Source: Cloacibacillus porcorum (lineage in GTDB: Bacteria > Synergistota > Synergistia > Synergistales > Synergistaceae). From it: a stretch of 64,000 nt of DNA. Made by a program: the position numbers and the translations under genes. This document shows positions 1 to 64,000 of this stretch, in pieces. Position 1 is the first letter of the stretch. Each line of letters starts with the position of its first letter. The notes beneath the pieces were generated by a model. That model was not told where the DNA came from. It did not search any database and worked only from the letters and a program-made list of their open reading frames with translations. Where the stretch lies: the NCBI RefSeq assembly GCF_001701045.1, contig NZ_CP016757.1, positions 2,878,219-2,942,218 on the forward strand, written 5' to 3'.

Positions 1-1
1 T

Positions 2-70
2 GGAACAGAAGAAAAGGATAATTTTTATGACCAACTGCATCACGGCTTACGAATCAATAATAAAGTTTGA
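2..70 (+). CDS. Possible 3' end of an upstream gene (partial)
   Basis: An open frame enters from the left edge and stops at TGA 68-70, giving about 22 residues rich in charged and polar amino acids (starts GTEEKDNFYD). I do not recognise it. In other genomes lysW or lysX sits beside lysY, but the fragment lacks the acidic EDWGE-type tail of LysW. It may be the end of any upstream gene or may be non-coding. Confidence 0.2.
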   Translation, partial: GTEEKDNFYDQLHHGLRINNKV

Positions 71-137
71 GGAAAAGTGCAAGCGCGGAATAAAGCGGTT
101 GCCCTATGGGTCGTGGATTTTTGCAGCGTCGATTTAA
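27..137 (+). CDS. Possible small ORF (36 aa)
   Basis: ATG at 27 is preceded by AAGGA at 13-17 and opens a 36-codon frame ending at TAA 135-137. It contains two cysteines (residues 4 and 18) and a basic stretch. It overlaps the partial frame above, so at most one of the two is real. A terminator follows about 30 bases later, which would fit the end of a short transcript. No family is recognised. Confidence 0.2.
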   Translation: MTNCITAYESIIKFEEKCKRGIKRLPYGSWIFAASI

Positions 138-164
138 GTTTGCCGACTGACCAAGCAAAGACAC

Positions 165-195
165 GGCTCGCCTCCAGAAGGACGCGGGCCTTTTT
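165..195 (+). terminator. Rho-independent terminator or attenuator before lysY
   Basis: A 7-bp stem (GGCTCGC pairing with GCGGGCC, one G-U pair) with a 12-base loop is followed by TTTTT. It lies 36 bases before the lysY start. It could simply end an upstream transcript or could attenuate the lys operon. Confidence 0.65.
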
Positions 196-230
196 CATGC
201 TTAAGATAATATTTTAAGGAGTGTGCAGAG

Positions 231-1280
231 ATGACAGAGAGGATTCCAGTAACTATATGGGGCGCAACGGGCTTTGCCGGGGCTGAACTTCTGCGGATAT
301 TCGCCCGCCATCCCCATTTTGAGGTCGTAGGGGCGGTATCCCGCTCAAAGGCCGGTATTTCGGTCGGCGCGGCGCACCCCCACCTGCGCCATGTATATAA
401 CGATCTTACCTTTATTTCACCGGAGGAGGCAAATTCATTATCCGCCGCCGCGGCTTTTCTTGCGCTGCCTCACCGCGCCTCGGCACAGGAGGCAGTGCGC
501 CGCCTTGAGGCGGGAGAGCGCGTAATCGATCTTTCGGCGGATTTCCGCCTGCACAGCGCGGAGGCGTATAAAAACTGGTACGGCGTGGATCATCCTGCGC
601 CGCAGCTCCTGTCGGAGGCCGTCTACGGCCTGCCGGAACTGCATCGGGGCGAGATGGCCTCCGCGCGCCTGATCTCCGGCGTCGGCTGCAACGCGACCTC
701 GGCGATCACGGCGTTGCTGCCGCTAGCAAGGGCGGGGCTGATCGAGGAGGCGCGTATCGAGTGCCGCGTTGGCTCCTCCGAGGCGGGAGCCAACGCCGAC
801 GAGGGCTCGGCGCACTCGATGCGCAGCCGCGTTCTGCGAGTGGTAAATCCCTTCGTTCACCGTCATATGGCGGAGGTTGTGCAGGAGCTTTCGATGGAAC
901 AGAGCTCCTTCACGATGGGCGTCACCGCCGTCGAGCTGGTGCGCGGCATTCAGTGCCTCGCCCATGTGACGCTGAACCGCCAGGTGCGTGAGGCCGAGAT
1001 ATGGAAGCTCTACCGCGCAGCCTGGAACGGCGAGCCTTTTGTCTCCTTCACCCCCGCGAAACCGGCGCATTTCCGTATCCCCGATCCCCGTTTCGTCATC
1101 GGCAGCAACCGCGTGCTGACGGGCTTCATGCTCGCGGAGGACGGACGCCGGATGATCGCCGCCTCGGCAATCGACAATCTCATGAAGGGCGCGGCAGGCT
1201 CGGCGGTGCAGTGCGCAAACCTTATGTTCGGCCTTCCGGAGACGGAGGGGCTCGATATGATGCCCGTCTATCCCGCTTAG
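231..1280 (+). CDS. lysY: LysY/ArgC-type [LysW]-aminoadipyl/glutamyl phosphate reductase
   Basis: 349 residues. It reduces the acyl phosphate made by LysZ to the semialdehyde, using NADPH. The N-terminal Rossmann motif is GATGFAG (residues 11-17). The catalytic cysteine is Cys153 in GVGCNATSAI. That GCNAT form and the following VGSSEAGA are typical of LysY and differ from the PGCYPTA form of ordinary ArgC. An AAGGAG-like site sits 10 bases before the ATG. lysZ follows, then lysJ and lysK, so the product probably works on LysW-bound substrates for lysine, arginine or both. lysW and lysX are not visible and may lie just left of the window. The substrate assignment rests on motifs and context. 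Confidence 0.88.
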   Translation: MTERIPVTIWGATGFAGAELLRIFARHPHFEVVGAVSRSKAGISVGAAHPHLRHVYNDLTFISPEEANSLSAAAAFLALPHRASAQEAVRRLEAGERVIDLSADFRLHSAEAYKNWYGVDHPAPQLLSEAVYGLPELHRGEMASARLISGVGCNATSAITALLPLARAGLIEEARIECRVGSSEAGANADEGSAHSMRSRVLRVVNPFVHRHMAEVVQELSMEQSSFTMGVTAVELVRGIQCLAHVTLNRQVREAEIWKLYRAAWNGEPFVSFTPAKPAHFRIPDPRFVIGSNRVLTGFMLAEDGRRMIAASAIDNLMKGAAGSAVQCANLMFGLPETEGLDMMPVYPA

Positions 1281-1337
1281 CGGCTGACGCATCTAACCGG
1301 CGGAATCATTGTTTTTAAGGGAAGGAAGTATACAGTT

Positions 1338-2147
1338 ATGATCGGAGTTGTAAAAATCGGCGGCGCGTCGGGAAACAGGCTCGAGCCGCTCATAGATGAG
1401 ATCGCGGCGAGGAGCCGCGCCGGAGAGCGCTGGATCGTCGTACACGGCGCAAGCGGAGTAATGAACGACCTCTGCGCCGCACGCGGGCTCGAAATACGCA
1501 TGGTGACCAGCCCCTCGGGCTATCGCAGCCGCTTTGTCGGAGAAAAGGAGCGCGAGCTCTTCCGCGAAGCCGCCCTCTCTTACGGCGCGCGTATTATGGA
1601 GATGCTCGCAGAGCGCGGCGTAAAGGCCGTTCAGGAGGACCCCGAGAACGCGCCCTACGCCACCGCGAAACGCAAGGATTTCCTGCGTGAGAGCGTGAAC
1701 GGCCGCATGAGGATTCTGCGCGGCAACTACAGCGGCACGGTGACGAAGATAGAGCCATCGCCGCTGCTTGAAGCACTTGAGGGCGGCTTCGTGCCGGTCG
1801 TTCCCCCGCTCGCGCTCGACTCGGAGCTTGGTATTTCGCTGAATATCGACGGCGACCGTCTCGCGGCACAGATCGCGGGCGCGGTAAAGGCCGATTTTCT
1901 CATCATTCTATCGAACGTCCCCGGGCTCATGAAGGATATCGACGACCCGCAGTCGCTCATCGCAAAGGGCAGACTCGCGGATTGGGATATCATCGAACAC
2001 TACGCGCAGGGCAACATGAAGCGTAAGGTCGTCGCCTGTAAAGAGGCTCTGGAGCTCTCGATACCTAACGTTTACCTCGCGGACGGCCGCGTGGCCAATC
2101 CCTTGGCAAACGCGATGGAGGGACATTCGACATGGCTGGTACGTTAA
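1338..2147 (+). CDS. lysZ: LysZ/ArgB-type [LysW]-aminoadipate/glutamate kinase
   Basis: 269 residues, an amino-acid kinase fold protein that phosphorylates the side-chain carboxylate of a LysW-attached substrate. The start VVKIGGASG is the nucleotide-binding glycine loop. VTSPSGYRSRF (about residues 55-65), NIDGDRLAAQIAG, LSNVPGL and NMKRKV follow the LysZ pattern as I remember it from Thermus. Ordinary ArgB is about 30 residues longer, with a different N-terminus. The gene overlaps lysJ by 16 bases, which suggests translational coupling. A GGAAGG site precedes the start. Confidence 0.87.
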   Translation: MIGVVKIGGASGNRLEPLIDEIAARSRAGERWIVVHGASGVMNDLCAARGLEIRMVTSPSGYRSRFVGEKERELFREAALSYGARIMEMLAERGVKAVQEDPENAPYATAKRKDFLRESVNGRMRILRGNYSGTVTKIEPSPLLEALEGGFVPVVPPLALDSELGISLNIDGDRLAAQIAGAVKADFLIILSNVPGLMKDIDDPQSLIAKGRLADWDIIEHYAQGNMKRKVVACKEALELSIPNVYLADGRVANPLANAMEGHSTWLVR

Positions 2148-3304
2148 GCAGGCTCTACGGCGGGCGCGGCATCGCGCTCACATACGGCGAAGGCGCCTAT
2201 GTATGGGACGGCGGCGGCCGCCGCTACATCGACTTTTTCAACGGACACGGGGCGGCGCTCTTCGGCCACGCCAATCCGGTGCTGATGGAGGCGCTGAGCG
2301 AGGCGTCCCGCGGCGTCTGGAGCTGCGGCGCTGGATACGAATCGCCGGTACGCGAGGAGCTGGCCGCCATCCTCGGCGGTGAGCTAGGCGACGGTATGGT
2401 ATTTTTATGCAACAGCGGCACCGAGGCGATCGAGGGGGCGCTCAAACTCGCGGCGGCGCTTGGCGGCAAACGCCATGAGATCATAGCCTGCCGCCGGGGT
2501 TTCCACGGCAGGAGCTGCGGCGCGCTCGGCCTCACCTTCAACCCGAAGTACCGCGCCCCCTTCGCCTCACTGATCCCTGCGGCGAAGCATTACGCTCCGG
2601 AGGATATTCCCGCGAAGATCAGCAACGAGACGCTCGCGGTATTCATAGAGCCGGTTCAGGGAGAGGGCGGCGTCTATCCCATTCCGGAGGAGGTGGGGCG
2701 CGCCATCACCGAAAGCTGCCACGCGCATGGCGTACTGCTGATCGCCGACGAGGTGCAGAGCGGACTCGGCCGCTGCGGCTCATTTTTCGCCTCTCCGGCG
2801 AGGGGGCTCGCCCCCGATATTATCTGCCTCGCCAAGGGGCTCGCTGGCGGCATGCCGGCGGGAGCCGTGATCTGGCGCGGCGAGCTTGGAGATTTCCCGC
2901 CGCATTCCCACGGCTCGACATACGGCGGCAACGAACTGACCGCGCGCGTCTCGCTCGCGGCGCTGAAATACATAAAGGAAAATAATCTCTGCGCCCACGC
3001 CGCGAAGGTCGGCGCTTTCATCCGAGAGGAGATCCTGCGGAGAAATATCCCCCTCGTCAGCGACGTACGCGGCGCAGGGCTGCTGATCGGCGTCGAGACT
3101 GATATCCCCTCTCAGGATATCGTTAAGGCGCTGCAGGAAAACGGCCTGCTCTCGCTCGCCGCGGGACCGCGTGTCGTACGTTTCCTTCCCTCCTTCGCGG
3201 TCACGGAGGAGACGGCGCGCGAAGCAATAGACATCTTTGAAAAGACGATGAACGGCATCCAGGCACAGCGCGGCGCCGGACGCACACAGCCGGAGGGCAG
3301 ATAG
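2132..3304 (+). CDS. lysJ: LysJ/ArgD-type aminotransferase (class III, PLP)
   Basis: 390 residues. It aminates the LysW-bound semialdehyde, probably with glutamate as donor. Recognisable motifs are NSGTEAIEGALKLA (PLP phosphate cup, about residues 94-107), FIEPVQGEGG (171-180), LIADEVQSGLGRCG (203-216, holding the aspartate that pairs with the pyridine nitrogen) and the Schiff-base lysine K235 in CLAKGLAGGMPAGA. Length and motifs fit acetylornithine/LysW-aminoadipate-semialdehyde aminotransferases. It starts inside lysZ, and its TAG stop directly abuts the lysK ATG. Specificity is inferred from the neighbours. Confidence 0.87.
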   Translation: MAGTLSRLYGGRGIALTYGEGAYVWDGGGRRYIDFFNGHGAALFGHANPVLMEALSEASRGVWSCGAGYESPVREELAAILGGELGDGMVFLCNSGTEAIEGALKLAAALGGKRHEIIACRRGFHGRSCGALGLTFNPKYRAPFASLIPAAKHYAPEDIPAKISNETLAVFIEPVQGEGGVYPIPEEVGRAITESCHAHGVLLIADEVQSGLGRCGSFFASPARGLAPDIICLAKGLAGGMPAGAVIWRGELGDFPPHSHGSTYGGNELTARVSLAALKYIKENNLCAHAAKVGAFIREEILRRNIPLVSDVRGAGLLIGVETDIPSQDIVKALQENGLLSLAAGPRVVRFLPSFAVTEETAREAIDIFEKTMNGIQAQRGAGRTQPEGR

Positions 3305-4342
3305 ATGCGCCTGCCGGAATCAGTCGGACTTCTCGTGGATATCGTCGCCGTACCAAGCCCGACCGGCCACGAGGAGGACGCGGCGCGGATGCTCGCCGAC
3401 CGCCTGCCGCGCTTCGGCTGGGAGACCTCGCACCTCGACGGCGCCGGTTCGGTGATCGCCACGCGAGGAAACGGCGATAAGGAGCTCGTGCTGCTCAGCC
3501 ATATCGACACCGTCCCCGGCGGCCCCAAGCTCTTCGTCAACGAAGAGAGGATCGAGGGGCGTGGTTCAGTCGACGCGAAGAGTCCCTGCTGCGCCCTCGC
3601 GGTAGGCGGCGGCGCAGTCGAAGTGCCGGAAGACTGGCGCATCACGTTTGTCGCCGCCGTCGGCGAGGAGATCGATTCGCGCGGCGCCCGTTTCCGTATG
3701 CCGCTTCACGAGCCGGCGGCCCTCGTCGTCGGCGAACCGACGGGCAGCAACGGTGTCGCCCTCTCATACCGCGGGCGCATCCTCTTCTCTTTTGTTGCGG
3801 AGGACAGCGGCGCGCACCGCTCCGGCAGCCCCGGACCGATGTCGGATACCGTGCTTGCCGCCGCCTCGATGATGCAGATAACGGAGAACATGGGCAAGGG
3901 TTATTCAATAGCGATCATGGAGATGGAGGGACACGAGGCGGGGAAACGTTCAGCCTCTATCACGATGGACCTGCGCACCCCCATCGGCGCGCAGCAGGAC
4001 GAGCTGGAGCTGCGGCTCCGCGAGACGGCGGCCGCCTTCGGCGTCGGCCTGAAGGTGATCGAATATGTGCCGCCGCATGAGGTGCATAAGTCGGACCCCG
4101 TCATCCGCGCCTTCCGTACGGCAATACGCGACGTCACTGGCGAGCCGCCGCGCGTGCTTGCGAAGCAGGGCACCTGTGACTTCAACGTGCTCTCCACCTG
4201 GGGCTGCCCGATGGGAGCCTTCGGCCCCGGAGACTCAAAATATGACCACAGCTCTAATGAGCAGATCGAGATAAAGGAGTTCCTGCGCGGCGTCGAGGTC
4301 GTGAAGGGTGCTCTGCCGAAAATAATGGCGGCAATAGCGTAA
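3305..4342 (+). CDS. lysK: LysK-type [LysW]-lysine/ornithine hydrolase (M20 family)
   Basis: 345 residues, a zinc M20 peptidase expected to release lysine or ornithine from the LysW carrier. LLSHIDTVPGG (metal His/Asp) and EGRGSVDAKSP (bridging Asp) lie in the first third, VGEEIDSRGA holds the catalytic Glu pair, and the C-terminal SKYDHSSNE region supplies the late His. LEGRGxVDAK is characteristic of LysK rather than ArgE. Its ATG follows the lysJ stop without a gap, completing a four-gene operon. Why a dedicated deacylase is needed follows from the carrier-protein pathway. Confidence 0.86.
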   Translation: MRLPESVGLLVDIVAVPSPTGHEEDAARMLADRLPRFGWETSHLDGAGSVIATRGNGDKELVLLSHIDTVPGGPKLFVNEERIEGRGSVDAKSPCCALAVGGGAVEVPEDWRITFVAAVGEEIDSRGARFRMPLHEPAALVVGEPTGSNGVALSYRGRILFSFVAEDSGAHRSGSPGPMSDTVLAAASMMQITENMGKGYSIAIMEMEGHEAGKRSASITMDLRTPIGAQQDELELRLRETAAAFGVGLKVIEYVPPHEVHKSDPVIRAFRTAIRDVTGEPPRVLAKQGTCDFNVLSTWGCPMGAFGPGDSKYDHSSNEQIEIKEFLRGVEVVKGALPKIMAAIA

Positions 4343-4413
4343 GCGGCGCTTATCTCTTGGCAGAGATTGCGAATACGGTATTTCCCCATCACAGTTTCCC
4401 CACAATTATGCTG

Positions 4414-4419
4414 TATAAT
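4414..4419 (+). promoter_or_regulatory. -10 element upstream of the small exported protein
   Basis: A perfect TATAAT lies 36 bases before the next start codon, in the gap after lysK. No good -35 hexamer is visible 16-18 bases upstream, so the promoter is plausible but not certain. Confidence 0.45.
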
Positions 4420-4454
4420 AGAGGCTACAGGATAAGATGAAGGGGGCGTTTTGA

Positions 4455-4808
4455 ATGAGACTTAGAAGAGGATTTGCCGCGCTTTTTGCCGCACTGACGG
4501 TTATGACGGCCGGCGCCGCTTTCGCCCATCCGCCGACGGACGTCAACGCCGTCTGGAATAAAGACAACGGAACGCTGACCGTTACAGCGGCGCATCAGGT
4601 AAATGACAGGACGAAGCACTACGTCATGACGCTTGTCGTAAAAGAGGGCAGCAAACAGCTGCAGATGAAAAAATACACGGAACAGCAATCCAACGAAGGC
4701 TTTTCCGACACCATACCGCTCAGTGGTGTAAAACCGGGAACACAGCTAACGGTCGAGCTTACCTGCAATATTATGGGAACAGCGGAAAAGACGATAACGG
4801 TCCAGTAA
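4455..4808 (+). CDS. Small exported protein, unknown function
   Basis: 117 residues. Residues 1-24 form a clear signal peptide (RLRR, a hydrophobic core, then AGAAFA before HPP), so it is probably periplasmic or surface-located. The mature part alternates polar and hydrophobic residues (GTLTVTAAHQV, YVMTLVVKEG, TQLTVELTCNI), which suggests an all-beta sandwich. It has one cysteine, near the end, and a histidine directly after the predicted cleavage site. A GGGGG ribosome site precedes the ATG. It has its own -10 and a strong terminator, so it is likely monocistronic. I do not recognise a named family. Confidence 0.8.
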   Translation: MRLRRGFAALFAALTVMTAGAAFAHPPTDVNAVWNKDNGTLTVTAAHQVNDRTKHYVMTLVVKEGSKQLQMKKYTEQQSNEGFSDTIPLSGVKPGTQLTVELTCNIMGTAEKTITVQ

Positions 4809-4835
4809 GAAATTGTTGCCGCAATAGTGAAGAGC

Positions 4836-4866
4836 AAGAGGAGGCTTACGCGCCTCCTCTTTTTTA
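4836..4866 (+). terminator. Rho-independent terminator
   Basis: AAGAGGAGGC pairs with the complementary GCCTCCTCTT around a short loop, followed by six Ts. It lies about 30 bases after the stop of the small exported protein. Confidence 0.85.
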
Positions 4867-4927
4867 TGTTTCTTGAAATCCCCCGGCTATGCCGGGGGTT
4901 CATTTAGCTTATAGCTATGCTCATAAT

Positions 4928-4985
4928 CTCCTCTGCCGTAAGATTAAGAAGGTCCGTCAACCATCTTAAATAACGTACAGAGGAG
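4928..4985 (+). promoter_or_regulatory. 5'UTR stem-loop sequestering the tnpA ribosome site
   Basis: CTCCTCTG at 4928-4935 is complementary to CAGAGGAG at 4978-4985, which overlaps the AGGAGG ribosome site (4981-4986). The loop contains a second imperfect stem (TAAGAAGG with CCATCTTA). Known IS200 elements repress TnpA translation with this arrangement; here it is read from sequence only. Confidence 0.7.
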
Positions 4986-4992
4986 GTCCAAT

Positions 4993-5484
4993 ATGGACAG
5001 TGAGACATTAGCACATACAAAATGGAATTGCAAATATCATATAGTATTCGCACCAAAATTCAGACGACAGCTTATATACGGTAAGATAAAAAGCGAAGTT
5101 GGTAAAATCTTAAGAAGCCTTTGTGAAAGAAAAGAGATAGAAATCATTGAGGCTGAACTCTGCTCAGACCATATCCATATGTTGATTTCCATACCACCGA
5201 AATATAGCGTCTCTCAAATTATGGGATATCTGAAAGGGAAGAGTTCGCTTATGATATTTGATAAGTTTGCGCACATGAAATATAAGTATGGCAACAGGCA
5301 TTTCTGGTGTAGAGGCTACTATGTAGATACTGTAGGCCGCAACCAGAAGAAAATAGCAGAGTATATAAGGAATCAACTTCGCGAAGATTACCAATCGGAT
5401 CAATTGACACTATTTGAGCCAACGGACCCGTTTACGGGTAAACCGGTAGAAGCAGGCAAGAGAAATCCCAGGAAGCCCCTTTAG
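4993..5484 (+). CDS. tnpA: IS200/IS605 transposase TnpA (HUH/Y1)
   Basis: 163 residues, slightly longer than the usual 130-155. It is a single-strand DNA transposase that nicks and joins element ends with one tyrosine. The HUH motif is SDHIHMLISIPP (about residues 58-69) and the candidate catalytic tyrosines are in the YYVDTVGRN segment near residue 120. The opening WNCKYHIVFAPKFRR is typical of the family. Nothing looks broken, so the protein may be active. Its ribosome site lies in the hairpin described separately. No TnpB is present. Confidence 0.93.
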   Translation: MDSETLAHTKWNCKYHIVFAPKFRRQLIYGKIKSEVGKILRSLCERKEIEIIEAELCSDHIHMLISIPPKYSVSQIMGYLKGKSSLMIFDKFAHMKYKYGNRHFWCRGYYVDTVGRNQKKIAEYIRNQLREDYQSDQLTLFEPTDPFTGKPVEAGKRNPRKPL

Positions 5485-5632
5485 GGGCTGCCCGGGAAAG
5501 TGTGCGGTTGGCGGACTTCATGCTCGTTTAGAGCTGCTGGAAATAGGCCCTTATAGGGCCTGGACATACCACCGGCTATGCCGGTGGTCCTGATTACCGC
5601 GATATCCCGGAATATATACAAGCGAAAAAAAT

Positions 5633-6586
5633 TTAGTCTTTGTCCGTGACCTTTCCGTCGTACCAGTAGTATCTTGTGACAGGCTTCGCATCGGCCCCTA
5701 CGAGCGCCTCGGCCGCGCCGAACCATGAGACGGCGGTCTTTACCGGATTCCCGTACCTTACGCGCAGCGGCGCGTCGATACGCGGCCCGTATTCGCGCGT
5801 CTCGCCCGGCTTAAGCAGCCCTTCGAAAAGAACATCTTTTCCGATGCTGAACTTTATCCAGATAACGCCCTTCGCGCTCACCTTAATCAGCGGCGCGGCA
5901 GCTGCCTGAACCGCCGGTGCTGGTACCGCGGTAGCGGACGGTATTTGATCCGGTGAGATCGCCGGCTTAGCAGCAGCCGGAGCCTTGCCGTCCATCCAGC
6001 CAAGATCGACCGAGGCAGGCCCCGGCTGCGGCTGGCTCTGGACGGAAACGTCGGCGCTTGCCGCCTCCGGCTGTGTCTCCTTTTGATCCACCATCGCGGC
6101 GGTGCCGCCCTCAAGCGGCGTCGTCGCCTCGTTTGTGATCTCACCCCGGTACTGCCAGGTTATCCAGGCCGCTGCGCCGAGCGAAAGGATCACGATAATA
6201 TAGACCCAAATGTGCGACCTGTGCCGGAATACCTTCGGGTTGCTGGTGTAACTGGCCTCCGCGTCATCCTGCCGGTAGGCGCTCAGGGCCTCGTTTTCTT
6301 TTTTCGTCAGGCGGTCGTACCGCTCCCAGAGGTCTCCCGCGTTGAGATACTCGCAGTACTGCCTCAGGAAACTGCGGCAGAACGGGCCTTTGGGAAGCCT
6401 GTCGAGCTGCCCCTCCTCTATCGCCGCCAGATGTTTTTTCTGTATCTTCGTAGCGTTCCAGGCATCGTCAAGCGTCAGTTTCTGCGCCTCGCGCAGCTCC
6501 CGGAGTTTTCGCCCCAGCTCCGCCGATACCTCTGTCGCCTTCTTGTTTTCGTCTTCATTTTGCGAGGAATTTGCTCCTGGTGCCAT
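5633..6586 (-). CDS. RodZ-like HTH/membrane protein
   Basis: 317 residues. An N-terminal helix-turn-helix (about 25-100: KLRELREAQKLTLDDAWNAT, then KKHLAAIEEG) resembles the HTH_25 domain of RodZ, which in cytosolic form links to MreB. One membrane helix follows at about 130-150, then a Pro/Ala/Gln-rich periplasmic linker (about 165-230) and a beta-rich C-terminal domain (DUF4115-like, 230-317). This order fits RodZ, a cell-shape protein. It is the last gene of a minus-strand unit rsmB-PASTA-rpe-rodZ, 5 bases after rpe. The IS200 element lies directly downstream. Confidence 0.8.
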   Translation of the reverse strand: MAPGANSSQNEDENKKATEVSAELGRKLRELREAQKLTLDDAWNATKIQKKHLAAIEEGQLDRLPKGPFCRSFLRQYCEYLNAGDLWERYDRLTKKENEALSAYRQDDAEASYTSNPKVFRHRSHIWVYIIVILSLGAAAWITWQYRGEITNEATTPLEGGTAAMVDQKETQPEAASADVSVQSQPQPGPASVDLGWMDGKAPAAAKPAISPDQIPSATAVPAPAVQAAAAPLIKVSAKGVIWIKFSIGKDVLFEGLLKPGETREYGPRIDAPLRVRYGNPVKTAVSWFGAAEALVGADAKPVTRYYWYDGKVTDKD

Positions 6587-6591
6587 GCAGC

Positions 6592-7293
6592 TTACCCCCT
6601 TTGTACCGATCTGCGCATCTCCTTTATTACCTCCGAAGGTTCAGGCTGTCCAAAGACCGCGCTGCCCGCGACCACGGCGTCGCAGCCCGCCGCCGCTATC
6701 TCCGCGACGTTCTTCGGCCCTACTCCTCCATCCATTTCGATCAGATATCCCCATCCACGCTCGCTGCGCACTTTGGACAGCCAGCGGACCTTATCAATCG
6801 TCTCCGCGATAAAAGACTGCCCCCCGTAGCCGGGATTGACGGACATCACAAGGACGAGGTCCGCCATATGAAGCACCGGCAAAAGCGGCTCCGCCGCGGT
6901 ACCCGGATTTATCGAGACGCCAGCCATCACGCCGGAGTCCTTTATCTTCTGCAGCACGCGGTGGATATGTTTCGCGGCCTCCAGATGGACCGTCAGCAGA
7001 GTCGCTCCCGCGGAGAGAAACATATCAAGGAAATCCTCCGCCGGCTCGACCATAATATGTACGTCAAGAAACACCTGCGGATACCTTTTGCGCAGCGCGC
7101 TGACGAGCGCCGGTCCATAAGAGAGGTTCGGGACAAAGTGCCCGTCCATGATATCTACATGGAGCCAATCGGCTTCGCCCTTAAGCTCTCCGATGTGACG
7201 CTCCATATTGAGGATATCAGCGGACAGCAGAGAGGGGGCGATGATGATCTCCCTGCCATTTTTCAGCTCTTTTAGTTGTAACGGTCCTGCCAT
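6592..7293 (-). CDS. rpe: Ribulose-phosphate 3-epimerase
   Basis: 233 residues. It interconverts ribulose 5-phosphate and xylulose 5-phosphate in the pentose phosphate pathway. TIM-barrel motifs are IIAPSLLSADILN, WLHVDIMDGHFVPN (metal-binding His/Asp), DVHIMV, VMSVNPGYGGQSF (phosphate loop) and EMDGGVG near the end. The start overlaps the PASTA gene by 22 bases. The first about 15 residues (AGPLQLKELKNG) are an extension relative to the usual start near IIAPSLLS, so a slightly later start is possible. A transketolase gene at 19.9 kb uses the same substrate pool. Confidence 0.95.
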   Translation of the reverse strand: MAGPLQLKELKNGREIIIAPSLLSADILNMERHIGELKGEADWLHVDIMDGHFVPNLSYGPALVSALRKRYPQVFLDVHIMVEPAEDFLDMFLSAGATLLTVHLEAAKHIHRVLQKIKDSGVMAGVSINPGTAAEPLLPVLHMADLVLVMSVNPGYGGQSFIAETIDKVRWLSKVRSERGWGYLIEMDGGVGPKNVAEIAAAGCDAVVAGSAVFGQPEPSEVIKEMRRSVQRG

Positions 7294-8450
7294 ACAAAAT
7301 CTCCTCCAAGGAAAATCGTTATGCGCGCCTCGCCCGTATAGGGAACGTTCATTGAGATGTATTCTCCACTGTTAGCCATGCCGTCCTTCAGCACCCTTGT
7401 GCCAGAATCGTCTGTCATCTCTATCTTCAGGGACAGCGGCTTGGTGAGCGGCGGCACCTGATAGCGCACCTTTGCGTTCTTAGTCGGCGCGGCTGGCTCC
7501 GCGGGGGCTGGTTTCGGCGTCGGCGCAGGGGCCGGCGTCTCCGCTTTAGGAGTCTCGGTCTTTACAGGCTCCGTCTTCGCGGGTTCGGTCTTTTTTATCA
7601 CAGGTTCTTCGGTGGCCGGAATCTTGGAAGGTATCGTCGTCGGCGCGGCCTCTTTTATCACGACCTTCCGCACCGCCTCGGCACGTTCTTTATCCTGATC
7701 GTTAGAGGGCGGAACGTCGGGGGCTGCCTCCGAGGCCAGCGGCTCTCTCGCAAAGGTAAGATTCACCAGCGAACCGGCGGGGACCTTTGCCCCACCCTTC
7801 GGACGCGACGAAAGTACGCTGCCGATCGGCATCGAGGTTGAGGGCGCGTCCGCCGTTTGTCCCAGACGCAGTCCAAGCTGCTCTATCATCGCGATAGCCG
7901 ACTCCTGATCCTGCCCGCGAAGGTCCGGCATCGTCACAAATGAACTCTCGCCGCTTGTGCCGCTGCTGACGAGCAGGCTTACCATACAGTTGGCCGCTAC
8001 CTGCTGAGGAGAGGCGGGATTCTGCGCGATGATCGTGCCCGAGGGTTTCAGCCTATCCGTGACCCGCGTTATCTTATCGACCTTAAATCCTGCTTCGCTG
8101 AGTTTTTTGACGCCCTCCTCGAACTTAAGCCCGCGGACGTCGGGGATCGGCTGTATCGCGCCCCCCTTGCTCACTCGCAGAAGGACGACCTTCCCCTTGG
8201 AGACCTTTTCTCCGGCGGAGAGGTTTTGTGAGACAACGGTATCCGCCGGCATCGGGGAATCGACCTTGTCCACCTTAGCCAGCAGCCCCCTCTCCTGCAG
8301 CGCGTCAACGGCGTCGACGAGCTGCATTCCTGTGACGGACGGCACCTCGGAATCCTTATCCTCAATGAAGACCATCTTTATTCCGATATATGCGCAGCCT
8401 ATTATCACAAGAAAAGCGAGTATCATTCCCCAACGGTGAATTCTGCCCAT
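7272..8450 (-). CDS. PASTA-domain membrane protein without kinase domain
   Basis: 392 residues. A signal-anchor helix at about 9-28 is followed by three PASTA repeats (about 36-100, 101-170 and 172-240; DVRGLKFEEGVKKLSEAGF and DLRGQDQESAIAMIEQLGL are clear). Then come a Glu/Pro/Thr/Lys-rich linker (about 245-325) and a C-terminal beta segment of about 65 residues. PASTA domains bind muropeptides or beta-lactam-like ligands. In Firmicutes and Actinobacteria they are usually attached to a Ser/Thr kinase or a penicillin-binding protein, but here neither is present. Its place between rsmB and rpe matches the usual spot of stk genes, so it may be the extracellular half of that system. Confidence 0.85.
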   Translation of the reverse strand: MGRIHRWGMILAFLVIIGCAYIGIKMVFIEDKDSEVPSVTGMQLVDAVDALQERGLLAKVDKVDSPMPADTVVSQNLSAGEKVSKGKVVLLRVSKGGAIQPIPDVRGLKFEEGVKKLSEAGFKVDKITRVTDRLKPSGTIIAQNPASPQQVAANCMVSLLVSSGTSGESSFVTMPDLRGQDQESAIAMIEQLGLRLGQTADAPSTSMPIGSVLSSRPKGGAKVPAGSLVNLTFAREPLASEAAPDVPPSNDQDKERAEAVRKVVIKEAAPTTIPSKIPATEEPVIKKTEPAKTEPVKTETPKAETPAPAPTPKPAPAEPAAPTKNAKVRYQVPPLTKPLSLKIEMTDDSGTRVLKDGMANSGEYISMNVPYTGEARITIFLGGDFVWQDRYN

Positions 8451-8465
8451 TGAACCAACCTCCGT

Positions 8466-9785
8466 TTATTTCCTCTTCGCAAGAAGCGTCATATAGAATC
8501 CATCGACCCACGGCAGCGACGGCATGACCGTCGTTCCGTAAGGCTTGCCCTTTACCATGAATTTAGCCGTACGCTCGGCTGGCAGCTCGATAAGCTCCGG
8601 ATGGCGGGCCATGACGTCGGCGATGACCTTTTCGTTCTCGTCACGGAAGAGGCTGCATGTGCTGTAGACTATGATCCCGCCGGGCGCAGCCAGGGATACG
8701 GCGCGTTCCAGCAATTGCTTTTGCAGAACGCTGTTCTGCTGCACCTGCTCTGGTGAACAGCGCCATTTGCTCTCGGGGTGACGGCCCCAGGTGCCGCTTC
8801 CGGTGCAGGGGGCGTCAAGCAGTATCGCCGACGGCGCCTCGTCGGGAACGAGGGAGAGAGAGTCACCCGTTTTGAATGTCACCCTGTCCTCGGTATGCAT
8901 ACGCATCATCTCAAACCTGGCGGACTTTATCTTGCCCTCAGAAATATCCCAGGCCTCTATATGCGCCTCGGGAAGAATATCCGCGAGCTGTCCAGTCTTA
9001 ACACCGCGTCCGCAGCACATATCAAGTATCCGGCCGCCCTTCCAGCGTTTGGCGATCAGTTCTGGAACGAGCATCGACGATTCGCTCTGCGGCATGATCC
9101 GCCCCTCGCCAAAACCAGGAAGATCGACCGGGTAAGGGTTAGCCGCCGTACGGACGGAAAATTCCAGAAATGGCGACGCCCACCCTTTGCGCCCGGAGGC
9201 GTTGTATTCCTCGATATATTGGCTGCGGTCCACCCCACGCGAAAGGCGCAGGGAGAGATAGGTCTTCATGCCGCTCGCGCGCACAAGCCTCTTCGCCTCG
9301 GGAATCGAAAGCTCTTTCGACCACAAGGCGGCGGCCCAGCCGGGTACGCCCCAGTAAAGGGCCTGATCCCTCAGAGCGCTGCTCTTTTTAAGGCCTTCGA
9401 TAAACTTCTGCGATTCGTCGGCGACCGTGTGGAGCACAGCGTTGACAAGTCCGATATCCCTCGTCTCGCCGCTGTTTTTTATCGCCTGCACCAGTCCGTT
9501 TATCAGGACCGGCAGCGCGAAATGCTTAAGCTCCACGATACCCGCGATACCGATCATCAGCGCGTTCATCGTGAGCGGCGGCAGTTCGCGCGGATTGCGC
9601 TTGCAGTATTTGAGCAGCACTGTCTTCCACAGGCTCTGCCGCCGCAGCGTGCAATAGACAAGCGTCGCGGCAAGTTTGCGGTCCGCTGGCGCGATGTTGT
9701 TATACACCTTCCTCAGCGCCTCTGAGGCAAACGCCCCATTCTGCACCTCTCCATATATTGTAAGAGCGGCCTCTAATCCCCTCAT
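8466..9785 (-). CDS. rsmB: 16S rRNA m5C967 methyltransferase (RsmB/Sun)
   Basis: 439 residues. An N-terminal NusB-like RNA-binding domain (about 1-140) precedes a Rossmann methyltransferase. The SAM site is LDMCCGRGVKTGQ (about 255-267). The two cysteines of the RNA m5C mechanism are in DAPCTGSGTWGRHPE (catalytic motif IV) and STCSLFRDENE (motif VI). It methylates cytosine 967 of 16S rRNA in E. coli. The gene heads the minus-strand unit. A perfect TATAAT (minus strand) sits about 60 bases upstream. Confidence 0.93.
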   Translation of the reverse strand: MRGLEAALTIYGEVQNGAFASEALRKVYNNIAPADRKLAATLVYCTLRRQSLWKTVLLKYCKRNPRELPPLTMNALMIGIAGIVELKHFALPVLINGLVQAIKNSGETRDIGLVNAVLHTVADESQKFIEGLKKSSALRDQALYWGVPGWAAALWSKELSIPEAKRLVRASGMKTYLSLRLSRGVDRSQYIEEYNASGRKGWASPFLEFSVRTAANPYPVDLPGFGEGRIMPQSESSMLVPELIAKRWKGGRILDMCCGRGVKTGQLADILPEAHIEAWDISEGKIKSARFEMMRMHTEDRVTFKTGDSLSLVPDEAPSAILLDAPCTGSGTWGRHPESKWRCSPEQVQQNSVLQKQLLERAVSLAAPGGIIVYSTCSLFRDENEKVIADVMARHPELIELPAERTAKFMVKGKPYGTTVMPSLPWVDGFYMTLLAKRK

Positions 9786-9846
9786 ATAATCAACCCCTTA
9801 TCACGAGAGAAAGGATGTCGCGTAACATCTTTTCTCAACAACCTCT

Positions 9847-9852
9847 ATTATA
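9847..9852 (-). promoter_or_regulatory. -10 element for the rsmB unit
   Basis: TATAAT on the minus strand, preceded by TATAG and an AT-rich stretch. The -35 is weak (a CCTGAATTT-like region). The start codon at 9785 is about 60 bases downstream. Confidence 0.5.
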
Positions 9853-9906
9853 CTATACGAAAAAGATAAAAATTCAGGCGGCATGGCCGCCAGCGGCCAC
9901 AAGGCA

Positions 9907-9930
9907 ACTGCTCCCCGTACGGGGAGCAGT
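9907..9930. terminator. Perfect 10-bp hairpin in the rsmB-peptidase gap
   Basis: ACTGCTCCCC and GGGGAGCAGT enclose GTAC. On the plus strand it is followed by a T-rich stretch (TCTAATTTTA). On the minus strand, where the neighbouring genes lie, no T-run follows. It may end minus-strand transcription from the zinc peptidase without a perfect U-tract. The rest of the gap 9786-10082 shows nothing else. Confidence 0.4.
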
Positions 9931-10082
9931 TCTAATTTTACTTTCCTGCGATTTTCGCGCCCACGACGCAGGCAAAACAGCCGCGGCAAATCCGTGAAGG
10001 GCCGGCCTGGTATCGGTGAGAGGAAAAAGAGGATGTTATTTTCATCGCTGCTCAGCCTAAAAAATACGCCGCGCGAAGGCTT

Positions 10083-10772
10083 TTAATCGCGGCGCATATT
10101 GCGCAGCGCAAGCAGACGCACAAGCTGCAGCACTGTCATCACCAGCGCCGCCACGTAGGTCAGCGCCGCCGCGTCGAGCACGGACTTAGCGCCGCCGAGC
10201 TCGCTCCCCGAAAGGGTGTTCGTCTCGCTCAGCAGCTTCAGAGCCCTCGCGCTCGCATCAAACTCAAGCGGCAGGGTCACGAGGTGAAAGACGAGCACGC
10301 CGCAGAAGAGCAGGATGCCGACGTTGAGCAGATTCAGCGAGCCAAAAATCAGCCCGATAAAGAACAGCGGCATCGAGAGCGTCGAGCAGAGCTGCACGCC
10401 AGGTGCGATCGCGTTGCGGAACTTCAGAAAGCCGTAGCCCTCCTTGTCCTGTATCGCGTGGCCGACCTCATGGGCGGCGACGCCGATAGCCGCGATGCTG
10501 CGGCTGGAATTTACGCTGTCAGAAAGGCGCAGGACCTTCGAGCGGGGATCGTAGTGGTCCGTCAGCTCGCCGGGTACGCGCTCAATCTTGACGTTCGTCA
10601 GTCCGCGGCGGTCAAGCAGCATACGCGAGACCTGCTCCGCCGAGACTCCGCTCATGGCGCGGACTTCACTGTATTTCGCAAAAGCGCCCTTGACCTTGAA
10701 CTGGGCCCACATCGAGAATATCAGGGCCGGAATCAGCACGATGATCGTCGGGTCGAAAAACGGATAGAACAT
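10083..10772 (-). CDS. YugP-type membrane zinc metallopeptidase
   Basis: 229 residues from the ATG at 10772, which sits 8 bases after a perfect AGGAGG; an in-frame GTG further upstream overlaps that site and is less likely. The zinc motif is AAHEVGHAIQ (HEXXH, about residues 109-113). Hydrophobic segments lie near the N-terminus and at about 130-160 and 200-225, so it is an integral membrane protease of the Zn_peptidase_2 (YugP) family. Its substrate is unknown. It stands alone between the rsmB unit and the DegT gene. Confidence 0.85.
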   Translation of the reverse strand: MFYPFFDPTIIVLIPALIFSMWAQFKVKGAFAKYSEVRAMSGVSAEQVSRMLLDRRGLTNVKIERVPGELTDHYDPRSKVLRLSDSVNSSRSIAAIGVAAHEVGHAIQDKEGYGFLKFRNAIAPGVQLCSTLSMPLFFIGLIFGSLNLLNVGILLFCGVLVFHLVTLPLEFDASARALKLLSETNTLSGSELGGAKSVLDAAALTYVAALVMTVLQLVRLLALRNMRRD

Positions 10773-10825
10773 CCGTGGCACCTCCTAATCTGGTTTCTAT
10801 ATATTATAGTCTAATTTGGTCAATT

Positions 10826-11974
10826 TTATTTGCCGACGCCGTAAAAATCAGCAATTTCATTGACGACGCGCTCCTGCTCCTCGGGCAGCAGCTCGGGGAA
10901 CATCGGCAGCGCGAGCACTTCGTCGGCAAGCATCTCCGACACGGGGAAATCGCCTTTGGCGTAGCCGAGATATGAGAAGCAGTGCTGCAGATGGAGCGGC
11001 AGCGGATAATAGACGCGAGAAGTTACGCCGCGCTCGTCGAGGAACTTCTGAAGCTCGTCGCGCCTCTGCGCGCGAATGACATACTGATGGTAGACATGGC
11101 GTCCTCCAGCAAGCTCCGCCGGCGGTGTGATAAGCTCCAGCAGTCCCTTCTCGGCGAAGAGCGTCATGTAACGTTCGGCGACGATGCGGCGTTCCTCGTT
11201 CCAGCCCTCAAGGTGGCGCAGACGCACACGGAGGATAGCCGCCTGCAGCGCGTCGAGGCGGCTGTTGATGCCGACCTCTTCATGAAAATAGGTCTTGCCC
11301 GCGCCGTGAACGCGAAGGTTCTTTACGCGCTGCGCAAACTCTGGATTATCGGCTATGGAGACCATACCGCCGTCTCCGTAGCAGCCGAGGTTTTTCGTCG
11401 GGAAGAAGGAGAAGCAGCCCATATCGCCGACGGAGCCGCTGCGCGCTACGCGGCCGTCAATCATCCTGTGGGCGCCGATGGCCTGCGCACAGTCCTCGAT
11501 GAGCGCTATACCGCGGCTTTTCAGTTCGTCTTTTATCTCCTCTAGAGGACACATCTGCCCAAAGAGGTGAACGGGAAGCACCGCCCTCGTCCGCGGGGTG
11601 ATCTTTGCAAGAATATCTTCGCTCTTTATATTGTAGGTAACGGGGTCGACATCGGCGAATACCGGCGTCGCGCCGTTGCGCGTAATGCAGCTTACGGTGG
11701 CGAAGAAGGTGAAGGGAGTCGTTATCACCTCGTCGCCCGGCTTCAGGTCGAGCGCCATCAGCGCGAGCACGAGGGCGTCGGTGCCGGAGGCGCAGCCGAC
11801 GGCGTTCTTCACCTCCAGGTAGGCGGCGATCTCTTTTTCAAGGGCCTCCACCTCGGGGCCGAGTATGAAGTGCTGAGTATCGAGCACCCGGAGGACGGCG
11901 ACATTTACCTCCTCTTTTACACGCGCATAGTTCCTTGTCAGGTCAAAAGACGGTATCTTTGTATTTTCTGTCAT
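10826..11974 (-). CDS. DegT/DnrJ/EryC1/StrS family aminotransferase
   Basis: 382 residues from the ATG at 11974, which has a GGAGG site 8 bases upstream. It is a PLP enzyme, usually aminating a keto-sugar nucleotide for surface polysaccharide. The substrate and cofactor motifs GCASGTDALVLALMAL, TPFTFFATVSCITRNGATPVFADVD, EDCAQAIGAH and CFSFFPTKNLGCYGDGG (Schiff-base lysine in PTKN) are all present. No sugar-nucleotide dehydratase or glycosyltransferase is adjacent. It follows a GntR/FCD regulator by 14 bases, so the pair is likely co-transcribed. The substrate cannot be told from sequence. Confidence 0.9.
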   Translation of the reverse strand: MTENTKIPSFDLTRNYARVKEEVNVAVLRVLDTQHFILGPEVEALEKEIAAYLEVKNAVGCASGTDALVLALMALDLKPGDEVITTPFTFFATVSCITRNGATPVFADVDPVTYNIKSEDILAKITPRTRAVLPVHLFGQMCPLEEIKDELKSRGIALIEDCAQAIGAHRMIDGRVARSGSVGDMGCFSFFPTKNLGCYGDGGMVSIADNPEFAQRVKNLRVHGAGKTYFHEEVGINSRLDALQAAILRVRLRHLEGWNEERRIVAERYMTLFAEKGLLELITPPAELAGGRHVYHQYVIRAQRRDELQKFLDERGVTSRVYYPLPLHLQHCFSYLGYAKGDFPVSEMLADEVLALPMFPELLPEEQERVVNEIADFYGVGK

Positions 11975-11988
11975 GATATTACCTCCGT

Positions 11989-12657
11989 TCAATCTTTTTT
12001 TCTTGAATCGGGCACTTCAAGCGCCCGATGCGAATGGTGCAGATGCTCCCTCATATGCTCCTGCGCCCTCTCCTTGTCGCGCTGGGCTATCGCGCGAAGG
12101 ATCGCCCGGTGTTCCTGCGAAGAGTAGTTATCCTTCTCGTCAAACTGGTCGTAGAAGAAGATATAGACGTTGGTACGAAGCATGATGTTGTCGATATACT
12201 CACAGAGCACATTGTTCTTTCCCGACTCCGCGATGAGGCGGTGGAAGGTGTTATTTGCCTCAAGAAAGGCGTCGAGATCCTTATTTTCAAAGGCGCTCTC
12301 CTCGGAGCGCAGCACCTCTTCCAGCCGTTCAAGCACACGGCGGTCCATGCCGTTGCGGCAGGCGAGCTCCACGCTGAGGCTTTCAAGATATTCGCGCACA
12401 TTATAGGCGTTTTCCATCTCGTTCACCGTCGGGGCCGCCACTCTCGCGCCGCTGTTGGGGACGATCTTGACCAGCCCCTCGTTGGCAAGACGCCGCAGCG
12501 CCTCGCGCACGGGAGTCCTGCTCACTCCCATCTCTGTCGCAATCTTTACCTCGAGCAGTCTCTGCGCCGGCTTCAGCTCCTTGCTGACGATCTTGCCGCG
12601 CAGATCGAGATAGACAAAATCCGAAGATGTGTTATATATCCTGGAACGCTGCATCAT
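11989..12657 (-). CDS. GntR family regulator, FCD subfamily
   Basis: 222 residues. The N-terminal winged helix (about 15-80: LKPAQRLLEVKIATEMGVSRTPVREALRRLANEGLVKI) is textbook GntR. A C-terminal all-alpha FCD ligand domain (about 90-215) contains the metal-binding pattern with NNTFHRLIAESG and EHRAILRAI. FCD regulators typically sense carboxylic acids or sugar acids. Two consecutive ATGs open the frame. A TACC-ATG-GTA-type palindrome in front of the transporter at 19.66 kb resembles GntR operators, but the link is only a guess. Confidence 0.92.
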   Translation of the reverse strand: MMQRSRIYNTSSDFVYLDLRGKIVSKELKPAQRLLEVKIATEMGVSRTPVREALRRLANEGLVKIVPNSGARVAAPTVNEMENAYNVREYLESLSVELACRNGMDRRVLERLEEVLRSEESAFENKDLDAFLEANNTFHRLIAESGKNNVLCEYIDNIMLRTNVYIFFYDQFDEKDNYSSQEHRAILRAIAQRDKERAQEHMREHLHHSHRALEVPDSRKKD

Positions 12658-13032
12658 TACAAAATAATCCCCCTACTTGATGTTGCCCTGCTGCGATAAA
12701 CTCTTCCTTTAAATTGCCCCGTATAAAATTTTCAGCCTCCGCGGCGGGCGCGGAGAATGCACGCAAGAGCCGTTGACTCTCGCTGTGTAGTACAAGAACA
12801 ACTAATCTTAGCATAAAATCCCGTATCCGCAACATATCCCCGCTGTAAGTCGGCACCGAAACCACCAAGCAAAAACAGCTTATAGAGCTGTCCGCCGGTT
12901 AGCGCAGATCAAAAAACGCCGATTTAGTTTTGCCGCACCGGCCCCCGAGCCAATATCTGGGGCCAGGGGCAAAACCAGGGCGGCGGATCTGCGCATCTGC
13001 CCGACATACAAGCAGCAAAATCGGCCTTTATG
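12658..13032. other. Gene-free gap upstream of the GntR gene
   Basis: About 375 bases with no credible ORF. The right half holds the palindromic element listed separately (12902-13031). The left half, directly upstream of the GntR regulator, has no clear promoter hexamers that I can pair. Confidence 0.6.
12902..13031. repeat. Palindromic element related to family A
   Basis: Nested inverted repeats: GCGCAGATC (12902-12910) with GATCTGCGC (12986-12994), and inside them GTTTTGCC with GGCAAAAC. AACGCCGATTTA at about 12916 and AAATCGGCCTTTA at about 13019 are near-exact family A termini, but they are arranged as the mirror of the usual order (GCCGATTT on the left, AAATCGGC on the right). It probably is a rearranged or decayed member. 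Confidence 0.6.
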
Positions 13033-13062
13033 TTGCCACAATAACTGAAAAAGAAGTAGAAT
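13033..13062 (+). promoter_or_regulatory. Promoter placing the start site at the ATG
   Basis: TTGCCA (13033-13038), an 18-base spacer and TAGAAT (13057-13062). Transcription would begin about 7 bases later, at or next to the ATG at 13069, suggesting a leaderless message. Confidence 0.5.
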
Positions 13063-13068
13063 AGCCCC

Positions 13069-13317
13069 ATGAGTAAACGACTGATAGTATTGTTTTTATC
13101 ATTCTCCACAATAATCGCCTACGGCTACGCACTCGGGGGCCTCGGGAGCTATGCGATGGGTGTACCGAAGCCGCTGCCGATCGCCGCGGGGCTCATCGGC
13201 GGCACGTTCTGCGCCTATCTAGCGCTGAAGATCTGGCGTCTCTATCTGGCGGAGATCGAGGCTGAAAACCGGCGTATGGAGGAGGCGCGTGAAGGAGACC
13301 ACGAGGAAGACTTATAA
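13069..13317 (+). CDS. Small two-helix membrane protein
   Basis: 82 residues with two hydrophobic helices (about 4-26 and 36-56) and a charged, Glu-rich C-terminal tail (AEIEAENRRMEEAREGDHEEDL), probably cytosolic. There is no convincing Shine-Dalgarno site; the promoter lies so close that the message may be leaderless. I do not recognise a family. It stands alone between the GntR and MarR-GNAT genes. Codon use (GC-rich third positions) matches the genome, which supports coding. Confidence 0.7.
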   Translation: MSKRLIVLFLSFSTIIAYGYALGGLGSYAMGVPKPLPIAAGLIGGTFCAYLALKIWRLYLAEIEAENRRMEEAREGDHEEDL

Positions 13318-13347
13318 CTTGCCAGTCCCACAATTTGAAAACAAATA

Positions 13348-13398
13348 TAGTTGACTCAAGCCATTAATTCATGTTACGATTATGGACAGAGTCAACTA
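13348..13398 (+). promoter_or_regulatory. Promoter with flanking inverted repeat, likely autoregulatory operator
   Basis: TTGACT (13351-13356), an 18-base spacer and TACGAT (13375-13380) form a good promoter. A perfect 10-bp inverted repeat, TAGTTGACTC (13348-13357) and GAGTCAACTA (13389-13398), overlaps the -35 and the expected start site. This is a plausible binding arrangement for the MarR domain encoded next. The right arm is followed by TTTTT, so a terminator-like hairpin is an alternative reading. Confidence 0.55.
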
Positions 13399-13425
13399 TT
13401 TTTGTTGTAGGGAGATAGTTATTAT

Positions 13426-14343
13426 ATGAATAACAAGATGGACACAGTCACGGAAATAAGGGCTTTCAACCGTTTTTATACAGAGATAATCGGGCTGCTC
13501 GGCCAGCATATACTTGATTCCGGCTACTCGCTCACAGAGGCGCGCGTACTGCTTGAAATCAGCAGGACAAAGAACGCCGCCGCCCACAAACTCGCGGATG
13601 TTCTTGGCGTCGACCGCAGTTATATGAGCAGAATCATCGCCAAGTTTGAGAAAGAGGGGCTGATCACGCGGCAGGCAAATAAGAACGACAGCCGCGCAAG
13701 CGACATCCGCCTGACGGACGAGGGGAGGCGCGTCTTTCGCGAGCTTGACGAGCGTTCAAACTGCCAAATAATGCAGCTCGTCTCCGGCCTCGGAGAGGAG
13801 GAACAAGCCCAGCTCCGGCAGGCGATGAAGACGATAAAAAAGTTTCTCAACACTGCGCCCGCCACATTAGTTATCCGTCCGTTCCGTGAGTCCGACGTGG
13901 AGTATGTGATAGAGAGACAGCTGTCGCTCTACGAGACAGAGCGGGGCTTTTCCTCTGACATCTGGAAACGCTATCTGAGAGAGGGCGTCCTCACATTGAT
14001 AGGCCGCTTCAATCCGGAATTGGATAATATGTATATCCTGGAAAATAACGGCGCCCCCGCGGGCGGCATCGCGGTCACACACGCCGATGCGGAGACCGCG
14101 CAGCTGCGCTATTTCTTTATCGAACCGGAGCTGCGCGGACTTGGGGCGGGGCAAAAACTCTTTGAAACGGCGCTCGCCTTTTGCCGCGAAAGGGGTTACC
14201 GCCGCGCGTTCCTGTGGACGGTCAGCGCCCAGGAGGCGGCAAGAGGCCTTTACGCGGCAAATGGCTTCAAAATCACCGAGACCGGAGAAAACTCCGAATG
14301 GGGCGTCCCCGTACTTGAGGAGCGCTGGGATCTGGATCTGTAA
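13426..14343 (+). CDS. MarR regulator fused to GNAT acetyltransferase
   Basis: 305 residues. Residues 1-150 form a MarR winged helix (LTEARVLLEISRTKNAAAHK, VDRSYMSRIIAKFEKEGLI, the DxR-type wing DSRASDIRLTDEGRRV). Residues about 155-305 form a GNAT domain with the acetyl-CoA loop ELRGLGAGQKLFE and the late motif FLWTVSAQEAARGLYAANGFK. MarR-GNAT fusions are known in many bacteria and may acetylate a small molecule while controlling their own gene. The upstream inverted repeat fits autoregulation. The ribosome site GGGAG is 11 bases before the ATG. It converges with thiC. Confidence 0.9.
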   Translation: MNNKMDTVTEIRAFNRFYTEIIGLLGQHILDSGYSLTEARVLLEISRTKNAAAHKLADVLGVDRSYMSRIIAKFEKEGLITRQANKNDSRASDIRLTDEGRRVFRELDERSNCQIMQLVSGLGEEEQAQLRQAMKTIKKFLNTAPATLVIRPFRESDVEYVIERQLSLYETERGFSSDIWKRYLREGVLTLIGRFNPELDNMYILENNGAPAGGIAVTHADAETAQLRYFFIEPELRGLGAGQKLFETALAFCRERGYRRAFLWTVSAQEAARGLYAANGFKITETGENSEWGVPVLEERWDLDL

Positions 14344-14401
14344 TGACACCTGGCAGCAGAAGGGAGAAGCCGCGGTGAATATTGGCGCCCAACTCTAAAA
14401 A

Positions 14402-15709
14402 CTATTCGTCAAAGATAGAGACGATCTCGCCATCCAGGATACGGTTCATATTTCTGACGGCGCAGAAGTTGCCGCACATGCTGCAGGTATCTTCTCTCTC
14501 CGGCTTTGATTCGGCGCGGTAGCGCCTCGCCTTTTCAGGGTCTATCGCCAGCGTGAACATCTTTTCCCAATCAAGCTTTTTACGCGCGAGGCTCATGTCG
14601 CGATCCCAGTCCGCCGCGCCGGGCACGCCCTTGGCGATGTCGGCGGCGTGCGCCGCGATCCGCGCGGCGATTATGCCCTCTTTGACGTCGTCTACGTCGG
14701 GCAGGCGCAGATGTTCGGCGGGCGTCACGTAGCAGAGGAAGGCGGCGCCGTTCGCGGCGGCCAGCGCGCCGCCTATCGCGGAGGTGATATGGTCATAGCC
14801 GGGGGCGATGTCGGTGACGATCGGGCCGAGCACGTAGAAGGGAGCTCCGTGGCAGAGGGTCTTTTCTATCTCCATATTCGCCGCGATCTGGTTCAGCGGC
14901 ATGTGGCCGGGCCCCTCTATCATCACCTGCACGTCTCTCGCCCAGGCCCGTTTTGTCAGCTCTCCAAGCGTTATCAGTTCACCGATCTGCGAGGCGTCGG
15001 TGGCGTCCGCGATACAGCCGGGACGGCAGGCGTCGCCCAAGCTCAGCGTCACGTCATATTCGCGGCAGATGTCGAGCAGTTCGTCGAAGCGTTCGTAGAA
15101 GGGATTCTCATTGCCGGTCATCTCCATCCAGGCGAAGATTATCGAGCCGCCACGGGAGACGATATTCGTCAGGCGCTTATTTTTTTTGAATTTTTCCGCC
15201 GTCTCTCGGTTGATGCCGCAGTGGACGGTCATGAAATCGACTCCGTCTATCGCGTGCATGCGCGCGATGTCGATCCACTCCGCCGCCGTGATCTGCGCCA
15301 GCGGCTTGTTATAATAGACCACAGCGTCATAAATCGGCACGGTGCCGATCATAGCTGGACATTTTTCCGTCAGGCAGCGGCGGAATTTTCTCGTATCTCC
15401 GAAGGAGCTGAGGTCCATGATCGCCTCCGCTCCCATTTCGACGGCGCTGCGCACCTTCTGAAATTCCATCTCCAAGTCGGTCATATCCCGAGAGGTGCCG
15501 AGGTTGACGTTGATCTTCGTCCTGAGCATCGAGCCAAGCCCATTTGGCGAGATCGCGGTGTGCAGTCTGTTGCAGGGGATTATCGCCCGTCCCTCCGCCA
15601 GCAGCCCCATCAGCTTTTCCGCCTCGATGTGCTCCTTCTCCGCGACCGCCTTCATCTCACTCGTAATGATACCTCTGCGCGCCGCCTCCATCTGCGTCCG
15701 ATATTCCAC
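14402..15709 (-). CDS. thiC: Phosphomethylpyrimidine synthase ThiC
   Basis: 435 residues, starting with GTG at 15709; the ATG just upstream is out of frame. This radical-SAM enzyme converts aminoimidazole ribotide to HMP-phosphate for thiamine. The C-terminal cluster motif is [12 protein letters not shown] (CX2CX4C). Other conserved blocks are GANAxxD-type, [43 protein letters not shown] and [11 protein letters not shown]. Its length matches the short bacterial type without the long plant/proteobacterial N-terminus. It is preceded by a TPP riboswitch and stands alone. Confidence 0.97.
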
Positions 15710-15736
15710 GTGCCATCACTCTCTTTCTATAAGTAA

Positions 15737-15768
15737 GCGGGGGAACACCCGAACCGGCATTCCCCCGC
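15737..15768 (-). promoter_or_regulatory. Expression-platform hairpin of the TPP riboswitch
   Basis: GCGGGGGAA pairs with TTCCCCCGC between the aptamer and the thiC start. No U-run follows, so it is more likely to act on translation or as an anti-element than as a simple terminator. Confidence 0.55.
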
Positions 15769-15786
15769 TAAAAGACATATATGCTA

Positions 15787-15868
15787 TCTTCCTACGGCGG
15801 CATTACCCGCATCAGGTGTAAGGGTCGAAGTTCGATTACTTCCTCTCAGCCTGCTTCGCAAGCTCCCC
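15787..15868 (-). promoter_or_regulatory. TPP (THI-box) riboswitch
   Basis: Read on the minus strand, the region carries the invariant CTGAGAGG, then ACACCTGATGCGGGTAATG and CCGCCGTAGGAAG, closed by a GGGG-containing P1 stem. These are the pyrimidine- and pyrophosphate-sensing parts of the TPP aptamer. It lies about 80 bases upstream of thiC and should lower ThiC synthesis when thiamine diphosphate is abundant. Confidence 0.95.
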
Positions 15869-15952
15869 TGTATTGTTATCTAATTAGAGCATTAACAGAA
15901 ATCTTTGTCAACTATGGATAGTCAAGCGATTTAGCCGCCCGATATAGAAAAG

Positions 15953-15974
15953 GAGGCCGCCCGCGGGCGGCCTC
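15953..15974 (-). terminator. Terminator after the M20 pair
   Basis: GAGGCCGCC and GGCGGCCTC around CGCG form a perfect 9-bp stem. On the minus strand it is followed by CTTTTCT. It lies 26 bases after the stop of the downstream M20 gene. Confidence 0.7.
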
Positions 15975-15999
15975 TCATGTACGGCTAAAGATAGGACTG

Positions 16000-17178
16000 C
16001 TACTGCGCGAGAAAATCCGCCGCGAACTGCGCCGCAAGCGCCGCCCCCATCGGGAGTATCTTCTCGTCGACCGTGTAGCATTCGTGGTGGTTGGACATCC
16101 CCGAGCCGGGGACATTTTCGCTGCGTCCGCCAATGAAGCCGTAAACTCCCGGGGCTTTCTCCATGAGGAAGGAGAAGTCCTCCGAGCCCATCAGCTTTTC
16201 AAAAGGAGCCAGCACCTCTTCGCCGAAGAGCTTCACCGCCGCGCCGCGCGCCGTCTCTACGACCTGTTCGTCGGAATTTATCACGGCGGGACAGAGGTAT
16301 TTGTATTTAAGCTCCGCGGTGCAGCCGTAACCGGCCGCCACATCTTCGGCGGTCTTTCTGATCATCTCCTCCATCTTCAGGCGAAATTTCGGGTCAAAGG
16401 TACGCACCGTGCCATCCATGACGGCCTTGTCGGCGATGATGTTGAAACGCTGTCCCGCGTCAAATGTACCGACGGTAAGGACGAGCGAGTTGAGCGGGTT
16501 GTTCACACGGCTGACGATCGCCTGCAGCGCCATGATAACGGCGGAGGCGGCGGCGACCGCGTCGCGTCCCAAGTGCGGCGCAGAACCATGGCTCGCCTCG
16601 CCCCTGACCGTCAGCGTGAACATATCACAGGAGGCCATACGCTCACCGCGTTCGATGTTAACCTTTCCGGCGTCGAGCTGACCCCATACATGCGCGCCAT
16701 ATACCGCGTCTACGCCATCCATCAGCCCGCGGGCGACGGCGTCCTTCGCGCCGAGGGCCAACTCCTCGGCCGGCTGGAAGAAGAATTTCACCGTACCGTG
16801 AAGTTCATCGCGTATCTCCGACAGTATCTTTGCCGCGCCAAGCTGTATCGCGATGTGGGCGTCATGTCCGCAGGCGTGCATCTTGCCCTCGTTCTGCGAG
16901 GCAAAGGGAAGCCCCGTCGCCTCTTTTACTGGCAGAGCGTCGATATCGGCCCGCAGCAGCACGGTAAGGCCGGGCTTAGCGCCCTTCAGCGACGCTACGC
17001 AGCCGTACATGCCGTCGAAGCGCTCAACGGAGAGTCCCATCGCCTCAAGGTCCTTTATGATGGCCTCAGTCGTCTCCGCCTCATGCTCCGTAAGTTCCGG
17101 ATGAGCATGGTAATACCGGCGCCTCTCCACTATATAGTCGTTGTATTTCGCGGCCAGAGCCTTGATGTCAGCAGCCAT
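16000..17178 (-). CDS. M20D amidohydrolase (paralog 2)
   Basis: 392 residues, a metal-dependent amidohydrolase of the IAA-amino-acid hydrolase/N-acyl-amino-acid group. HAHPELTEHE opens the catalytic domain. LLRADIDALPVKE, KMHACGHDAHIA (Cys and His metal ligands), QPAEE (catalytic Glu pair), GAHVWG and MGSEDFSF supply the remaining ligands. It shares the same domain plan and much sequence with the next gene, so the two arose by tandem duplication. Its ATG overlaps the stop of that gene by one base. With the transporter it probably forms an uptake and deacylation unit. Substrate unknown. Confidence 0.9.
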   Translation of the reverse strand: MAADIKALAAKYNDYIVERRRYYHAHPELTEHEAETTEAIIKDLEAMGLSVERFDGMYGCVASLKGAKPGLTVLLRADIDALPVKEATGLPFASQNEGKMHACGHDAHIAIQLGAAKILSEIRDELHGTVKFFFQPAEELALGAKDAVARGLMDGVDAVYGAHVWGQLDAGKVNIERGERMASCDMFTLTVRGEASHGSAPHLGRDAVAAASAVIMALQAIVSRVNNPLNSLVLTVGTFDAGQRFNIIADKAVMDGTVRTFDPKFRLKMEEMIRKTAEDVAAGYGCTAELKYKYLCPAVINSDEQVVETARGAAVKLFGEEVLAPFEKLMGSEDFSFLMEKAPGVYGFIGGRSENVPGSGMSNHHECYTVDEKILPMGAALAAQFAADFLAQ

Positions 17179-18359
17179 TATCCCGCCGCCCTTTCATCTG
17201 TAAAATCTTTCGCGAACTGCGCGTAGAGGGCCGCGCCGCGGTGCAGCGCATCCTCGTCAACGGTGAATTTGTCGCTGTGGTTGGAGTAGGTGATACCCTT
17301 CGAGGGGTTGAGCGCGCCGATGAAGCCATAGAAGCCGGGAACCTTCTCCATAAAGTAGGCGAAGTCCTCCGAACCGGTGAGCCGCGGCATCGTCGTCAGT
17401 ACCTTCTCGCCGTAGAGCTTCACGGCGGCGTTTCTCGCGATCCTGTTCAAATCGTCGTGGTCGTTGATGATGGGGCCGGGGAAGCGGTCGTACTGGAACT
17501 CGGCCTCGCAGCCGAGAGCCTCCGCGGTGTTCTTAATGATCTTTTCAAGCTGGCTGTCGATCGTCTTGCGCAGTTCGCGCGAGTAGGTGCGCACCGTACC
17601 CTCCATCACCGCCTCGTTCGCAATGATGTTGAAGCGCTGTCCGGCGTGTACCGTGCCGACGGAGACGACGAGCGTGTTGAGCGGGTCGTTGACGCGGCTG
17701 ACGAAGGTCTGGAGGTTCATGATGATGGAGGCCGCAGCGACGACCGCATCATGGCCGAGGTGCGGTGCGGAGCCGTGGGCGGCGAGCCCGCGGACGGTAA
17801 TTTTAAAGTTATCGCAGGAGGCCATGCGCCCGCCCGGCTCAAGGCTCATGAGCGGCGCGTCGAATACGCCCCAGATGTGCATGCCGAAGATCGCATCGAC
17901 GCCGTCAAGACAGCCCTTTTCGACATAATATTCAGCTCCGTGGCAGGATTCCTCGGCGGACTGGAACATAAGCTTTACCGTTCCGTGGATATCCTCACGC
18001 ATCTCCATGAGAATCTTTGCCGCACCAAGCAGCATCGCGATATGGGCGTCGTGTCCGCAGGCGTGCATCTTTCCCTCGTTTTCCGAGGCAAAAGGCAGGC
18101 CCGTCTTCTCCGTCGAGGGCAGCGCGTCTATGTCGGCGCGCAGCATTACTACCGGTCCAGGTTTGCCGCCCTTGATAGTCCCGATGAGGCCGTAATAGTC
18201 GGGGAAAGTCTCAACGGCGATCCCCATCGCCTCAAGTTCGCCCTTGATCGCCGCCGTCGTCTCTTTTTCCTCAAACGAAAGTTCGGGGTGGGCGTGGAAC
18301 CGGCGTCGCTGGGCGACGATGTAATCGTTGTGCCTTTCGGCAGCTTCTTTTATGTTCAT
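17178..18359 (-). CDS. M20D amidohydrolase (paralog 1)
   Basis: 393 residues, a close relative of the downstream gene: HAHPELSFEEKET, LRADIDALPSTE, KMHACGHDAHIAMLLGA, QSAEESCHGAEYYV, GMHIWG and LTGSEDFAYFM. A notable change is QSAEE in place of the more usual QPAEE. It lies 57 bases after the transporter gene on the same strand. Such enzymes hydrolyse N-acyl amino acids, hippurate-like compounds or peptides. In an amino-acid fermenter the product would feed catabolism, but this is inference. Confidence 0.9.
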   Translation of the reverse strand: MNIKEAAERHNDYIVAQRRRFHAHPELSFEEKETTAAIKGELEAMGIAVETFPDYYGLIGTIKGGKPGPVVMLRADIDALPSTEKTGLPFASENEGKMHACGHDAHIAMLLGAAKILMEMREDIHGTVKLMFQSAEESCHGAEYYVEKGCLDGVDAIFGMHIWGVFDAPLMSLEPGGRMASCDNFKITVRGLAAHGSAPHLGHDAVVAAASIIMNLQTFVSRVNDPLNTLVVSVGTVHAGQRFNIIANEAVMEGTVRTYSRELRKTIDSQLEKIIKNTAEALGCEAEFQYDRFPGPIINDHDDLNRIARNAAVKLYGEKVLTTMPRLTGSEDFAYFMEKVPGFYGFIGALNPSKGITYSNHSDKFTVDEDALHRGAALYAQFAKDFTDERAAG

Positions 18360-18416
18360 TTCAAGCCTCCTAAAACGTTCTCCGCCGACGCTGACGCGCC
18401 GACGGAGGTTTACAGC

Positions 18417-19613
18417 TTAAAGCAGTCCGATAAATATACCGGCGATAACAACCGAGGTGATCGTGACCGTCACAAAGCCGCCGACGATCATCTGCGGCAG
18501 CATCGAGTCAAGCAGGTACTGATGCTCTTCGGGAGTCTCCGCGAGAGCCTTGACCGACTCCTCAGTGAGGATGTAGTTTGGCGGGAAGCCGTATAGCGCC
18601 GTCAGCGATGTTGCAAAGGCCATCTCCCAGCTTACTTTCAATATCCTCCCGACGAGGATCGAAAGCACCGCCATGCCCGCAACGCCGACGACGATGATCG
18701 TCAGCATCGGCCCGATACACTCGCCGAGCATCTGCGGCGTTGCGTCCTTGAGTCCGGCGAAGACGAAGATCATCAGCACATACATGAGGAATCCATAGGA
18801 ACCGGCCTTATGCAGCGCGTTCTTCTCCAGGAAGCCGAGCTCGGTGAAGATGATACCGAAGAGCAGCGCGATAACCGCCATGTTGATGCCGGTCACCTTT
18901 GCCACAAGGCTCGCGAGCCAGGCTGAGAACATCAGCTTCGCGAGGATGAGGGCCGTCGTCGAATATTTCGCGGGGACTTCGGGGAAGATACGGTACTTCA
19001 GAACGTCGCTCGTCGCCATGTTGCCGACGGTGGTGTCTACTTTCTCGTTTTTGTTCACCTGGACCTCGCCGCTGCGGTACTTCGCCAGCAGGCGGCGTCC
19101 CTCAAGCTTGAGACAGACGGCGGTCAGCGGATAGCCGAAGAACCCCTGCACCGCGTACATCGCGATCGCAAGCACGGCGGCCGTCGTGAGGCCCTTTTCC
19201 GCGGCGGCGCTGTTCATCATCGTCGCGGCGACGATGCCGCCCGTAAGCGGCGGAAGTCCGGCGATGACGTAGGCGCGGCCGACAAGCGGGATGCAGATGA
19301 ACCAGCAGAGGGCAACCATGCCCGCAAGCCCCGCGAGCGTGATGCAGATTATCTTCCACTGGTCAAGCAGCTGCCGGATGGAGATGATCGTCCCCATATG
19401 GGTGATGCAGAGCATGATGACGAGCGTGCCTCCGAGCGGCGCGCCCATCCCCGCGAGAGCCACGATGTCCTTCGGGAAGAAGGTCCAGTAGCCGAAGAGG
19501 AAGAGCGTCGCGATGACGAAGACCGAGGGAATCCATGCCTTTGTCTTGGTACCGACAAACTCGCCTATGTAATAGACGACAGCAAGAACTAAAAATGCCA
19601 CAATACTGCTCAT
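18417..19613 (-). CDS. Polytopic membrane transporter, family uncertain
   Basis: 398 residues with about ten or more hydrophobic helices. The two halves look pseudo-symmetric, with glycine-rich re-entrant-like segments (PLTGGIVAATMMNSAAAE at about 145-162, and a second polar stretch, TALYGFPPNYILTEES, at about 345-360). A hydrophilic loop near 190-215 splits the halves. This layout recalls Na+/glutamate (ESS/GltS) and 2-oxoacid permease folds, but I cannot assign a family firmly. It is the first gene of the minus-strand unit with the two M20 amidohydrolases, so it likely imports their substrate. A palindrome lies upstream. Confidence 0.75.
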   Translation of the reverse strand: MSSIVAFLVLAVVYYIGEFVGTKTKAWIPSVFVIATLFLFGYWTFFPKDIVALAGMGAPLGGTLVIMLCITHMGTIISIRQLLDQWKIICITLAGLAGMVALCWFICIPLVGRAYVIAGLPPLTGGIVAATMMNSAAAEKGLTTAAVLAIAMYAVQGFFGYPLTAVCLKLEGRRLLAKYRSGEVQVNKNEKVDTTVGNMATSDVLKYRIFPEVPAKYSTTALILAKLMFSAWLASLVAKVTGINMAVIALLFGIIFTELGFLEKNALHKAGSYGFLMYVLMIFVFAGLKDATPQMLGECIGPMLTIIVVGVAGMAVLSILVGRILKVSWEMAFATSLTALYGFPPNYILTEESVKALAETPEEHQYLLDSMLPQMIVGGFVTVTITSVVIAGIFIGLL

Positions 19614-19658
19614 AAAAATACCTCCTATACAAATGTTATTGCGTAGAGTTATTTTACC

Positions 19659-19678
19659 GTATTTACCATGGTATGTAC
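19659..19678. promoter_or_regulatory. Palindromic operator candidate upstream of the transporter
   Basis: GTA-N2-TACCATGGTA-N2-TAC is a 20-base palindrome, perfect outside the N2 positions. It lies 45 bases before the transporter start in an AT-rich divergent gap shared with transketolase. Similar half-sites (TTTACC, TATTTATCACG) flank it. The pattern suits a dimeric regulator such as a GntR/FCD protein. Confidence 0.5.
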
Positions 19679-19857
19679 GTATTTATCACGTAAAAGTTTT
19701 TTAATCACATATTTCCATATAATCTGCCAAAGTTTTGCATAAAAATTTATATTTCCGCAGGAAAATTTTTCCCAAAATTGAGCGCTTTAGCTGTACAATT
19801 GGAGGAGTTATGTGTTTGCATAATTCCCTTTGAACAATGAGAGGAGTTTTCTGTTAA

Positions 19858-21792
19858 ATGAAGGTCACAGAAGAGATACGGAATTTTAAGGCGGAGTCGA
19901 TCAGCGCCAAGGGCATCGAGGAACTGAAAGAGGCGTCGCGCGAGGCGCGCGTCTGGGCAGTCGTCGCAACAGCGGCGGCAAAGAGCGGACATCCCGCGGG
20001 AGCGCTCTCGTCAATGGATATTTACATGACGCTGCTCGGCGCGGCGAACGTCACGCCCGCGCTCGCGGACTCGCCGGAGCGCGACCGCATAGTCGTCAGC
20101 CACGGCCACACCTCGGCGGGCTTCTACGCCGCGCTCGCCGAATACGGCTTTTTCCCCGCGCATGAGATGGCGGCGAACTTCCGCCGCGCCGGCAGCCCCT
20201 ATCAGGGACATGTCGAACGCGACGTCCCCGGCGTGGACTGGGGAACGGGCAACCTCGGGCAGGGACTTGCGGCGGGCGTAGGATTCGCGCTTGCGGCGCG
20301 CGCCCGCGGTTCACAGGCGCACAGCTGGGTCGTCATGGGCGACGGCGAACAGGTCAAGGGACAGGTCGCCGAGGCGCGCAGGCTCGCGGCGAAAGAAAAA
20401 CTGACAAACCTCACCGCGCTCGTCGACTGGAACGACATCCAGATAAGCGGCCGCCTGGAAGAGGTCATGCCCGTCAACATTCCCGCCCTCTGGGCCGCCG
20501 ACGGCTGGCAGGTCGTCGAATGCGACGGCCATGATTATAACGCGCTTTACAGGGCGATGAAGGCTGCGAAAGAGGCCTCCGTGCCGACGGTCATCCTCTG
20601 CCGGACGACGATGGGCAAGGGCGTATCCTTCATGGAAAACATTCCCGATTACCACGGAAAGCCCGCCGCCGGTGAAAAACTCGAACAGGCCCTCAAAGAG
20701 CTCGGCAGCGACATCTCCCTCTTTAACGCGGTGCTCGAAGAGCGTAAGGGGCCGCTCCCCAAGGGACGCCACGTCGCTCCGGAAAAGCCGGCGCTTGAAC
20801 TCGGAGTCCCACACACCTATACAAGGGAAGATAAAAAGGACAACCGCGGCGCCTTCGGAAAGGCTCTCGCGGAGGTCGGAGAGCTCAACTATAAAAAGGC
20901 GGACGCGACGCCGATGCTCGTATTTGACTGCGACCTCGCCGGTTCGGTGAAGGTCGACAGCTTCGCGAAGCTCTGCCCCGACAACTATGTCGAGGCCGGC
21001 ATCCAGGAGCATATGACGGCGACCGCCGCCGGCGCGGCCTCGGCCGCGGGAGTCGTCTCCGTATGGGCCGATTTCGGCGTCTTCGCGAGCGACGAGGTCT
21101 ATAACCAGCAGCGGCTCAACGACATCAACCGCGCCGGTACGAAGACGGTGCTCACCCACTCCGGCCTCGACGTCGGCGAAGACGGCATGACGCATCAGTG
21201 CATCGACTATGTCGGCCTCTTCCGCAACACCTTCGGCTGGAACGTCGTCGTTCCCGCAGACCCGAACCAGACAGACCGCGCGACGCGCTGGATGCTGACT
21301 GAGCCAGGCAATATCTGCCTCGCGATGGGACGCAGCGTGCTCCCCGTGGTCACAAAAGAGGACGGAACACCCTTCTACGGCGGGGACTATGAGTTCCGCG
21401 ACGGCGCGATAGACCTGCTGCGCGAGGGAACCGACGTCGTCATCCTCGCAATGGGACATCTCGCGGGCCGTGCCGTCGAAGCGCACGAGGCGCTCGCGAA
21501 AGAGGGGATCAGCGCCAAAGTGCTACACTGCGCGACGCCGCTCACAATGGATAAGGAGGCGCTCTTCGCGCTCGTCGGGGAGCTGCCGCTTCTCACCTGC
21601 GAGGACCACCACGCCGACACCGGCATCGGCGCCGTCGCCGCGATGGCCTTCGCGCGCGCCGGCAAAGCGGTCAGAATAAAGAACCTCGGCGTAACACGCT
21701 ACGGGCTTTCAGGCTCGAACAGCGACGTCCTCGCCGATATGGGGCTCACCGCCGCCGGCATCGCCGCCGGGGTGAGGGAACTGCTTAAATGA
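19858..21792 (+). CDS. tkt: Transketolase
   Basis: 644 residues, the single-chain bacterial type. Thiamine-diphosphate enzyme that transfers two-carbon units in the pentose phosphate pathway. SGHPAGALSSMDIY opens the PP domain; the cofactor site is VVMGDGEQVKGQ followed by VDWNDIQISG. The pyrimidine domain shows EAGIQEHMTATAAGAA, SVWADFGVF and THSGLDVGEDGMTHQ, then the C-terminal domain. A GAGGAG site lies 10-12 bases before the ATG. The stop overlaps the trmI start (ATGA). thiC and rpe elsewhere in the window serve the same cofactor and pathway. Confidence 0.96.
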   Translation: MKVTEEIRNFKAESISAKGIEELKEASREARVWAVVATAAAKSGHPAGALSSMDIYMTLLGAANVTPALADSPERDRIVVSHGHTSAGFYAALAEYGFFPAHEMAANFRRAGSPYQGHVERDVPGVDWGTGNLGQGLAAGVGFALAARARGSQAHSWVVMGDGEQVKGQVAEARRLAAKEKLTNLTALVDWNDIQISGRLEEVMPVNIPALWAADGWQVVECDGHDYNALYRAMKAAKEASVPTVILCRTTMGKGVSFMENIPDYHGKPAAGEKLEQALKELGSDISLFNAVLEERKGPLPKGRHVAPEKPALELGVPHTYTREDKKDNRGAFGKALAEVGELNYKKADATPMLVFDCDLAGSVKVDSFAKLCPDNYVEAGIQEHMTATAAGAASAAGVVSVWADFGVFASDEVYNQQRLNDINRAGTKTVLTHSGLDVGEDGMTHQCIDYVGLFRNTFGWNVVVPADPNQTDRATRWMLTEPGNICLAMGRSVLPVVTKEDGTPFYGGDYEFRDGAIDLLREGTDVVILAMGHLAGRAVEAHEALAKEGISAKVLHCATPLTMDKEALFALVGELPLLTCEDHHADTGIGAVAAMAFARAGKAVRIKNLGVTRYGLSGSNSDVLADMGLTAAGIAAGVRELLK

Positions 21793-22682
21793 TCCAGGCG
21801 GGAGATCTGGTATTCATCTGGAACCCCAAAAAGGGAGACAGCTTTCTCGTCAAGGTCCAGCCCGGGCAAAGCCAGGGCACTCACTTCGGGCAGATAAAAC
21901 ACGCCGAGCTCATGGAGCACGACTACGGCGAAGGTATCCGTACGCCGAAGGGCGAGGTCTACTTTCTGCTGCGGCCGACGCTCGGCGAGTATACCCGCCG
22001 CCTTAAAAGGCAGACGCAGATCGTCTTTCCCAAAGAGGCGGGCTTCATCATCGAGCATCTCAACATCTTCCCCGGCTGTACCGTCGTCGAGTGCGGCACC
22101 GGCTCCGGCAGCCTCTGCTGCACCTTCGCCCACTTCGTCGGCGACACGGGAAAGGTCTGCACCTATGACCGCCGTGAAGAGTTCTCCGCGCTCGCGCGCA
22201 AAAACGCCGAAAAATGGGGCGTCGCGCACCGCATAGAATTCAACGTCCGCTCGCTTGACGAGGGCTTCAAAGAGCGCGGCGCGGACGCCGTATTCCTCGA
22301 CGTACCGACGCCGTGGGACTATATCGACAAGGCCTATGAGGCGCTCGCCCCGGGAAACCACCTGGGGATACTCGTGCCGACGACGAACCAGATATCAGAT
22401 ACGCTGCGCGCGCTGCAGGAATTCGGCTTCGCCGACGTGCAGGTGGTCGAGATAATGCTCCGTTATTTCAAGACGGAGCCGAACCGCATCCGCCCCGAGG
22501 ATATGATGATCGGACATACCGGCTATCTCATCTTCGCCGTCAAGACGCTGCCCCTGCCGGAGATAAAGCCGGCGGAGAGTGCGGAAACGGCGGAAGAAAG
22601 CGCCGAGCCCTGCGGTAAAGCGGCGGAGGCGGCCTCTCCGGCCGAGACAGAACAGACGGAGAATAGCGAACAGGTATTTTAA
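21789..22682 (+). CDS. trmI: tRNA (adenine-58-N1)-methyltransferase TrmI
   Basis: 297 residues. It makes m1A58 in the T-loop of tRNA with SAM. The N-terminal beta domain (KKGDSFLVKVQPGQSQGTHFG) precedes the Rossmann domain with VVECGTGSGSLCCTFAHFVG (SAM loop), YDRREEF (ribose acid) and VFLDVPTPWDYI (catalytic Asp). The C-terminal about 45 residues are Glu/Ala-rich and low-complexity, beyond the normal fold. The ATG overlaps the transketolase stop, and queH starts one base after its stop, so translation is coupled through all three. Confidence 0.93.
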   Translation: MIQAGDLVFIWNPKKGDSFLVKVQPGQSQGTHFGQIKHAELMEHDYGEGIRTPKGEVYFLLRPTLGEYTRRLKRQTQIVFPKEAGFIIEHLNIFPGCTVVECGTGSGSLCCTFAHFVGDTGKVCTYDRREEFSALARKNAEKWGVAHRIEFNVRSLDEGFKERGADAVFLDVPTPWDYIDKAYEALAPGNHLGILVPTTNQISDTLRALQEFGFADVQVVEIMLRYFKTEPNRIRPEDMMIGHTGYLIFAVKTLPLPEIKPAESAETAEESAEPCGKAAEAASPAETEQTENSEQVF

Positions 22683-22683
22683 A

Positions 22684-23232
22684 TTGACAGAAAAGAGGCT
22701 GCTCCTGCATATATGCTGCGCGCCCGACGCCACCGTTCCGTGGCCCTCGCTGATCGGCGAGGGCTGCGAAACGGTGGGATATTTTTACGGCGGCAACATC
22801 CATCCAAAAATGGAATATGACAGGAGAGCGGCCGCGGTCTCCGCGCTGGCCGAACAGACCGGCGCGGAGCTCTTTTTGGCGGACTATTCGCCGGAGCCGT
22901 GGTTTGAGGCGGTGCGCGGTCTCGAAAAAGAGCCGGAGCGCGGGGCCCGCTGCGAAAAATGTTTCGCGCTGCAGCTGGAGGCCGCCGCCGAGTGGGGCGC
23001 CGCCCACGGCTTCACGCACCTCTGCACGACGCTCACCATCAGTCCGCACAAAGATGTAAATCTCATCAACGAGATCGGCGCGCGCGCCGCCGCGGCCCGC
23101 GGCCTCGTGTGGGTGGAGAGGGTCTGGCGGAAAAACGACGGCTTCAAGCGCTCCGTCGAAATAAGCAAAGAGCTCGGCCTCTACCGGCAAAACTACTGCG
23201 GCTGTATTTTTTCCCAGAACATAGAGTTATAA
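22684..23232 (+). CDS. queH: Epoxyqueuosine reductase QueH
   Basis: About 182 residues if it starts at TTG 22684, one base after trmI. It carries out the last step of queuosine synthesis, reducing epoxyqueuosine in tRNA, as the non-QueG type (DUF208). Fe-S and active-site cysteines are visible: LLLHICCAPDA (CC at about 11-12), RGARCEKCFALQ (CxxC at about 80) and NYCGC at the end. YGGNIHPKMEYDRR and TTLTISPHKD are family motifs. No strong ribosome site precedes the TTG, so coupling to trmI is probable; the homology leaves little room for a later start. Confidence 0.9.
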   Translation: MTEKRLLLHICCAPDATVPWPSLIGEGCETVGYFYGGNIHPKMEYDRRAAAVSALAEQTGAELFLADYSPEPWFEAVRGLEKEPERGARCEKCFALQLEAAAEWGAAHGFTHLCTTLTISPHKDVNLINEIGARAAAARGLVWVERVWRKNDGFKRSVEISKELGLYRQNYCGCIFSQNIEL

Positions 23233-23363
23233 TTATTTGATAAACCGAGTTGACATGACAGCTCCCTGCGATAGACACGGGGGAACGGTTTTTGCTGTCA
23301 AAGGCTCTCCTGACGGAAACCTGACAGAAATCATAATAAGGCTGCTGACCAGAGGTGAGGTAA

Positions 23364-24362
23364 ATGACAGACAAACCTGAAACAAAACTTCCCTCGGGAA
23401 AACTCTCGCCCGAGGCGCTCAAACGCAACGTATTGTCATATAACGGCGCGCCGCGCCCCGAGGTGCTGATCGGCCCCGGCGTCGGCGAGGACGCCGCCGT
23501 CATCAAATGGCCCGAGGGAAAATATATGGTATTCGCCTCCGACCCCATCGTCGGGGCGGAGAGCGGCGCGGGGCGGCTGCTCGTAAGGATAAATTCAAAC
23601 GACATCGCATCCAAGGGCGGCGATCCAGCCTATCTCGCCGTCACGCTGATACTGCCGCCATCCTTCGGCGAGGAGGGCGCGGCGCGCATCATGCGCGAGA
23701 TCGACGAGGAGTGCCGCGCACAGGGTATCGCAGTCGCCGGCGGTCACACGGAATTCAACGACCGCTACGACCGCCCCGTCATCATGGGGGCGCTCGTCGG
23801 CACCGCGGACAAGGTGATGCGCGCGAAGGACATCTCCGAGGGCGACCTGCTGATAGTGACCAAGCACATCGGTATCGAAGGCATGTCCATACTGGCGCTC
23901 GACCGCCCGGATCTGCTGTCGCCCTTCATGAGCAAGGCGGAGATCGCCGAGATACTATCATGGTCCGAGATGACCTCGGTGCTTGCGGAATCGCGCCTGC
24001 TGCGTCCCTTCGCGAAATTCATGCACGACCCCACGGAGGGCGGCTTTATGGGCGGCCTTGACGAGATATGTTCACTCTGCGGACTGCGCGCCGAGCTTGA
24101 CCGCGAGTCGCTCGCGATACATCCGCTGACGCGGCGCGCCGCCGAAAACCTCAGTTTCGACCCGCTGCACCTCATCGCCTCCGGCAGCATGCTCGCCGTG
24201 GTGCCCGAACGTCACGCGCAGGAGGCGCTCTCCGCGCTGGCGGCGGCGGGGATAGAGGCGGCCGTCGCGGGGCGCATGGGCGGCAAGCTGGAAGCGCCGC
24301 TGCCCGAACCGGCGGAGGAGCTTTGGCGGCTGCTCAAGATGGAGAAAAAAGATGCGCGCTGA
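23364..24362 (+). CDS. AIR-synthase/HypE-like protein
   Basis: 332 residues. PurM-fold ATP-binding protein: IGPGVGEDAAVIKW (about 36-49), ASDPIVGAESGAGRLLVRINSNDIASKGGDP, the VAGGHTEFNDRYDRPVIMGALVG strand and LIVTKHIGIEGMSILALDR are typical of the AIR synthase-related/HypE group. True HypE ends in a PRIC motif with a terminal cysteine, which is absent here, and no other hyp genes are adjacent. It is therefore a HypE-like paralog of unknown substrate. It overlaps the M24 peptidase by 11 bases. The gap upstream (23233-23363) holds a TGACAGC/GCTGTCA inverted repeat. Confidence 0.8.
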   Translation: MTDKPETKLPSGKLSPEALKRNVLSYNGAPRPEVLIGPGVGEDAAVIKWPEGKYMVFASDPIVGAESGAGRLLVRINSNDIASKGGDPAYLAVTLILPPSFGEEGAARIMREIDEECRAQGIAVAGGHTEFNDRYDRPVIMGALVGTADKVMRAKDISEGDLLIVTKHIGIEGMSILALDRPDLLSPFMSKAEIAEILSWSEMTSVLAESRLLRPFAKFMHDPTEGGFMGGLDEICSLCGLRAELDRESLAIHPLTRRAAENLSFDPLHLIASGSMLAVVPERHAQEALSALAAAGIEAAVAGRMGGKLEAPLPEPAEELWRLLKMEKKDAR

Positions 24363-25437
24363 CATCCTGCGCCGCACGGAAAAACTCGCCGCGGCACTCA
24401 AAAAGCAGGAAGCGGACGCCTTCGTAATTCTCTCGGACGAAGACGTCAACTGGGAGAGCCTCTTTTACATGAGCGGCTTTCGCGGGACGGCTGGGGCGCT
24501 CGTGGTATTCGCGGACGGAGAGGCCGAGCTGATCCTCGACGGCCGCTACGCCGTGCAGGGACGTGAACAGTCGCCGCACAAGGTATATGAACAGCGGTCA
24601 AGCCTCGTGAGCGACGTCGCCGAGAGCCTTAAAAAACACGGCTCAAAGGAGATACTCTGCGAATCCGACAAGACCTTCCACGGCACCTGGGAAAAACTCT
24701 CCGCCTGCGGCCTCTGGCGCGACGGCGGCGAAATAATAAAAGAGCTGCGGCGGCAAAAGGACGCCGGAGAGGTGGAAGATATAAAGAGGGCCGCCTCGAT
24801 TGGTGCCAAAGCATTTCTTGAGGCGCTTGACTGCGTGAAGCCAGGTATGACGGAAAAAGCTTTCGAGGCGCTGCTGAACTACAAGATAAACCTCCTCGGC
24901 GGCGGCGCGGGTTTCGATATGATCGTCGCCTCCGGCCCGCGCAGCGTCATGCCCCACGGACGCGCGAGCGAAAGGCCGATGGCGGCGGGAGAATGGGTCA
25001 CCGTAGACTACGGAGCGCGCTGGAACGGCTATTTCTGCGACATCACGCGCAACTTTTCTCTCGGAACGCCGAGCGCCGAGGCCGCGGCGATGCACGAGCT
25101 ACTCCACAGGGTCCATGACGAAACCGCGGCGATGCTGCGCGCCGGAGTATCAGGCACCGCGGTCCATAACAGGGCCGTCAGCATCTTCGCCGCCGAGGGT
25201 AAGGAGCGGTATTTCACCCACAGCCTCGGCCACGGCTTCGGCCTCGAGATACACGAAGCGCCTCTGCTTTCGCCGCGACGCGACGACATCCTGCGGGCGG
25301 GCGACGTCGTGACCATCGAACCGGGGCTCTACATTCCCGGCTTCGGAGGCATGAGGCTCGAGGACGACTACCTCGTCACAGAAGATGGTGCTGAGAGATT
25401 AACGAAAGAGTTAAATCAGTGTTTTTACAGTATTTAA
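24352..25437 (+). CDS. M24 aminopeptidase (Xaa-Pro type)
   Basis: 361 residues. A creatinase-like N-terminal domain (about 1-125) is followed by a pita-bread catalytic domain. All five dimetal ligands are visible: VDYGARWNGYFCDITR (two Asp), HSLGHGFGLEIHEAP (His), VVTIEPGLY (Glu) and GMRLEDDYLVT (Glu). It should cleave N-terminal residues before proline in the cytosol. It overlaps the HypE-like gene. Rubredoxin follows after about 80 bases with its own -10. Peptidases fit a protein-fermenting lifestyle. Confidence 0.92.
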   Translation: MRADILRRTEKLAAALKKQEADAFVILSDEDVNWESLFYMSGFRGTAGALVVFADGEAELILDGRYAVQGREQSPHKVYEQRSSLVSDVAESLKKHGSKEILCESDKTFHGTWEKLSACGLWRDGGEIIKELRRQKDAGEVEDIKRAASIGAKAFLEALDCVKPGMTEKAFEALLNYKINLLGGGAGFDMIVASGPRSVMPHGRASERPMAAGEWVTVDYGARWNGYFCDITRNFSLGTPSAEAAAMHELLHRVHDETAAMLRAGVSGTAVHNRAVSIFAAEGKERYFTHSLGHGFGLEIHEAPLLSPRRDDILRAGDVVTIEPGLYIPGFGGMRLEDDYLVTEDGAERLTKELNQCFYSI

Positions 25438-25454
25438 AATTAAATTAAAACTGT

Positions 25455-25460
25455 TATAAT
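25455..25460 (+). promoter_or_regulatory. -10 element for rubredoxin
   Basis: TATAAT inside an AT-rich tract 57 bases before the rubredoxin ATG. The -35 is poor (TTTAAA-like). Confidence 0.45.
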
Positions 25461-25516
25461 AATTCTTAGTTTTTTAAGGTTAAAAATCTTAAATTAACCA
25501 AAGGAGAGGGTAAATT

Positions 25517-25669
25517 ATGAAAAAGTATGTCTGCACAGTATGCGGTTATGTATATGATCCCGAAGTCGGCGATCCCGATTCCGGAATAGCCCCCGGCACA
25601 GCCTTTGAAGACATCCCCGACGGATGGGTATGTCCCGTCTGTGGCGTCGGCAAAGACATGTTCGAATAA
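25517..25669 (+). CDS. Rubredoxin
   Basis: 50 residues from the ATG at 25517, after an AAGGAGAGGG site. [19 protein letters not shown] supplies the first CxxC pair, and [16 protein letters not shown] the second; together they bind one iron. It is a small cytosolic electron carrier, common in anaerobes for oxygen and peroxide defence. The length is that of ordinary rubredoxins (about 52). It is likely monocistronic. A large palindrome (family A relative) starts two bases after its stop and could terminate it. Confidence 0.97.
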
Positions 25670-25670
25670 A

Positions 25671-25795
25671 AATCACGGCGTATAAGCACCGCTGACTTCA
25701 CAAAACATTACGGGAGATCCCTACAGCGTATCTGTATACGCTTCCGGGTCTCCCGTAATATTTTGCTTCGTCCTCGGCGCTTCTACGCCGTGATT
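25671..25795. repeat. Family A-related nested palindrome after rubredoxin
   Basis: Outer arms AATCACGGCGTA (25671-25682) and TACGCCGTGATT (25784-25795) are perfect complements. Middle arms ATTACGGGAGA (25707-25717) and TCTCCCGTAAT (25749-25759) are also perfect. GCGTAT/ATACGC lies at the tip. The right arm runs into TTTTT, so on the plus strand it can also serve as a terminator. The segment GCACCGCTGACTT matches the element at 62.0 kb. Confidence 0.8.
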
Positions 25796-26060
25796 TTTCA
25801 TATATTCTAGGTTTAATATCTTGGCACAGCTCCGGTATCGGGGCCCAAAGTTATTTAGCGGACGGCACTTCTCCGCGCCGTTTTCTTCACGCTATATTTT
25901 ACGCTTCCGGGTCTCCCGCAATATTTTGCTTCGCCATCGGCACTTCTCCGCCGTGATTTTTCATGTATTTAAAGTTTAGTATTTTAATACGGCTCCGGTA
26001 TCGGGGCTTAAAGTTATTTAGCGGACGGCACTTCTACACGCCGTTTTCTTCTTACGTCTA
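25738..26060. repeat. Tandem duplication, period about 163 bp
   Basis: Two diverged direct copies (25738-25900 and 25901-26060) each read CTTCCGGGTCTCCCG, then AATATTTTGCTTCG, GCCGTGATTTTTCAT, CTCCGGTATCGGGGC, then AAGTTATTTAGCGGACGGCA and CGCCGTTTTCTT. CCGGTATCGG and the TTATTTAGC...GGCACTT segment are reverse-orientation pieces of the family A core. The array fills the gap between rubredoxin and the convergent HD gene. Confidence 0.8.
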
Positions 26061-26082
26061 ATTTTCCGCTGGACGCCTCCGT

Positions 26083-26844
26083 TTACGCTTCGTCTATCTT
26101 TTTCATCAGGCTGTCGATTACGTCGTCGATTTTGTATTCTCTCAGGTCGTCGGCGATGCGCCGGAAGATGCCCTCCTCCTTCAGCGTCACCACCGAGACG
26201 GGAAAGTTGAGGTCCAGCGCCCAGGTGAGCTGTATCAGCCGGTAGTCCTGGAGCGAGCGCGCGTTGGCGTAGGAGCCGCGCCCCGTCGTCCGTATCTCAT
26301 CGACCAGCGCGGGAGATAGCCCCTGAACCCTCTTATGGCGCGGCAGCATGTCGTATATCGTTCCCTTGTCGATGCGGCTCTGCACCATGCGGAAGACGTC
26401 TATCTTATCGGCGTCGCGCGCGAGGGCGCACCAGCGGTAGACCGAGAGCGGCACATTCACCGGTATCTCAATCTTATTGTGGTGGCGCACCGCCGTCAGC
26501 ACCTTTTCTCTGTCTCCTGGTTCGATGCCCTGCCAGTCAAATTCCGCCGCCAATATCTCCGCGCCGCGGTCTCCGTGGTCGAAGCTCGCGCTGTCCTGAA
26601 AGGTCTGATAGTCGCGGTACTGAGAAAACCTCGCCGTGTCGTGCAGCAGCCCGATGGCGTGGGCGGTCCAGGCATCGTTTTCCTCGTCCCACTCAAGCGA
26701 CTCCGCGATCGCCGAGGCCAGCCGCTGCACGCGGAAGCTGTGCTTTCTCTTGAGCTCCTGCATCGGCGCGAGAGCGCCCTCTATCTTGAAAGAATCAACG
26801 TAAGCGTTGAACCATTTTTCTGTCTTTTCACTGGAATACATCAT
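26083..26844 (-). CDS. HD-domain phosphohydrolase
   Basis: 253 residues. HSFRVQRLASAIAESL (first His), AIGLLHDTARFSQY (His-Asp pair, about residues 87-88), FDHGDRGAEIL and AVRHHNK complete the HD metal set. WCALARDADKIDVFRMVQ is a further conserved block with a late Asp. Such proteins hydrolyse nucleotides or phosphate esters; the specific substrate cannot be read. It is a single gene facing rubredoxin convergently, with the repeat array between them. Confidence 0.85.
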   Translation of the reverse strand: MMYSSEKTEKWFNAYVDSFKIEGALAPMQELKRKHSFRVQRLASAIAESLEWDEENDAWTAHAIGLLHDTARFSQYRDYQTFQDSASFDHGDRGAEILAAEFDWQGIEPGDREKVLTAVRHHNKIEIPVNVPLSVYRWCALARDADKIDVFRMVQSRIDKGTIYDMLPRHKRVQGLSPALVDEIRTTGRGSYANARSLQDYRLIQLTWALDLNFPVSVVTLKEEGIFRRIADDLREYKIDDVIDSLMKKIDEA

Positions 26845-27245
26845 AAAACGCCTCCGATCTCACGAAATTATACAACAGTAAGCGGATAACCGCCTCGTTA
26901 TCACCAACACCTGCCGCCGTTAGATAAAAAATGGCCCGTTGGGGCCACTTGCCTACTCCTCTTTTTGCTAAATACCTGCGCGGTAAGGCTTTTTAAGCCA
27001 TTCGCGCCGCTATGCCTAAGCATATTGGCCTTGTTGACGGAGGCCGCATTTGAGAAGATTTCTCACGTAAAACATGCCGGTAGGGAAGCGGCAGGGAGGG
27101 CAAGAGACGCTCCGCACGCGTGGATATCCGAAAGTACGCGGGACAGGCGAACGGATACATGTATATTCTCCGCCGTACCCTCCATACCGAACGGCAATTA
27201 CAGCTGAAACAGCAATAATAAATATCACCCAAGGGGGAAATTAAA
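26845..27245. other. Gene-free gap with several hairpins
   Basis: About 400 bases. Small stems are visible: TGGCCC/GGGGCCA at about 26930, GAGAA/TTCTC near 27051 and CGCGT/ACGCG near 27118-27141. One 80-codon plus-strand frame (26965-27207) has no ribosome site and an arginine-rich composition unlike its neighbours, so I do not call it. The right end is the leader of the next small gene. A structured RNA cannot be excluded. Confidence 0.5.
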
Positions 27246-27509
27246 ATGGCAGTAAAGAACGACGACGAGATCAAGAAAAGCCTGGATATGCTTGAGGCGC
27301 ACACCGGTCCCTACGACGAGAAGTTCGCGCAGGCCCACGCGGAGGACATTCATGCAATGGCCGACCGCCTGAACGGTAAGAAGGACGACCTCTGGGAGCG
27401 CACGAGGAGATGGTTCGACGATCATTACGACCACGTAAAGGAACATCTGCACGACGACAAAGAAAAGATCGAGACCCACCTCCACCGTCATAAAGAGGAA
27501 AAGAAATAG
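27246..27509 (+). CDS. Small His- and Asp-rich soluble protein
   Basis: 87 residues with no membrane segment, highly charged and probably helical. Histidines cluster with acidic residues in the C-terminal half (RWFDDHYDHVKEHLHDD, then THLHRHKEEKK), suggesting metal binding or a coiled surface. No cysteine is present. A strong AAGGGGGA site precedes the ATG, and a rho-independent terminator follows 15 bases after the stop, so this is a real single-gene transcript. I do not recognise the family. Confidence 0.8.
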   Translation: MAVKNDDEIKKSLDMLEAHTGPYDEKFAQAHAEDIHAMADRLNGKKDDLWERTRRWFDDHYDHVKEHLHDDKEKIETHLHRHKEEKK

Positions 27510-27524
27510 CTTAATAACGGAGTC

Positions 27525-27568
27525 AGCCCCGACCGCGAGAGCAGCCAGCTCCGCGGACGGGGCTTTTT
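27525..27568 (+). terminator. Rho-independent terminator
   Basis: AGCCCCG-A-CCGCG pairs with CGCGG-A-CGGGGCT, followed by TTTTT. Confidence 0.85.
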
Positions 27569-27643
27569 CATATGGCAATTCTTACGCGGCGGTCCGCAGT
27601 GGATTTAGTCAGAGCCCCTGATAAAGGCATTCACCAATGGAGA

Positions 27644-28309
27644 TCAGCTCTGCCTGAGGACGAAATGGTTCCGCCGGAAGTTGAGCAGCCCTTCGTCTCT
27701 CATCCGGCACAACTCTTTTGACATCGCGCTGCGGTCCACGGAGAGATAATCGGCGAGCTGCTGGCGGTCGAAGGGAATGTCAAACTCTGACGCCCCCTGC
27801 CGCAGCGACTCGGCGGAGAGATATGAGAGCAGCTTCTGGCGCGTCGTACGCTGCGTCATATGCGTGAGCTTGTCGTTGAAACGGAGATTTTTTTCGGCGA
27901 GGACGGAGAGAAGGTTTCTCACCAACCGTGAGTGGAACTCGCAGGCCGAACCGCAGGTCGTGAGGACGCGGCGCACATTCATGAACATCACGGCGCCCGC
28001 CTCCGCCGCCACGACGCTGACGCCAAGCGTAACACCCTCCATGCAGGCGTAGCTCTCGGCGAATATCTGCCCCGGCCCGATCTCCGCGATAATGTTCCGG
28101 TTCCCCCAGAAGTCCTCTTTTATAAGATGAAGAGAGCCGGCGAGCACCATACCGATCGCCTCCGTGCTCTCGCCGAAGCGCATCACGAATTCGTTTTTCG
28201 CGTACTTCTTCGTATTCACCGAAAGGCAGGTAAGCATCGCCTCGATCTCTCTCTCATCAATGCCTTTGAAGAGCGGAGACTTTTTTATGACCTCAAGATA
28301 TTTTTTCAT
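27644..28309 (-). CDS. Crp/Fnr-family regulator, HcpR-like
   Basis: 221 residues. A cyclic-nucleotide-type beta barrel (about 15-120) and the long dimer helix precede a Crp-type winged helix (about 150-221: FDIPFDRQQLADYLSVDRSAMSKELCRMRDEGLLNF). No N-terminal Fnr-style four-cysteine cluster is seen; Cys28 and a few scattered cysteines occur. It is divergent from a ferredoxin gene and hcp, the arrangement of HcpR regulators that control hybrid cluster protein in response to nitrosative stress. A perfect palindrome in the gap may be its operator. The HcpR name rests on context. Confidence 0.85.
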   Translation of the reverse strand: MKKYLEVIKKSPLFKGIDEREIEAMLTCLSVNTKKYAKNEFVMRFGESTEAIGMVLAGSLHLIKEDFWGNRNIIAEIGPGQIFAESYACMEGVTLGVSVVAAEAGAVMFMNVRRVLTTCGSACEFHSRLVRNLLSVLAEKNLRFNDKLTHMTQRTTRQKLLSYLSAESLRQGASEFDIPFDRQQLADYLSVDRSAMSKELCRMRDEGLLNFRRNHFVLRQS

Positions 28310-28320
28310 ATTGCTCCTTT

Positions 28321-28336
28321 TGTTGTTTTTACAACA
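28321..28336. promoter_or_regulatory. Perfect palindrome, candidate Crp/Fnr-type operator
   Basis: TGTTGT-TTTT-ACAACA, a perfect 6-4-6 palindrome, lies 11 bases before the regulator start and about 100 bases before the ferredoxin start. The 16-base size is typical for Crp/Fnr family sites. Confidence 0.6.
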
Positions 28337-28436
28337 GATTTACTGTATTTATTGTAGTATCCTCTAACCGTAAAAATCAAGAGCGACAGATGACAGACAA
28401 TTTACGAAATAAGAGACAGGTTTGGGAGGAATAGAG

Positions 28437-29147
28437 ATGCTGAGAAGAATAATCGAGATAGACGAAACAAAGTGCAGCGGCTGCGGGGCCTGCGCCGAGG
28501 CCTGCCACGAGGGCGCGATCGCGATGGTCGGCGGCAAGGCAAAGCTGACTCGCGACGACTACTGCGACGGGCTCGGCGACTGCCTGCCGACATGCCCCAC
28601 CGGCGCGATCACCTTCGTGGAGCGCGAGGCCAAGGCCTATGATAAGAACGCGGCAGAGGCAAATATGGCCGCTAAGAAGAGTTCGGCAGACAAACTGCCA
28701 TGCGGCTGTCCGGGAACGCAGGCGCGCGGGATCACGCGCAGCGCGGAGGCGCAGGAGAGCGCGGCCTGTTCCGTGCAAACTGTTTCGCGGCTCTCGCAGT
28801 GGCCGGTCCAGATAAGGCTGGTACCCGTGAACGCCCCATATTTCGACGGCGCAAAGCTGCTCGTCGCCGCCGATTGCACGGCCTTCGCGCGCGCCGATTT
28901 CCACGAACGGTTCATCAAAAACCATGTGACGCTCGTCGGCTGCCCAAAGCTCGATGCTGTGGACTACGCGGAAAAGCTTACGGAGATATTGAAAAGCAAC
29001 GATATAAAGAGCCTCACAGTCGTGCGCATGGAGGTCCCCTGCTGCGGCGGCCTTGAGGCGGCGGTGAAGAGCGCGCTGCAGGCCAGCGGAAAGTTTATCC
29101 CCTGGCAGGTCGTGACGATAACTGTCGACGGACGGATACTTGATTAA
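28437..29147 (+). CDS. 2[4Fe-4S] ferredoxin-domain protein
   Basis: 236 residues from the ATG at 28437. GGGAGGA lies 8 bases before it, and the TTG further upstream sits ahead of that site and is unlikely. Residues 1-60 hold two cluster motifs, CSGCGACAEACHEGAI and CDGLGDCLPTCPTGAI. The rest (about 90-236) contains CGCPG, ADCTAF, VGCPKLD and PCCGG, resembling iron-sulfur oxidoreductase partners seen beside hcp. It probably passes electrons to Hcp, whose gene starts 68 bases downstream. Confidence 0.87.
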   Translation: MLRRIIEIDETKCSGCGACAEACHEGAIAMVGGKAKLTRDDYCDGLGDCLPTCPTGAITFVEREAKAYDKNAAEANMAAKKSSADKLPCGCPGTQARGITRSAEAQESAACSVQTVSRLSQWPVQIRLVPVNAPYFDGAKLLVAADCTAFARADFHERFIKNHVTLVGCPKLDAVDYAEKLTEILKSNDIKSLTVVRMEVPCCGGLEAAVKSALQASGKFIPWQVVTITVDGRILD

Positions 29148-29215
29148 ATCAGGCGGCACATCGCCGCGAAATCAGTAAAAAATAAACGAATAATAGAATG
29201 TGAGGAGAGATCATT

Positions 29216-30811
29216 ATGGACGAAAAGATGTTTTGCTTTCAGTGCGAACAGACGGCCGGCGGAAAAGGATGTATGGGAAGGGCGGGCGTCTGCGGAAAAC
29301 CGGCGGATACGGCGGCGCTTCAGGACAAGCTGACGGGGGCGCTCATCGGCCTCGCGCGTGCCGCGGAGGGAAACAGACCGACGGAGAGCAGTGACAGAGT
29401 CATGCTGGCGGGGCTTTTCACAACGGTAACGAATGTGAACTTCAACAGCGAGACGGTGGCGGAGATGACAGAAAAGGTGCACCTGGAGACGGAGAGGCTT
29501 GTGCCGCGCTGCGGCAGCTGCGCCGCCCACTGCTCGAGAAACGACGATTACGATATGAACGGCCTCTGGAACGCGGACGAGGATATCCGCTCGCTGAAAT
29601 CGCTGATCCTCTTCGGCCTGCGCGGCATGGCGGCCTACGCCTATCACGCGCTGGTCCTCGGCTACAGCGACAGGGAGGTCAACGACTTCTTCTACGAGGC
29701 GCTCCTGGCCATCGGCAAAGACAATAATACGATGGAGACGCTGCTGCCCCTCGTCCTCAGGACGGGGGAGGTAAATCTTCGCTGCATGGAGCTGTTAGAC
29801 CGCGCCAATACGGAGACCTACGGGACGCCGGAGCCGACCGCCGTCTCCTTCAAAGTTGAGAAGGGCCCATTTATCGTCATCAGCGGCCACGACCTGCGCG
29901 ACCTGAAGCTGCTGCTGGAACAGAGCGCGGGCCGGGGCGTCAACGTCTACACCCACGGTGAAATGCTGCCGGCGCACGCCTACCCTGAACTGAAAAAATA
30001 TCCGCACCTCAAGGGCAATTTCGGCACCGCCTGGCAGAATCAGCAGCGGGAGTTCGCGGACATCCCCGCCCCCATCCTCTTTACCACAAACTGCCTGATG
30101 CCGGTAAAACCATCTTACGCGGACCGCGTCTTCACCACAGAGGTGGTCTCCTTCCCCGGACTGGTGCATATCGGAGAGGATAAGGACTTCGCCCCCGTCA
30201 TTGAAAGGGCTATCGCGCTCGGCGGCTGGAGCGAGGATAAAAATTTCACGGGCATCAACGGAGGCGGCGGTACGGTGACCGGCTTCGGCCACGGCGCCGT
30301 GCTCGCCTCGGCAGAGAAGATCGTGGCGGCGGTAAAGGCGGGAGCGATCAGCCGCTTCTTCCTCGTCGGCGGCTGCGACGGCGCAAAGCCGGGGCGCAAC
30401 TATTACACGGAGTTCGTCAAAAAATGTCCCGCCGACACCGTCATCCTCACGCTGGCTTGCGGCAAGTACCGCTTCAACGACCTTGACCTCGGGACGGTCG
30501 ACGGCTTCCCGCGCATCATGGATATGGGACAGTGCAACGACGCCTACGGCGCGATCCGCGTCGCCACCGCGCTTGCGGAGGCCTTCAAGTGCGGCGTCAA
30601 CGACCTGCCGCTTTCGCTCGTGCTCTCATGGTACGAACAGAAGGCCGTCTGCATCCTGCTGACGCTGCTCCACCTCGGCATAAAGAACATCCTGCTCGGC
30701 CCAACGCTTCCGGCCTTCGTCTCGCCGAACGTGCTGAACTTCCTTGTTGAGCATTACGGCATCGCCCCGACAAGCACGCCGGAGGCGGACTTGAAAAAGA
30801 TTCTCGGATAA
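29216..30811 (+). CDS. hcp: Hybrid cluster protein (hydroxylamine/NO reductase)
   Basis: 531 residues. MFCFQCEQTAGGKGCMGRAGVC is the N-terminal [4Fe-4S] binding run. Hybrid-cluster ligands lie in GGCDGAKPGRNYYTEF, LACGKYRFND, MGQCNDAYGAIRVA and SWYEQKAVCILLTLLHLGIKNI. In E. coli the protein reduces nitric oxide; hydroxylamine reduction is seen in vitro. It follows the ferredoxin and faces the Crp/Fnr regulator, which together suggest a nitrosative or oxidative stress unit. GAGGAGAG precedes the ATG and a strong terminator follows. Confidence 0.97.
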   Translation: MDEKMFCFQCEQTAGGKGCMGRAGVCGKPADTAALQDKLTGALIGLARAAEGNRPTESSDRVMLAGLFTTVTNVNFNSETVAEMTEKVHLETERLVPRCGSCAAHCSRNDDYDMNGLWNADEDIRSLKSLILFGLRGMAAYAYHALVLGYSDREVNDFFYEALLAIGKDNNTMETLLPLVLRTGEVNLRCMELLDRANTETYGTPEPTAVSFKVEKGPFIVISGHDLRDLKLLLEQSAGRGVNVYTHGEMLPAHAYPELKKYPHLKGNFGTAWQNQQREFADIPAPILFTTNCLMPVKPSYADRVFTTEVVSFPGLVHIGEDKDFAPVIERAIALGGWSEDKNFTGINGGGGTVTGFGHGAVLASAEKIVAAVKAGAISRFFLVGGCDGAKPGRNYYTEFVKKCPADTVILTLACGKYRFNDLDLGTVDGFPRIMDMGQCNDAYGAIRVATALAEAFKCGVNDLPLSLVLSWYEQKAVCILLTLLHLGIKNILLGPTLPAFVSPNVLNFLVEHYGIAPTSTPEADLKKILG

Positions 30812-30831
30812 CGGGGATTCCAACAGCTGTG

Positions 30832-30863
30832 AAAGGCCGCTCTGAAAGGGGCGGCCTTTGTTA
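30832..30863 (+). terminator. Terminator after hcp
   Basis: AAAGGCCGC and GCGGCCTTT form a 9-bp stem around a 10-base loop, followed by a T-rich tail. Confidence 0.75.
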
Positions 30864-30920
30864 ATTCAAAACCATGATTATGGGAAAATTTATCCCTCTC
30901 CCGCCGCGTCCGGCGACACC

Positions 30921-31484
30921 TCAGCCGATCATCGAAAGGAAATAGCGGTGGACGCGTTCGTCGTCCGTTATCTCGGGGTGAAAGGCAGTGGCAAGCATAT
31001 TCCTCTCCCGCGCCGCCGTAATCAGCCCCGCGTGACGCGCGAGCACCTCCGTGCCGCCGCCCACGGAGGCGATGTAGGGCGCGCGGATGAAGGGCATCTC
31101 GACATTCATCATCCCCGCAAATTCGCCGCGCGTGATGAAGCTCGCGAGCTGACGGCCATAGCCGTTGCGGCGCACGGTAATATCCATCGCCGCGAAGTGG
31201 CGGCGCTCGTCGTTTTCGATCTCCTTCGCGAGCAGGATCATCCCGGCGCAGGTCCCCCAGACAGGCAGCCCCTCCATCATCATCACGCGCATCGGCTCAA
31301 AGAGGCCAAGCTCCCGCAGCAGTTTGCCCTGCGCCGTGCTCTCCCCGCCGGGAAAGATCAGCGCGTCAAGCCGCTTAAGATCCGCCCGTTCGCGTATCTC
31401 GACAGACTCCGCGCCGATGCGCGCGAGCATCGCGCAGTGTTCGGCAAAGGCTCCCTGCACCGCGCAGACACCGACGCGTTTCAT
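30921..31484 (-). CDS. pdxT: Pyridoxal 5'-phosphate synthase glutaminase subunit
   Basis: 187 residues. Class I glutaminase that feeds ammonia to PdxS. IGVCAVQGAFAEH-type start, FPGGEST, the nucleophile Cys in WGTCAGMILLAKEI (about residue 81) and the His/Glu pair in ATAFHPEITDD are all present. Length is standard. Its ATG shares one base with the pdxS stop. Confidence 0.97.
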   Translation of the reverse strand: MKRVGVCAVQGAFAEHCAMLARIGAESVEIRERADLKRLDALIFPGGESTAQGKLLRELGLFEPMRVMMMEGLPVWGTCAGMILLAKEIENDERRHFAAMDITVRRNGYGRQLASFITRGEFAGMMNVEMPFIRAPYIASVGGGTEVLARHAGLITAARERNMLATAFHPEITDDERVHRYFLSMIG

Positions 31485-32362
31485 TATTTTCCGCGCTCCG
31501 CCATCAGCACGGAGATCTCGTTCTCATTAATGCCGACCATCGCGCCGCCGAGGTCTTCGGATATCTCCGCGAGTATCTTGGGGTCCTCATAATTCGTGAC
31601 CGCCTTGACGATCGCCGCCGCCCTCTTCTCGGGGTTGCCTGACTTGAAGATGCCGCTGCCGACAAAGACGCCCTCCGCGCCGAGCAGCATCATCAGCGCC
31701 GCGTCGGCGGGCGTCGCCACGCCGCCAGCGGCGAAGTTTACGACCGGCAGCCTGCCGCTGTCGTGAACCTCGCGCAGCAGCGCGTAGGGTACCTGCAGCT
31801 CCTTCGCCGCCTCAAAGAGCTCGTCTTCGCGCATCGAGGCGACGCGCGCAATCTCGGACTGCATCGCGCGCATATGACGCACCGCCTGCACGACGTCGCC
31901 GGTCCCCGGCTCGCCCTTCGTGCGGATCATCGTCGCCCCCTCCTCAATGCGCCGCAGCGCCTCCGAGAGGTTTCTCGCGCCGCAGACAAAGGGCACGCGA
32001 AAGGCGGTCTTATCGATATGATAGACGTCGTCGGCGGGGCTCAGCACCTCGCTCTCGTCTATGTAATCGATCTCGATCGCCTCAAGGATGCGCGCCTCGG
32101 CGATGTGGCCGATGCGGCATTTGGCCATCACAGGGATACTGACGGCCTGCTGGATGCCCCTGATCATCTTCGGGTCGCTCATGCGCGAAACGCCGCCCGC
32201 CGCGCGGATATCCGCGGGAATACGCTCAAGCGCCATAACGGCGCAGGCCCCGGCGCCCTCCGCGATCTTCGCCTGCTCCGGCGTCGTAACATCCATGATC
32301 ACGCCGCCCTTAAGCATCTTCGCGAGGTCGCGGTTAAGTTTTATCTGGTCTCTATTCTCCAT
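31484..32362 (-). CDS. pdxS: Pyridoxal 5'-phosphate synthase subunit PdxS
   Basis: 292 residues. It builds PLP from ribose 5-phosphate, glyceraldehyde 3-phosphate and ammonia in a TIM-barrel. [51 protein letters not shown] and [32 protein letters not shown] are diagnostic. It is the first gene of pdxST and divergent from a MocR-type regulator. An AGGAGG site precedes the ATG. Confidence 0.98.
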
Positions 32363-32396
32363 CTCAAAATATCCTCCTGAATCGTTCCGGTAATTT

Positions 32397-32473
32397 CACA
32401 GCTGTGTAAGGAGAGTTATAGTTTATAATTGTCATTGCTTCAATGGATAAATATTATTTATTTTTTAATGACA
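32397..32473. promoter_or_regulatory. Divergent pdxS/pdxR control region
   Basis: The 125-base gap holds a perfect palindrome CACAGCTGTG (32397-32406) and separated inverted arms TGTCATT (32430-32436) and AATGACA (32467-32473). A TATAAT-like tract lies between them. MocR/PdxR proteins bind paired sites in such gaps; which elements matter here is inference. Confidence 0.5.
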
Positions 32474-32487
32474 GATGAGGTAAACCG

Positions 32488-33852
32488 ATGATCTTTGACT
32501 TTATAAGAATAGACAAGAGGGGCGGCGACGCGCTCTGGCGGCAGATATACGAACAGTTCGCGGCGGCCGCCGACAGCGGGATGATCGCGCCGCTCACGCG
32601 GCTTCCCTCGATACGCGAGCTCGCCGAGGGGCTATCGGTGAGCCGTTCGCCGGTCGAAAACGCCTATGAACGGCTCCATATCGACGGCTACCTTATGAGC
32701 CGACCGAAGAGCGGATATTTTATCGCCCCGCGCCGCCGCGGAGGCATGGCGGCGCGAGAGAGGACGCGGGCGAAAAATTCCGCGGATATACGCTACGACC
32801 TCAGCTCCGGCAGGATAGAGGCGAAGAGCGCCGACCTCTCGGCATGGCGGCGCTGCCTGCGCGCGGCGCTGAAACGTGAGGACGAGATCACCTCGCGCGG
32901 CGATCCCTGCGGCGAGGGCGAGCTGCGCGCACAGCTCGCGGCTTATGCCTACCGCGCGCGCGGCGTGAAATGCCGCGCGGAGGAGATCGTCACCGCCTCC
33001 GGCACACAGCAGCTGCTGTCGCTGCTCTGCCGCGCCCTTGGCAGGGGTGGGCGCGCGGTGCTGGAGAGCCCCGGTTTTGAACAGGGAGAGCGGGTGCTGC
33101 GCGACTACGGCTGGGAGGTCTCCGTTGTCGAGGAATCGCCGGATACTGCGGGGAGGCTCGGCGGCGCGGATATCTTTATGGAAATCGGCTCCAAGCGGCC
33201 GCTGCGTACGCTCGCGCAGCGCACGCGTCGCCGGGGCGCGCTAGCGGAATGGGCGCGTGAAAACGGGCGCTTCATCATCGAGGACGACTATAACGGCGAG
33301 CTGCGCTATCTCGCGCGTCCCATACCGGCGATGCAGCCGCTCGCGCCGGAGAATATCGTCTACATCGGCAGCTTTTCCCAGCTGCTGCTGCCCTCGGTGC
33401 GCGTCGCCTATATGGCGCTGCCGCCGCGGCTTGCGGAGAGCTGCGCGGAGGCGGCCCGCTTTTACGACCCCACATCGAGTAAGGTCGAACAGCTCGCGCT
33501 CGCCGATTATATCCGCGAGGGACATCTCGAACGGCACCTGCGGCGCTGCCGCAAGCTCTATCTGCGCAAAAGCCGCCTCTTCTCGGAGGCGCTGACGCGG
33601 ACCTTCGGCCCTTCGCTCAGGTGGCGGCTGCTCGAAACCTCGACCGCCTTCGCCCTCACCGCGAGCGGCGCGGAAGAGCTGCGGCTGGCGGCGCTGCGTG
33701 AGGGGATCAAGATCGAAACCGACGGCGGCGACATCCTGCTCTCCTTCGCCGGCCTTCCCGAGGAGGATATCGCCGCGGCGGTCTCGGCGCTGAAAGAGGC
33801 CTGGCCCCGGCTCGGCAATGAGGGCAAAGAGGGAGCGGCAGCGCGCGCATAG
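32488..33852 (+). CDS. MocR-type (GntR-aminotransferase) regulator, PdxR-like
   Basis: 454 residues. A GntR winged helix at about 12-75 (GDALWRQIYEQFAAAADSG, then LPSIRELAEGLSVSRSPVENAYERL) is joined to a class I aminotransferase-like domain (about 105-440). The latter keeps PLP-site features: SGTQQLLSLLCRALG, IEDDYNGELRY, and YIGSFSQLLLPSVRVAYM. The usual Schiff-base lysine in the SFSK position appears as Q here (SFSQLLLPS), which is odd. Divergence from pdxST suggests a PLP-responsive PdxR. Ribosome site is weak (GAGG). Confidence 0.9.
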   Translation: MIFDFIRIDKRGGDALWRQIYEQFAAAADSGMIAPLTRLPSIRELAEGLSVSRSPVENAYERLHIDGYLMSRPKSGYFIAPRRRGGMAARERTRAKNSADIRYDLSSGRIEAKSADLSAWRRCLRAALKREDEITSRGDPCGEGELRAQLAAYAYRARGVKCRAEEIVTASGTQQLLSLLCRALGRGGRAVLESPGFEQGERVLRDYGWEVSVVEESPDTAGRLGGADIFMEIGSKRPLRTLAQRTRRRGALAEWARENGRFIIEDDYNGELRYLARPIPAMQPLAPENIVYIGSFSQLLLPSVRVAYMALPPRLAESCAEAARFYDPTSSKVEQLALADYIREGHLERHLRRCRKLYLRKSRLFSEALTRTFGPSLRWRLLETSTAFALTASGAEELRLAALREGIKIETDGGDILLSFAGLPEEDIAAAVSALKEAWPRLGNEGKEGAAARA

Positions 33853-33976
33853 GGGACGCCGGTAAAAAACAGCTTGACGGCGCGGCGTAAAATCCGCGCA
33901 AAGGCCCTCATTCCGTCCGCTTTTTGATGTATAATTAAATCGTAAAATAAAATAATTTTATTTTGGAGGTATATAA

Positions 33977-34783
33977 ATGGATTGGTTCGCTGCACAGCCG
34001 GCGCCTTTACAGGCTTTGATGGCAGGAATTTTTACCTGGGGCGTGACGGCGCTCGGAGCGGCGGGCGTCTTTCTCGCGAAGCGCCCGAGCCAGAAGCTGC
34101 TGGACATCATGCTCGGCTTCGCGGGAGGCGTGATGATCGCGGCAAGCTACTGGTCGCTGCTCGCCCCCGCGATAGAGATATCCGAGGAGCTCGGCTACCC
34201 GGGATGGCTGCCGCCTCTGATCGGCTTTCTCGCGGGAGGCGGTTCGCTGCGCCTGCTCGACATGGTGATGCCGCATCTTCATCCCGCGATGGCGGAGACG
34301 CACCCGGACGGGCCGCCCTCCACCCTTCGCCGCACAACGCTGCTCGTACTCGCGATAACGCTGCACAACATCCCCGAGGGGCTCGCCGTCGGCGTCGCCT
34401 TTGGCGCGATAGGGATGCTGCCGCAGGCGACGGTGGCGGGGGCGGTCGCGCTCGCGCTAGGCATGGGGCTGCAGAATTTCCCCGAAGGACTCGCCGTCTC
34501 GATGCCGCTGCGCCGCGAGGGGCTCACACGCACCAGATCATTTTTCTACGGACAGCTCTCGGCAATCGTCGAGCCGATATTCGCCTTCCTCGGCGCGCTG
34601 CTCGTCTATATCGCGCGCCCGCTGCTGCCCTACGCGCTCGCCTTCGCCGCGGGAGCGATGATCTTCGTCGTCGTTGAAGAGACGGTCCCTGAATCTCAGG
34701 CCTCCGGTAACGGCGACCTAGCGACGACCGGCTTCCTCATCGGCTTCGCGGTGATGATGGTGCTCGACGTCGCGCTTGGGTAG
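33977..34783 (+). CDS. ZIP-family metal transporter (GufA/ZupT type)
   Basis: 268 residues with eight predicted membrane helices. The metal path motifs are LHNIPEGLAVGVAFG (TM4, His-Asn...Glu) and LQNFPEGLAVSMPL (TM5); the second has Gln-Asn instead of the usual His-Asn/Asp. MPHLHP in the TM3-TM4 loop is the variable His-containing loop. It should import zinc or other divalent cations across the inner membrane. GGAGG lies 8-10 bases before the ATG. Monocistronic; the pdxR stop is 124 bases upstream. Confidence 0.93.
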   Translation: MDWFAAQPAPLQALMAGIFTWGVTALGAAGVFLAKRPSQKLLDIMLGFAGGVMIAASYWSLLAPAIEISEELGYPGWLPPLIGFLAGGGSLRLLDMVMPHLHPAMAETHPDGPPSTLRRTTLLVLAITLHNIPEGLAVGVAFGAIGMLPQATVAGAVALALGMGLQNFPEGLAVSMPLRREGLTRTRSFFYGQLSAIVEPIFAFLGALLVYIARPLLPYALAFAAGAMIFVVVEETVPESQASGNGDLATTGFLIGFAVMMVLDVALG

Positions 34784-34909
34784 GTCAAAGCGATAATACC
34801 AGCAAATATTTTAAAAAATCATAAGTGTAAAAAATACCATCGGTAAATAACTGACAGTGAAATGACCGATATCATGAGTATTAGGACAGACATATAAAAA
34901 TTATCGTAA

Positions 34910-35011
34910 TATAATGTTTTTAGAATAAAATTAAATTTTTACAACAAAATATTATAAATAACGCTACGCATTTTCATTAAACAGGGCAACATCACCGGTT
35001 GCCCTGTTTTT
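34910..35011 (+). ncRNA. Candidate small RNA between a -10 and a terminator
   Basis: TATAAT at 34910-34915 would start transcription near 34922. A very strong terminator follows: ACAGGGCAAC (34981-34990) pairs with GTTGCCCTGT (34998-35007) before TTTTT. Only about 90 bases of AT-rich, non-coding sequence lie between. Alternatively the hairpin ends read-through from the ZIP gene. Confidence 0.35.
34981..35011 (+). terminator. Strong rho-independent terminator
   Basis: Perfect 10-bp stem, 7-base loop, then TTTTT, about 200 bases after the ZIP gene. Confidence 0.85.
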
Positions 35012-35516
35012 CATTAACAGGTTAATTGACCATAAGTGAAACCGATATTACAATGAAAGAAATAGACTACTCAAAAGATGAAACAGGCAAAGCTATAGAA
35101 TATAACACGGCAGTGATGACAGACAGTTACCTTCAACGGTTAAGTTAAGTCGTCTGCCGTTGTATATCGTTAATATTTTTCTTCGTCAAAAAGAGGGAGG
35201 CGGCGTGATGTCGGCAGATTTCGTAATAAATATTACAAATAACATCACCCCCCCTGTTGTCTATATGTATTTATTTCTCATCTAAGCGCACCTGTTGATC
35301 ACACTCTCAGGCAACAAAGCTCCTGTAGTATCTCGCCGCCGCGCAGCCTCGAAAGACCGGAGGGATGCGACGTCGCCCTTAATCTGCGATGTTGAAAAAT
35401 CGCAGAGGCTCCTTTAATTTAGCCGCAGCCATTCTCACATTATTATTAAAGGCGCTGTTGTCGGCGTTATATCCATCATTGAGAAAATTGAGAGCTTACA
35501 GCGAGGTGGAAAGATA

Positions 35517-37937
35517 ATGAAAGTATCAAAAAAAAGTTCATGGTATATCACAGCAATCTCTTTGATAGCCGCGTGTCTGTTGGCAGGCGCGGCTGTCGCG
35601 GGTAATTTTGCTTCGATCACAGAGAATTCGAACAAGCCCGTGACCGTTGACCTGAATAATGAAAATCCGCAATATATTTACCTTATCACTGCACCAGTAA
35701 AAATATTCACCGATAATGAGGCAAACGCAAAGTCAGGCGATCACACGAAGGACGCCCTGACAATAAACGCAAAAAACGCGATCGCCGCATTCGCAGGTTG
35801 GAACTATACATCAGGCTCTCCTACTAATGTAGAGATCTTCGGAAATATTAAGTTTAATTTCAGCTCCGGAAAAATCGGCTGGGAATCGCCTGATAAAATT
35901 TGCGGCGGCGGCGACGCATTCCGCGGGACGGGTACCATGGGGAGCAACGGAACCGTATATGGGAATGTTGATTCCTCTTTTGGCGTAGTCGGAAATAACG
36001 ATGATGAGTTATACACGACCGCCCTGCTCTTAGGGGCCGGAGACGGAACCGTCATGGGCAATACGTCTATGACTTTTAACTCAGGCAAACACGGCGGGTC
36101 ATACTTATACCTGATTGCCGGTCCGGCTTATAACGGGGACCTTCACGGCGACAGCCTGCTTACAATAAACGGCGGCGAATTTAAGGGGACTGCCATGATT
36201 GGCGGGTGTTACGCGTACGACACTAGAAAACCCAAGATGAAGGGAAATTCAAGCGTCGTCATCAACGGAGGCAAAATTACAGGCTTATCATGGGGGGTCA
36301 TTGGCGGATGCGCAGCTAACGGCTCCGGAGTGGCCGAGGCTATGGTTCAAGGCAGCAGTAGCGTGAGTATCTACGGCGGCACGATTTCTGCCAATATCTA
36401 CGGCGGCCCGTTTGCAAGGCAGTCTGACGTTAAGTCTTCTGTCGTAAGCGGAGACGCCTCTGTCAATATAATCGGGGACGACGGCCTGGCGGCCATAACC
36501 GCGCCGGTAAAGATCTTTGCCGGAGCCGACCCCGCAAAGACGAACAGCGGCGTCGGCGGCAATGCTGCGGTCAACTTTGTGAATATCACAAAGACGCCGG
36601 CAGAGTTCAAAGGCTTTGAGCTGAACGGCGGCAAATCTGTGACATCGGGAGACAGCGTTCTTGTCTTTAATATGGTCAAAGCGGATTTCTCAAAGGTAAC
36701 CATAACCTCGTTTGACCGCGTGGAAGTCGATCCGAACTCCGAGATCTCCGGACTTTCCAAAGCTGCGTTCGATGCGGATACAATCAAGCTCACCGGCAAC
36801 TGGAACAATTTTGGAGAGGCATCTCCGCTTAAGTTTACCGACGACGCCAGTGCCGTTAAGATCGACGCCAGCGGAGCCCTCGGAGTTAAGAGCGCTGGGT
36901 GGAGCAGCGACGGCAAGACGCTCGTCGTAAAATGCGATAATACACCAGTAGCGGTTACCCCGGCAACGCTTCGCCTTGAAGTCGGCAAGAGCGGCAAGGT
37001 AACGGTTACCACATATGCAAAGAACGAGGCGGTACAATGGTCCTCAAGCGACCCGACCGTTGCGGCGGTTGACGGCGACGGCAACGTCACGGCGGTAAAA
37101 GCTGGGCTGACTGTCGTATCCGCAACAGGTACCGCGTCTGAAACAAAAGCCGGCTGCACCGTGACGGTCGAAGACCCGGCGGCTCCGGACCCGGTGCCGA
37201 CGCCGGCTCCCGTAACGCCGACCGTCATAACTGAAAAGGATAACCCCGTGACCAAGGACAAAGACGTACCGGCAGATGTGAAACCGGCGACCCCCGTCAT
37301 CACCTCGGCGACGGCGGAGAACACCACAGCCCTCGCGGCGAGCGCGGACGTTCCGGTAAAATTCTTCACCGCGACGGCCGACGGCAATATCACAGTCGAC
37401 CCAGTGATCGCCAAGAAGACCGTGGCCTCCGTAATGTCGGACGACGCGGCGGTGGCTCCGAAGACGATCGTAACTCTGCCCATTATCACGGCGACGATTA
37501 GCGACGGCAAAGTCGCGGCCCTCGCGATGAAGACGACCGGCGCGCAGCTTGGCGCGGCGGCAAACAATATAGTCAGCGACATCACGCTCATCAAAATACT
37601 TAAAGACGAGACGGGCGCGAAGTTCGGCTATACTGCGGAGCCGGCCGGCTACGCCGACCAGAGCTTCACGCTCAAAAACGCGGATGGAAACAACCTCGCC
37701 TTTACCGACAAGATCGATCCGACGGCGACATACACGCTCATACTCTTCGTCAAGGATAACGGAGAGTTCGACTACGACAAAACCATGGGCAGCGTAATCG
37801 ACCCCGTGGCGATGGCGATGAACGAGGCGAAGGCGCCGAAACCATCCGGCGGTTCAAGCAGCGGCTGCTCCGCGGGTATGGGAGTCTTAGCACTGCTGGC
37901 GCTGCTGCCGCTCGCGGCGGCGAGACGCAAGAGGTAA
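35517..37937 (+). CDS. Exported surface protein with Big_2 domain and Synerg-CTERM tail
   Basis: 806 residues. A signal peptide covers residues 1-30 (KVSKKSSW, hydrophobic core, AGAAVAG). Residues about 30-460 are Gly/Asn/Ser-rich with repeated INGGEFKG/INGGKITG/IYGGTISANIYGG turns, suggesting a beta-helix. A bacterial Ig-like Big_2 domain spans about 478-552 (LRLEVGKSGKVTVTTY, then VTAVKAGLTVVSATG), followed by a Pro/Thr/Val-rich linker and another beta domain. The extreme C-terminus (SSGCSAGMGVLALLALL, then ARRKR) is a Synerg-CTERM signal with its invariant Cys. Likely anchored at the cell surface. Function unknown; adhesion is a guess. Confidence 0.88.
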   Translation: MKVSKKSSWYITAISLIAACLLAGAAVAGNFASITENSNKPVTVDLNNENPQYIYLITAPVKIFTDNEANAKSGDHTKDALTINAKNAIAAFAGWNYTSGSPTNVEIFGNIKFNFSSGKIGWESPDKICGGGDAFRGTGTMGSNGTVYGNVDSSFGVVGNNDDELYTTALLLGAGDGTVMGNTSMTFNSGKHGGSYLYLIAGPAYNGDLHGDSLLTINGGEFKGTAMIGGCYAYDTRKPKMKGNSSVVINGGKITGLSWGVIGGCAANGSGVAEAMVQGSSSVSIYGGTISANIYGGPFARQSDVKSSVVSGDASVNIIGDDGLAAITAPVKIFAGADPAKTNSGVGGNAAVNFVNITKTPAEFKGFELNGGKSVTSGDSVLVFNMVKADFSKVTITSFDRVEVDPNSEISGLSKAAFDADTIKLTGNWNNFGEASPLKFTDDASAVKIDASGALGVKSAGWSSDGKTLVVKCDNTPVAVTPATLRLEVGKSGKVTVTTYAKNEAVQWSSSDPTVAAVDGDGNVTAVKAGLTVVSATGTASETKAGCTVTVEDPAAPDPVPTPAPVTPTVITEKDNPVTKDKDVPADVKPATPVITSATAENTTALAASADVPVKFFTATADGNITVDPVIAKKTVASVMSDDAAVAPKTIVTLPIITATISDGKVAALAMKTTGAQLGAAANNIVSDITLIKILKDETGAKFGYTAEPAGYADQSFTLKNADGNNLAFTDKIDPTATYTLILFVKDNGEFDYDKTMGSVIDPVAMAMNEAKAPKPSGGSSSGCSAGMGVLALLALLPLAAARRKR

Positions 37938-37971
37938 ACGTATAAAATCTGCACCAAACAGTAGGTTCAGT

Positions 37972-38008
37972 GAAAGAGGCGGACGGGAAACTCCGCCTCT
38001 TTCTTCTT
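37972..38008 (+). terminator. Terminator after the surface protein
   Basis: GAAAGAGGCGGA (37972-37983) and TCCGCCTCTTTC (37992-38003) form a 12-bp stem, then TTCTT. A second hairpin (GCGTCC/GGACGC) follows at about 38026-38046. Confidence 0.8.
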
Positions 38009-38416
38009 GTGCATTCAGCGAAAAGAGCGTCCCCAACATGCGGACGCAGCAAAATAAAGGCCAAAGCTTTGCGCTAAGCTGAATGATAAATAACGGTTTA
38101 GCTTTTGACTTTGCCCTTACAGCCGCCCTCTGTGAGGCGGCCAGGGAGCCAAATCAGAGTTCTTCTGATTTGTGCGATTCGGCTGGTAGTTACATCAGAG
38201 GTGTCGGCCGCCTGCTTTTGGCGGCTGACGGAAGGAGTGTTGCTCTGTTTGGCGCGGAAACCGCACAAAACAGAGCCCGCGGCAAAAGCCGCGGAAGAAC
38301 CTAAGGTCAACTCTCCCTCAGTCTTGGCGGAAAAACACCGCCAAGCCAGCTCCCTCACATGAACAGAGTCCCGCAAACCGGACAACGCTATAAAAGCTCC
38401 CAAGGGTATCAAAAAT

Positions 38417-39289
38417 TTATTCAATAAAGAGACTTCGATATTGCATCGGAGCCTTTTTCAATTTGATCTGTATCCTGTCGTTATTATAATACCTTATATA
38501 TTCGTCTATGGCATCTTTGGCCTCCTCGTAGTTCTCCCATTTTACTCGGTTGACGAGTTCTGATTTAATGTGACTAAAGAAGTTTTCTGCACATGCATTA
38601 TCCAAACAATTTCCTTTCCTTGACATCGAGACCTTGAGTCCGTATCTTTGTGTCAGGTTGAAATATGCATGGCTTGTATATTGAAACCCCTGGTCGCTGT
38701 GGAGGATTGGTCCATCAGCGACCACCTTATTATTATTTTCAAATGCTTTCTTCAATGTATCGGTTACTAACTTAATATTATTATTACGACTGATTTGATA
38801 TCCCTGTATGGAATTATCAAAGAGATCTTTTATCATGGAGAGGAATATATTCCCCTTTTTTGTTCGTATATATGTGATATCAGTAACCAGTTTCTGGTTT
38901 GGTCTGTCGGAACGAAATTCTCTGTTCAGGATATTCTCATAGCTGTGGATATTTCCTGACATCACTTTAAACTTTTTCTTTTTTCTTATTTCCGCTTGAA
39001 GTCCCGCTTTTTTCATAACACGCCTTACCCTCTTATTGTTTACATGAATGCCAATGAAGTTGTTGAGCCACAGAGTCATTCGCCTGTACCCATAAGTGTT
39101 TTTGTTGATATTCTGTCCCGTTCTTATTGCTTCTATGAGAGGTCCGTCTTTATCTTCCATTTCACGCCGCTTTAGCCAACTGTAGTATGCAGAGCGTGAT
39201 ACGGACAAAAATCTACACATTCCACAGACAGAATGTTTTGTTGAAAATTCAAAAATGATTCTGTATTTAATATTTCTTTCTATCACCAC
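38417..39289 (-). CDS. IS3-family transposase OrfB (DDE integrase)
   Basis: 290 residues. An HTH_21-like region (SVCGMCRFLSVSRSAYYSWLKRRE) precedes the rve catalytic core. The DDE triad is visible in LVTDITYIRTKKG, LHSDQGFQYTS and DNACAENFFSHIKSEL. The start shown is the GTG at 39289, but the protein is normally made as an OrfAB fusion by -1 frameshifting from orfA, with which it overlaps by 7 bases. Full length for the IS150 subgroup. Confidence 0.95.
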   Translation of the reverse strand: MVIERNIKYRIIFEFSTKHSVCGMCRFLSVSRSAYYSWLKRREMEDKDGPLIEAIRTGQNINKNTYGYRRMTLWLNNFIGIHVNNKRVRRVMKKAGLQAEIRKKKKFKVMSGNIHSYENILNREFRSDRPNQKLVTDITYIRTKKGNIFLSMIKDLFDNSIQGYQISRNNNIKLVTDTLKKAFENNNKVVADGPILHSDQGFQYTSHAYFNLTQRYGLKVSMSRKGNCLDNACAENFFSHIKSELVNRVKWENYEEAKDAIDEYIRYYNNDRIQIKLKKAPMQYRSLFIE

Positions 39290-39726
39290 CTTTGCAGCTC
39301 TAAGGCTTTTTTTAATACGTCGACCTGCATTTCCAGCTCTTTGATCTTTTCTATGCTATTTGTAACTTCCAATTTCTTATCTGGACAGTCTTGTTTTGAA
39401 CTAGAAATATCCCCTTGTTCGATAAATTCCTTACACCATCGTCTTAAAAGAGAGGGACTTGAAATGTTAAAAGATGAGGTAACATCTACCATAGTACGTC
39501 CCTCTTCTAAATGAGCCGAAACAGCTTCAAGTTTTACAGCCTTGCTGTAGGTTCTTTTTTTCCTTGTATCATCCAGTAAGTCCTTCTGTCCGCTCTTATA
39601 TAAAGATATCCATGTTTTAACAGAATCAGGACTAACACCAAGTTCTTCAGCAATCCGCCTTCGTGGAATTCCCTGTTTGTGCATCTCAATTGCTCTTATT
39701 CTTTCTTCCGTTTTACGTTTACGCAT
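39283..39726 (-). CDS. IS3-family transposase OrfA
   Basis: 147 residues, with two helix-turn-helix units (about 8-45: GIPRRRIAEELGVSPDSVKTW; about 60-105: MVDVTSSFNISSPSLLRRWCKE) and a C-terminal leucine-rich coiled segment (IKELEMQVDVLKKALELQ). It binds the IS ends. The last codons contain an A-rich slippery site, allowing a shift into orfB. Confidence 0.94.
   Translation of the reverse strand: MRKRKTEERIRAIEMHKQGIPRRRIAEELGVSPDSVKTWISLYKSGQKDLLDDTRKKRTYSKAVKLEAVSAHLEEGRTMVDVTSSFNISSPSLLRRWCKEFIEQGDISSSKQDCPDKKLEVTNSIEKIKELEMQVDVLKKALELQRW
39307..39313 (-). promoter_or_regulatory. Slippery heptamer for -1 frameshifting
   Basis: On the minus strand TTA-AAA-AAA-GCC contains seven As followed by G. 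Slipping back one base gives AGC-CTT-AGA and then runs in frame through GTG-GTG-ATA into orfB. I checked both frames by hand, and the -1 product is continuous. Confidence 0.8.
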
Positions 39727-39913
39727 AGAAGATCCCCCTTTATATGTATTTAGTTTTATTATAATCCAGGGGCTTTATTTGGATGTCCGATTTTCGGGAT
39801 GCTGTTCAACAGAGGGCGCCTTTAAGGGCAAAGTCAAAAGAAAGGTTAAACAGCTATTTATTTTTTACCCTCTCAAAGCTAAATCGCTATTTATCTCTTT
39901 TCCCACCCAAAGG

Positions 39914-40183
39914 AAATCGGCGTTTATAAGCAGAGAACCAAAACGCAGGCTTTTGCGTTTTGTGTGATTCGTTTAGTTTGTTCATCAGAAGTGCGAGTTG
40001 CTAAATGAAATGGGGGTTCCGATACCGGAACCGTATCTTCATACAGTGATTGCAAGGCAATGTTCCCGCCACAGGGCGGGAACATTTTCAAATCATCCAT
40101 ATTGCCGCAGCATGCGGATGCGCCTGCCGCAGGATTCGGAGCCCCCATTTTATGACGCAAATCGTGCTTATAAACGCCGATTT
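39914..40183. repeat. Family A repeat copy 1 (long form)
   Basis: 270 bp between AAATCGGCGTTTA (39914-39926) and TAAACGCCGATTT (40171-40183). The core carries CCGATACCGGAACCGTAT as in the copies at 54.9 and 62.5 kb, plus two extra hairpin modules: AAAACGCA/TGCGTTTT with a GTGTGATTCG tail, and GTTCCCGCC/GGCGGGAAC. It directly follows the right end of family B copy 1. Confidence 0.85.
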
Positions 40184-40385
40184 GTATCATTTCTGACTTT
40201 CGCTGATGCGTTTACCCCGTTTTAGACGGCGGCCGTAAGCTGCAAAAGCGGCTCTTTATGCTATACTTACGTAATGTCTTGCGGCATTTTTATTTAAAAT
40301 GCCTCTAATGGTGGTTTTGTGTGAGAATTATCTATAGAGGCAGTTCTCACCGGCGCAGCGGCCGGTATCTTTGGGAGGAATCGTT

Positions 40386-41201
40386 TTGGATAACCAGATA
40401 GCTCTTATCGCCGGCGAGGGATCGCTTCCCGTTGTGATAGCAAGCAGGCTGACGGATAACTGCAATCCGCCTGTCGTCTATTCTATCAGGGAGAGTATCG
40501 GCGAGCTGTCTAAGTACGCGCTTGACGTTATAAACATTACTAAACCAGACTTTGGCTTTACGATAAAGGACATGAAGAAGCGCGGCGTGAAGAGCATCAT
40601 TATGGCGGGAACGGTGTCGAAGACTCTCGTCTTCAAGCCCTCGCTCTTCGACCTCACCACGCAGCGTTTTCTCGCGGGGCTGCTCTTCCGAGACGACCAT
40701 TCGATCCTCGGGGCGATCGTCGATTTCCTTGAGAAAGAGGGGTTCAGCGTGCTCAGCTACCGCGACATCGTTCCCGACCTGCTCGCGAAGAGCGGGCATA
40801 TCGCTGGACGGACGCCGACCAAGGAGGAGCTGGACGACGCCGATTACGGTTTTTCGATCTGCAAAGCCGTGGTGCCGCTCTCCTTCGGACAGACCGTCAT
40901 CGTCAACAAACGTTCGGTGGTCGCGGTGGAGGCGATGGAGGGAACAGACGCAACTTTGCTGCGCGCCGGCTCCCTCTGCAAGGGCGGCACGGTCGCCAAG
41001 ATGATGCGCCTAGACCAGGACGAGCGTTACGACATCCCCACCGTCGGCCCCGACACGCTGCGCCACATGGCGCAGGCAAAACTGAATTGTCTCGCGCTCC
41101 ACGCGGGATGGACGCTGATCCTGGAGCCGGAAGAGTTTCAGGCCGTCGCTAAAAAGGAAAATATCTCCGTGATAGGTGTCGAAGTTTGTCGATCTTTATA
41201 A
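40386..41201 (+). CDS. lpxI: UDP-2,3-diacylglucosamine pyrophosphatase LpxI
   Basis: 271 residues from TTG at 40386, chosen because GGGAGGA lies 7 bases before it; the TTG at 40371 sits ahead of that site. It cleaves UDP-2,3-diacylglucosamine to lipid X. LpxI motifs include IALIAGEGSLPVVIA, IIMAGTVSK, DDHSILGAIVDFLEKEGF, GFSICKAVVPLSFGQTVIVN, VVAVEAMEGTDATLLRAGSL, PTVGPDTL and ALHAGWTLI. It replaces LpxH here. It overlaps lpxB by 16 bases and starts the lipid A/Kdo operon. Confidence 0.95.
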   Translation: MDNQIALIAGEGSLPVVIASRLTDNCNPPVVYSIRESIGELSKYALDVINITKPDFGFTIKDMKKRGVKSIIMAGTVSKTLVFKPSLFDLTTQRFLAGLLFRDDHSILGAIVDFLEKEGFSVLSYRDIVPDLLAKSGHIAGRTPTKEELDDADYGFSICKAVVPLSFGQTVIVNKRSVVAVEAMEGTDATLLRAGSLCKGGTVAKMMRLDQDERYDIPTVGPDTLRHMAQAKLNCLALHAGWTLILEPEEFQAVAKKENISVIGVEVCRSL

Positions 41202-42319
41202 GCTCCGGCGAGGCGTCGGGGGACCATTACACCGCGAATCTCGCTAAGAGGCTGCGCGCCGGCGGCTACAGCGGCGATATCTGGGGTATGGGAGGCGTCG
41301 AATCGCGGGAGGCGGGGATACGCGTCGAATGGCCCGGCGAGCGTCTGCAGCTATTCGGCCTTATGGAGGTCTTATCAGCCATCCCCTCGATCATCGCGCT
41401 GCGCGGCGAGATGGTGAGACGCATTCTCGAAACCGCGCCCGAGGCGGTCATCGTCTGCGACAGCCCCGATTATCACATGCATCTGATCTCCAAGCTGCGT
41501 TCGCGCGGCTATCGGGGACGTATCTTTTATATCTCGCCGCCCTCGGTCTGGGCCTGGCGCAGCGGACGCGCGGAAGACCTGCGCCGCAACGTGGACGAAT
41601 GTCTGCCCCTCTTTAAATTTGAACACGAATATCTGCTCTCACGCGGCTGCGCAAGCCACTGGCGCGGCCACCCGCTTGTCGAAGAGTTCGGCAGGCTCGC
41701 CGCCGAGCCCTCCAAACTCGCGGGACGCTTTGACCGCGAACGGCTGGTGGCCTTCCTCCCGGGGAGCAGAAGAAGCGAGGTAACGGCACTGCTCCCGATG
41801 ATGCGCGAGGTAGCCGGCATACTTGCGGCAAAGGGCTGGCAGCCGGTATTCTCCGTCGCGCCTGGGCTCAACCCTGCGGTGCGCGGCGATATGATAGAAG
41901 AGTTCACGAGGGACGGCATCCTCTTTTACGACGGCCCCGGCCATGACCTGATGGCCGCCGCACGCTGCGCCGTCGGCGCCAGCGGTACGATCACCGTCGA
42001 ATCGCTGCTTCTCGGCTGCTATATGGTCGTCACCTACAAGCTGAACCCGATATCGGCGCTCGTTGGCCGCTGCGTCGTCAAGACGCCCTATTATGCGATG
42101 GCCAACATCCTCGCGGGAGAAGAGATGTTCCCCGAACTGATGCAGGAAAAGGCCACTGTGAAGAACATCCTCGCACACACCCTCGCATGGCTGGAGGACG
42201 GCGGGGACTTCCGCGAAAATATAAAAAAGACCATGAAACGCACCCTGCTCACGCTCGGCGAAGAGGGAGTATATGATTTCTGGAGCAGGCGCATAATGGA
42301 GGCCGCCGCCAATGCTTAA
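41186..42319 (+). CDS. lpxB: Lipid-A-disaccharide synthase
   Basis: 377 residues starting at TTG 41186, inside lpxI. It joins UDP-2,3-diacylglucosamine and lipid X. SIFISSGEASGDHYTANLAKRL is the classic N-terminus (usual start one residue before). Other GT19 motifs are IVCDSPDYHMHLISKLR, ISPPSVWAWRSGRAEDLRR, FLPGSRRSEVTALLPMM and VGASGTITVESLLLGCYMVVTYK. Length is standard. It overlaps msbA by 8 bases. Confidence 0.96.
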   Translation: MSIFISSGEASGDHYTANLAKRLRAGGYSGDIWGMGGVESREAGIRVEWPGERLQLFGLMEVLSAIPSIIALRGEMVRRILETAPEAVIVCDSPDYHMHLISKLRSRGYRGRIFYISPPSVWAWRSGRAEDLRRNVDECLPLFKFEHEYLLSRGCASHWRGHPLVEEFGRLAAEPSKLAGRFDRERLVAFLPGSRRSEVTALLPMMREVAGILAAKGWQPVFSVAPGLNPAVRGDMIEEFTRDGILFYDGPGHDLMAAARCAVGASGTITVESLLLGCYMVVTYKLNPISALVGRCVVKTPYYAMANILAGEEMFPELMQEKATVKNILAHTLAWLEDGGDFRENIKKTMKRTLLTLGEEGVYDFWSRRIMEAAANA

Positions 42320-44075
42320 ACTTACCGATAAAAATGAATGGTCCTCTTATCTGAGGGTCCTAAAATACTGCATCCCCTATAAAAAACGGCTCATCTACGC
42401 CGTTATCTGTATGGCGCTGTCCGCGATCGCCGCAATCACCCCGCCGTGGCTCATAAAGAACGTCGTTGACGACGTGCTCATCCGCAAGGAGACCTATATG
42501 CTGAACCTTCTCTGTTTCAGCGTCGTCTTTCTCTATATCCTGAAGGCCGTATTCACCTACGCCAACCTCTATCTCATGACCTGGGTGGGGCAAAAGGTGG
42601 TCATCGACATCCGCCTCGAGCTCTATGACCGCACGCAGAGGCTATCTCTGCTGACGCTCTACAGCAGGCGCTCCGGCGAATTCCTCTCGCGCATCACGAA
42701 CGATGTGTCGACGCTGCAGAATATCCTTGCCTCGGTGGTCGTAGATTTTGTCGTGCAGGGCATCACCTTCGTCGGAATCATCGGATTGCTGCTCTTCCTC
42801 AACTGGCGGCTGACCCTCGCCACCTTCATGGTGATCCCCATAGCGGTATTCGCCATCGACCAGGCCTCGTCGAAGCTGCGCAGGGTGGGCACGGTGATCC
42901 AGGAACGCCTCGCAATGGTCGCCGCAATCGCGCAGGAGGCGGTCTCGTCGATAAAGATCGTCCGCTCCTTCGCCACCGAGGAGGAGGAATACGAACGGTT
43001 CAAGGAGGAAAGCGATCTTCACTTTAAAGCGGTGATGAAGGGAACACAGGTACGGGGCGCGTTGGAGGGTATCGTCGAGGTCATCCTCATCGCGGCGCTC
43101 GCCGCCATCCTCTGGATCGGCGGCCGCAACGTAATCGGCGGGAAGCTCACCGCCGGCGGCCTCATCGCCTTCCTCACCTACATCGGCCTGCTCGTGCAGC
43201 CGGTGCGCGTGCTCAGCCGCGTCGTCAGCACGATACAGCAGGGCGCCGCCTCCGCCGACCGCGTCTTTGAGATACTGGACGAGGCCAACGAGGTGCCGCT
43301 CACCGAACACCCCGTCGTCCATTCGCCGATGAAGGGACACGTGAGCTTTGAAAATGTCGATTTCCGCTATAACGATTCAAAGCATGTCCTCAACGGCATA
43401 TCTTTTGAGATAAAACCGGGCGAGAAGGTCGCGATCGTCGGCCCTACCGGGGCGGGAAAATCGACGATCGCCGACCTCGTGATGCGCTTTTACGACCCGC
43501 AGGGCGGCGCCGTCAAGGTCGACGGGATAGACCTTCGCGACCTTGAATTAAAGTCATACCGCCGCCAGATAGGCGTCGTCCCCCAGGATCCCGTTCTTAT
43601 GAAGGGCACCCTGGCCTATAATATCGGCTACGGATGCCGCGGCATGACGAAAGCGAGCCTTGAGCGGGCGGCTAAGATGGCCGGGATCTATGATTTCATC
43701 ATGACGCTGCCGCGCGGCTTTGACACCGAGGTCGGAGAACGCGGCGTGACGCTCTCAGGCGGGCAGCGCCAGCGCGTCGCCATCGCGCGCGCCGTCGTGC
43801 GCGACCCACGGATATTGATAATGGACGAGGCAACCTCGTCGCTTGACGCGCTCGTCGAACAGCAGGTGCAGGAGGCGATGCACAACGCGATGGAGGGACG
43901 TACCTCCATCGTCATCGCGCACCGGCTGTCAACGATACGCGACGCCGACCGCATTCTGGTATTGAGGGACGGAAAGATCGCCGAGGCCGGCACTCACGAC
44001 GAACTTGTGGCCGCCGGCGGACACTATTACAGGTTATTCGCAGCAAGCAACGGAGAACACACGGAAGTGGGCTAA
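42312..44075 (+). CDS. msbA: Lipid A flippase-type ABC transporter MsbA
   Basis: 587 residues, with a fused membrane and ATPase half-transporter (six helices in about 1-325, nucleotide-binding domain about 340-580). Walker A is GPTGAGKST, Q-loop IGVVPQDPVLMKG, signature TLSGGQRQRVAIARA and Walker B ILIMDEATSSLD, with the switch His in IVIAHRLST. Operon position between lpxB and lpxK makes a lipid A core flippase the natural role. The gene starts within lpxB, and lpxK begins one base after its stop. Confidence 0.94.
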   Translation: MLKLTDKNEWSSYLRVLKYCIPYKKRLIYAVICMALSAIAAITPPWLIKNVVDDVLIRKETYMLNLLCFSVVFLYILKAVFTYANLYLMTWVGQKVVIDIRLELYDRTQRLSLLTLYSRRSGEFLSRITNDVSTLQNILASVVVDFVVQGITFVGIIGLLLFLNWRLTLATFMVIPIAVFAIDQASSKLRRVGTVIQERLAMVAAIAQEAVSSIKIVRSFATEEEEYERFKEESDLHFKAVMKGTQVRGALEGIVEVILIAALAAILWIGGRNVIGGKLTAGGLIAFLTYIGLLVQPVRVLSRVVSTIQQGAASADRVFEILDEANEVPLTEHPVVHSPMKGHVSFENVDFRYNDSKHVLNGISFEIKPGEKVAIVGPTGAGKSTIADLVMRFYDPQGGAVKVDGIDLRDLELKSYRRQIGVVPQDPVLMKGTLAYNIGYGCRGMTKASLERAAKMAGIYDFIMTLPRGFDTEVGERGVTLSGGQRQRVAIARAVVRDPRILIMDEATSSLDALVEQQVQEAMHNAMEGRTSIVIAHRLSTIRDADRILVLRDGKIAEAGTHDELVAAGGHYYRLFAASNGEHTEVG

Positions 44076-44076
44076 A

Positions 44077-46335
44077 ATGTCGAAAATCTTGCGCAGCTAC
44101 TTAAAATACGCGCGCGGCGAGAGCCGGTTTTCGCCGTGGAGCCTTTTATATCCGTGCCAGTTCGTTACGCACGCCTGGATGAAGCTGCGCATCGGCCTCT
44201 TCAACCGTGGGATATTCTCCGTCACCGACCCGATACTGCCAACGATAAGCATCGGCAACAACAGCTTCGGCGGCACCAATAAGACCCCTATGGCCGAATA
44301 CATCGTCCGCCAGTTTGCCGAAGCGGGAATAAAGGCGGGACTTGTGAGCCGCGGCTACCGGACCAAGGAACACCCGCCCCTCTGGATCGGGCAGGACGGC
44401 AAGAGCACGCGCCGCGACTTCGCGGGCGACGAGCCGCTGATGCTCGCGAAAAGGCTGCCGGATACCAAGGTGGTCGTCTCGCGCAACCGCATCGAGGGCG
44501 TGAAGCTGCTCGCCGCACTCGGCATGGAGGTCGCCGTCACGGACGACACCTTCCAGCACCGTAAGATGGGACGCGACGTCGACATCGTTCTCGTCGACTC
44601 CACCTGCCCCTTCGGCAATGGGCAGGTGATACCCGCGGGCTCCATGCGCGAACCGATGTCGGCTTTCCGCCGCGCGGATATAGTCGTGCTCACCAAGGCC
44701 AATCAGGCCGCCCCGGGAGCCGGGGAGGCGATAAAGAAAAGGCTAGCCCCATATGTGGAGCCGGATAAAATATTCACCGCCGATATAAAACTCGAAAGAT
44801 GGATGGAGATCACGCCCAAGGGAGAGAAGAAACTTCCCGAAGGATTCCTGCCGCGCGGCCGCTACATCGCGGTCTCGGCGATCGGAAATCCCGGCGGCTT
44901 TTATAATTTCCTTGAAGAAATGGGCGTCGGCGTCGCGCTGCGCCGCACCTACAGAGACCACCATATATTGACGAAGGAGGAGCTGGCGGAGCTGGACGCG
45001 CTCGCGGAGGAGAGCGAAGCCGACGGCTTCATCTGTACGGAGAAAGATCTTATGAACATGCCGCGGGAGCTCTCTCTGAACCGCCCGCTCTACGTGCCCT
45101 CGATCGCCGTCTCGCTCCACGACCCGCTCGCCTTTCGCAAAAAGATAATGGAGAGGCTGCGCCCAGCCTTCCTCGTCACCTCCAACGGCCACGGCGAGGA
45201 CGCCATCGGCCTCGTGCTGGCTAAGAAGCTCATCGAACGTTTTAAATGCGCGCAGATAGACGCCTTCACCTTTGTCGGTTCTGGCAAACCATACTCGCTG
45301 AACGGCATCCGCGTCGTCTCGCCGCCGGCGGAGATGCCGAGCGGCGGCGTCGTAAAATACCACCTTACCGACCTGTTTCGGGACCTGCGCCACGGCCTCG
45401 GCCGCTCGATCAGAAAACAGCGGGACCGGATGCGCTCCCTGCTCGGCAAGTACCGCACGCCGCTCTGCGTCGGCGACGTCTACCTGCTCGCCAGCGTCCT
45501 CTGGGGGCAGGGGATGAAGCCGATACTGGTCGCCACCGCGAAGACCGTACACCTGAGCGGCCACCTATGGATAGAAAAGTGGCTGCTGCGCAGGCGCAGC
45601 GTCCTCGTCTGGACACGTGACGAGGAGACGGCCCGCGAGCTCGTCGGGGACGGCGTGCCGGCGGTCTTTTACGGCAACCCGGTGATGGATCTGCTCGACG
45701 AGGTTAAGAACCCGGCCTTCGTCTGGGGCGAACGCGGCGCGAAGATATTGCTGCTGCCGGGGAGCCGGCCACGCGCCTATGAGGATATCAAACTGATACT
45801 TGATACGGTATCGCTGCTCGCCGCGAAGATGGAGTGCAGCTTCGTGATGGTCCCGGCGCCAACGATCGACATCAAAAAGATGACGGAGAATCTTGTGGGC
45901 TGGGAGCTCTCGGAGGACGGGACGGAACTTTTCTCCAAAGAGATCAGCGTGACGGTATGTTATGAACCGGTCGCCGCCGTCGCCTACGGGGCGGAGCTGC
46001 TGATCGGGCTTGGCGGCACGGCGAACCAGCTCTGCGCCGGCTTGGGAATTCCGGTCGTATCGATAATAGAGCGCGGGAAGCTGCGCCAAAAAAAGCTGCT
46101 GCGCGAGGCGGAGATACTCGTCCCCGCGGAGCCGGAGGCGCTATCCGAGGCCGCCTGGACAATACTCTCCGACAATAAACTGCGGCGCTCCATGCAGGAG
46201 GCGGGAATGAAAAACCTCGGACGCACCGGCGCGCTTGAAAAGGTGGTAGAGTACTGCGCGGAGGAGCTTGGCTGGGATACGCGCTGCCGCGTATATGAAA
46301 GATACAGGGATTATCTTGAATCGCTGGAGAAATAG
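44077..46335 (+). CDS. lpxK: Tetraacyldisaccharide 4'-kinase LpxK fused to an LpxB-related domain
   Basis: 752 residues from the ATG at 44077, one base after msbA. The N-terminal half (about 1-360) is LpxK: the P-loop variant SIGNNSFGGTNKTPM, VSRGYRT, FAGDEPLMLAKRLP, DDTFQHRKMGRDVDIVL, PAGSMREP and the late CTEKDLMNMP. The C-terminal half (about 365-752) starts LVTSNGHGEDAIGLVLAKKL and contains LLLPGSRPRAYEDI, CYEPVAAVAYGAELLIGLGGTANQLCAGLGIPVV. That is the lipid-A-disaccharide-synthase-related (LpxB-like) glycosyltransferase fold. One uninterrupted frame joins both; the second domain's role is unknown. Confidence 0.9.
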   Translation: MSKILRSYLKYARGESRFSPWSLLYPCQFVTHAWMKLRIGLFNRGIFSVTDPILPTISIGNNSFGGTNKTPMAEYIVRQFAEAGIKAGLVSRGYRTKEHPPLWIGQDGKSTRRDFAGDEPLMLAKRLPDTKVVVSRNRIEGVKLLAALGMEVAVTDDTFQHRKMGRDVDIVLVDSTCPFGNGQVIPAGSMREPMSAFRRADIVVLTKANQAAPGAGEAIKKRLAPYVEPDKIFTADIKLERWMEITPKGEKKLPEGFLPRGRYIAVSAIGNPGGFYNFLEEMGVGVALRRTYRDHHILTKEELAELDALAEESEADGFICTEKDLMNMPRELSLNRPLYVPSIAVSLHDPLAFRKKIMERLRPAFLVTSNGHGEDAIGLVLAKKLIERFKCAQIDAFTFVGSGKPYSLNGIRVVSPPAEMPSGGVVKYHLTDLFRDLRHGLGRSIRKQRDRMRSLLGKYRTPLCVGDVYLLASVLWGQGMKPILVATAKTVHLSGHLWIEKWLLRRRSVLVWTRDEETARELVGDGVPAVFYGNPVMDLLDEVKNPAFVWGERGAKILLLPGSRPRAYEDIKLILDTVSLLAAKMECSFVMVPAPTIDIKKMTENLVGWELSEDGTELFSKEISVTVCYEPVAAVAYGAELLIGLGGTANQLCAGLGIPVVSIIERGKLRQKKLLREAEILVPAEPEALSEAAWTILSDNKLRRSMQEAGMKNLGRTGALEKVVEYCAEELGWDTRCRVYERYRDYLESLEK

Positions 46336-46352
46336 ATAAGGAGCTGAATGCA

Positions 46353-47213
46353 ATGAAAACCGCAAGAGAGGTCAGGGTGAGGGACATCACGGTAGGAGGC
46401 GCGCGGTTGACTGTCGCCGCCGGTCCCTGTGTGCTCGACACCTTTGACGAAGCGCTGATGATCGCCCGCGAGATGAAGAAATACTGCGCGGAGTTTGGTT
46501 TCAATTACATATTCAAGGCCTCTTTCGACAAGGCCAACAGAACCTCGATAACAAGTTTCCGCGGCCCGGGGATAGAAACGGGACTCGAATGGCTTTCGGA
46601 GATCGGACGGCTTGCGGATGTTCCCGTGGTGACCGACATCCACGAGCCAGGCCAGGCGGAGATCGCCGCGCGCCATGTGGATCTGCTGCAGATACCGGCC
46701 TTCCTCTGCCGTCAGACAGATCTGCTCGCGGCGGCAAGCAAGACGGGCAAGCCACTCAATGTCAAGAAGGCGCAGTTCATGGCCCCCGAGGACATGGGCG
46801 CCGTCGTCGGCAAGTGCCGCGAAAGCGGCTGTGAGGATGTCATCCTCTGCGAGCGCGGGACGGCCTTCGGCTATCACGAGCTCTCGGTGGACTTCCGTTC
46901 GCTGCCCGTCATGCGCGCGCTCGGCTGTCCCGTGATGTTCGACGCGACGCACAGCGTCCAGAAGCCCGGCGGCAAGGGCACCTGCAGCGGCGGCGACCGC
47001 TCCTTCGTGCTGCCGCTGATCCGCGCCGCCGCCGCGCTCGGCATCGACGCGCTCTTTATGGAGGTGCACCCGAACCCCGACGCCGCGAAATGCGACGGCC
47101 CCAACTCAATCCCGCTCTCCAAGGTGCGCGAGGTGCTGCGCCAGACATACGAGATAGATAAGATTGTCCGCGAAAAGATAGATTTCGCGGCGCTGGACTG
47201 GTCGGAGGAATAG
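46353..47213 (+). CDS. kdsA: 3-deoxy-8-phosphooctulonate synthase
   Basis: 286 residues. It condenses phosphoenolpyruvate with arabinose 5-phosphate to Kdo 8-phosphate. TVAAGPCVLD, FKASFDKANRTSITSFRGPG, VVTDIHEPGQAEIAA, QIPAFLCRQTDLL, CERGTAFGYHEL, PVMFDATHSVQKPGG and FMEVHPNPDAAKCDGPN are KdsA hallmarks. In SVQKPG the residue set suggests the metal-dependent or independent type should be judged by the Cys/Asn at the N-terminal motif: AGPCV has Cys, pointing to the metal-dependent class. AAGGAG precedes the start. Confidence 0.97.
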   Translation: MKTAREVRVRDITVGGARLTVAAGPCVLDTFDEALMIAREMKKYCAEFGFNYIFKASFDKANRTSITSFRGPGIETGLEWLSEIGRLADVPVVTDIHEPGQAEIAARHVDLLQIPAFLCRQTDLLAAASKTGKPLNVKKAQFMAPEDMGAVVGKCRESGCEDVILCERGTAFGYHELSVDFRSLPVMRALGCPVMFDATHSVQKPGGKGTCSGGDRSFVLPLIRAAAALGIDALFMEVHPNPDAAKCDGPNSIPLSKVREVLRQTYEIDKIVREKIDFAALDWSEE

Positions 47214-47215
47214 AG

Positions 47216-48220
47216 ATGAATCTGCCGTACGAACGCGAAGAAAAGAAACTCTCATCCGAGGAGCTGCTGGCCACCGGAAGAGATATCATGCTCAAAGAGG
47301 CGGAGGCGCTCAAAAGCGCGACCGAGAGAATGGGTGCGGAGATGGCCTCCGCCGCCCACCTCGTGAGCCGCTGCCGCGGACGCATCGTCGTCTCCGGCCT
47401 CGGCAAATCGGGGCATGTGGGGCGCAAGACGGCGGCGACCTTCGCATCGCTCGGCGTACCGGCCTTCTTCCTCCACGCCACGGAGGGAGCGCACGGCGAT
47501 TTAGGCATGGTCTGCCGCGAAGACGTCGGATATTTCCTCAGCAACAGCGGCGAGACCCAGGAGCTGATCGCGCTCATCCCCTATTTCAAGAGGCTCGGCG
47601 CGCCGATCATCGCCGTCACCGGCAACCCTGAATCGACGCTCGCGCGCGAGGCGGATATCGTCCTCAACTGCCACGTTGAATCCGAGGCCGACCCGCTGAA
47701 GCTCGCGCCAACCAGCAGCACGACGCTGCAAATGGCGCTCGGCGACGCGGTGGCGGGCATGTCTACGCTGCTGCTCGGCCTCCAGAAGGAGGACTTCGCC
47801 CTCTTCCACCCGGGCGGCTCGCTCGGCAAGCGGCTGCTGCTGCGCGTCTCCGACCTGATGGGCAGCGGCGACAGGATGCCGATAACGAAGCAGGACGCGA
47901 GGGTGCGCGACGCGCTATTCGACATCACCAGCAAAGGCTACGGCGCGACGGCGATCGTCGACGACGAGGGCAAACTCACCGGCGTATTCACCGACGGCGA
48001 CCTGCGCCGTTTCATCGAAAAAGAGGGGCTCGAGGGCCTCGAACTCCCCGTCTTCCGCGCCATGACGAAGAACCCGCGCGTCATCGGGCCGGAACGGCTC
48101 GCCGTCGAGGCGGTGCGCATCGTAGAAGAGTGGGAGGTCTCCGCCCTCATCGTGGTACAGGACGGCAAGCCGATCGGCATGGTCCACATCCACGAGATCC
48201 TTAAGGCGGGGGTGGCCTAG
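47216..48220 (+). CDS. kdsD: Arabinose-5-phosphate isomerase KdsD (SIS-CBS)
   Basis: 334 residues. An N-terminal SIS domain (about 35-180: VVSGLGKSGHVGRKTAATFASLG, HATEGAHGDLGM, SNSGETQELI) is followed by two CBS domains (about 220-334). It converts ribulose 5-phosphate to arabinose 5-phosphate for KdsA. Start lies two bases after the kdsA stop with GAGGAAT upstream. The TAG stop lies in the same frame as waaA, which begins immediately after. Confidence 0.96.
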   Translation: MNLPYEREEKKLSSEELLATGRDIMLKEAEALKSATERMGAEMASAAHLVSRCRGRIVVSGLGKSGHVGRKTAATFASLGVPAFFLHATEGAHGDLGMVCREDVGYFLSNSGETQELIALIPYFKRLGAPIIAVTGNPESTLAREADIVLNCHVESEADPLKLAPTSSTTLQMALGDAVAGMSTLLLGLQKEDFALFHPGGSLGKRLLLRVSDLMGSGDRMPITKQDARVRDALFDITSKGYGATAIVDDEGKLTGVFTDGDLRRFIEKEGLEGLELPVFRAMTKNPRVIGPERLAVEAVRIVEEWEVSALIVVQDGKPIGMVHIHEILKAGVA

Positions 48221-49498
48221 CTGTCGCTGCTGCGCAGTCTGTACCAGCTTCCGATAAACGCCTTCTTCGCCCTTTCACAGGACAGACTTAAGGCGAAATA
48301 TACCGAAGGCAACGACGAGCGTCAGGGAAAGATACCGCCCGAAAAGCTTGCGATGCTTTCCGGCGCGCGCCCCGTGTGGGTGCACGCCGTCTCGGTCGGC
48401 GAGGTACAGGCGGCGGTGCCCTTTATAAAGGCGGCGCGGGCCGACGGCTACAAAGGCCCCATCGTCCTCTCGACGACGACACAGACGGGAAAGGCGATGG
48501 CCGAGCGGCTCGGCGGCGGACTATTCGACCTCCATATCTACTATCCATGGGACAAGAAAAAGTTCGTCGCGCTGGCACTTGATACGCTTCGCCCAGAGCT
48601 GTTCGTCACCGCGGAGACCGAACTCTGGCCAAACATGCTCTGGGAGTGCCGCGAGCGCGCGATTCCCGCCTTCCTCATCAACGGCCGCATCTCCGACCGT
48701 ACATGGGGCCGTATCAGCGGCGGGATCGCCAAACATGCGGCGGCCAGCCTCTACTCGCTATTCAGCGAGCTTTATCTCCGCGACGAAGAGGACGCGCGGC
48801 GGCTCTCGGAGGTCGGCGTAAGGGCGGAAAAGCTTCACGTCCTCGGAGACAGCAAAATCGACGCGCTGCTCGCGAGAAAAAACACCGCGGCCCGCGACGG
48901 CTGGCGGGAAAAATTCGGCGCGCCGGAGCGCCCGATATTCATCGCCGGCAGCACCCATACGGGCGAGGACGAAAAGGTCATCGCCGCCTTTGAGCTGCTG
49001 CGCGAGAGCAGGCCGGATGCGCGGCTCATCATCGCGCCCCGCCATCCGGAGAGGGCGGAGGCGGTCGCCTCGCTCGTTCCGAAAAAATATAAAACCATGA
49101 GGCTGTCGGCGCTCGCAGAGGGCTGGGACGTCCTTATCATAGATAAGATCGGCGTGCTTTTCGACCTCTACGGCACGGCATACTCCGCTTTCGTCGGCGG
49201 CAGCTTCGCCGACAAGGGCGGGCAAAATATCCTCGAACCATTCTCCTGGGGCGTCCCCGTCCAGTACGGGCCTCACATGGAGGATTTCGCGCAGGCTTCG
49301 CGCGCCTTCATCTCAATGGGCGCGGCGGCGCAGGTGGCGGACGAGAGGGAGCTCGCCGAGGTGTGGCTCAGCCTCGCCGCGGAGAGGGATACCGGAGAGA
49401 GATGGCAGCGGCTGAGCCGTGATTACTTTGAAAAATCATGCGGCGCCTCTATGCGCACATGGCAAATGATAAAAAAATATCTAAGCGGTTACGGTTAA
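48221..49498 (+). CDS. waaA: Kdo transferase WaaA (KdtA), probable CTG start
   Basis: 425 residues if read from CTG 48221, directly after the kdsD TAG. No ATG, GTG or TTG occurs in this frame before ATG 48353 (residue 45). Starting there would remove the N-terminal membrane-anchor region (SLLRSLYQLPINAFFAL) and the KIPPEK segment that WaaA proteins need, leaving only 381 residues. GT30 motifs follow: VWVHAVSVGEVQAA, TETELWPNMLWECR, FIAGSTHTGEDE, IIAPRHPERAEAV and FADKGGQNILEPFSWGVPVQYGPHM. It attaches Kdo to lipid IVA at the inner membrane. Confidence 0.88.
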   Translation: MSLLRSLYQLPINAFFALSQDRLKAKYTEGNDERQGKIPPEKLAMLSGARPVWVHAVSVGEVQAAVPFIKAARADGYKGPIVLSTTTQTGKAMAERLGGGLFDLHIYYPWDKKKFVALALDTLRPELFVTAETELWPNMLWECRERAIPAFLINGRISDRTWGRISGGIAKHAAASLYSLFSELYLRDEEDARRLSEVGVRAEKLHVLGDSKIDALLARKNTAARDGWREKFGAPERPIFIAGSTHTGEDEKVIAAFELLRESRPDARLIIAPRHPERAEAVASLVPKKYKTMRLSALAEGWDVLIIDKIGVLFDLYGTAYSAFVGGSFADKGGQNILEPFSWGVPVQYGPHMEDFAQASRAFISMGAAAQVADERELAEVWLSLAAERDTGERWQRLSRDYFEKSCGASMRTWQMIKKYLSGYG

Positions 49499-49580
49499 GG
49501 CATTTTATCAACGTCAGATGATCTGAAAGCTCGACTTTTTAATTTTTGCGAACCGAATAGTTTGTCTATCGGGCGTATAC

Positions 49581-49672
49581 TATAATAATATTGAAGCCGC
49601 AGGCGAAACACGCCGTAAGGCGGGGGCCTTTGACCGGCTGCACCTAATTATGACGCGGGAGGAAGATTGTTT
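49581..49672 (+). promoter_or_regulatory. Promoter and leader of the 404-residue gene
   Basis: TATAAT at 49581-49586 has a weak -35. The leader of about 80 bases contains GGCG/CGCC stems (around GCAGGCGAAACACGCCG) and ends in GGAGG 10 bases before the ATG. Upstream, TCAGATGATCTGA at about 49515-49527 is a perfect 13-base palindrome. It suggests a fresh promoter inside the LPS block. Confidence 0.45.
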
Positions 49673-50887
49673 ATGAATATCAACCGTGAACTGATAGAGA
49701 AATTCTACGGAGGGCTCGACGAACGTTCGCAGGAGGCGCTCGACGCCGCCGCAGAACGGGTCGTCGCCGCTAAAAAACGCGGCGGCAAGGTGGCGGTCGT
49801 CACCGGAAGCGGCCCGAACCTGCATGAGGGCGTAACGACCCTCATCGCCGAGCTGATCGAAAAGGGCATCGTCGACGGCGTCACGACCAGCTCCGCCGTC
49901 GTCAATCACGAAATGGGCGGCGCGCTCGACCGGGTGAAGATGTGCGGCGCAGCTCAATTTGGACTTGACGAGGACAATATGCCGCGCGGCAACGTCTTTG
50001 AATTCACAGATATGAGCGACGGGGAGCTCGCGGAGCTCGCGAAAGAGATGATCCTTGACGACGAGCTTCTCGCGAAGCGCCACAGCGCCGAGGGGCACAT
50101 GGTGATCAAGGCCGCGGCGAATATGGCCTACCCGATGGGACTGCGCACGGAGAGGCTCGCGGAGGAGATACATTCCCTCTGCCGCCAGTCCGGCCTGCCC
50201 TTTGAGACCGTCGCCGGCTGGGGCTGCGACCGGCGCACGATGCTCGGCAGCGGCGCCGCCAAGAACGTTCCCGTCCTCGTGACGATCCCGCAGCTGGTCG
50301 GCGGCGGCCACGTCGGCCTCGCGGTCGGCGACAGCATCCCCATCGCCGAACGCTCGCGCCGTATCGCCGCGATGCTGGGCTCCGCCGACGTCATCATCGA
50401 ATCGGCGGTGGCGCTGACGCAGGAGATACACGACGGCCCATTTGAGACCTACACCGGCCACGGCATCTGGTCCTGGTGGCAGGGACAGTCCGTCTACAGC
50501 CTGAAAGACAAGTCTCTCATCCGCTTCGACCTTGACGAAAACCTGCGCCGCGCTCAGGACCTGCAAAAGTCGAGCGCGATGATCCAGGAGGCGATCGACA
50601 AGGGGCTGCCAAAGACGAAGATATCGAAGATTCCCTTCCGCATGGAGATGTCGGCCTTCGCCCGCCACGAGGGAAGTCTGCCCGTGATCGGCGACATCGG
50701 TATGATCTGGCCGGTATTCGCGACAAAGATCGCCGACGCGCTCGGCATCGAGCTTGAATTCATGAGCTATAAGCAGGAGACGGAAGAGGGCCGGGCGATG
50801 CGCGAATGGATCGTCGAAAACGTCAGGCCGCTTGACCGCGCAGAGATGCTGAAAAAATACAGAGAATGGCAGGCGCAGAACAGATGA
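49673..50887 (+). CDS. Unrecognised 404-residue protein in the Kdo cluster
   Basis: 404 residues from ATG 49673 (the TTG six bases earlier is too close to GGAGG). Soluble, no signal peptide. Near the N-terminus VAVVTGSGPNLHEGVTTLI and ELIEKGIVDGVTTSSAVVNHE faintly recall the nucleotide-binding part of deoxyhypusine-synthase-like proteins, but the later catalytic lysine motif of those enzymes is not visible. Other blocks that look conserved are AGWGCDRRTMLGSGAA, TIPQLVGGGHVGLAVGD and GHGIWSWWQGQSVYSL. It lies between waaA and kdsB and shares an ATGA overlap with kdsB, which points to a surface-sugar role. I cannot assign a function. Confidence 0.85.
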   Translation: MNINRELIEKFYGGLDERSQEALDAAAERVVAAKKRGGKVAVVTGSGPNLHEGVTTLIAELIEKGIVDGVTTSSAVVNHEMGGALDRVKMCGAAQFGLDEDNMPRGNVFEFTDMSDGELAELAKEMILDDELLAKRHSAEGHMVIKAAANMAYPMGLRTERLAEEIHSLCRQSGLPFETVAGWGCDRRTMLGSGAAKNVPVLVTIPQLVGGGHVGLAVGDSIPIAERSRRIAAMLGSADVIIESAVALTQEIHDGPFETYTGHGIWSWWQGQSVYSLKDKSLIRFDLDENLRRAQDLQKSSAMIQEAIDKGLPKTKISKIPFRMEMSAFARHEGSLPVIGDIGMIWPVFATKIADALGIELEFMSYKQETEEGRAMREWIVENVRPLDRAEMLKKYREWQAQNR

Positions 50888-51639
50888 CGGAGCCAAAATT
50901 CCTCGGAGTAATACCGGCGCGCTACGCCTCGTCGCGCCTTCCCGGAAAACCGCTGCTGGAAATCGGCGGCAAGACGATGCTTGAACACGTCTACCGCCGT
51001 TCGCTCGCCTCCGGCGTATTCTTCCGCGTGGTGATCGCCACAGACGACCACCGCATCTACGACGCCGCCGAAAAGGTTGGCGCCGACGTACTCATGACGC
51101 GCGCCGACCACCCGGACGGTTCCAGCCGTGTCGCGGAGATCGCCGCGAAGATAGACACCGACTACGTAATCAACATCCAGGGGGACGAGCCGATGCTTGA
51201 CCCGCGCATGCTGCGCGAACTCGCGGCGGGATTCGCCGCCGACCCGGAGGCCGATTCGGCGACCGTCTGCGTGCCAATCACCAGGGAAGAGGACTTCCAG
51301 AACCCAAACATCGTGAAGGTGGTCCGCGCCCAAAACGGCCGCGCGCTCTACTTCAGCCGCTCGCCCATTCCCTATCCGCGCAACAGCGCCGGCTGCCCCG
51401 TCTGGGAACACCTCGGCATCTACGCCTTTACCAAGCAGTTCCTGCTCAAATTCGTGGCGCTCCCGCCCACACCGCTGATGCAGACGGAGAGTCTCGAACA
51501 GCTGCGGATACTGGAACACGGCTACTCAATGGCGGTCATTCCGACAAAATACCCCTCCGAGGGACCCAACGTCAACACGCTTGAGGATCTTGAAGAGGCG
51601 CGGCGGATATTCGCCCAAAAGAAAAACGAAGAAAAATGA
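50884..51639 (+). CDS. kdsB: CMP-Kdo synthetase
   Basis: 251 residues from the ATG at 50884, overlapping the previous stop. It activates Kdo with CTP. FLGVIPARYASSRLPGKPL is the diagnostic N-terminus; VVIATDDHRI, DHPDGSSRVAEIA, NIQGDEPMLDPRML, YFSRSPIPYPRN, HLGIYAFTKQFL and ESLEQLRILEHG follow. Length is standard. The stop overlaps the next start (ATGA). Confidence 0.97.
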   Translation: MTEPKFLGVIPARYASSRLPGKPLLEIGGKTMLEHVYRRSLASGVFFRVVIATDDHRIYDAAEKVGADVLMTRADHPDGSSRVAEIAAKIDTDYVINIQGDEPMLDPRMLRELAAGFAADPEADSATVCVPITREEDFQNPNIVKVVRAQNGRALYFSRSPIPYPRNSAGCPVWEHLGIYAFTKQFLLKFVALPPTPLMQTESLEQLRILEHGYSMAVIPTKYPSEGPNVNTLEDLEEARRIFAQKKNEEK

Positions 51640-52811
51640 ACGCGGGAAACTCCTTAAGGGCAATACTCATCCTCAGCGACGGCATCCGCGGCCATATAAA
51701 CCAGAGCCGCGGCGTCGCCCACTGGCTCTCGCAGCTGACAGGGGCGGAGATACTCGAGAGTGAAGTCCCCGCCCTTACGGGTACGGCCAAGGCGCGTGCC
51801 AAGACCGCCGCGCGTTCTCTGGCCGCTGGCGGCACGCGGCGCGACGCGCGCGACTGGCTCGCCGCGGCGGACGGCGACGCGCTGATACGCCGCGTAGGCC
51901 AATGGTTTGCCGAACGCAACATTCAGGAGGGCTCGGGAGCCGTGCTGATAATCTCCGCCGGCAGCACCCCCGCCCCCTACAACATCGCCCTCGGCTACAT
52001 CTGGCGCTGCGCCTGCGCGACCGTCATGACCCCCGGCACGATCGGCACCGACCCATTCGACTTCGCGATCGTACCGGAGCACGACTATCCTGAACGAAAA
52101 CCCAACATACTTGTGACGCTCGGCTCGCCGAACTACGTCATTAAAGAAAACCTCAAAAAAGAGGCGGCGGCGCTGCTCGCCGAACACCCCTCATCCGCGG
52201 GAGAGATTTGGTCGGTGCTTATCGGCGGAGACGACGCGAACTACGTCATCACCCCGGAATGGGTCAAAAAACAGCTGGGGCAGATATTGAACCTCGCGCA
52301 GCACGCCGGCGCGGACCTCTATATCACCACCTCGCGGCGCACAAGCCCCGCGGCGGTGAAGACCGTCAAGACGCTTGCCGCGCACTCCCCCGCCGTCAAG
52401 TATCTGCTCGTCGCCTCGGAGGACGACTTCAACCCCATACCGGCGATGCTCGGCTTCTCCAAAGAGGTATTCTGCACCGAGGACTCGGTCAACATGGTCT
52501 CTGAGACGATCACGGGCGGCCATCGCGCGGTGCTGCTGCGCGTGGGACACCGCGGGGGCTTCAAAGGGCTGATCCAGAGGGCGACCGCCTCGCTGGTAAA
52601 CGCCGGCGCCCTCTCGCCTAACATGCTCTGGGGCATTCCGAAATTCGACCTCGTATTCGACCATTTCGCGAGGAACGACTCCCTGATAGAATACAGGGAC
52701 TGGCTGCGCGTACGCCGGGAAAATACACAGCTTCCACCCACCGAAGAGGCTTCGGAAGAATTCAACGAGGCAAAACGTGCCGCGCAGTGGATATACGACA
52801 ACTGGAAGTAA
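51636..52811 (+). CDS. ELM1-family (DUF1022) predicted glycosyltransferase
   Basis: 391 residues. LSDGIRGHINQSRGVAHWLS near the N-terminus, SAGSTPAPYNIALGY, VTLGSPNYV, VLIGGDD, YITTSRRTSPAAVKTV and EDSVNMVSETITGGHRAVLL follow the pattern of the mitochondrial-fission ELM1-like family, which has a GT-B fold in bacteria and occurs in LPS clusters. It overlaps kdsB by four bases and ends the operon. Activity and acceptor are unknown. An insertion around residues 60-85 is alanine/arginine-rich. Confidence 0.8.
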   Translation: MNAGNSLRAILILSDGIRGHINQSRGVAHWLSQLTGAEILESEVPALTGTAKARAKTAARSLAAGGTRRDARDWLAAADGDALIRRVGQWFAERNIQEGSGAVLIISAGSTPAPYNIALGYIWRCACATVMTPGTIGTDPFDFAIVPEHDYPERKPNILVTLGSPNYVIKENLKKEAAALLAEHPSSAGEIWSVLIGGDDANYVITPEWVKKQLGQILNLAQHAGADLYITTSRRTSPAAVKTVKTLAAHSPAVKYLLVASEDDFNPIPAMLGFSKEVFCTEDSVNMVSETITGGHRAVLLRVGHRGGFKGLIQRATASLVNAGALSPNMLWGIPKFDLVFDHFARNDSLIEYRDWLRVRRENTQLPPTEEASEEFNEAKRAAQWIYDNWK

Positions 52812-52850
52812 CCTTTTCAGAGAAAATGAGTAATAAGAAGCAAGTTATGC

Positions 52851-52856
52851 TATAAT
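52851..52856 (+). promoter_or_regulatory. -10 element for the rhodanese gene
   Basis: TATAAT in a TATGC-TATAAT context 80 bases before the ATG at 52931. The -35 is not clear. Confidence 0.45.
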
Positions 52857-52930
52857 TTCCGCTATATACGGAGGCTACACGGAAAATTCCCAATCAAGCA
52901 GTGGGTGAAAGACAAGGAAGGAATGGTACG

Positions 52931-54346
52931 ATGAAAAAATTTCTCACAATGATGCTCGTGACGGCGCTTGTCGCCGGGGCGACTTCCGCCGTCGCTGCGA
53001 CGGAGGAGACGAAAAACAACGACTCTGCGGCGGATTCCATACTCTCGCAGGTTCAGGCCAATAAAGCGGCGAACAAAGAAAAAGCCGGAGAGCAGAAAGA
53101 GGCGGCAGCTCCGAAGAAGGCCGAGGAAAAAAAGCCCGAGGCGGAAAAAGCTCCCGCCCCCGCGCAGAAGGAAACCCCTAAAAAGAATGAAGCCGCATCG
53201 ACGATGGACCAGATCGTCAAAGAGGCGGCGGAAAAGGCAGCTAAAGAGCAGGAGGCCTCACCAAACAACAGAGGCACAGTAGCGGTCCCGCCGGCGGAGA
53301 CGAAGAAAGACGAACCGGCCGCTTCCGCGCCGGCCAAGACTGAGCCCGCAAAAACCGAGCCCGCCGCGGCCGTAAAGCCGGCGGAACCGGCAAAGACGGC
53401 TCCCGAACAGCCTAAGGCGGCGGAACCGGCGGCGCCTGTCACACCTGCCGTCACAGACACGGCGGAGATACCGGCCGGACGTCCGCTGAAACCGGCGGCG
53501 ATGCAGGCCGGTGCTCCCGAGACAAGGGAAAGCCTCATCGTCAGCGCCGAATGGCTCAAGACCAACCGCGGCAAGGTGATCCTCATCGACTCACGCCCTG
53601 AAAGCCTCTACAGCGGCGGACACATCCCCGGTGCTGTCAACGCTCCGTGGACCTATTTCGCTAATATGAACGCGAAACAGGGGACTGAAAAATGGGGCGT
53701 CATCTGGCCAGCGGCGACGATGGCCAAACGCATCGGCGCGCTCGGCGTCGACGGCAAAAAAATGGTTATCGCCTACTGCGACGCCGGTGGCTGGGGACAG
53801 AGCGGCTGGACCCTCTGGATACTGCGACAGGCCGGAATCAAAAACGCCAAGATACTCGAGGGCGGCATCGGTGCCTGGAAGGCGGCCGGCGGACAGGTGA
53901 CAAAGACCAAGAACACCAACAAAGCCGTCGCCTTCACGATCAAACAATACGTCCCGAACTACACCGCCACCACCGAGTGGATAAACAACAATATCGGCAA
54001 GCCGGGCCTCGTAATCCTCGACGTCCGCACCGAGCCGGAGTTCCTCGGAAAGATCCGTCCCTTCCAGGAGAAGCGCGCCGGACATCTTCCCGGAGCGATC
54101 AACATCCCGAGGGAATCATTCCTCACCGCCGACAGCCACTTCAAACCAGCTGAAGAGGTGCAGGCCCTTCTCGCACAGCACGGCATCACGCCCGAGAGCG
54201 AGATCGTCGTCTACGATACGGCTGGCGTCCGCTCGGCCTTCGTCACGATGCTCCTCCGCTACAGCGGTTTCGTGAAGAGCCAGAGCTACGACGAAGGATT
54301 CCAGGCATGGGCGGGGAATCCCGAGCTGCCGCTGGTTAAACCGTAG
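52931..54346 (+). CDS. Exported double-rhodanese protein
   Basis: 471 residues from the ATG at 52931, which begins a clean signal peptide (KKFLTMMLVTALVAG, cleavage near AVAA). Residues about 25-185 are a low-complexity Ala/Glu/Lys/Pro linker. Two rhodanese domains follow: about 195-320 (IDSRPESLYSGGHIPGAVN, then the active-site Cys in VIAYCDAGGWGQSG) and 335-471 (LDVRTEPEFLGKIRPF, AGHLPGAINIPRESF, VVYDTAGVRSAF). In the second domain the catalytic Cys is replaced by Asp. This is opposite to ordinary two-domain sulfurtransferases, where the C-terminal domain is active. It should act in the periplasm or at the surface. Confidence 0.88.
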   Translation: MKKFLTMMLVTALVAGATSAVAATEETKNNDSAADSILSQVQANKAANKEKAGEQKEAAAPKKAEEKKPEAEKAPAPAQKETPKKNEAASTMDQIVKEAAEKAAKEQEASPNNRGTVAVPPAETKKDEPAASAPAKTEPAKTEPAAAVKPAEPAKTAPEQPKAAEPAAPVTPAVTDTAEIPAGRPLKPAAMQAGAPETRESLIVSAEWLKTNRGKVILIDSRPESLYSGGHIPGAVNAPWTYFANMNAKQGTEKWGVIWPAATMAKRIGALGVDGKKMVIAYCDAGGWGQSGWTLWILRQAGIKNAKILEGGIGAWKAAGGQVTKTKNTNKAVAFTIKQYVPNYTATTEWINNNIGKPGLVILDVRTEPEFLGKIRPFQEKRAGHLPGAINIPRESFLTADSHFKPAEEVQALLAQHGITPESEIVVYDTAGVRSAFVTMLLRYSGFVKSQSYDEGFQAWAGNPELPLVKP

Positions 54347-54347
54347 T

Positions 54348-54490
54348 AAATCGGCGTTTATCAAAATCGGTGCGAATAAGCACCGTATGCGTCATAAGCC
54401 GGCCCCTGAGTGTCCTCACCGTATGAAAATACGGCTCCGGTACTCAGGGGCCGGCTTATTTAGCCTACGGCACTTATTCGCACCGATTTT
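54348..54490. repeat. Family A repeat copy 2 (reverse orientation)
   Basis: It begins AAATCGGCGTTTA one base after the rhodanese stop. Then AAAATCGGTGCGAATAAG (54364-54381) and CTTATTCGCACCGATTTT (54473-54490) are perfect 18-bp arms. The core (ATACGGCTCCGGTACTCAGG) is the reverse complement of the CCGATACCGGAACCGTAT core of the other copies. Inner arms GGCCCCTGAGT/ACTCAGGGGCC are perfect. Confidence 0.9.
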
Positions 54491-54540
54491 CCTGTTATCA
54501 TATAAAATTTTCCAAACATATCTACATTCATTTGAGAGAG

Positions 54541-54896
54541 GAAAAGAGATAAATTGCGGTTTAGCTTCGACGGTGCAAGGAATAAATAACGCTTTATCTT
54601 TTGACTTTGCCCTTAAAGACGCCCGCTGTGAGGCGGCCAGAGAGCCAAATCAGAGGCCTTCTGATTTGTGCGATTCGGCTGGTAGTTACATCAGAGCTGG
54701 CTCGGCGATGCTTTTTCGCCGAGACTGAGGAAGAGTTGACCTTAGGTTCTCCCGCGGCTTTTGCCGCGGGCTCTGTATGTCGCGGGAACCGCGCCAAACA
54801 GAGCAACACTCCTTCCGTCTCGCCGCAAAAGCGGCTGCGATCCACCTTCCTCAGAGAGGAAGGCTTTAAGAAAAAACTGCAATTTACTGCTTTTTC
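54541..54896. repeat. Family B repeat copy 2 (inverted core)
   Basis: It begins GAAAAGAGATAAATTGCGG and ends with CTGCAATTTACTGC-TTTTTC, an imperfect inverted repeat. The left arm (TGACTTTGCCCTTAAAG) and hairpin AAATCAGA/TCTGATTT (54647-54667) match copy 1. The segment 54695-54845 is the reverse complement of the equivalent segment in copies 1 and 3: GACCTTAGGTTCTCCCGCGG here against CCGCGGGAGAACCTAAGGTC there. Confidence 0.85.
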
Positions 54897-54905
54897 ACCC
54901 GAAGG

Positions 54906-55032
54906 AAATCGGCGTTTAGAAGTGCGAGTTGCTAAATAAAATGGGGGCTCCGATACCGGAACCGTATCTTCATACGGTGAGGATTCAGAGCCCCCTTTTT
55001 ATGACGCAAATCGTGCTTATAAACGCCGATTT
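54906..55032. repeat. Family A repeat copy 3
   Basis: AAATCGGCGTTTA to TAAACGCCGATTT, 127 bp, with GGGGGCTC...GAGCCCCC and CCGTATCTTCATACGG nested within. Its right terminus supplies the sequence overlapping the rsmG stop codon (TTA at 55031-55033). Confidence 0.9.
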
Positions 55033-55720
55033 ACCGGTACCAAGGGAATTTCTCGGCCATCCCTGGCCTTCTTGGCATTCCCTTCGGCAGCGGCCCCACC
55101 TTATTCCAGACTACGAAGCAGCGGCTCATCTCGTCAAGCTCATAGGAGACAAGACGCGGCTGGGACAGGCCGAGCGTCTTCCATTTATTGCCGACCGCCG
55201 CCAGCTCCTCCTGCGCCTTCGGCCCCTTAAAGGCGATGAGCTTTCCCTTTGTCTTTACAAATGGGGCAAGATATTCCGCAAGTATCCCCGCGGCGCAGAC
55301 GGCGCGCGCCGCCGCCGCGTCAAACTTTTCCAGATTCTTTTTCGCGTAATCCTCAGAGCGGGAACAGACGACCTCTACATTCCGAAGCCCCATCAGCGCG
55401 GCAATCCGCTCCACCTGGGCACATTTACGCGTGATACTGTCAAGCAGCGTCACCCGCAGCTCCGGCCGGCAGATCGCCCAGACGAGGCCGGGAAGGCCGC
55501 CGCCCGTGCCGACGTCGATCACGCATCCGCGCTCGGGCAGCAGCGGCAGCGCAAAGGCGCAGTCGATGATATGGCCGTTCCAAAGAGTCTCCTCGTCCGA
55601 CGGCCCCGTGAGCCGCGCCAGCTCGTTGGCCTTGATCAGCAGGGAGACATACTGCCGCAGTCCCGCCTCGTTTTCGCCGATATATTTATTTATCTCTTCG
55701 AAAGCAATGCTTTCTGTCAT
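55031..55720 (-). CDS. rsmG: 16S rRNA m7G527 methyltransferase RsmG
   Basis: 229 residues. It methylates G527 of 16S rRNA. The SAM loop is VIDVGTGGGLPGLVWAI (about 78-94); LLDSITRKCAQVERIA, VEVVCSRSEDYAK and FDAAAARAV follow. LTGPSDEETLWNGHIIDCAFAL in the N-terminal third is also typical. The stop codon lies within the end of a family A repeat. It converges with the rhodanese gene. No mnm/gid partner gene is adjacent. Confidence 0.95.
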   Translation of the reverse strand: MTESIAFEEINKYIGENEAGLRQYVSLLIKANELARLTGPSDEETLWNGHIIDCAFALPLLPERGCVIDVGTGGGLPGLVWAICRPELRVTLLDSITRKCAQVERIAALMGLRNVEVVCSRSEDYAKKNLEKFDAAAARAVCAAGILAEYLAPFVKTKGKLIAFKGPKAQEELAAVGNKWKTLGLSQPRLVSYELDEMSRCFVVWNKVGPLPKGMPRRPGMAEKFPWYR

Positions 55721-55854
55721 AAAAACACCCCGTTGCTGTGATAATTAGTAAATATGGACGTTGTCAGGGAGACGTATATACGCCGCGCGCAAAATAGGCA
55801 CTATCAGCGCGCCGTAGTCATAGAATCAGCGGTTCCCTAAGAACTCTACCAGTG

Positions 55855-55860
55855 TATAAT
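55855..55860 (+). promoter_or_regulatory. -10 element for the Ntn hydrolase unit
   Basis: TATAAT preceded by GTG, 35 bases before the ATG. The -35 region (GGTTCC) is weak. Confidence 0.45.
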
Positions 55861-55894
55861 ATAACATGAGAGGCAAGGATGGGAGGCTGACTTT

Positions 55895-56995
55895 ATGGAA
55901 ACTTTTGAAAAAGGCTCAAAGATAAAAAAAGACAAACTTAATATCATCGACCTGCACGGCACCTGGCGCGAAATGGGGCGCCAGTACGGCGCGCTGATGG
56001 CGGCCGAGCTTCGGGATATATACGAAAGGGCCATCTGCGGCCGGATCATGAAGGAGAGCGCCGACCCTCAGGGGCTGAAGCAGCAGGCGGAAAAGTTCTA
56101 CGCCAATTACCCCTACAAGTTCAAAGAGGTCTTGCGCGGAATGAGCGAAGGTTCAGACCTGACGCTTGAGGAGCTCAAACTCGTCAACGCCCTCGAAGTC
56201 ATCGCCGCGATGACCATCATGCCGCAGCAATGTTCCGGCATCGCCGTATGGGGCGACTATGCCGAAGGTCCCCTCGTTTACGGAAGAAATTACGACTACC
56301 TCCCATGGTTCAAAGAATTTGACGAGGATATCGTCCTCGCCTGCTTCCACCCCGGTGACGGCTCGCTCGCGGTAGCGACGCTCGGTTACGCGGGGGAGAT
56401 ATACGCCGTCAACGGCATGAACGAAAAGGGCATCTTTCTGGAACTCAACAACGGCATGCCCTCCGGCGGCGCGCTCTGGTACGACAGCCGCGTCCCCGCG
56501 GTGACGGAGCTGTTCAGCTTTCTGCTCGACTGCTCGACGCTCGACGAGATCGAGAGCTGCTTCCAAACGACGAAGGCCAACTTTGCCTATATCGTCGGCG
56601 TCGCGGACGGACAGACCGCCCGCTGCTTCGAGTGGCCGGTCTTCGAGGTCAAGCGCCGCGAATCACACTCCCGTCCCGGCCTCACGGTGCTGACAAACCA
56701 TTTTACGGAATTTTCCTGGGGGCTTCCGCGTCCCGACGATAAGACCTATTGGATGACGCGCACACGCCGCCAGAACCTCCTCACCCTCGCCAAGCACTTC
56801 AAGGGCACGATCAACGAAAAGGTGATGATGGACATCATGGATTCGAAGATCGAGGAGCTCGGAGCGACGACGGAGCTCACCCTCTACCAGATGGTGGTCG
56901 TCCCCGAAAGGTACGAGCTGTGGTTCAAGATACCCGGCGCGCAGGAGTGGACGCCGATCGACATGAAAGAGATCCTCAAGCCGCGCGAGGGCTAG
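55895..56995 (+). CDS. C45/acyl-transferase-like Ntn hydrolase
   Basis: 366 residues, no signal peptide. MGRQYGALMAAELRDIYERA at about 27-46 and QCSGIAVWGDYAEGPLVYGRNYDY (about 109-132) match the peptidase C45/phospholipase B-like Ntn group, in which a Cys becomes the N-terminal nucleophile after self-cleavage (here Cys110 in QQCSG). GYAGEIYAVNGMNEKGIFLELNNG and CRxFEWP-type segments support it. These enzymes cut amide bonds of acylated amino acids, bile-salt-like or penicillin-like compounds. It lies six bases before an FGGY kinase. Start has GGGAGG 9 bases upstream. Substrate not deducible. Confidence 0.83.
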   Translation: METFEKGSKIKKDKLNIIDLHGTWREMGRQYGALMAAELRDIYERAICGRIMKESADPQGLKQQAEKFYANYPYKFKEVLRGMSEGSDLTLEELKLVNALEVIAAMTIMPQQCSGIAVWGDYAEGPLVYGRNYDYLPWFKEFDEDIVLACFHPGDGSLAVATLGYAGEIYAVNGMNEKGIFLELNNGMPSGGALWYDSRVPAVTELFSFLLDCSTLDEIESCFQTTKANFAYIVGVADGQTARCFEWPVFEVKRRESHSRPGLTVLTNHFTEFSWGLPRPDDKTYWMTRTRRQNLLTLAKHFKGTINEKVMMDIMDSKIEELGATTELTLYQMVVVPERYELWFKIPGAQEWTPIDMKEILKPREG

Positions 56996-57001
56996 ACAAA
57001 A

Positions 57002-58537
57002 ATGGGGAAATATTACATCGCCTTCGACTGCGGCACGATGGGGACCAAGACGGCACTCTACAGCATCGATTCCACACGCGTCGCCGAGGCCTACAGGGAA
57101 AATAAGATATCCTACCCGCGCCCGGGCTGGGCGGAGATGGACGCCAACTGTTTCGTCAACAACGTCCGTGAGGGCGTGCGCGAGTGCCTCGCCAAGTCGG
57201 GGGTCAATCCCGCCGAGGTGCGCTCGATATCGGCCAGCGGCATCATCTGCGGTATCGTCGGCATCGACGAAAACTGGCAGCCGGTAACGCCGTTCGTCCC
57301 CTATCTCGACAACCGCGCCGGCGGCGAGGCGAAGTGGGTACGCGAGAATGTCGAACCGGTATGGGTCGAGGAGAGCGGAAACGCCATCGTCGACGAATTT
57401 ATGCCGCCGATGATCCTGCGCTGGTTCCTCAATAAATATACCGGCTTCCGCGAAAACGCCGTGAAGGTCGTGAACAACGGTCCATTCGTCCTCGGCACGC
57501 TCGCGGGGCTGACGGCGAAAGAGGCCTTTCTGGACTGGGCGACGATGTCCGGCTGGCTCATCGGCTATGACGCAAAGGCGCGTAACTGGTCAGGGCGGCA
57601 GATGAAGGCGCTCGGCATTCCGATGGAGATACTGCCGCGCATAGTCAGGCCCTGGGACATCGTCGGATTCCTCTGCCCCGAAGAGGCGGAGAAGATGGGG
57701 CTTCCCTCTGGTATCCCCATCGCCGCCGGCGCGGGCGATACGATGCAGTCGGCGCTCGCTTCCGGGCTGCTGGAGCCGGGGCTGGCCACCGACGTGGCCG
57801 GCACCGCCTCGATATTTGCCGTCGCCGTCTCAGAGGCCGACAGCCGCATCACGGCGGCACCGGGCATGATGTTCGCCACCGGAACGCTTGAAGATTCTTA
57901 TTTCTATTGGAGCATGATCCGCGCCGGCGGCCTTTCGCTGCGCTGGTTCCGCGACAGCGTCGCCAACCGCGCGGGAGACCCGATGTTCTACGCGGAGATG
58001 GACACGCTCGCGGCCGATGTCCCCGCCGGTTCGCGCGGGCTTCTGTTTTATCCCTATTTACAGGGCGCGGGTCCTGATATGCCGGGTGCCTGCGGCGTAT
58101 TCGCGGGGCTCTTCGGCGCGAGCGACCGCGCCGCTATGTGGCGTTCGATCCTTGAGGCGATCGCCTTTGAATACGCTCAAATGATAAAGATCTACCGCGA
58201 GTGCGGCATCCCCCTGAATGAGATCATCGGCACCGAGGGCGGCAGCAAAAGCCCCCTCTGGACGCAGATCAAGGCGGATATCCTCGGCGGCGCATATAAC
58301 ATTCCGACGAGGAGCGAGGGCGGCCTGATGGCCGACGTCGCGGTGGCGGCCTATGCCGTCGGCGATATCGAGGACATCGGGGAGACGATGCGGCAGTGGA
58401 TCACCTTCAGAGGCCGTTTCGAGCCCGACGCGAAGAACGCCGCCGTTTACCGCAGGGTTTTCGAAGAGCGCCAGAGGCTGCTTGCGGGGCCGATGAAGGA
58501 ACTCTTCGAAGGGTTGGGAAATATCAGAAATATTTAA
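57002..58537 (+). CDS. FGGY-family carbohydrate kinase (xylulokinase-like)
   Basis: 511 residues. YYIAFDCGTMGTKTALYSID is the N-terminal phosphate-1 motif; VPYLDNRAGGEAKW, IPIAAGAGDTMQSALASG and DVAGTASIFAV (phosphate-2), and IIGTEGGSKSPLWTQIKADILG with VPT-like NIPTRSEGGLMADVAVAAYA form the FGGY signature area. Family members phosphorylate xylulose, gluconate, glycerol and similar sugars. No isomerase or transporter is adjacent; its partner is the Ntn hydrolase. Sequence alone does not fix the sugar. Confidence 0.9.
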   Translation: MGKYYIAFDCGTMGTKTALYSIDSTRVAEAYRENKISYPRPGWAEMDANCFVNNVREGVRECLAKSGVNPAEVRSISASGIICGIVGIDENWQPVTPFVPYLDNRAGGEAKWVRENVEPVWVEESGNAIVDEFMPPMILRWFLNKYTGFRENAVKVVNNGPFVLGTLAGLTAKEAFLDWATMSGWLIGYDAKARNWSGRQMKALGIPMEILPRIVRPWDIVGFLCPEEAEKMGLPSGIPIAAGAGDTMQSALASGLLEPGLATDVAGTASIFAVAVSEADSRITAAPGMMFATGTLEDSYFYWSMIRAGGLSLRWFRDSVANRAGDPMFYAEMDTLAADVPAGSRGLLFYPYLQGAGPDMPGACGVFAGLFGASDRAAMWRSILEAIAFEYAQMIKIYRECGIPLNEIIGTEGGSKSPLWTQIKADILGGAYNIPTRSEGGLMADVAVAAYAVGDIEDIGETMRQWITFRGRFEPDAKNAAVYRRVFEERQRLLAGPMKELFEGLGNIRNI

Positions 58538-58544
58538 CCACAAA

Positions 58545-58570
58545 CCGCCTCGCAGAGAGGCGGATTTTTT
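58545..58570 (+). terminator. Terminator after the FGGY kinase
   Basis: CCGCCTC and GAGGCGG around GCAGA, then ATTTTTT. Confidence 0.85.
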
Positions 58571-58619
58571 ATCGGCCGCACTGCTTGTGCCAGCGAAATT
58601 TCTGTAGGATAATGGAGTA

Positions 58620-59945
58620 ATGATGCAAAGGTTATCAGGAAAAAAATTTACGGTATCCATACAGGGCTGCCGCACGAATCAGTACGAGGGCGAGGCGATC
58701 GCCGCGGCGCTTGAGGCGGAGGGGGCGGTCTGCGGCGAAGAGTCGCCGGATATCGTCGTCGTCGTCACCTGCACGATAACGGCCGTCGCCGACCGCAAAT
58801 GCCGCAAATTGATCCGCCGCGCGCGCCGCGAAAACCCGCACGCCGTGATCGCCGCATGCGGCTGTTACGCGCAGAAGGTGACGGAGGCGGAACGGGAGCT
58901 GCTGGACATCGACATCGTCCTCGGCAACCGTCTCAAACACCGGCTGCCGGAACTCGTCGCCGAACGGCTGGCGGGAGGCGCGCCGCGCATTGAAGTAGAC
59001 GGCGATATCGAAAGGGAAAATATCTGGGACGGCCTGACGCTGGACAGGCCGCGCCTTCATACACGCGCTTTTCTTAAGGTGCAGGACGGCTGCAACCACT
59101 ACTGCTCTTACTGCATCGTCCCCAGCGTGCGCGGCAAACCGGTCTCACGCCCACTGGCGGAGGCGGTGGACGAGGCGCGGCGGATAACGGAGTCCGGCTG
59201 TCCGGAGATCGTCCTCACCGGCGTACATCTTGGGCTATACGACAAACTGCCGCAGCTCGTGCGCCGCATCGGCGCGCTGCCAAAGATAAAGAGGCTCCGC
59301 TTCGGCTCTATAGAGCCCTTCGCGGTAAACGACGAACTGCTCGCCGCTCTCGCAGACTGTCCCGCCTTCTGTGAACATCTGCATATGCCGCTGCAGTCAG
59401 GCGACGACGGCGTGCTATCTTCCATGAAACGTGGCTACCGGGCAGCAGACTTCGCGGAAATCGCCGCCCGCGCGCGCAGTGTGCTCGGCGACAGCCTGCA
59501 CATCAGCACCGACCTGATGGTCGGCTTTCCCACGGAGGATGACGCGGCCTTCCGGCGCAGCCTCGACTTTGTAAAAGGGCAGGGTTTCGGCAAAGTACAC
59601 GTCTTTCCCTATTCGCCGCGCGAGGGCACACCGGCCGCCGCTATGGAACAGCTGAGGAGCGAAGCGGTGCACAGGCGCGCCGCCGAGGCGCTGGAGCTGG
59701 CGGCGGAGCTCCATAAGGATTTTTGCTCGCAGTGGATCGGCAGGGAGTGCGCCATCCTCACCGAGGAGAGCGACGGCACGGCGGCAAAGGGGCTCACGCG
59801 CAACTATATTCGTGTCACTGCGAAAGCCGCGGCAAAAATAAACGAGGAAATTATTGTAATACCTGCTAAGTACGGAGAAGATGGACTCATAACCGAGGGG
59901 ATTTCTGAAAATATACAATTCAACGGTGATGTTTCAGTAATTTAA
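58620..59945 (+). CDS. mtaB: tRNA t6A37 methylthiotransferase MtaB
   Basis: 441 residues (two in-frame ATGs open the gene). It adds a methylthio group to t6A37 in tRNA. The N-terminal UPF0004 domain has IQGCRTNQYEG, TCTITAVADRKCR and CGCYAQ (three cluster cysteines). The radical-SAM triad is DGCNHYCSYCIVPSVRG. Then ISTDLMVGFPTEDD and a C-terminal TRAM domain (about 375-435). RTNQ and the short length favour MtaB over MiaB/RimO. Monocistronic; a TTGACA promoter for rpsU follows. Confidence 0.94.
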   Translation: MMQRLSGKKFTVSIQGCRTNQYEGEAIAAALEAEGAVCGEESPDIVVVVTCTITAVADRKCRKLIRRARRENPHAVIAACGCYAQKVTEAERELLDIDIVLGNRLKHRLPELVAERLAGGAPRIEVDGDIERENIWDGLTLDRPRLHTRAFLKVQDGCNHYCSYCIVPSVRGKPVSRPLAEAVDEARRITESGCPEIVLTGVHLGLYDKLPQLVRRIGALPKIKRLRFGSIEPFAVNDELLAALADCPAFCEHLHMPLQSGDDGVLSSMKRGYRAADFAEIAARARSVLGDSLHISTDLMVGFPTEDDAAFRRSLDFVKGQGFGKVHVFPYSPREGTPAAAMEQLRSEAVHRRAAEALELAAELHKDFCSQWIGRECAILTEESDGTAAKGLTRNYIRVTAKAAAKINEEIIVIPAKYGEDGLITEGISENIQFNGDVSVI

Positions 59946-59968
59946 GCGAATTGTGCCTTTCCTCATTA

Positions 59969-59998
59969 TTGACAAAGTGTTGCCGTATACCCCATAAT
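59969..59998 (+). promoter_or_regulatory. Promoter of rpsU-yqeY
   Basis: A consensus TTGACA (59969-59974), 18-base spacer and CATAAT (59993-59998). It gives a leader of about 97 bases before the rpsU ATG. Confidence 0.75.
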
Positions 59999-60102
59999 AC
60001 ATAGATGTAACAAATCTGAGAATGACATCTGGCGGACTTTATCTACGTAAATGGTGTTTTCGCTTAGGTGTTGATCCCCGACTGAGAAAGGGGGGAATGT
60101 TG

Positions 60103-60291
60103 ATGACCACCGTAACTAGACGCGACAATGAGTCGATCGAAGACGCCCTCAAACGCTTTAAAAGAGAGCTTCGGAAGGTGGGCGTGCTTCGTGAGGCTAA
60201 GAAGCATGAACATTACGAAAAACCCAGCGAAATCAAGAAACGTAAGAAGGCCGAGATGGCACGAAACAAAGGCAGGAGGGCGGATTATTAA
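60103..60291 (+). CDS. rpsU: 30S ribosomal protein S21
   Basis: 62 residues from the ATG at 60103, 7 bases after GGGGG. TTVTRRDNESIEDALKRFKR, KVGVLREAKKHEHYEKPSE and KKRKKAEMARN are the S21 pattern: an acidic-start helix followed by a strongly basic tail. It binds the 16S rRNA platform and helps start translation. A longer frame extends to 60022 but lacks a ribosome site. yqeY follows two bases after the stop, a common pairing. Confidence 0.96.
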   Translation: MTTVTRRDNESIEDALKRFKRELRKVGVLREAKKHEHYEKPSEIKKRKKAEMARNKGRRADY

Positions 60292-60293
60292 CA

Positions 60294-60758
60294 ATGTCTG
60301 GCCTTGTTGACAAAATCCAGAGCAATCTGGTTACAGCTATGAAAAATAAAGATGAGCTGACGCTCTCCGTATTGCGCATGCTCAAGTCCTCTATACAGCT
60401 CGCGCAGGTAGAAAAGGGCAAAGACAACGCGCTCACGGATGATGATGTTCTTGTGCTCGTCCGCAGACTCATCAAGCAGCGTACCGAGGCGGCGGAGATG
60501 TACAAGAACGGCGGCGCGTCGGATCGCGCCGAACGTGAGCTTGCCGAGATCAAGGTGCTTGAGGCCTATCAGCCTGCACAGCTTTCGGACGAAGATATCC
60601 TTAAAATAGTGGCAAAGGTAGCAGAAGAGACCGGCGCTGCGGGTCCGAAGGATATGGGGAAAATGATGGGCAAGACAATGGCCGCCGTAAAGGGCCAGGC
60701 CGACGGCAACCGGGTCAAATCAGCCGTACAGCAGTATCTCAGCCAGCTCGTCCAGTAA
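60294..60758 (+). CDS. yqeY: GatB/YqeY-domain protein
   Basis: 154 residues. MKNKDELTLSVLRMLKSSIQLAQVEKG, LIKQRTEAAEMYKNGGASDRAERELAEI, YQPAQLSDEDI and DMGKMMGKTMAAVKGQADGNRVK match YqeY, which resembles the GatB tail domain of tRNA amidotransferase. Its cellular role is not settled. It is co-transcribed with rpsU and followed by a strong terminator. Confidence 0.95.
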   Translation: MSGLVDKIQSNLVTAMKNKDELTLSVLRMLKSSIQLAQVEKGKDNALTDDDVLVLVRRLIKQRTEAAEMYKNGGASDRAERELAEIKVLEAYQPAQLSDEDILKIVAKVAEETGAAGPKDMGKMMGKTMAAVKGQADGNRVKSAVQQYLSQLVQ

Positions 60759-60779
60759 TTCAAGCGTAAACAAATCAAA

Positions 60780-60810
60780 AGTGCCGGAGCATTCCTCCGG
60801 CGCTTTTTTC
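60780..60810 (+). terminator. Terminator of rpsU-yqeY
   Basis: AGTGCCGGAG and CTCCGGCGCT (one G-U pair) form a 10-bp stem with a short loop, followed by six Ts. Confidence 0.9.
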
Positions 60811-60932
60811 GTAGTTAAGAAAACGCCGGTCGAACGGCAAATATTCGGCAATATAAAAACGTAAGTTCCGCTGATTAAATATGCCGCCCGCGTTACGGAC
60901 AATCGGCGGTTCCTTAAAAAGGAGACTTGAAG

Positions 60933-62012
60933 ATGCAAACTTACAAAATTCCACTGGTTCCGGGCCCCTCTTCTGTCCCGCTCAAATACCGCGAGGCCTA
61001 CCTCACCGATTATGGCAGCACAGATCTTGAAAATGACTTTTTCGCGCTGCTTGCGGAGAACATTTCGCTGCTGCAGCAGATTCTGAAGACGAAGAACAGC
61101 GTCATCATCGGCTCGGGAGAGGCGATGATGATCCTCTGGGGGGCGCTCAAAAGCGTCGTGAAGCCAGGCGACAGGGTACTGGCGGTCTCTAACGGCCTCT
61201 TCGGCCACGGCTTCGGCGAAATGGCCGAGGCGATGGGCGTGCAGGCCGAGTACCTTGAGGCTCCGGAGGGAGAGTTCGTCGACAAAGAGGCGCTGCGCAG
61301 GAAGATCGCGGAGTTCCGCCCAGATGTTGTGACCGCCGTCCACTGCGAGACGCCCAGCGGCCTTTTGAACCCTATCGAAGAAATAGCCCCGGTAGTCGCC
61401 GAGAGCGGAGCGCTATTCGTCGTCGACTTCGTCGCCAGCGCGGTGGGAGCCGACGTGCGCGTGGACGAATGGGGAATAGACCTCGGACTGCTGGGCAGTC
61501 AGAAATGCCTCTCCCTGCTACCGGACATCTGTATGCTCACAGTGAGCGACCGCGCCTGGAAGCGGGCAAAAGATATAAACTACGCCGGTTACGACGCGAT
61601 ATTGCCCTGGAAGGATGCCCTCATCGTAAAGGCGATGCCCTATACCCATAACTGGCAGGCAAACGCCGCGCTGAACCTCGCGCTGAAGAGCGTCCTCGAG
61701 GAGGGGCTGGAGAACTCCTTCAAGCGCCACGAAGAGGCCGCGGCTTACTGCCGCAGACGCGCTAAAGACATGGGGCTAAAACTCTACGCGGCGAAAGAGT
61801 CGCTCGCCTCGCCGACCGTCACAGCCGTCATGGTTCCCGATGGATGGAGCTGGCCGGAGCTTGACGCGGCCCTGCGCAAAGAGGGGCTCGCCGTCGGCGG
61901 CAGTTACGGCCCGCTGGCGGGAAAGGTATTCCGCATCGGCCACATGGGCAGCCAGGCCGACATGGAGCTCGTAAAGCGCGGGATGGATGTTATTGAAAAG
62001 GTCCTAAAATAA
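60933..62012 (+). CDS. Class V aminotransferase (alanine-glyoxylate/serine-pyruvate type)
   Basis: 359 residues from ATG 60933, 8 bases after AGGAG (the TTG six bases earlier is too close to that site). LVPGPSSVPLKYREA is the family opening. GSGEAMMILWGALKSVV, NGLFGHGFGEMAEAMG, VHCETPSGLLNPIEEI, FVVDFVASAVGAD and the PLP lysine in LLGSQKCLSLLPD follow. It transfers amino groups between small amino acids and keto acids. Monocistronic. The TAA stop overlaps by two bases the first bases of a family A repeat. Confidence 0.92.
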   Translation: MQTYKIPLVPGPSSVPLKYREAYLTDYGSTDLENDFFALLAENISLLQQILKTKNSVIIGSGEAMMILWGALKSVVKPGDRVLAVSNGLFGHGFGEMAEAMGVQAEYLEAPEGEFVDKEALRRKIAEFRPDVVTAVHCETPSGLLNPIEEIAPVVAESGALFVVDFVASAVGADVRVDEWGIDLGLLGSQKCLSLLPDICMLTVSDRAWKRAKDINYAGYDAILPWKDALIVKAMPYTHNWQANAALNLALKSVLEEGLENSFKRHEEAAAYCRRRAKDMGLKLYAAKESLASPTVTAVMVPDGWSWPELDAALRKEGLAVGGSYGPLAGKVFRIGHMGSQADMELVKRGMDVIEKVLK

Positions 62013-62136
62013 ATCGGCGTTTATACGCGCCGCTGACTTAGCTCAACAAGGCCGGAAAATCCTCTACGCACCGAAGTGCGCCTGCGGTTTTCCGGCCTTA
62101 TTTCGCGTCGTCATCGACACGTCTAAACGCCGATTT
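62011..62136. repeat. Family A repeat copy 4 (subtype with AAGGCCGG core)
   Basis: AAATCGGCGTTTA (62011-62023) and TAAACGCCGATTT (62124-62136) are perfect termini. Inner arms AAGGCCGGAAAA and TTTTCCGGCCTT are perfect 12-mers. CCGCTGACTT is shared with the element after rubredoxin at 25.7 kb. It starts inside the aminotransferase stop codon. Confidence 0.9.
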
Positions 62137-62147
62137 CCTATGGACGG

Positions 62148-62493
62148 GAAAAGAGATAAACAGCGATTCAGCTTCTGCCTTTGTAGCCTCCCTCTCCGAG
62201 GCGGCCAGAGAGCCGAAATCTTTGATTTCGTGCGATTCGGCTGGTAGTTACATCAGAGGTGCCGGCCGCCTGTTTTTGGCGGCTGACGGAAGGAGTGTTA
62301 CTCTGTTTGGCGCGGAAACCGCGCCAAACAGAGTCCGCGGCAAAGGCCGCGGGAGAACCTAAGGTCAACTCTCCCTCAGTCTCGGCGAAAAAGCACCGCC
62401 GAGCCAGCTCCCTCAATGATGAAGCCAAAATCTTTGCTAAACCGTAATTCACAGTTCAGCCTTTATAAGCTAAATCGTTATTTACAGTTTTTC
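62148..62493. repeat. Family B repeat copy 3
   Basis: Begins GAAAAGAGATAAACAGCGA; the right end runs TAAATCGTTATTTAC-AGTTTTTCC, an imperfect inverted repeat of the start. The internal hairpin here is GAAATC-TTT-GATTTC (62215-62229), a different stem from copies 1 and 2 at the same place, followed by the same GTGCGATTCGGCTGG tail. Core orientation matches copy 1. Confidence 0.85.
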
Positions 62494-62504
62494 CAACCCG
62501 AAGG

Positions 62505-62632
62505 AAATCGGCGTTTAGAAGTACGAGTTGCTAAATGAAATGGGGGCTCCGATACCGGAACCGTATCTTCATACGGTGAGGATTCGGAGACCCCATTTTA
62601 TGACGCAAATCGTGCTTATAAACGCCGATTTA
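62505..62632. repeat. Family A repeat copy 5
   Basis: 128 bp, nearly identical to the copy at 54.9 kb: AAATCGGCGTTTA, GAGTTGCTAAATGAAATGGG, CCGATACCGGAACCGTAT, CTTATAAACGCCGATTTA. It ends 14 bases before the stop of the convergent LpxB-like gene. Confidence 0.9.
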
Positions 62633-62646
62633 TCATATGACCATCT

Positions 62647-63834
62647 CTACGAACTAAAAAATTCCTCTATCTTACCCGCGATGCGCCGCGCCGCGCCGCG
62701 GCGCAGATCCAGCTTCGCGTAATCTTCGACGATCGCGCGCCGCCGTTCCGGCGACTCGATGAGCTCCGATATATAAGAGCAGGTGCTCTCCGGCGTCATC
62801 AGCTCCCGCCGCTCCGGCAGCACCAGACGGTCCGCCATCCTGTTGGGCAGGGATACATAAGTTTCCTTGGCGTTATACCAGAAGACGAGCCTTTTTTTCA
62901 GCGTGCGCAGCCCAGGCGTATCGGGTGAGAGCGCCCCTGCGAGCCCGTCGAGCGGGATATTCTCCGCCTGATTGAGCGGCGCAATCATCAGCAGCGGCAC
63001 GCCGAGCGAGGCGATCTGAAGGTTGTTCGTCCCCGGAAAGGCGACCGCCAGCGAGGCCGCGGAGATCGCGTCATATTGCCCAGAACGCACAAGCGGCACA
63101 CGGCAGCCGTCGTCAAGGAGGATCTCCTCCACTTCTTCGCCGCCGCGCCAGGCAAGCCCCGTCTTCCTGAGCCCCGCGCGGAGACACGCTTCGTCGACCG
63201 TCGGCGCTACCGGCAGAACAGCCTGCCACTGCGGATATTTTTTATGTAGAATACGCGCGCATTCGCTGTAAAAGGCAAAACCCAGCTCATACTCAAAGGG
63301 ACGGCTGCCGGGCATGAAGCAGATAATGTGCTCCGCCGATATCCCATACCGTTCACGGAATTCACGCGCGCTGCCACCGCCGCGCTCCGGTACACTGTCC
63401 AGTATCAGGTTGCCGACGAGGCTCCGCCGCTCTGCCGCCACCCCGGCCCGCTCGAAGCGCCGCTGGGCGAACTCGTCGGGAAGGAAATAGTGCCGCACGC
63501 GTCCGCGCCAGCGCGGCCGCGCGGTATATATCATCCACGGAGTGCGAAGCTTTAGCGAGAGCGCGCAGCCATACATCGGATCTCCCCCAAGCTGCAAAAT
63601 GAGCCGTTTGCCGCTGGCGGGCGCGGCACGCATCGCGTCCCGAAGCCGCACAACTTCGGTCACGCCCGGCAGCTGGCGCGCACTCCCCGCCTCCATGCCG
63701 CTCGCATAGGGACAGGGCAGCGTCACTCCCGTTATATCCAGCGGGAAATCCCTCTCCGCGAGTGCCCTTGTAACAGGGCCCATCCAGCCGGAGACCTCAC
63801 CGGGGGAGTTGGAAAGTATAAATAAAGTGTTCAT
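62647..63834 (-). CDS. LpxB-like (lipid-A-disaccharide synthase-related) protein
   Basis: 395 residues. LFILSNSPGEVSGWMGPVTRAL, LILQLGGDPMYGCALSLKL, FMPGSRPFEYELGFAFYSECARIL and AVAFPGTNNLQIASLGVPLLMIAPLNQAENIPLDG resemble the GT-B fold of LpxB and its related family, which has PGSR and a late PGTNxLQ motif. It differs from the true LpxB at 41.2 kb and from the C-terminal half of the LpxK fusion, making it the third such domain here. It is monocistronic on the minus strand and divergent from the RemA-like gene. Role in surface glycolipid synthesis is inferred. Confidence 0.82.
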   Translation of the reverse strand: MNTLFILSNSPGEVSGWMGPVTRALAERDFPLDITGVTLPCPYASGMEAGSARQLPGVTEVVRLRDAMRAAPASGKRLILQLGGDPMYGCALSLKLRTPWMIYTARPRWRGRVRHYFLPDEFAQRRFERAGVAAERRSLVGNLILDSVPERGGGSAREFRERYGISAEHIICFMPGSRPFEYELGFAFYSECARILHKKYPQWQAVLPVAPTVDEACLRAGLRKTGLAWRGGEEVEEILLDDGCRVPLVRSGQYDAISAASLAVAFPGTNNLQIASLGVPLLMIAPLNQAENIPLDGLAGALSPDTPGLRTLKKRLVFWYNAKETYVSLPNRMADRLVLPERRELMTPESTCSYISELIESPERRRAIVEDYAKLDLRRGAARRIAGKIEEFFSS

Positions 63835-63897
63835 GAATTCACTCCGTTTCAGGTGGACGACATGGTATAATTATAGACTGATTGGGGGATTCTACAA

Positions 63898-64000
63898 ATG
63901 TTTATTCCTCTGGAGGGCGAAAACATCATCTGCCTCGCAAATGTGACCGCGATTTACCGAAGCGAGAGCCAAACGGTGATCCTCAAAAGAGACGGCACGA
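63898..64000 (+). CDS. RemA/DUF370-like regulator (5' end only)
   Basis: The first 34 codons run off the window edge: FIPLEGENIICLANVTAIYRS then ESQTVILKRDGT. The pattern (hydrophobic start with GE/GG, an IxAIY block, then a short basic turn) is like the small DUF370/RemA-RemB family of DNA-binding regulators. A TATAAT at 63866-63871 lies 27 bases before the ATG; the ribosome site is not strong. Assignment is tentative because only part is visible. Confidence 0.6.
   Translation, partial: MFIPLEGENIICLANVTAIYRSESQTVILKRDGT

Follow-up and report, generated by a model that had tools for sequence, protein, structure and literature searches.

Kdo is the sugar that joins lipid A to the remainder of bacterial lipopolysaccharide (LPS). 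As the first sugar on lipid A it is nearly universal, and its pathway counts among the drug targets. Few changes to Kdo before its activation are known (8-amination by KdnA/KdnB), and 8-amino-Kdo is known so far mainly from Shewanella. The KdnA/KdnB route of Shewanella (5k8b, 5k8c) is among the closest described counterparts of the locus reported here, in which an unnamed gene, X, takes the same slot of the Kdo operon and is likewise accompanied by a dedicated KdsB. KdnA and KdnB are, however, a PLP aminotransferase and an iron alcohol dehydrogenase, respectively, without sequence or fold kinship to X.

The window analysed is a stretch of 64,000 nucleotides from Cloacibacillus porcorum (contig NZ_CP016757.1). 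Its Kdo operon and neighbouring features are as follows:

44005..46335, + strand: lpxK plus a second half at the C-terminus, LpxB-like by eye (Pfam LpxK over residues 46-385 only)
46353..47213, + strand: kdsA, Kdo-8-phosphate synthase (named from sequence, outside the family scan)
47216..48220, + strand: kdsD, arabinose-5-phosphate isomerase (family scan)
48353..49498, + strand: waaA, Kdo transferase (NCBIfam PRK05749 models, at most 275 bits, under the curated cut-offs)
49562..49589, + strand: weak sigma-70-like match 5' of X, not clearly above chance
49673..50887, + strand: X, 404-aa unnamed protein placed in the deoxyhypusine-synthase superfamily (family scans, alignment, predicted fold, profiles)
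50866..51639, + strand: kdsB2, CMP-Kdo synthetase of the X-associated clade, start maybe at 50884 (TIGR00466 over cut-off; KdsB tree)
51636..52811, + strand: gene for a Mito_fiss_Elm1-like (ELM1-like) protein, the conserved next gene of the Kdo operon (PF06258, 2e-45)

Gene X in the Kdo operon

The reading frame at 49673-50887 is confirmed as a real gene. A ribosome-binding-like GGAGG lies immediately 5' of its ATG, the GC contents of its three codon positions (64, 42 and 82%) are as in a coding gene, and its stop overlaps the start of kdsB by ATGA, in-frame kdsB starts being found at 50866 and 50884. A preliminary description had presented X as an ORF of 404 aa with several quoted motifs, situated between waaA and kdsB with the ATGA overlap, and re-reading of the sequence together with family scans of the neighbours confirmed each of these points. 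The promoter of its own that X had also been given is not upheld: a single 9-of-12 sigma-70-like match precedes X in the window, where the waaA-to-X gap is 174 nt, against 0.4 +/- 0.6 in shuffled sequences, and in several relatives (e.g., L032, L033, L034 and L036) a few bases are common to waaA and X. The contig of L036, assigned to a Phycisphaerales MAG, agrees in both number and length with that of L038 from Synergistales and is likely a binning error.

The extra C-terminal half of lpxK comprises about 390 aa, has no Pfam match and resembles an LpxB-type glycosyltransferase; genes of like length are found at the lpxK position in other Synergistota Kdo operons.

Family and predicted fold of protein X

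An already named family is ruled out for X, which reaches no cut-off in Pfam or NCBIfam and has no match over cut-off in PHROGs and PDB sequence searches; this agrees with the preliminary description, in which X was unrecognised. X is not a KdnA or KdnB homologue, the family and sequence searches having linked it to no aminotransferase or Fe-ADH family, and literature on "deoxyhypusine synthase-like" proteins or on KdnB yielded nothing on X. Relatives of X are encoded in 291 stretches of public GTDB genomes, the best 80 of which come from Synergistota, Bacteroidota, Negativicutes, Desulfobacterota, a spirochaete and Chlorobiota. Among 43 aligned homologs, 109 of the 404 positions are invariant, including GSGPN-H-EGVT, H253, D254, E258, H263, W266, W269, R323, E325, R331, E333 and D341.

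The best sub-threshold matches of X are all N-terminal, and likeness at the sequence level is limited to the first ~80 residues. They are to the GSU2086 family (NCBIfam NF052581; E 5e-6, 26.2 bits, cut-off 250 bits), TIGR00300 (ornithine cyclodeaminase; 20.4 bits, cut-off 410.8 bits) and deoxyhypusine synthase (DHS), the latter by both NCBIfam dhys (E 0.0013, 18.1 bits, cut-off 304 bits) and Pfam DS (PF01916; E 0.0028, 17.4 bits, cut-off 27 bits). The N-terminal GSU2086 match recurs in 18 X-carrying Synergistota genomes, and the GSU2086 family scores over its cut-off in none of 41 Synergistota genomes.

The AlphaFold2 model of X, computed from the homolog alignment, has a pLDDT of 89.4 and a pTM of 0.91. 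Its top Foldseek matches in the PDB are deoxyhypusine synthases (probability 1.00, E 6e-7 to 5e-5), and the LOR/SDH protein 3c2q is also among the matches. The model supports a DHS fold over the whole chain of X, and the high rmsd (7-12 A) and the TM of 0.4-0.58 (by target, up to 0.58) suggest that X is a distant relative of DHS. The faint N-terminal resemblance to DHS noticed earlier is therefore real in the Pfam and NCBIfam scores and upheld by the structure search; the nucleotide or sugar site suggested at the same time stands as a prediction from the fold and the invariant residues. A viral origin of X finds no support, as a BFVD structure search with the model returned no viral match.

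Direct comparison of the X profile with bacterial DHS-like proteins gives a weak match (E 0.014, probability 3%), and the link between X and DHS goes through GSU2086 and the fold. X and GSU2086 are reciprocal profile matches, the GSU2086 profile reaching X at 6e-7, compared with 0.3 for the best shuffle (hhalign, 2.7e-5), GSU2086 and the DHS-like proteins likewise retrieve each other by profile, and a GSU2086 model (pLDDT 80) matches DHS, LOR/SDH and AgrE/ArgZ. These profile links and fold matches point to X as a distant member of the superfamily. X and DHS (PF01916) have in common the predicted fold as a whole and an N-terminal Rossmann core, but DHS is ~300-350 aa long as opposed to 404 aa, and the sequence score of X against it is sub-threshold; to our knowledge, eIF5A is absent from bacteria. 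TIGR00300, LOR-SDH and the C-terminal ornithine cyclodeaminase of AgrE-ArgZ share with X the NAD-binding fold and a weak N-terminal sequence match, but are not matched by X over the remainder and belong to an amino-acid context.

The GSU2086 family, present in 93 of 148 Desulfobacterota genomes, shares with X profile homology and the same predicted fold, and this cousin of X is likewise found in an LPS inner-core sugar cluster: in Desulfobacterota loci (L185-L204) its genes adjoin gmhA-like genes, named from sequence. It differs from X in that the homology is scored over ~75 residues and lies far under the cut-off, and in its heptose rather than Kdo context, GSU2086 being placed by gmhA/hldE and X by kdsB/waaA. 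The Geobacter gene GSU2086 is flanked by hldE and gmhA, and transposon insertions in any of the three carry about equal costs on electrodes (PMC5585712). GSU2086 is thus a second orphan of the predicted DHS fold in an LPS core-sugar cluster.

Exchange with the kdnB-kdnA-like genes and changes in KdsB

X is present in 25 of 61 Synergistota genomes. The X operon has the order lpxK-kdsA-kdsD-waaA-X-kdsB-ELM1, of which waaA-X-kdsB-ELM1 is found throughout Synergistaceae and also in further Synergistota families. In other Synergistota families, the X-less operons read lpxK-kdsB1-kdsA-kdsD-waaA-FeADH-KdnA-ELM1. Their aminotransferase is KdnA-like (5k8b, 8e-93), and their dehydrogenase falls in the general Fe-ADH family and is, we infer from its place, KdnB. 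X and kdsB2 occupy the slot between waaA and the ELM1-like gene that is held by the kdnB-kdnA-like genes in X-less Synergistota. The ELM1-like gene (51636-52811) is a frequent next gene in both kinds of Kdo operon, and in Succiniclasticum it follows X.

Among the 61 genomes, 14 have both X and KdnA, 11 only X, 31 only KdnA and 5 neither; some of these five may be gaps, because one of them (G050) has an Fe-ADH gene beside waaA. X and KdnA show a modest negative association (Fisher p 0.016; 0.033 when counted by genus), which ignores kinship. The genome of the window itself has a second cluster, kdsB-KdnB-KdnA, outside the window (G000:C1:784554-787665; L098 8480-11672), with matches of KdnB to 5k8c (1e-49) and of KdnA to 5k8b (6e-82), so that the species is expected to produce CMP-8-amino-Kdo as well as the X-route product. 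From the KdnB/KdnA-like cluster, Synergistota are predicted to make 8-amino-Kdo. Substitution by X for a missing kdsC is ruled out, as KdsC is encoded elsewhere in the same genome; it scores over cut-off in 53 of the 61 genomes, with or without X.

In a tree of 94 KdsB rows, the KdsB2 clade (48 rows, support 96/92) comes entirely from X-bearing genomes and includes the X-linked KdsB of Synergistota, Desulfobacterota and a spirochaete as well as Synergistota KdsB where X is unlinked. The KdsB1 clade has 25 rows, of which 23 are from genomes with KdnA. E77 of the E. coli enzyme is the acidic position of the KdsB loop SGT(D/E)R, the arginine of which binds CTP, to go by its position and the residue list of PMC3149649; that paper places the neighbouring arginine in CTP binding and does not name residue 77. 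The loop of the kdsB2 product of the window reads HPDGSSR, with no acidic residue at position 77. This position is S, C, A or T in all 48 KdsB2 and S in 4/4 KdsB of X-bearing Acidaminococcaceae; it is D in 29/29 KdsB of X-less Negativicutes (acid lost in 0/29) and, in KdsB1, D in 23/24 and N in 1/24. KdsB2 and the KdsB of X-bearing Acidaminococcaceae also have D or N in place of S74. Because Acidaminococcaceae KdsB nests inside that of X-less Negativicutes (98/84, 99/89), apart from KdsB2 (98/94), two separate lineages changed the same position pair alongside X. The KdsB of X-bearing Bacteroidales (5/5) and of one X-bearing Chlorobiota genome keeps an unchanged S-G-T-D-R.

Proposed role of X and its alternatives

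We propose, at a probability of about 0.45, that X is an NAD-type DHS-superfamily enzyme working on Kdo at or near the CMP-activation step, as an alternative to 8-amination. X would be a cytoplasmic and, as the fold suggests, probably NAD(H)-using member of the DHS/LOR-SDH superfamily. We infer that its substrate is Kdo, most likely free Kdo, and that it may act just before KdsB makes the CMP sugar. The modified octulosonate yielded by X would then be activated by the adapted KdsB and put on lipid A by WaaA, X replacing in the Synergistota Kdo operon the KdnB/KdnA route from Kdo to 8-amino-Kdo. The superfamily habitually uses NAD without net redox, so an isomerisation, (de)amination or similar change by X would fit. 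This proposal is based on the predicted fold, the linkage, the operon swap, and the clades and substitutions of KdsB; the unchanged KdsB of Bacteroidales and Chlorobiota, unlinked X, the rarity of X, the 14 genomes with both X and KdnA, the occurrence of only two independent KdsB changes and the limitation of sequence likeness to the first ~80 residues are points against it. The earlier suggestion of a candidate new step in surface-sugar metabolism stands through the kdsB linkage, the replacement of the 8-amino-Kdo genes and the KdsB co-variation; neither a known family of unrelated role nor a lack of context conservation was found.

More tentatively, X and KdsB2 might make and activate an undescribed Kdo derivative, by a third route to a lipid A-linking octulosonate beside those of Kdo and 8-amino-Kdo that uses a DHS-fold enzyme, and X and GSU2086 would then form a branch of the superfamily acting on LPS inner-core sugars. 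A mobile enzyme that replaces kdnAB and is accompanied by an altered active-site loop in KdsB would indicate that the inner core contains a new sugar; the DHS fold, if this is true, would gain its first sugar-related role. Both the occurrence of the DHS fold in a Kdo operon and the exchange with kdnAB are unexpected to a specialist.

The distribution of X bears on this proposal and on its alternatives. kdsB is present in all 24 X-bearing genomes tested. An X-kdsB pair without the rest of the operon is found in Syntrophaceae, Smithella, a Syntrophobacterales, a deltaproteobacterium and a spirochaete, and in 4 of these 5 genomes the paired kdsB is the only kdsB found. Lateral transfer brought X, accompanied by kdsB2, into Desulfobacterota and also brought X into Negativicutes and Bacteroidales; X and KdsB2 moved jointly to Syntrophaceae and Smithella, whose genomes show no other kdsB. 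The Syntrophaceae contig with X is no stray fragment, given its length of 136 kb and a bacterial DHS-like gene that it also carries. Bacteroidales X forms one clade inside Synergistaceae X (95/88) and Negativicutes X another inside the rumen Synergistota type (100/99). Misbinned Synergistota contigs are ruled out for the Bacteroidales copies by their Bacteroidales neighbours, a gene order common to L011 and L014 and their own X clade. In a Prevotellaceae genome (L048 6001-9825), X overlaps an mlaE-like gene, followed by genes for an ABC ATPase and a glycosyltransferase in an envelope-like operon. X is found in 1 of 80 Negativicutes, of which 79 have kdsB; this rarity where Kdo is universal suggests that X is an accessory of Kdo users. 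The question raised earlier, whether X always travels with kdsB and waaA, has a divided answer: X is linked to kdsB across several phyla, but is unlinked to kdsB or waaA in rumen Synergistota, Negativicutes and Bacteroidales, kdsB still being present in the genome.

Unlinked X would also suit an enzyme of polyamine or amino-acid metabolism that resides in the Kdo operon but leaves Kdo untouched. Spermidine, ornithine and lysine are the substrates of the known relatives by fold and the usual chemistry of the superfamily, X of rumen Synergistota neighbours genes for periplasmic amino-acid-binding-like proteins and other unrelated genes, and Bacteroidales X copies stand alone among Bacteroidales genes. 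We nevertheless consider such a role unlikely, given the cross-phylum X-kdsB pairs, the replacement of kdnB-kdnA, the KdsB changes that track X and the kdsB gene in every X genome tested. Lysine is, moreover, absent from residues 238-262, the stretch expected to hold the DHS catalytic lysine, and residues 236-262 have no conserved lysine in the 43 homologs, both in a register derived from motif and secondary structure rather than from superposition.

Alternatively, X could act at a later stage than on free Kdo, near WaaA or the ELM1-like protein, with CMP-Kdo or lipid-linked Kdo as its substrate. Its position between waaA and kdsB, the Succiniclasticum locus, where X precedes the ELM1-like gene and not kdsB, and the unchanged KdsB of Bacteroidales would all accord with a later step, which we regard as quite unlikely since the co-variation and the mobile two-gene unit involve kdsB, not waaA or ELM1.

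Linkage and co-variation would look alike if X were a non-catalytic binding partner or regulator of KdsB and the KdsB changes lay at an interface, and CMP-Kdo synthesis has been called rate-limiting (PMC3149649). This is improbable: the invariant positions of X, rich in H, D, E, R and W, look like an active site, the changed KdsB residue adjoins the CTP-binding arginine (by position, PMC3149649) and not a known contact surface, and Bacteroidales have X together with a different KdsB.

There is similarly little to recommend X as a one-enzyme route to 8-amino-Kdo in place of KdnA and KdnB, even though it takes their operon place and its superfamily handles C-N bonds, as 14 genomes hold both X and KdnA and KdsB2 shares Q211 and E101 with the Kdo-type enzyme of E. 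coli; in KdnA-linked KdsB1, by contrast, these positions are M (211, 23/24) and D (101, 24/24). Q211 presumably takes part in binding the C7/C8 end of the sugar. The KdsB1 changes might be expected to suit an enzyme for 8-amino-Kdo, and their absence from KdsB2 argues that the product of X is not 8-amino-Kdo. A rumen Synergistota MAG (G077; L165, L167) has seven KdsB-like matches, some of them tandem pairs of diverged copies.
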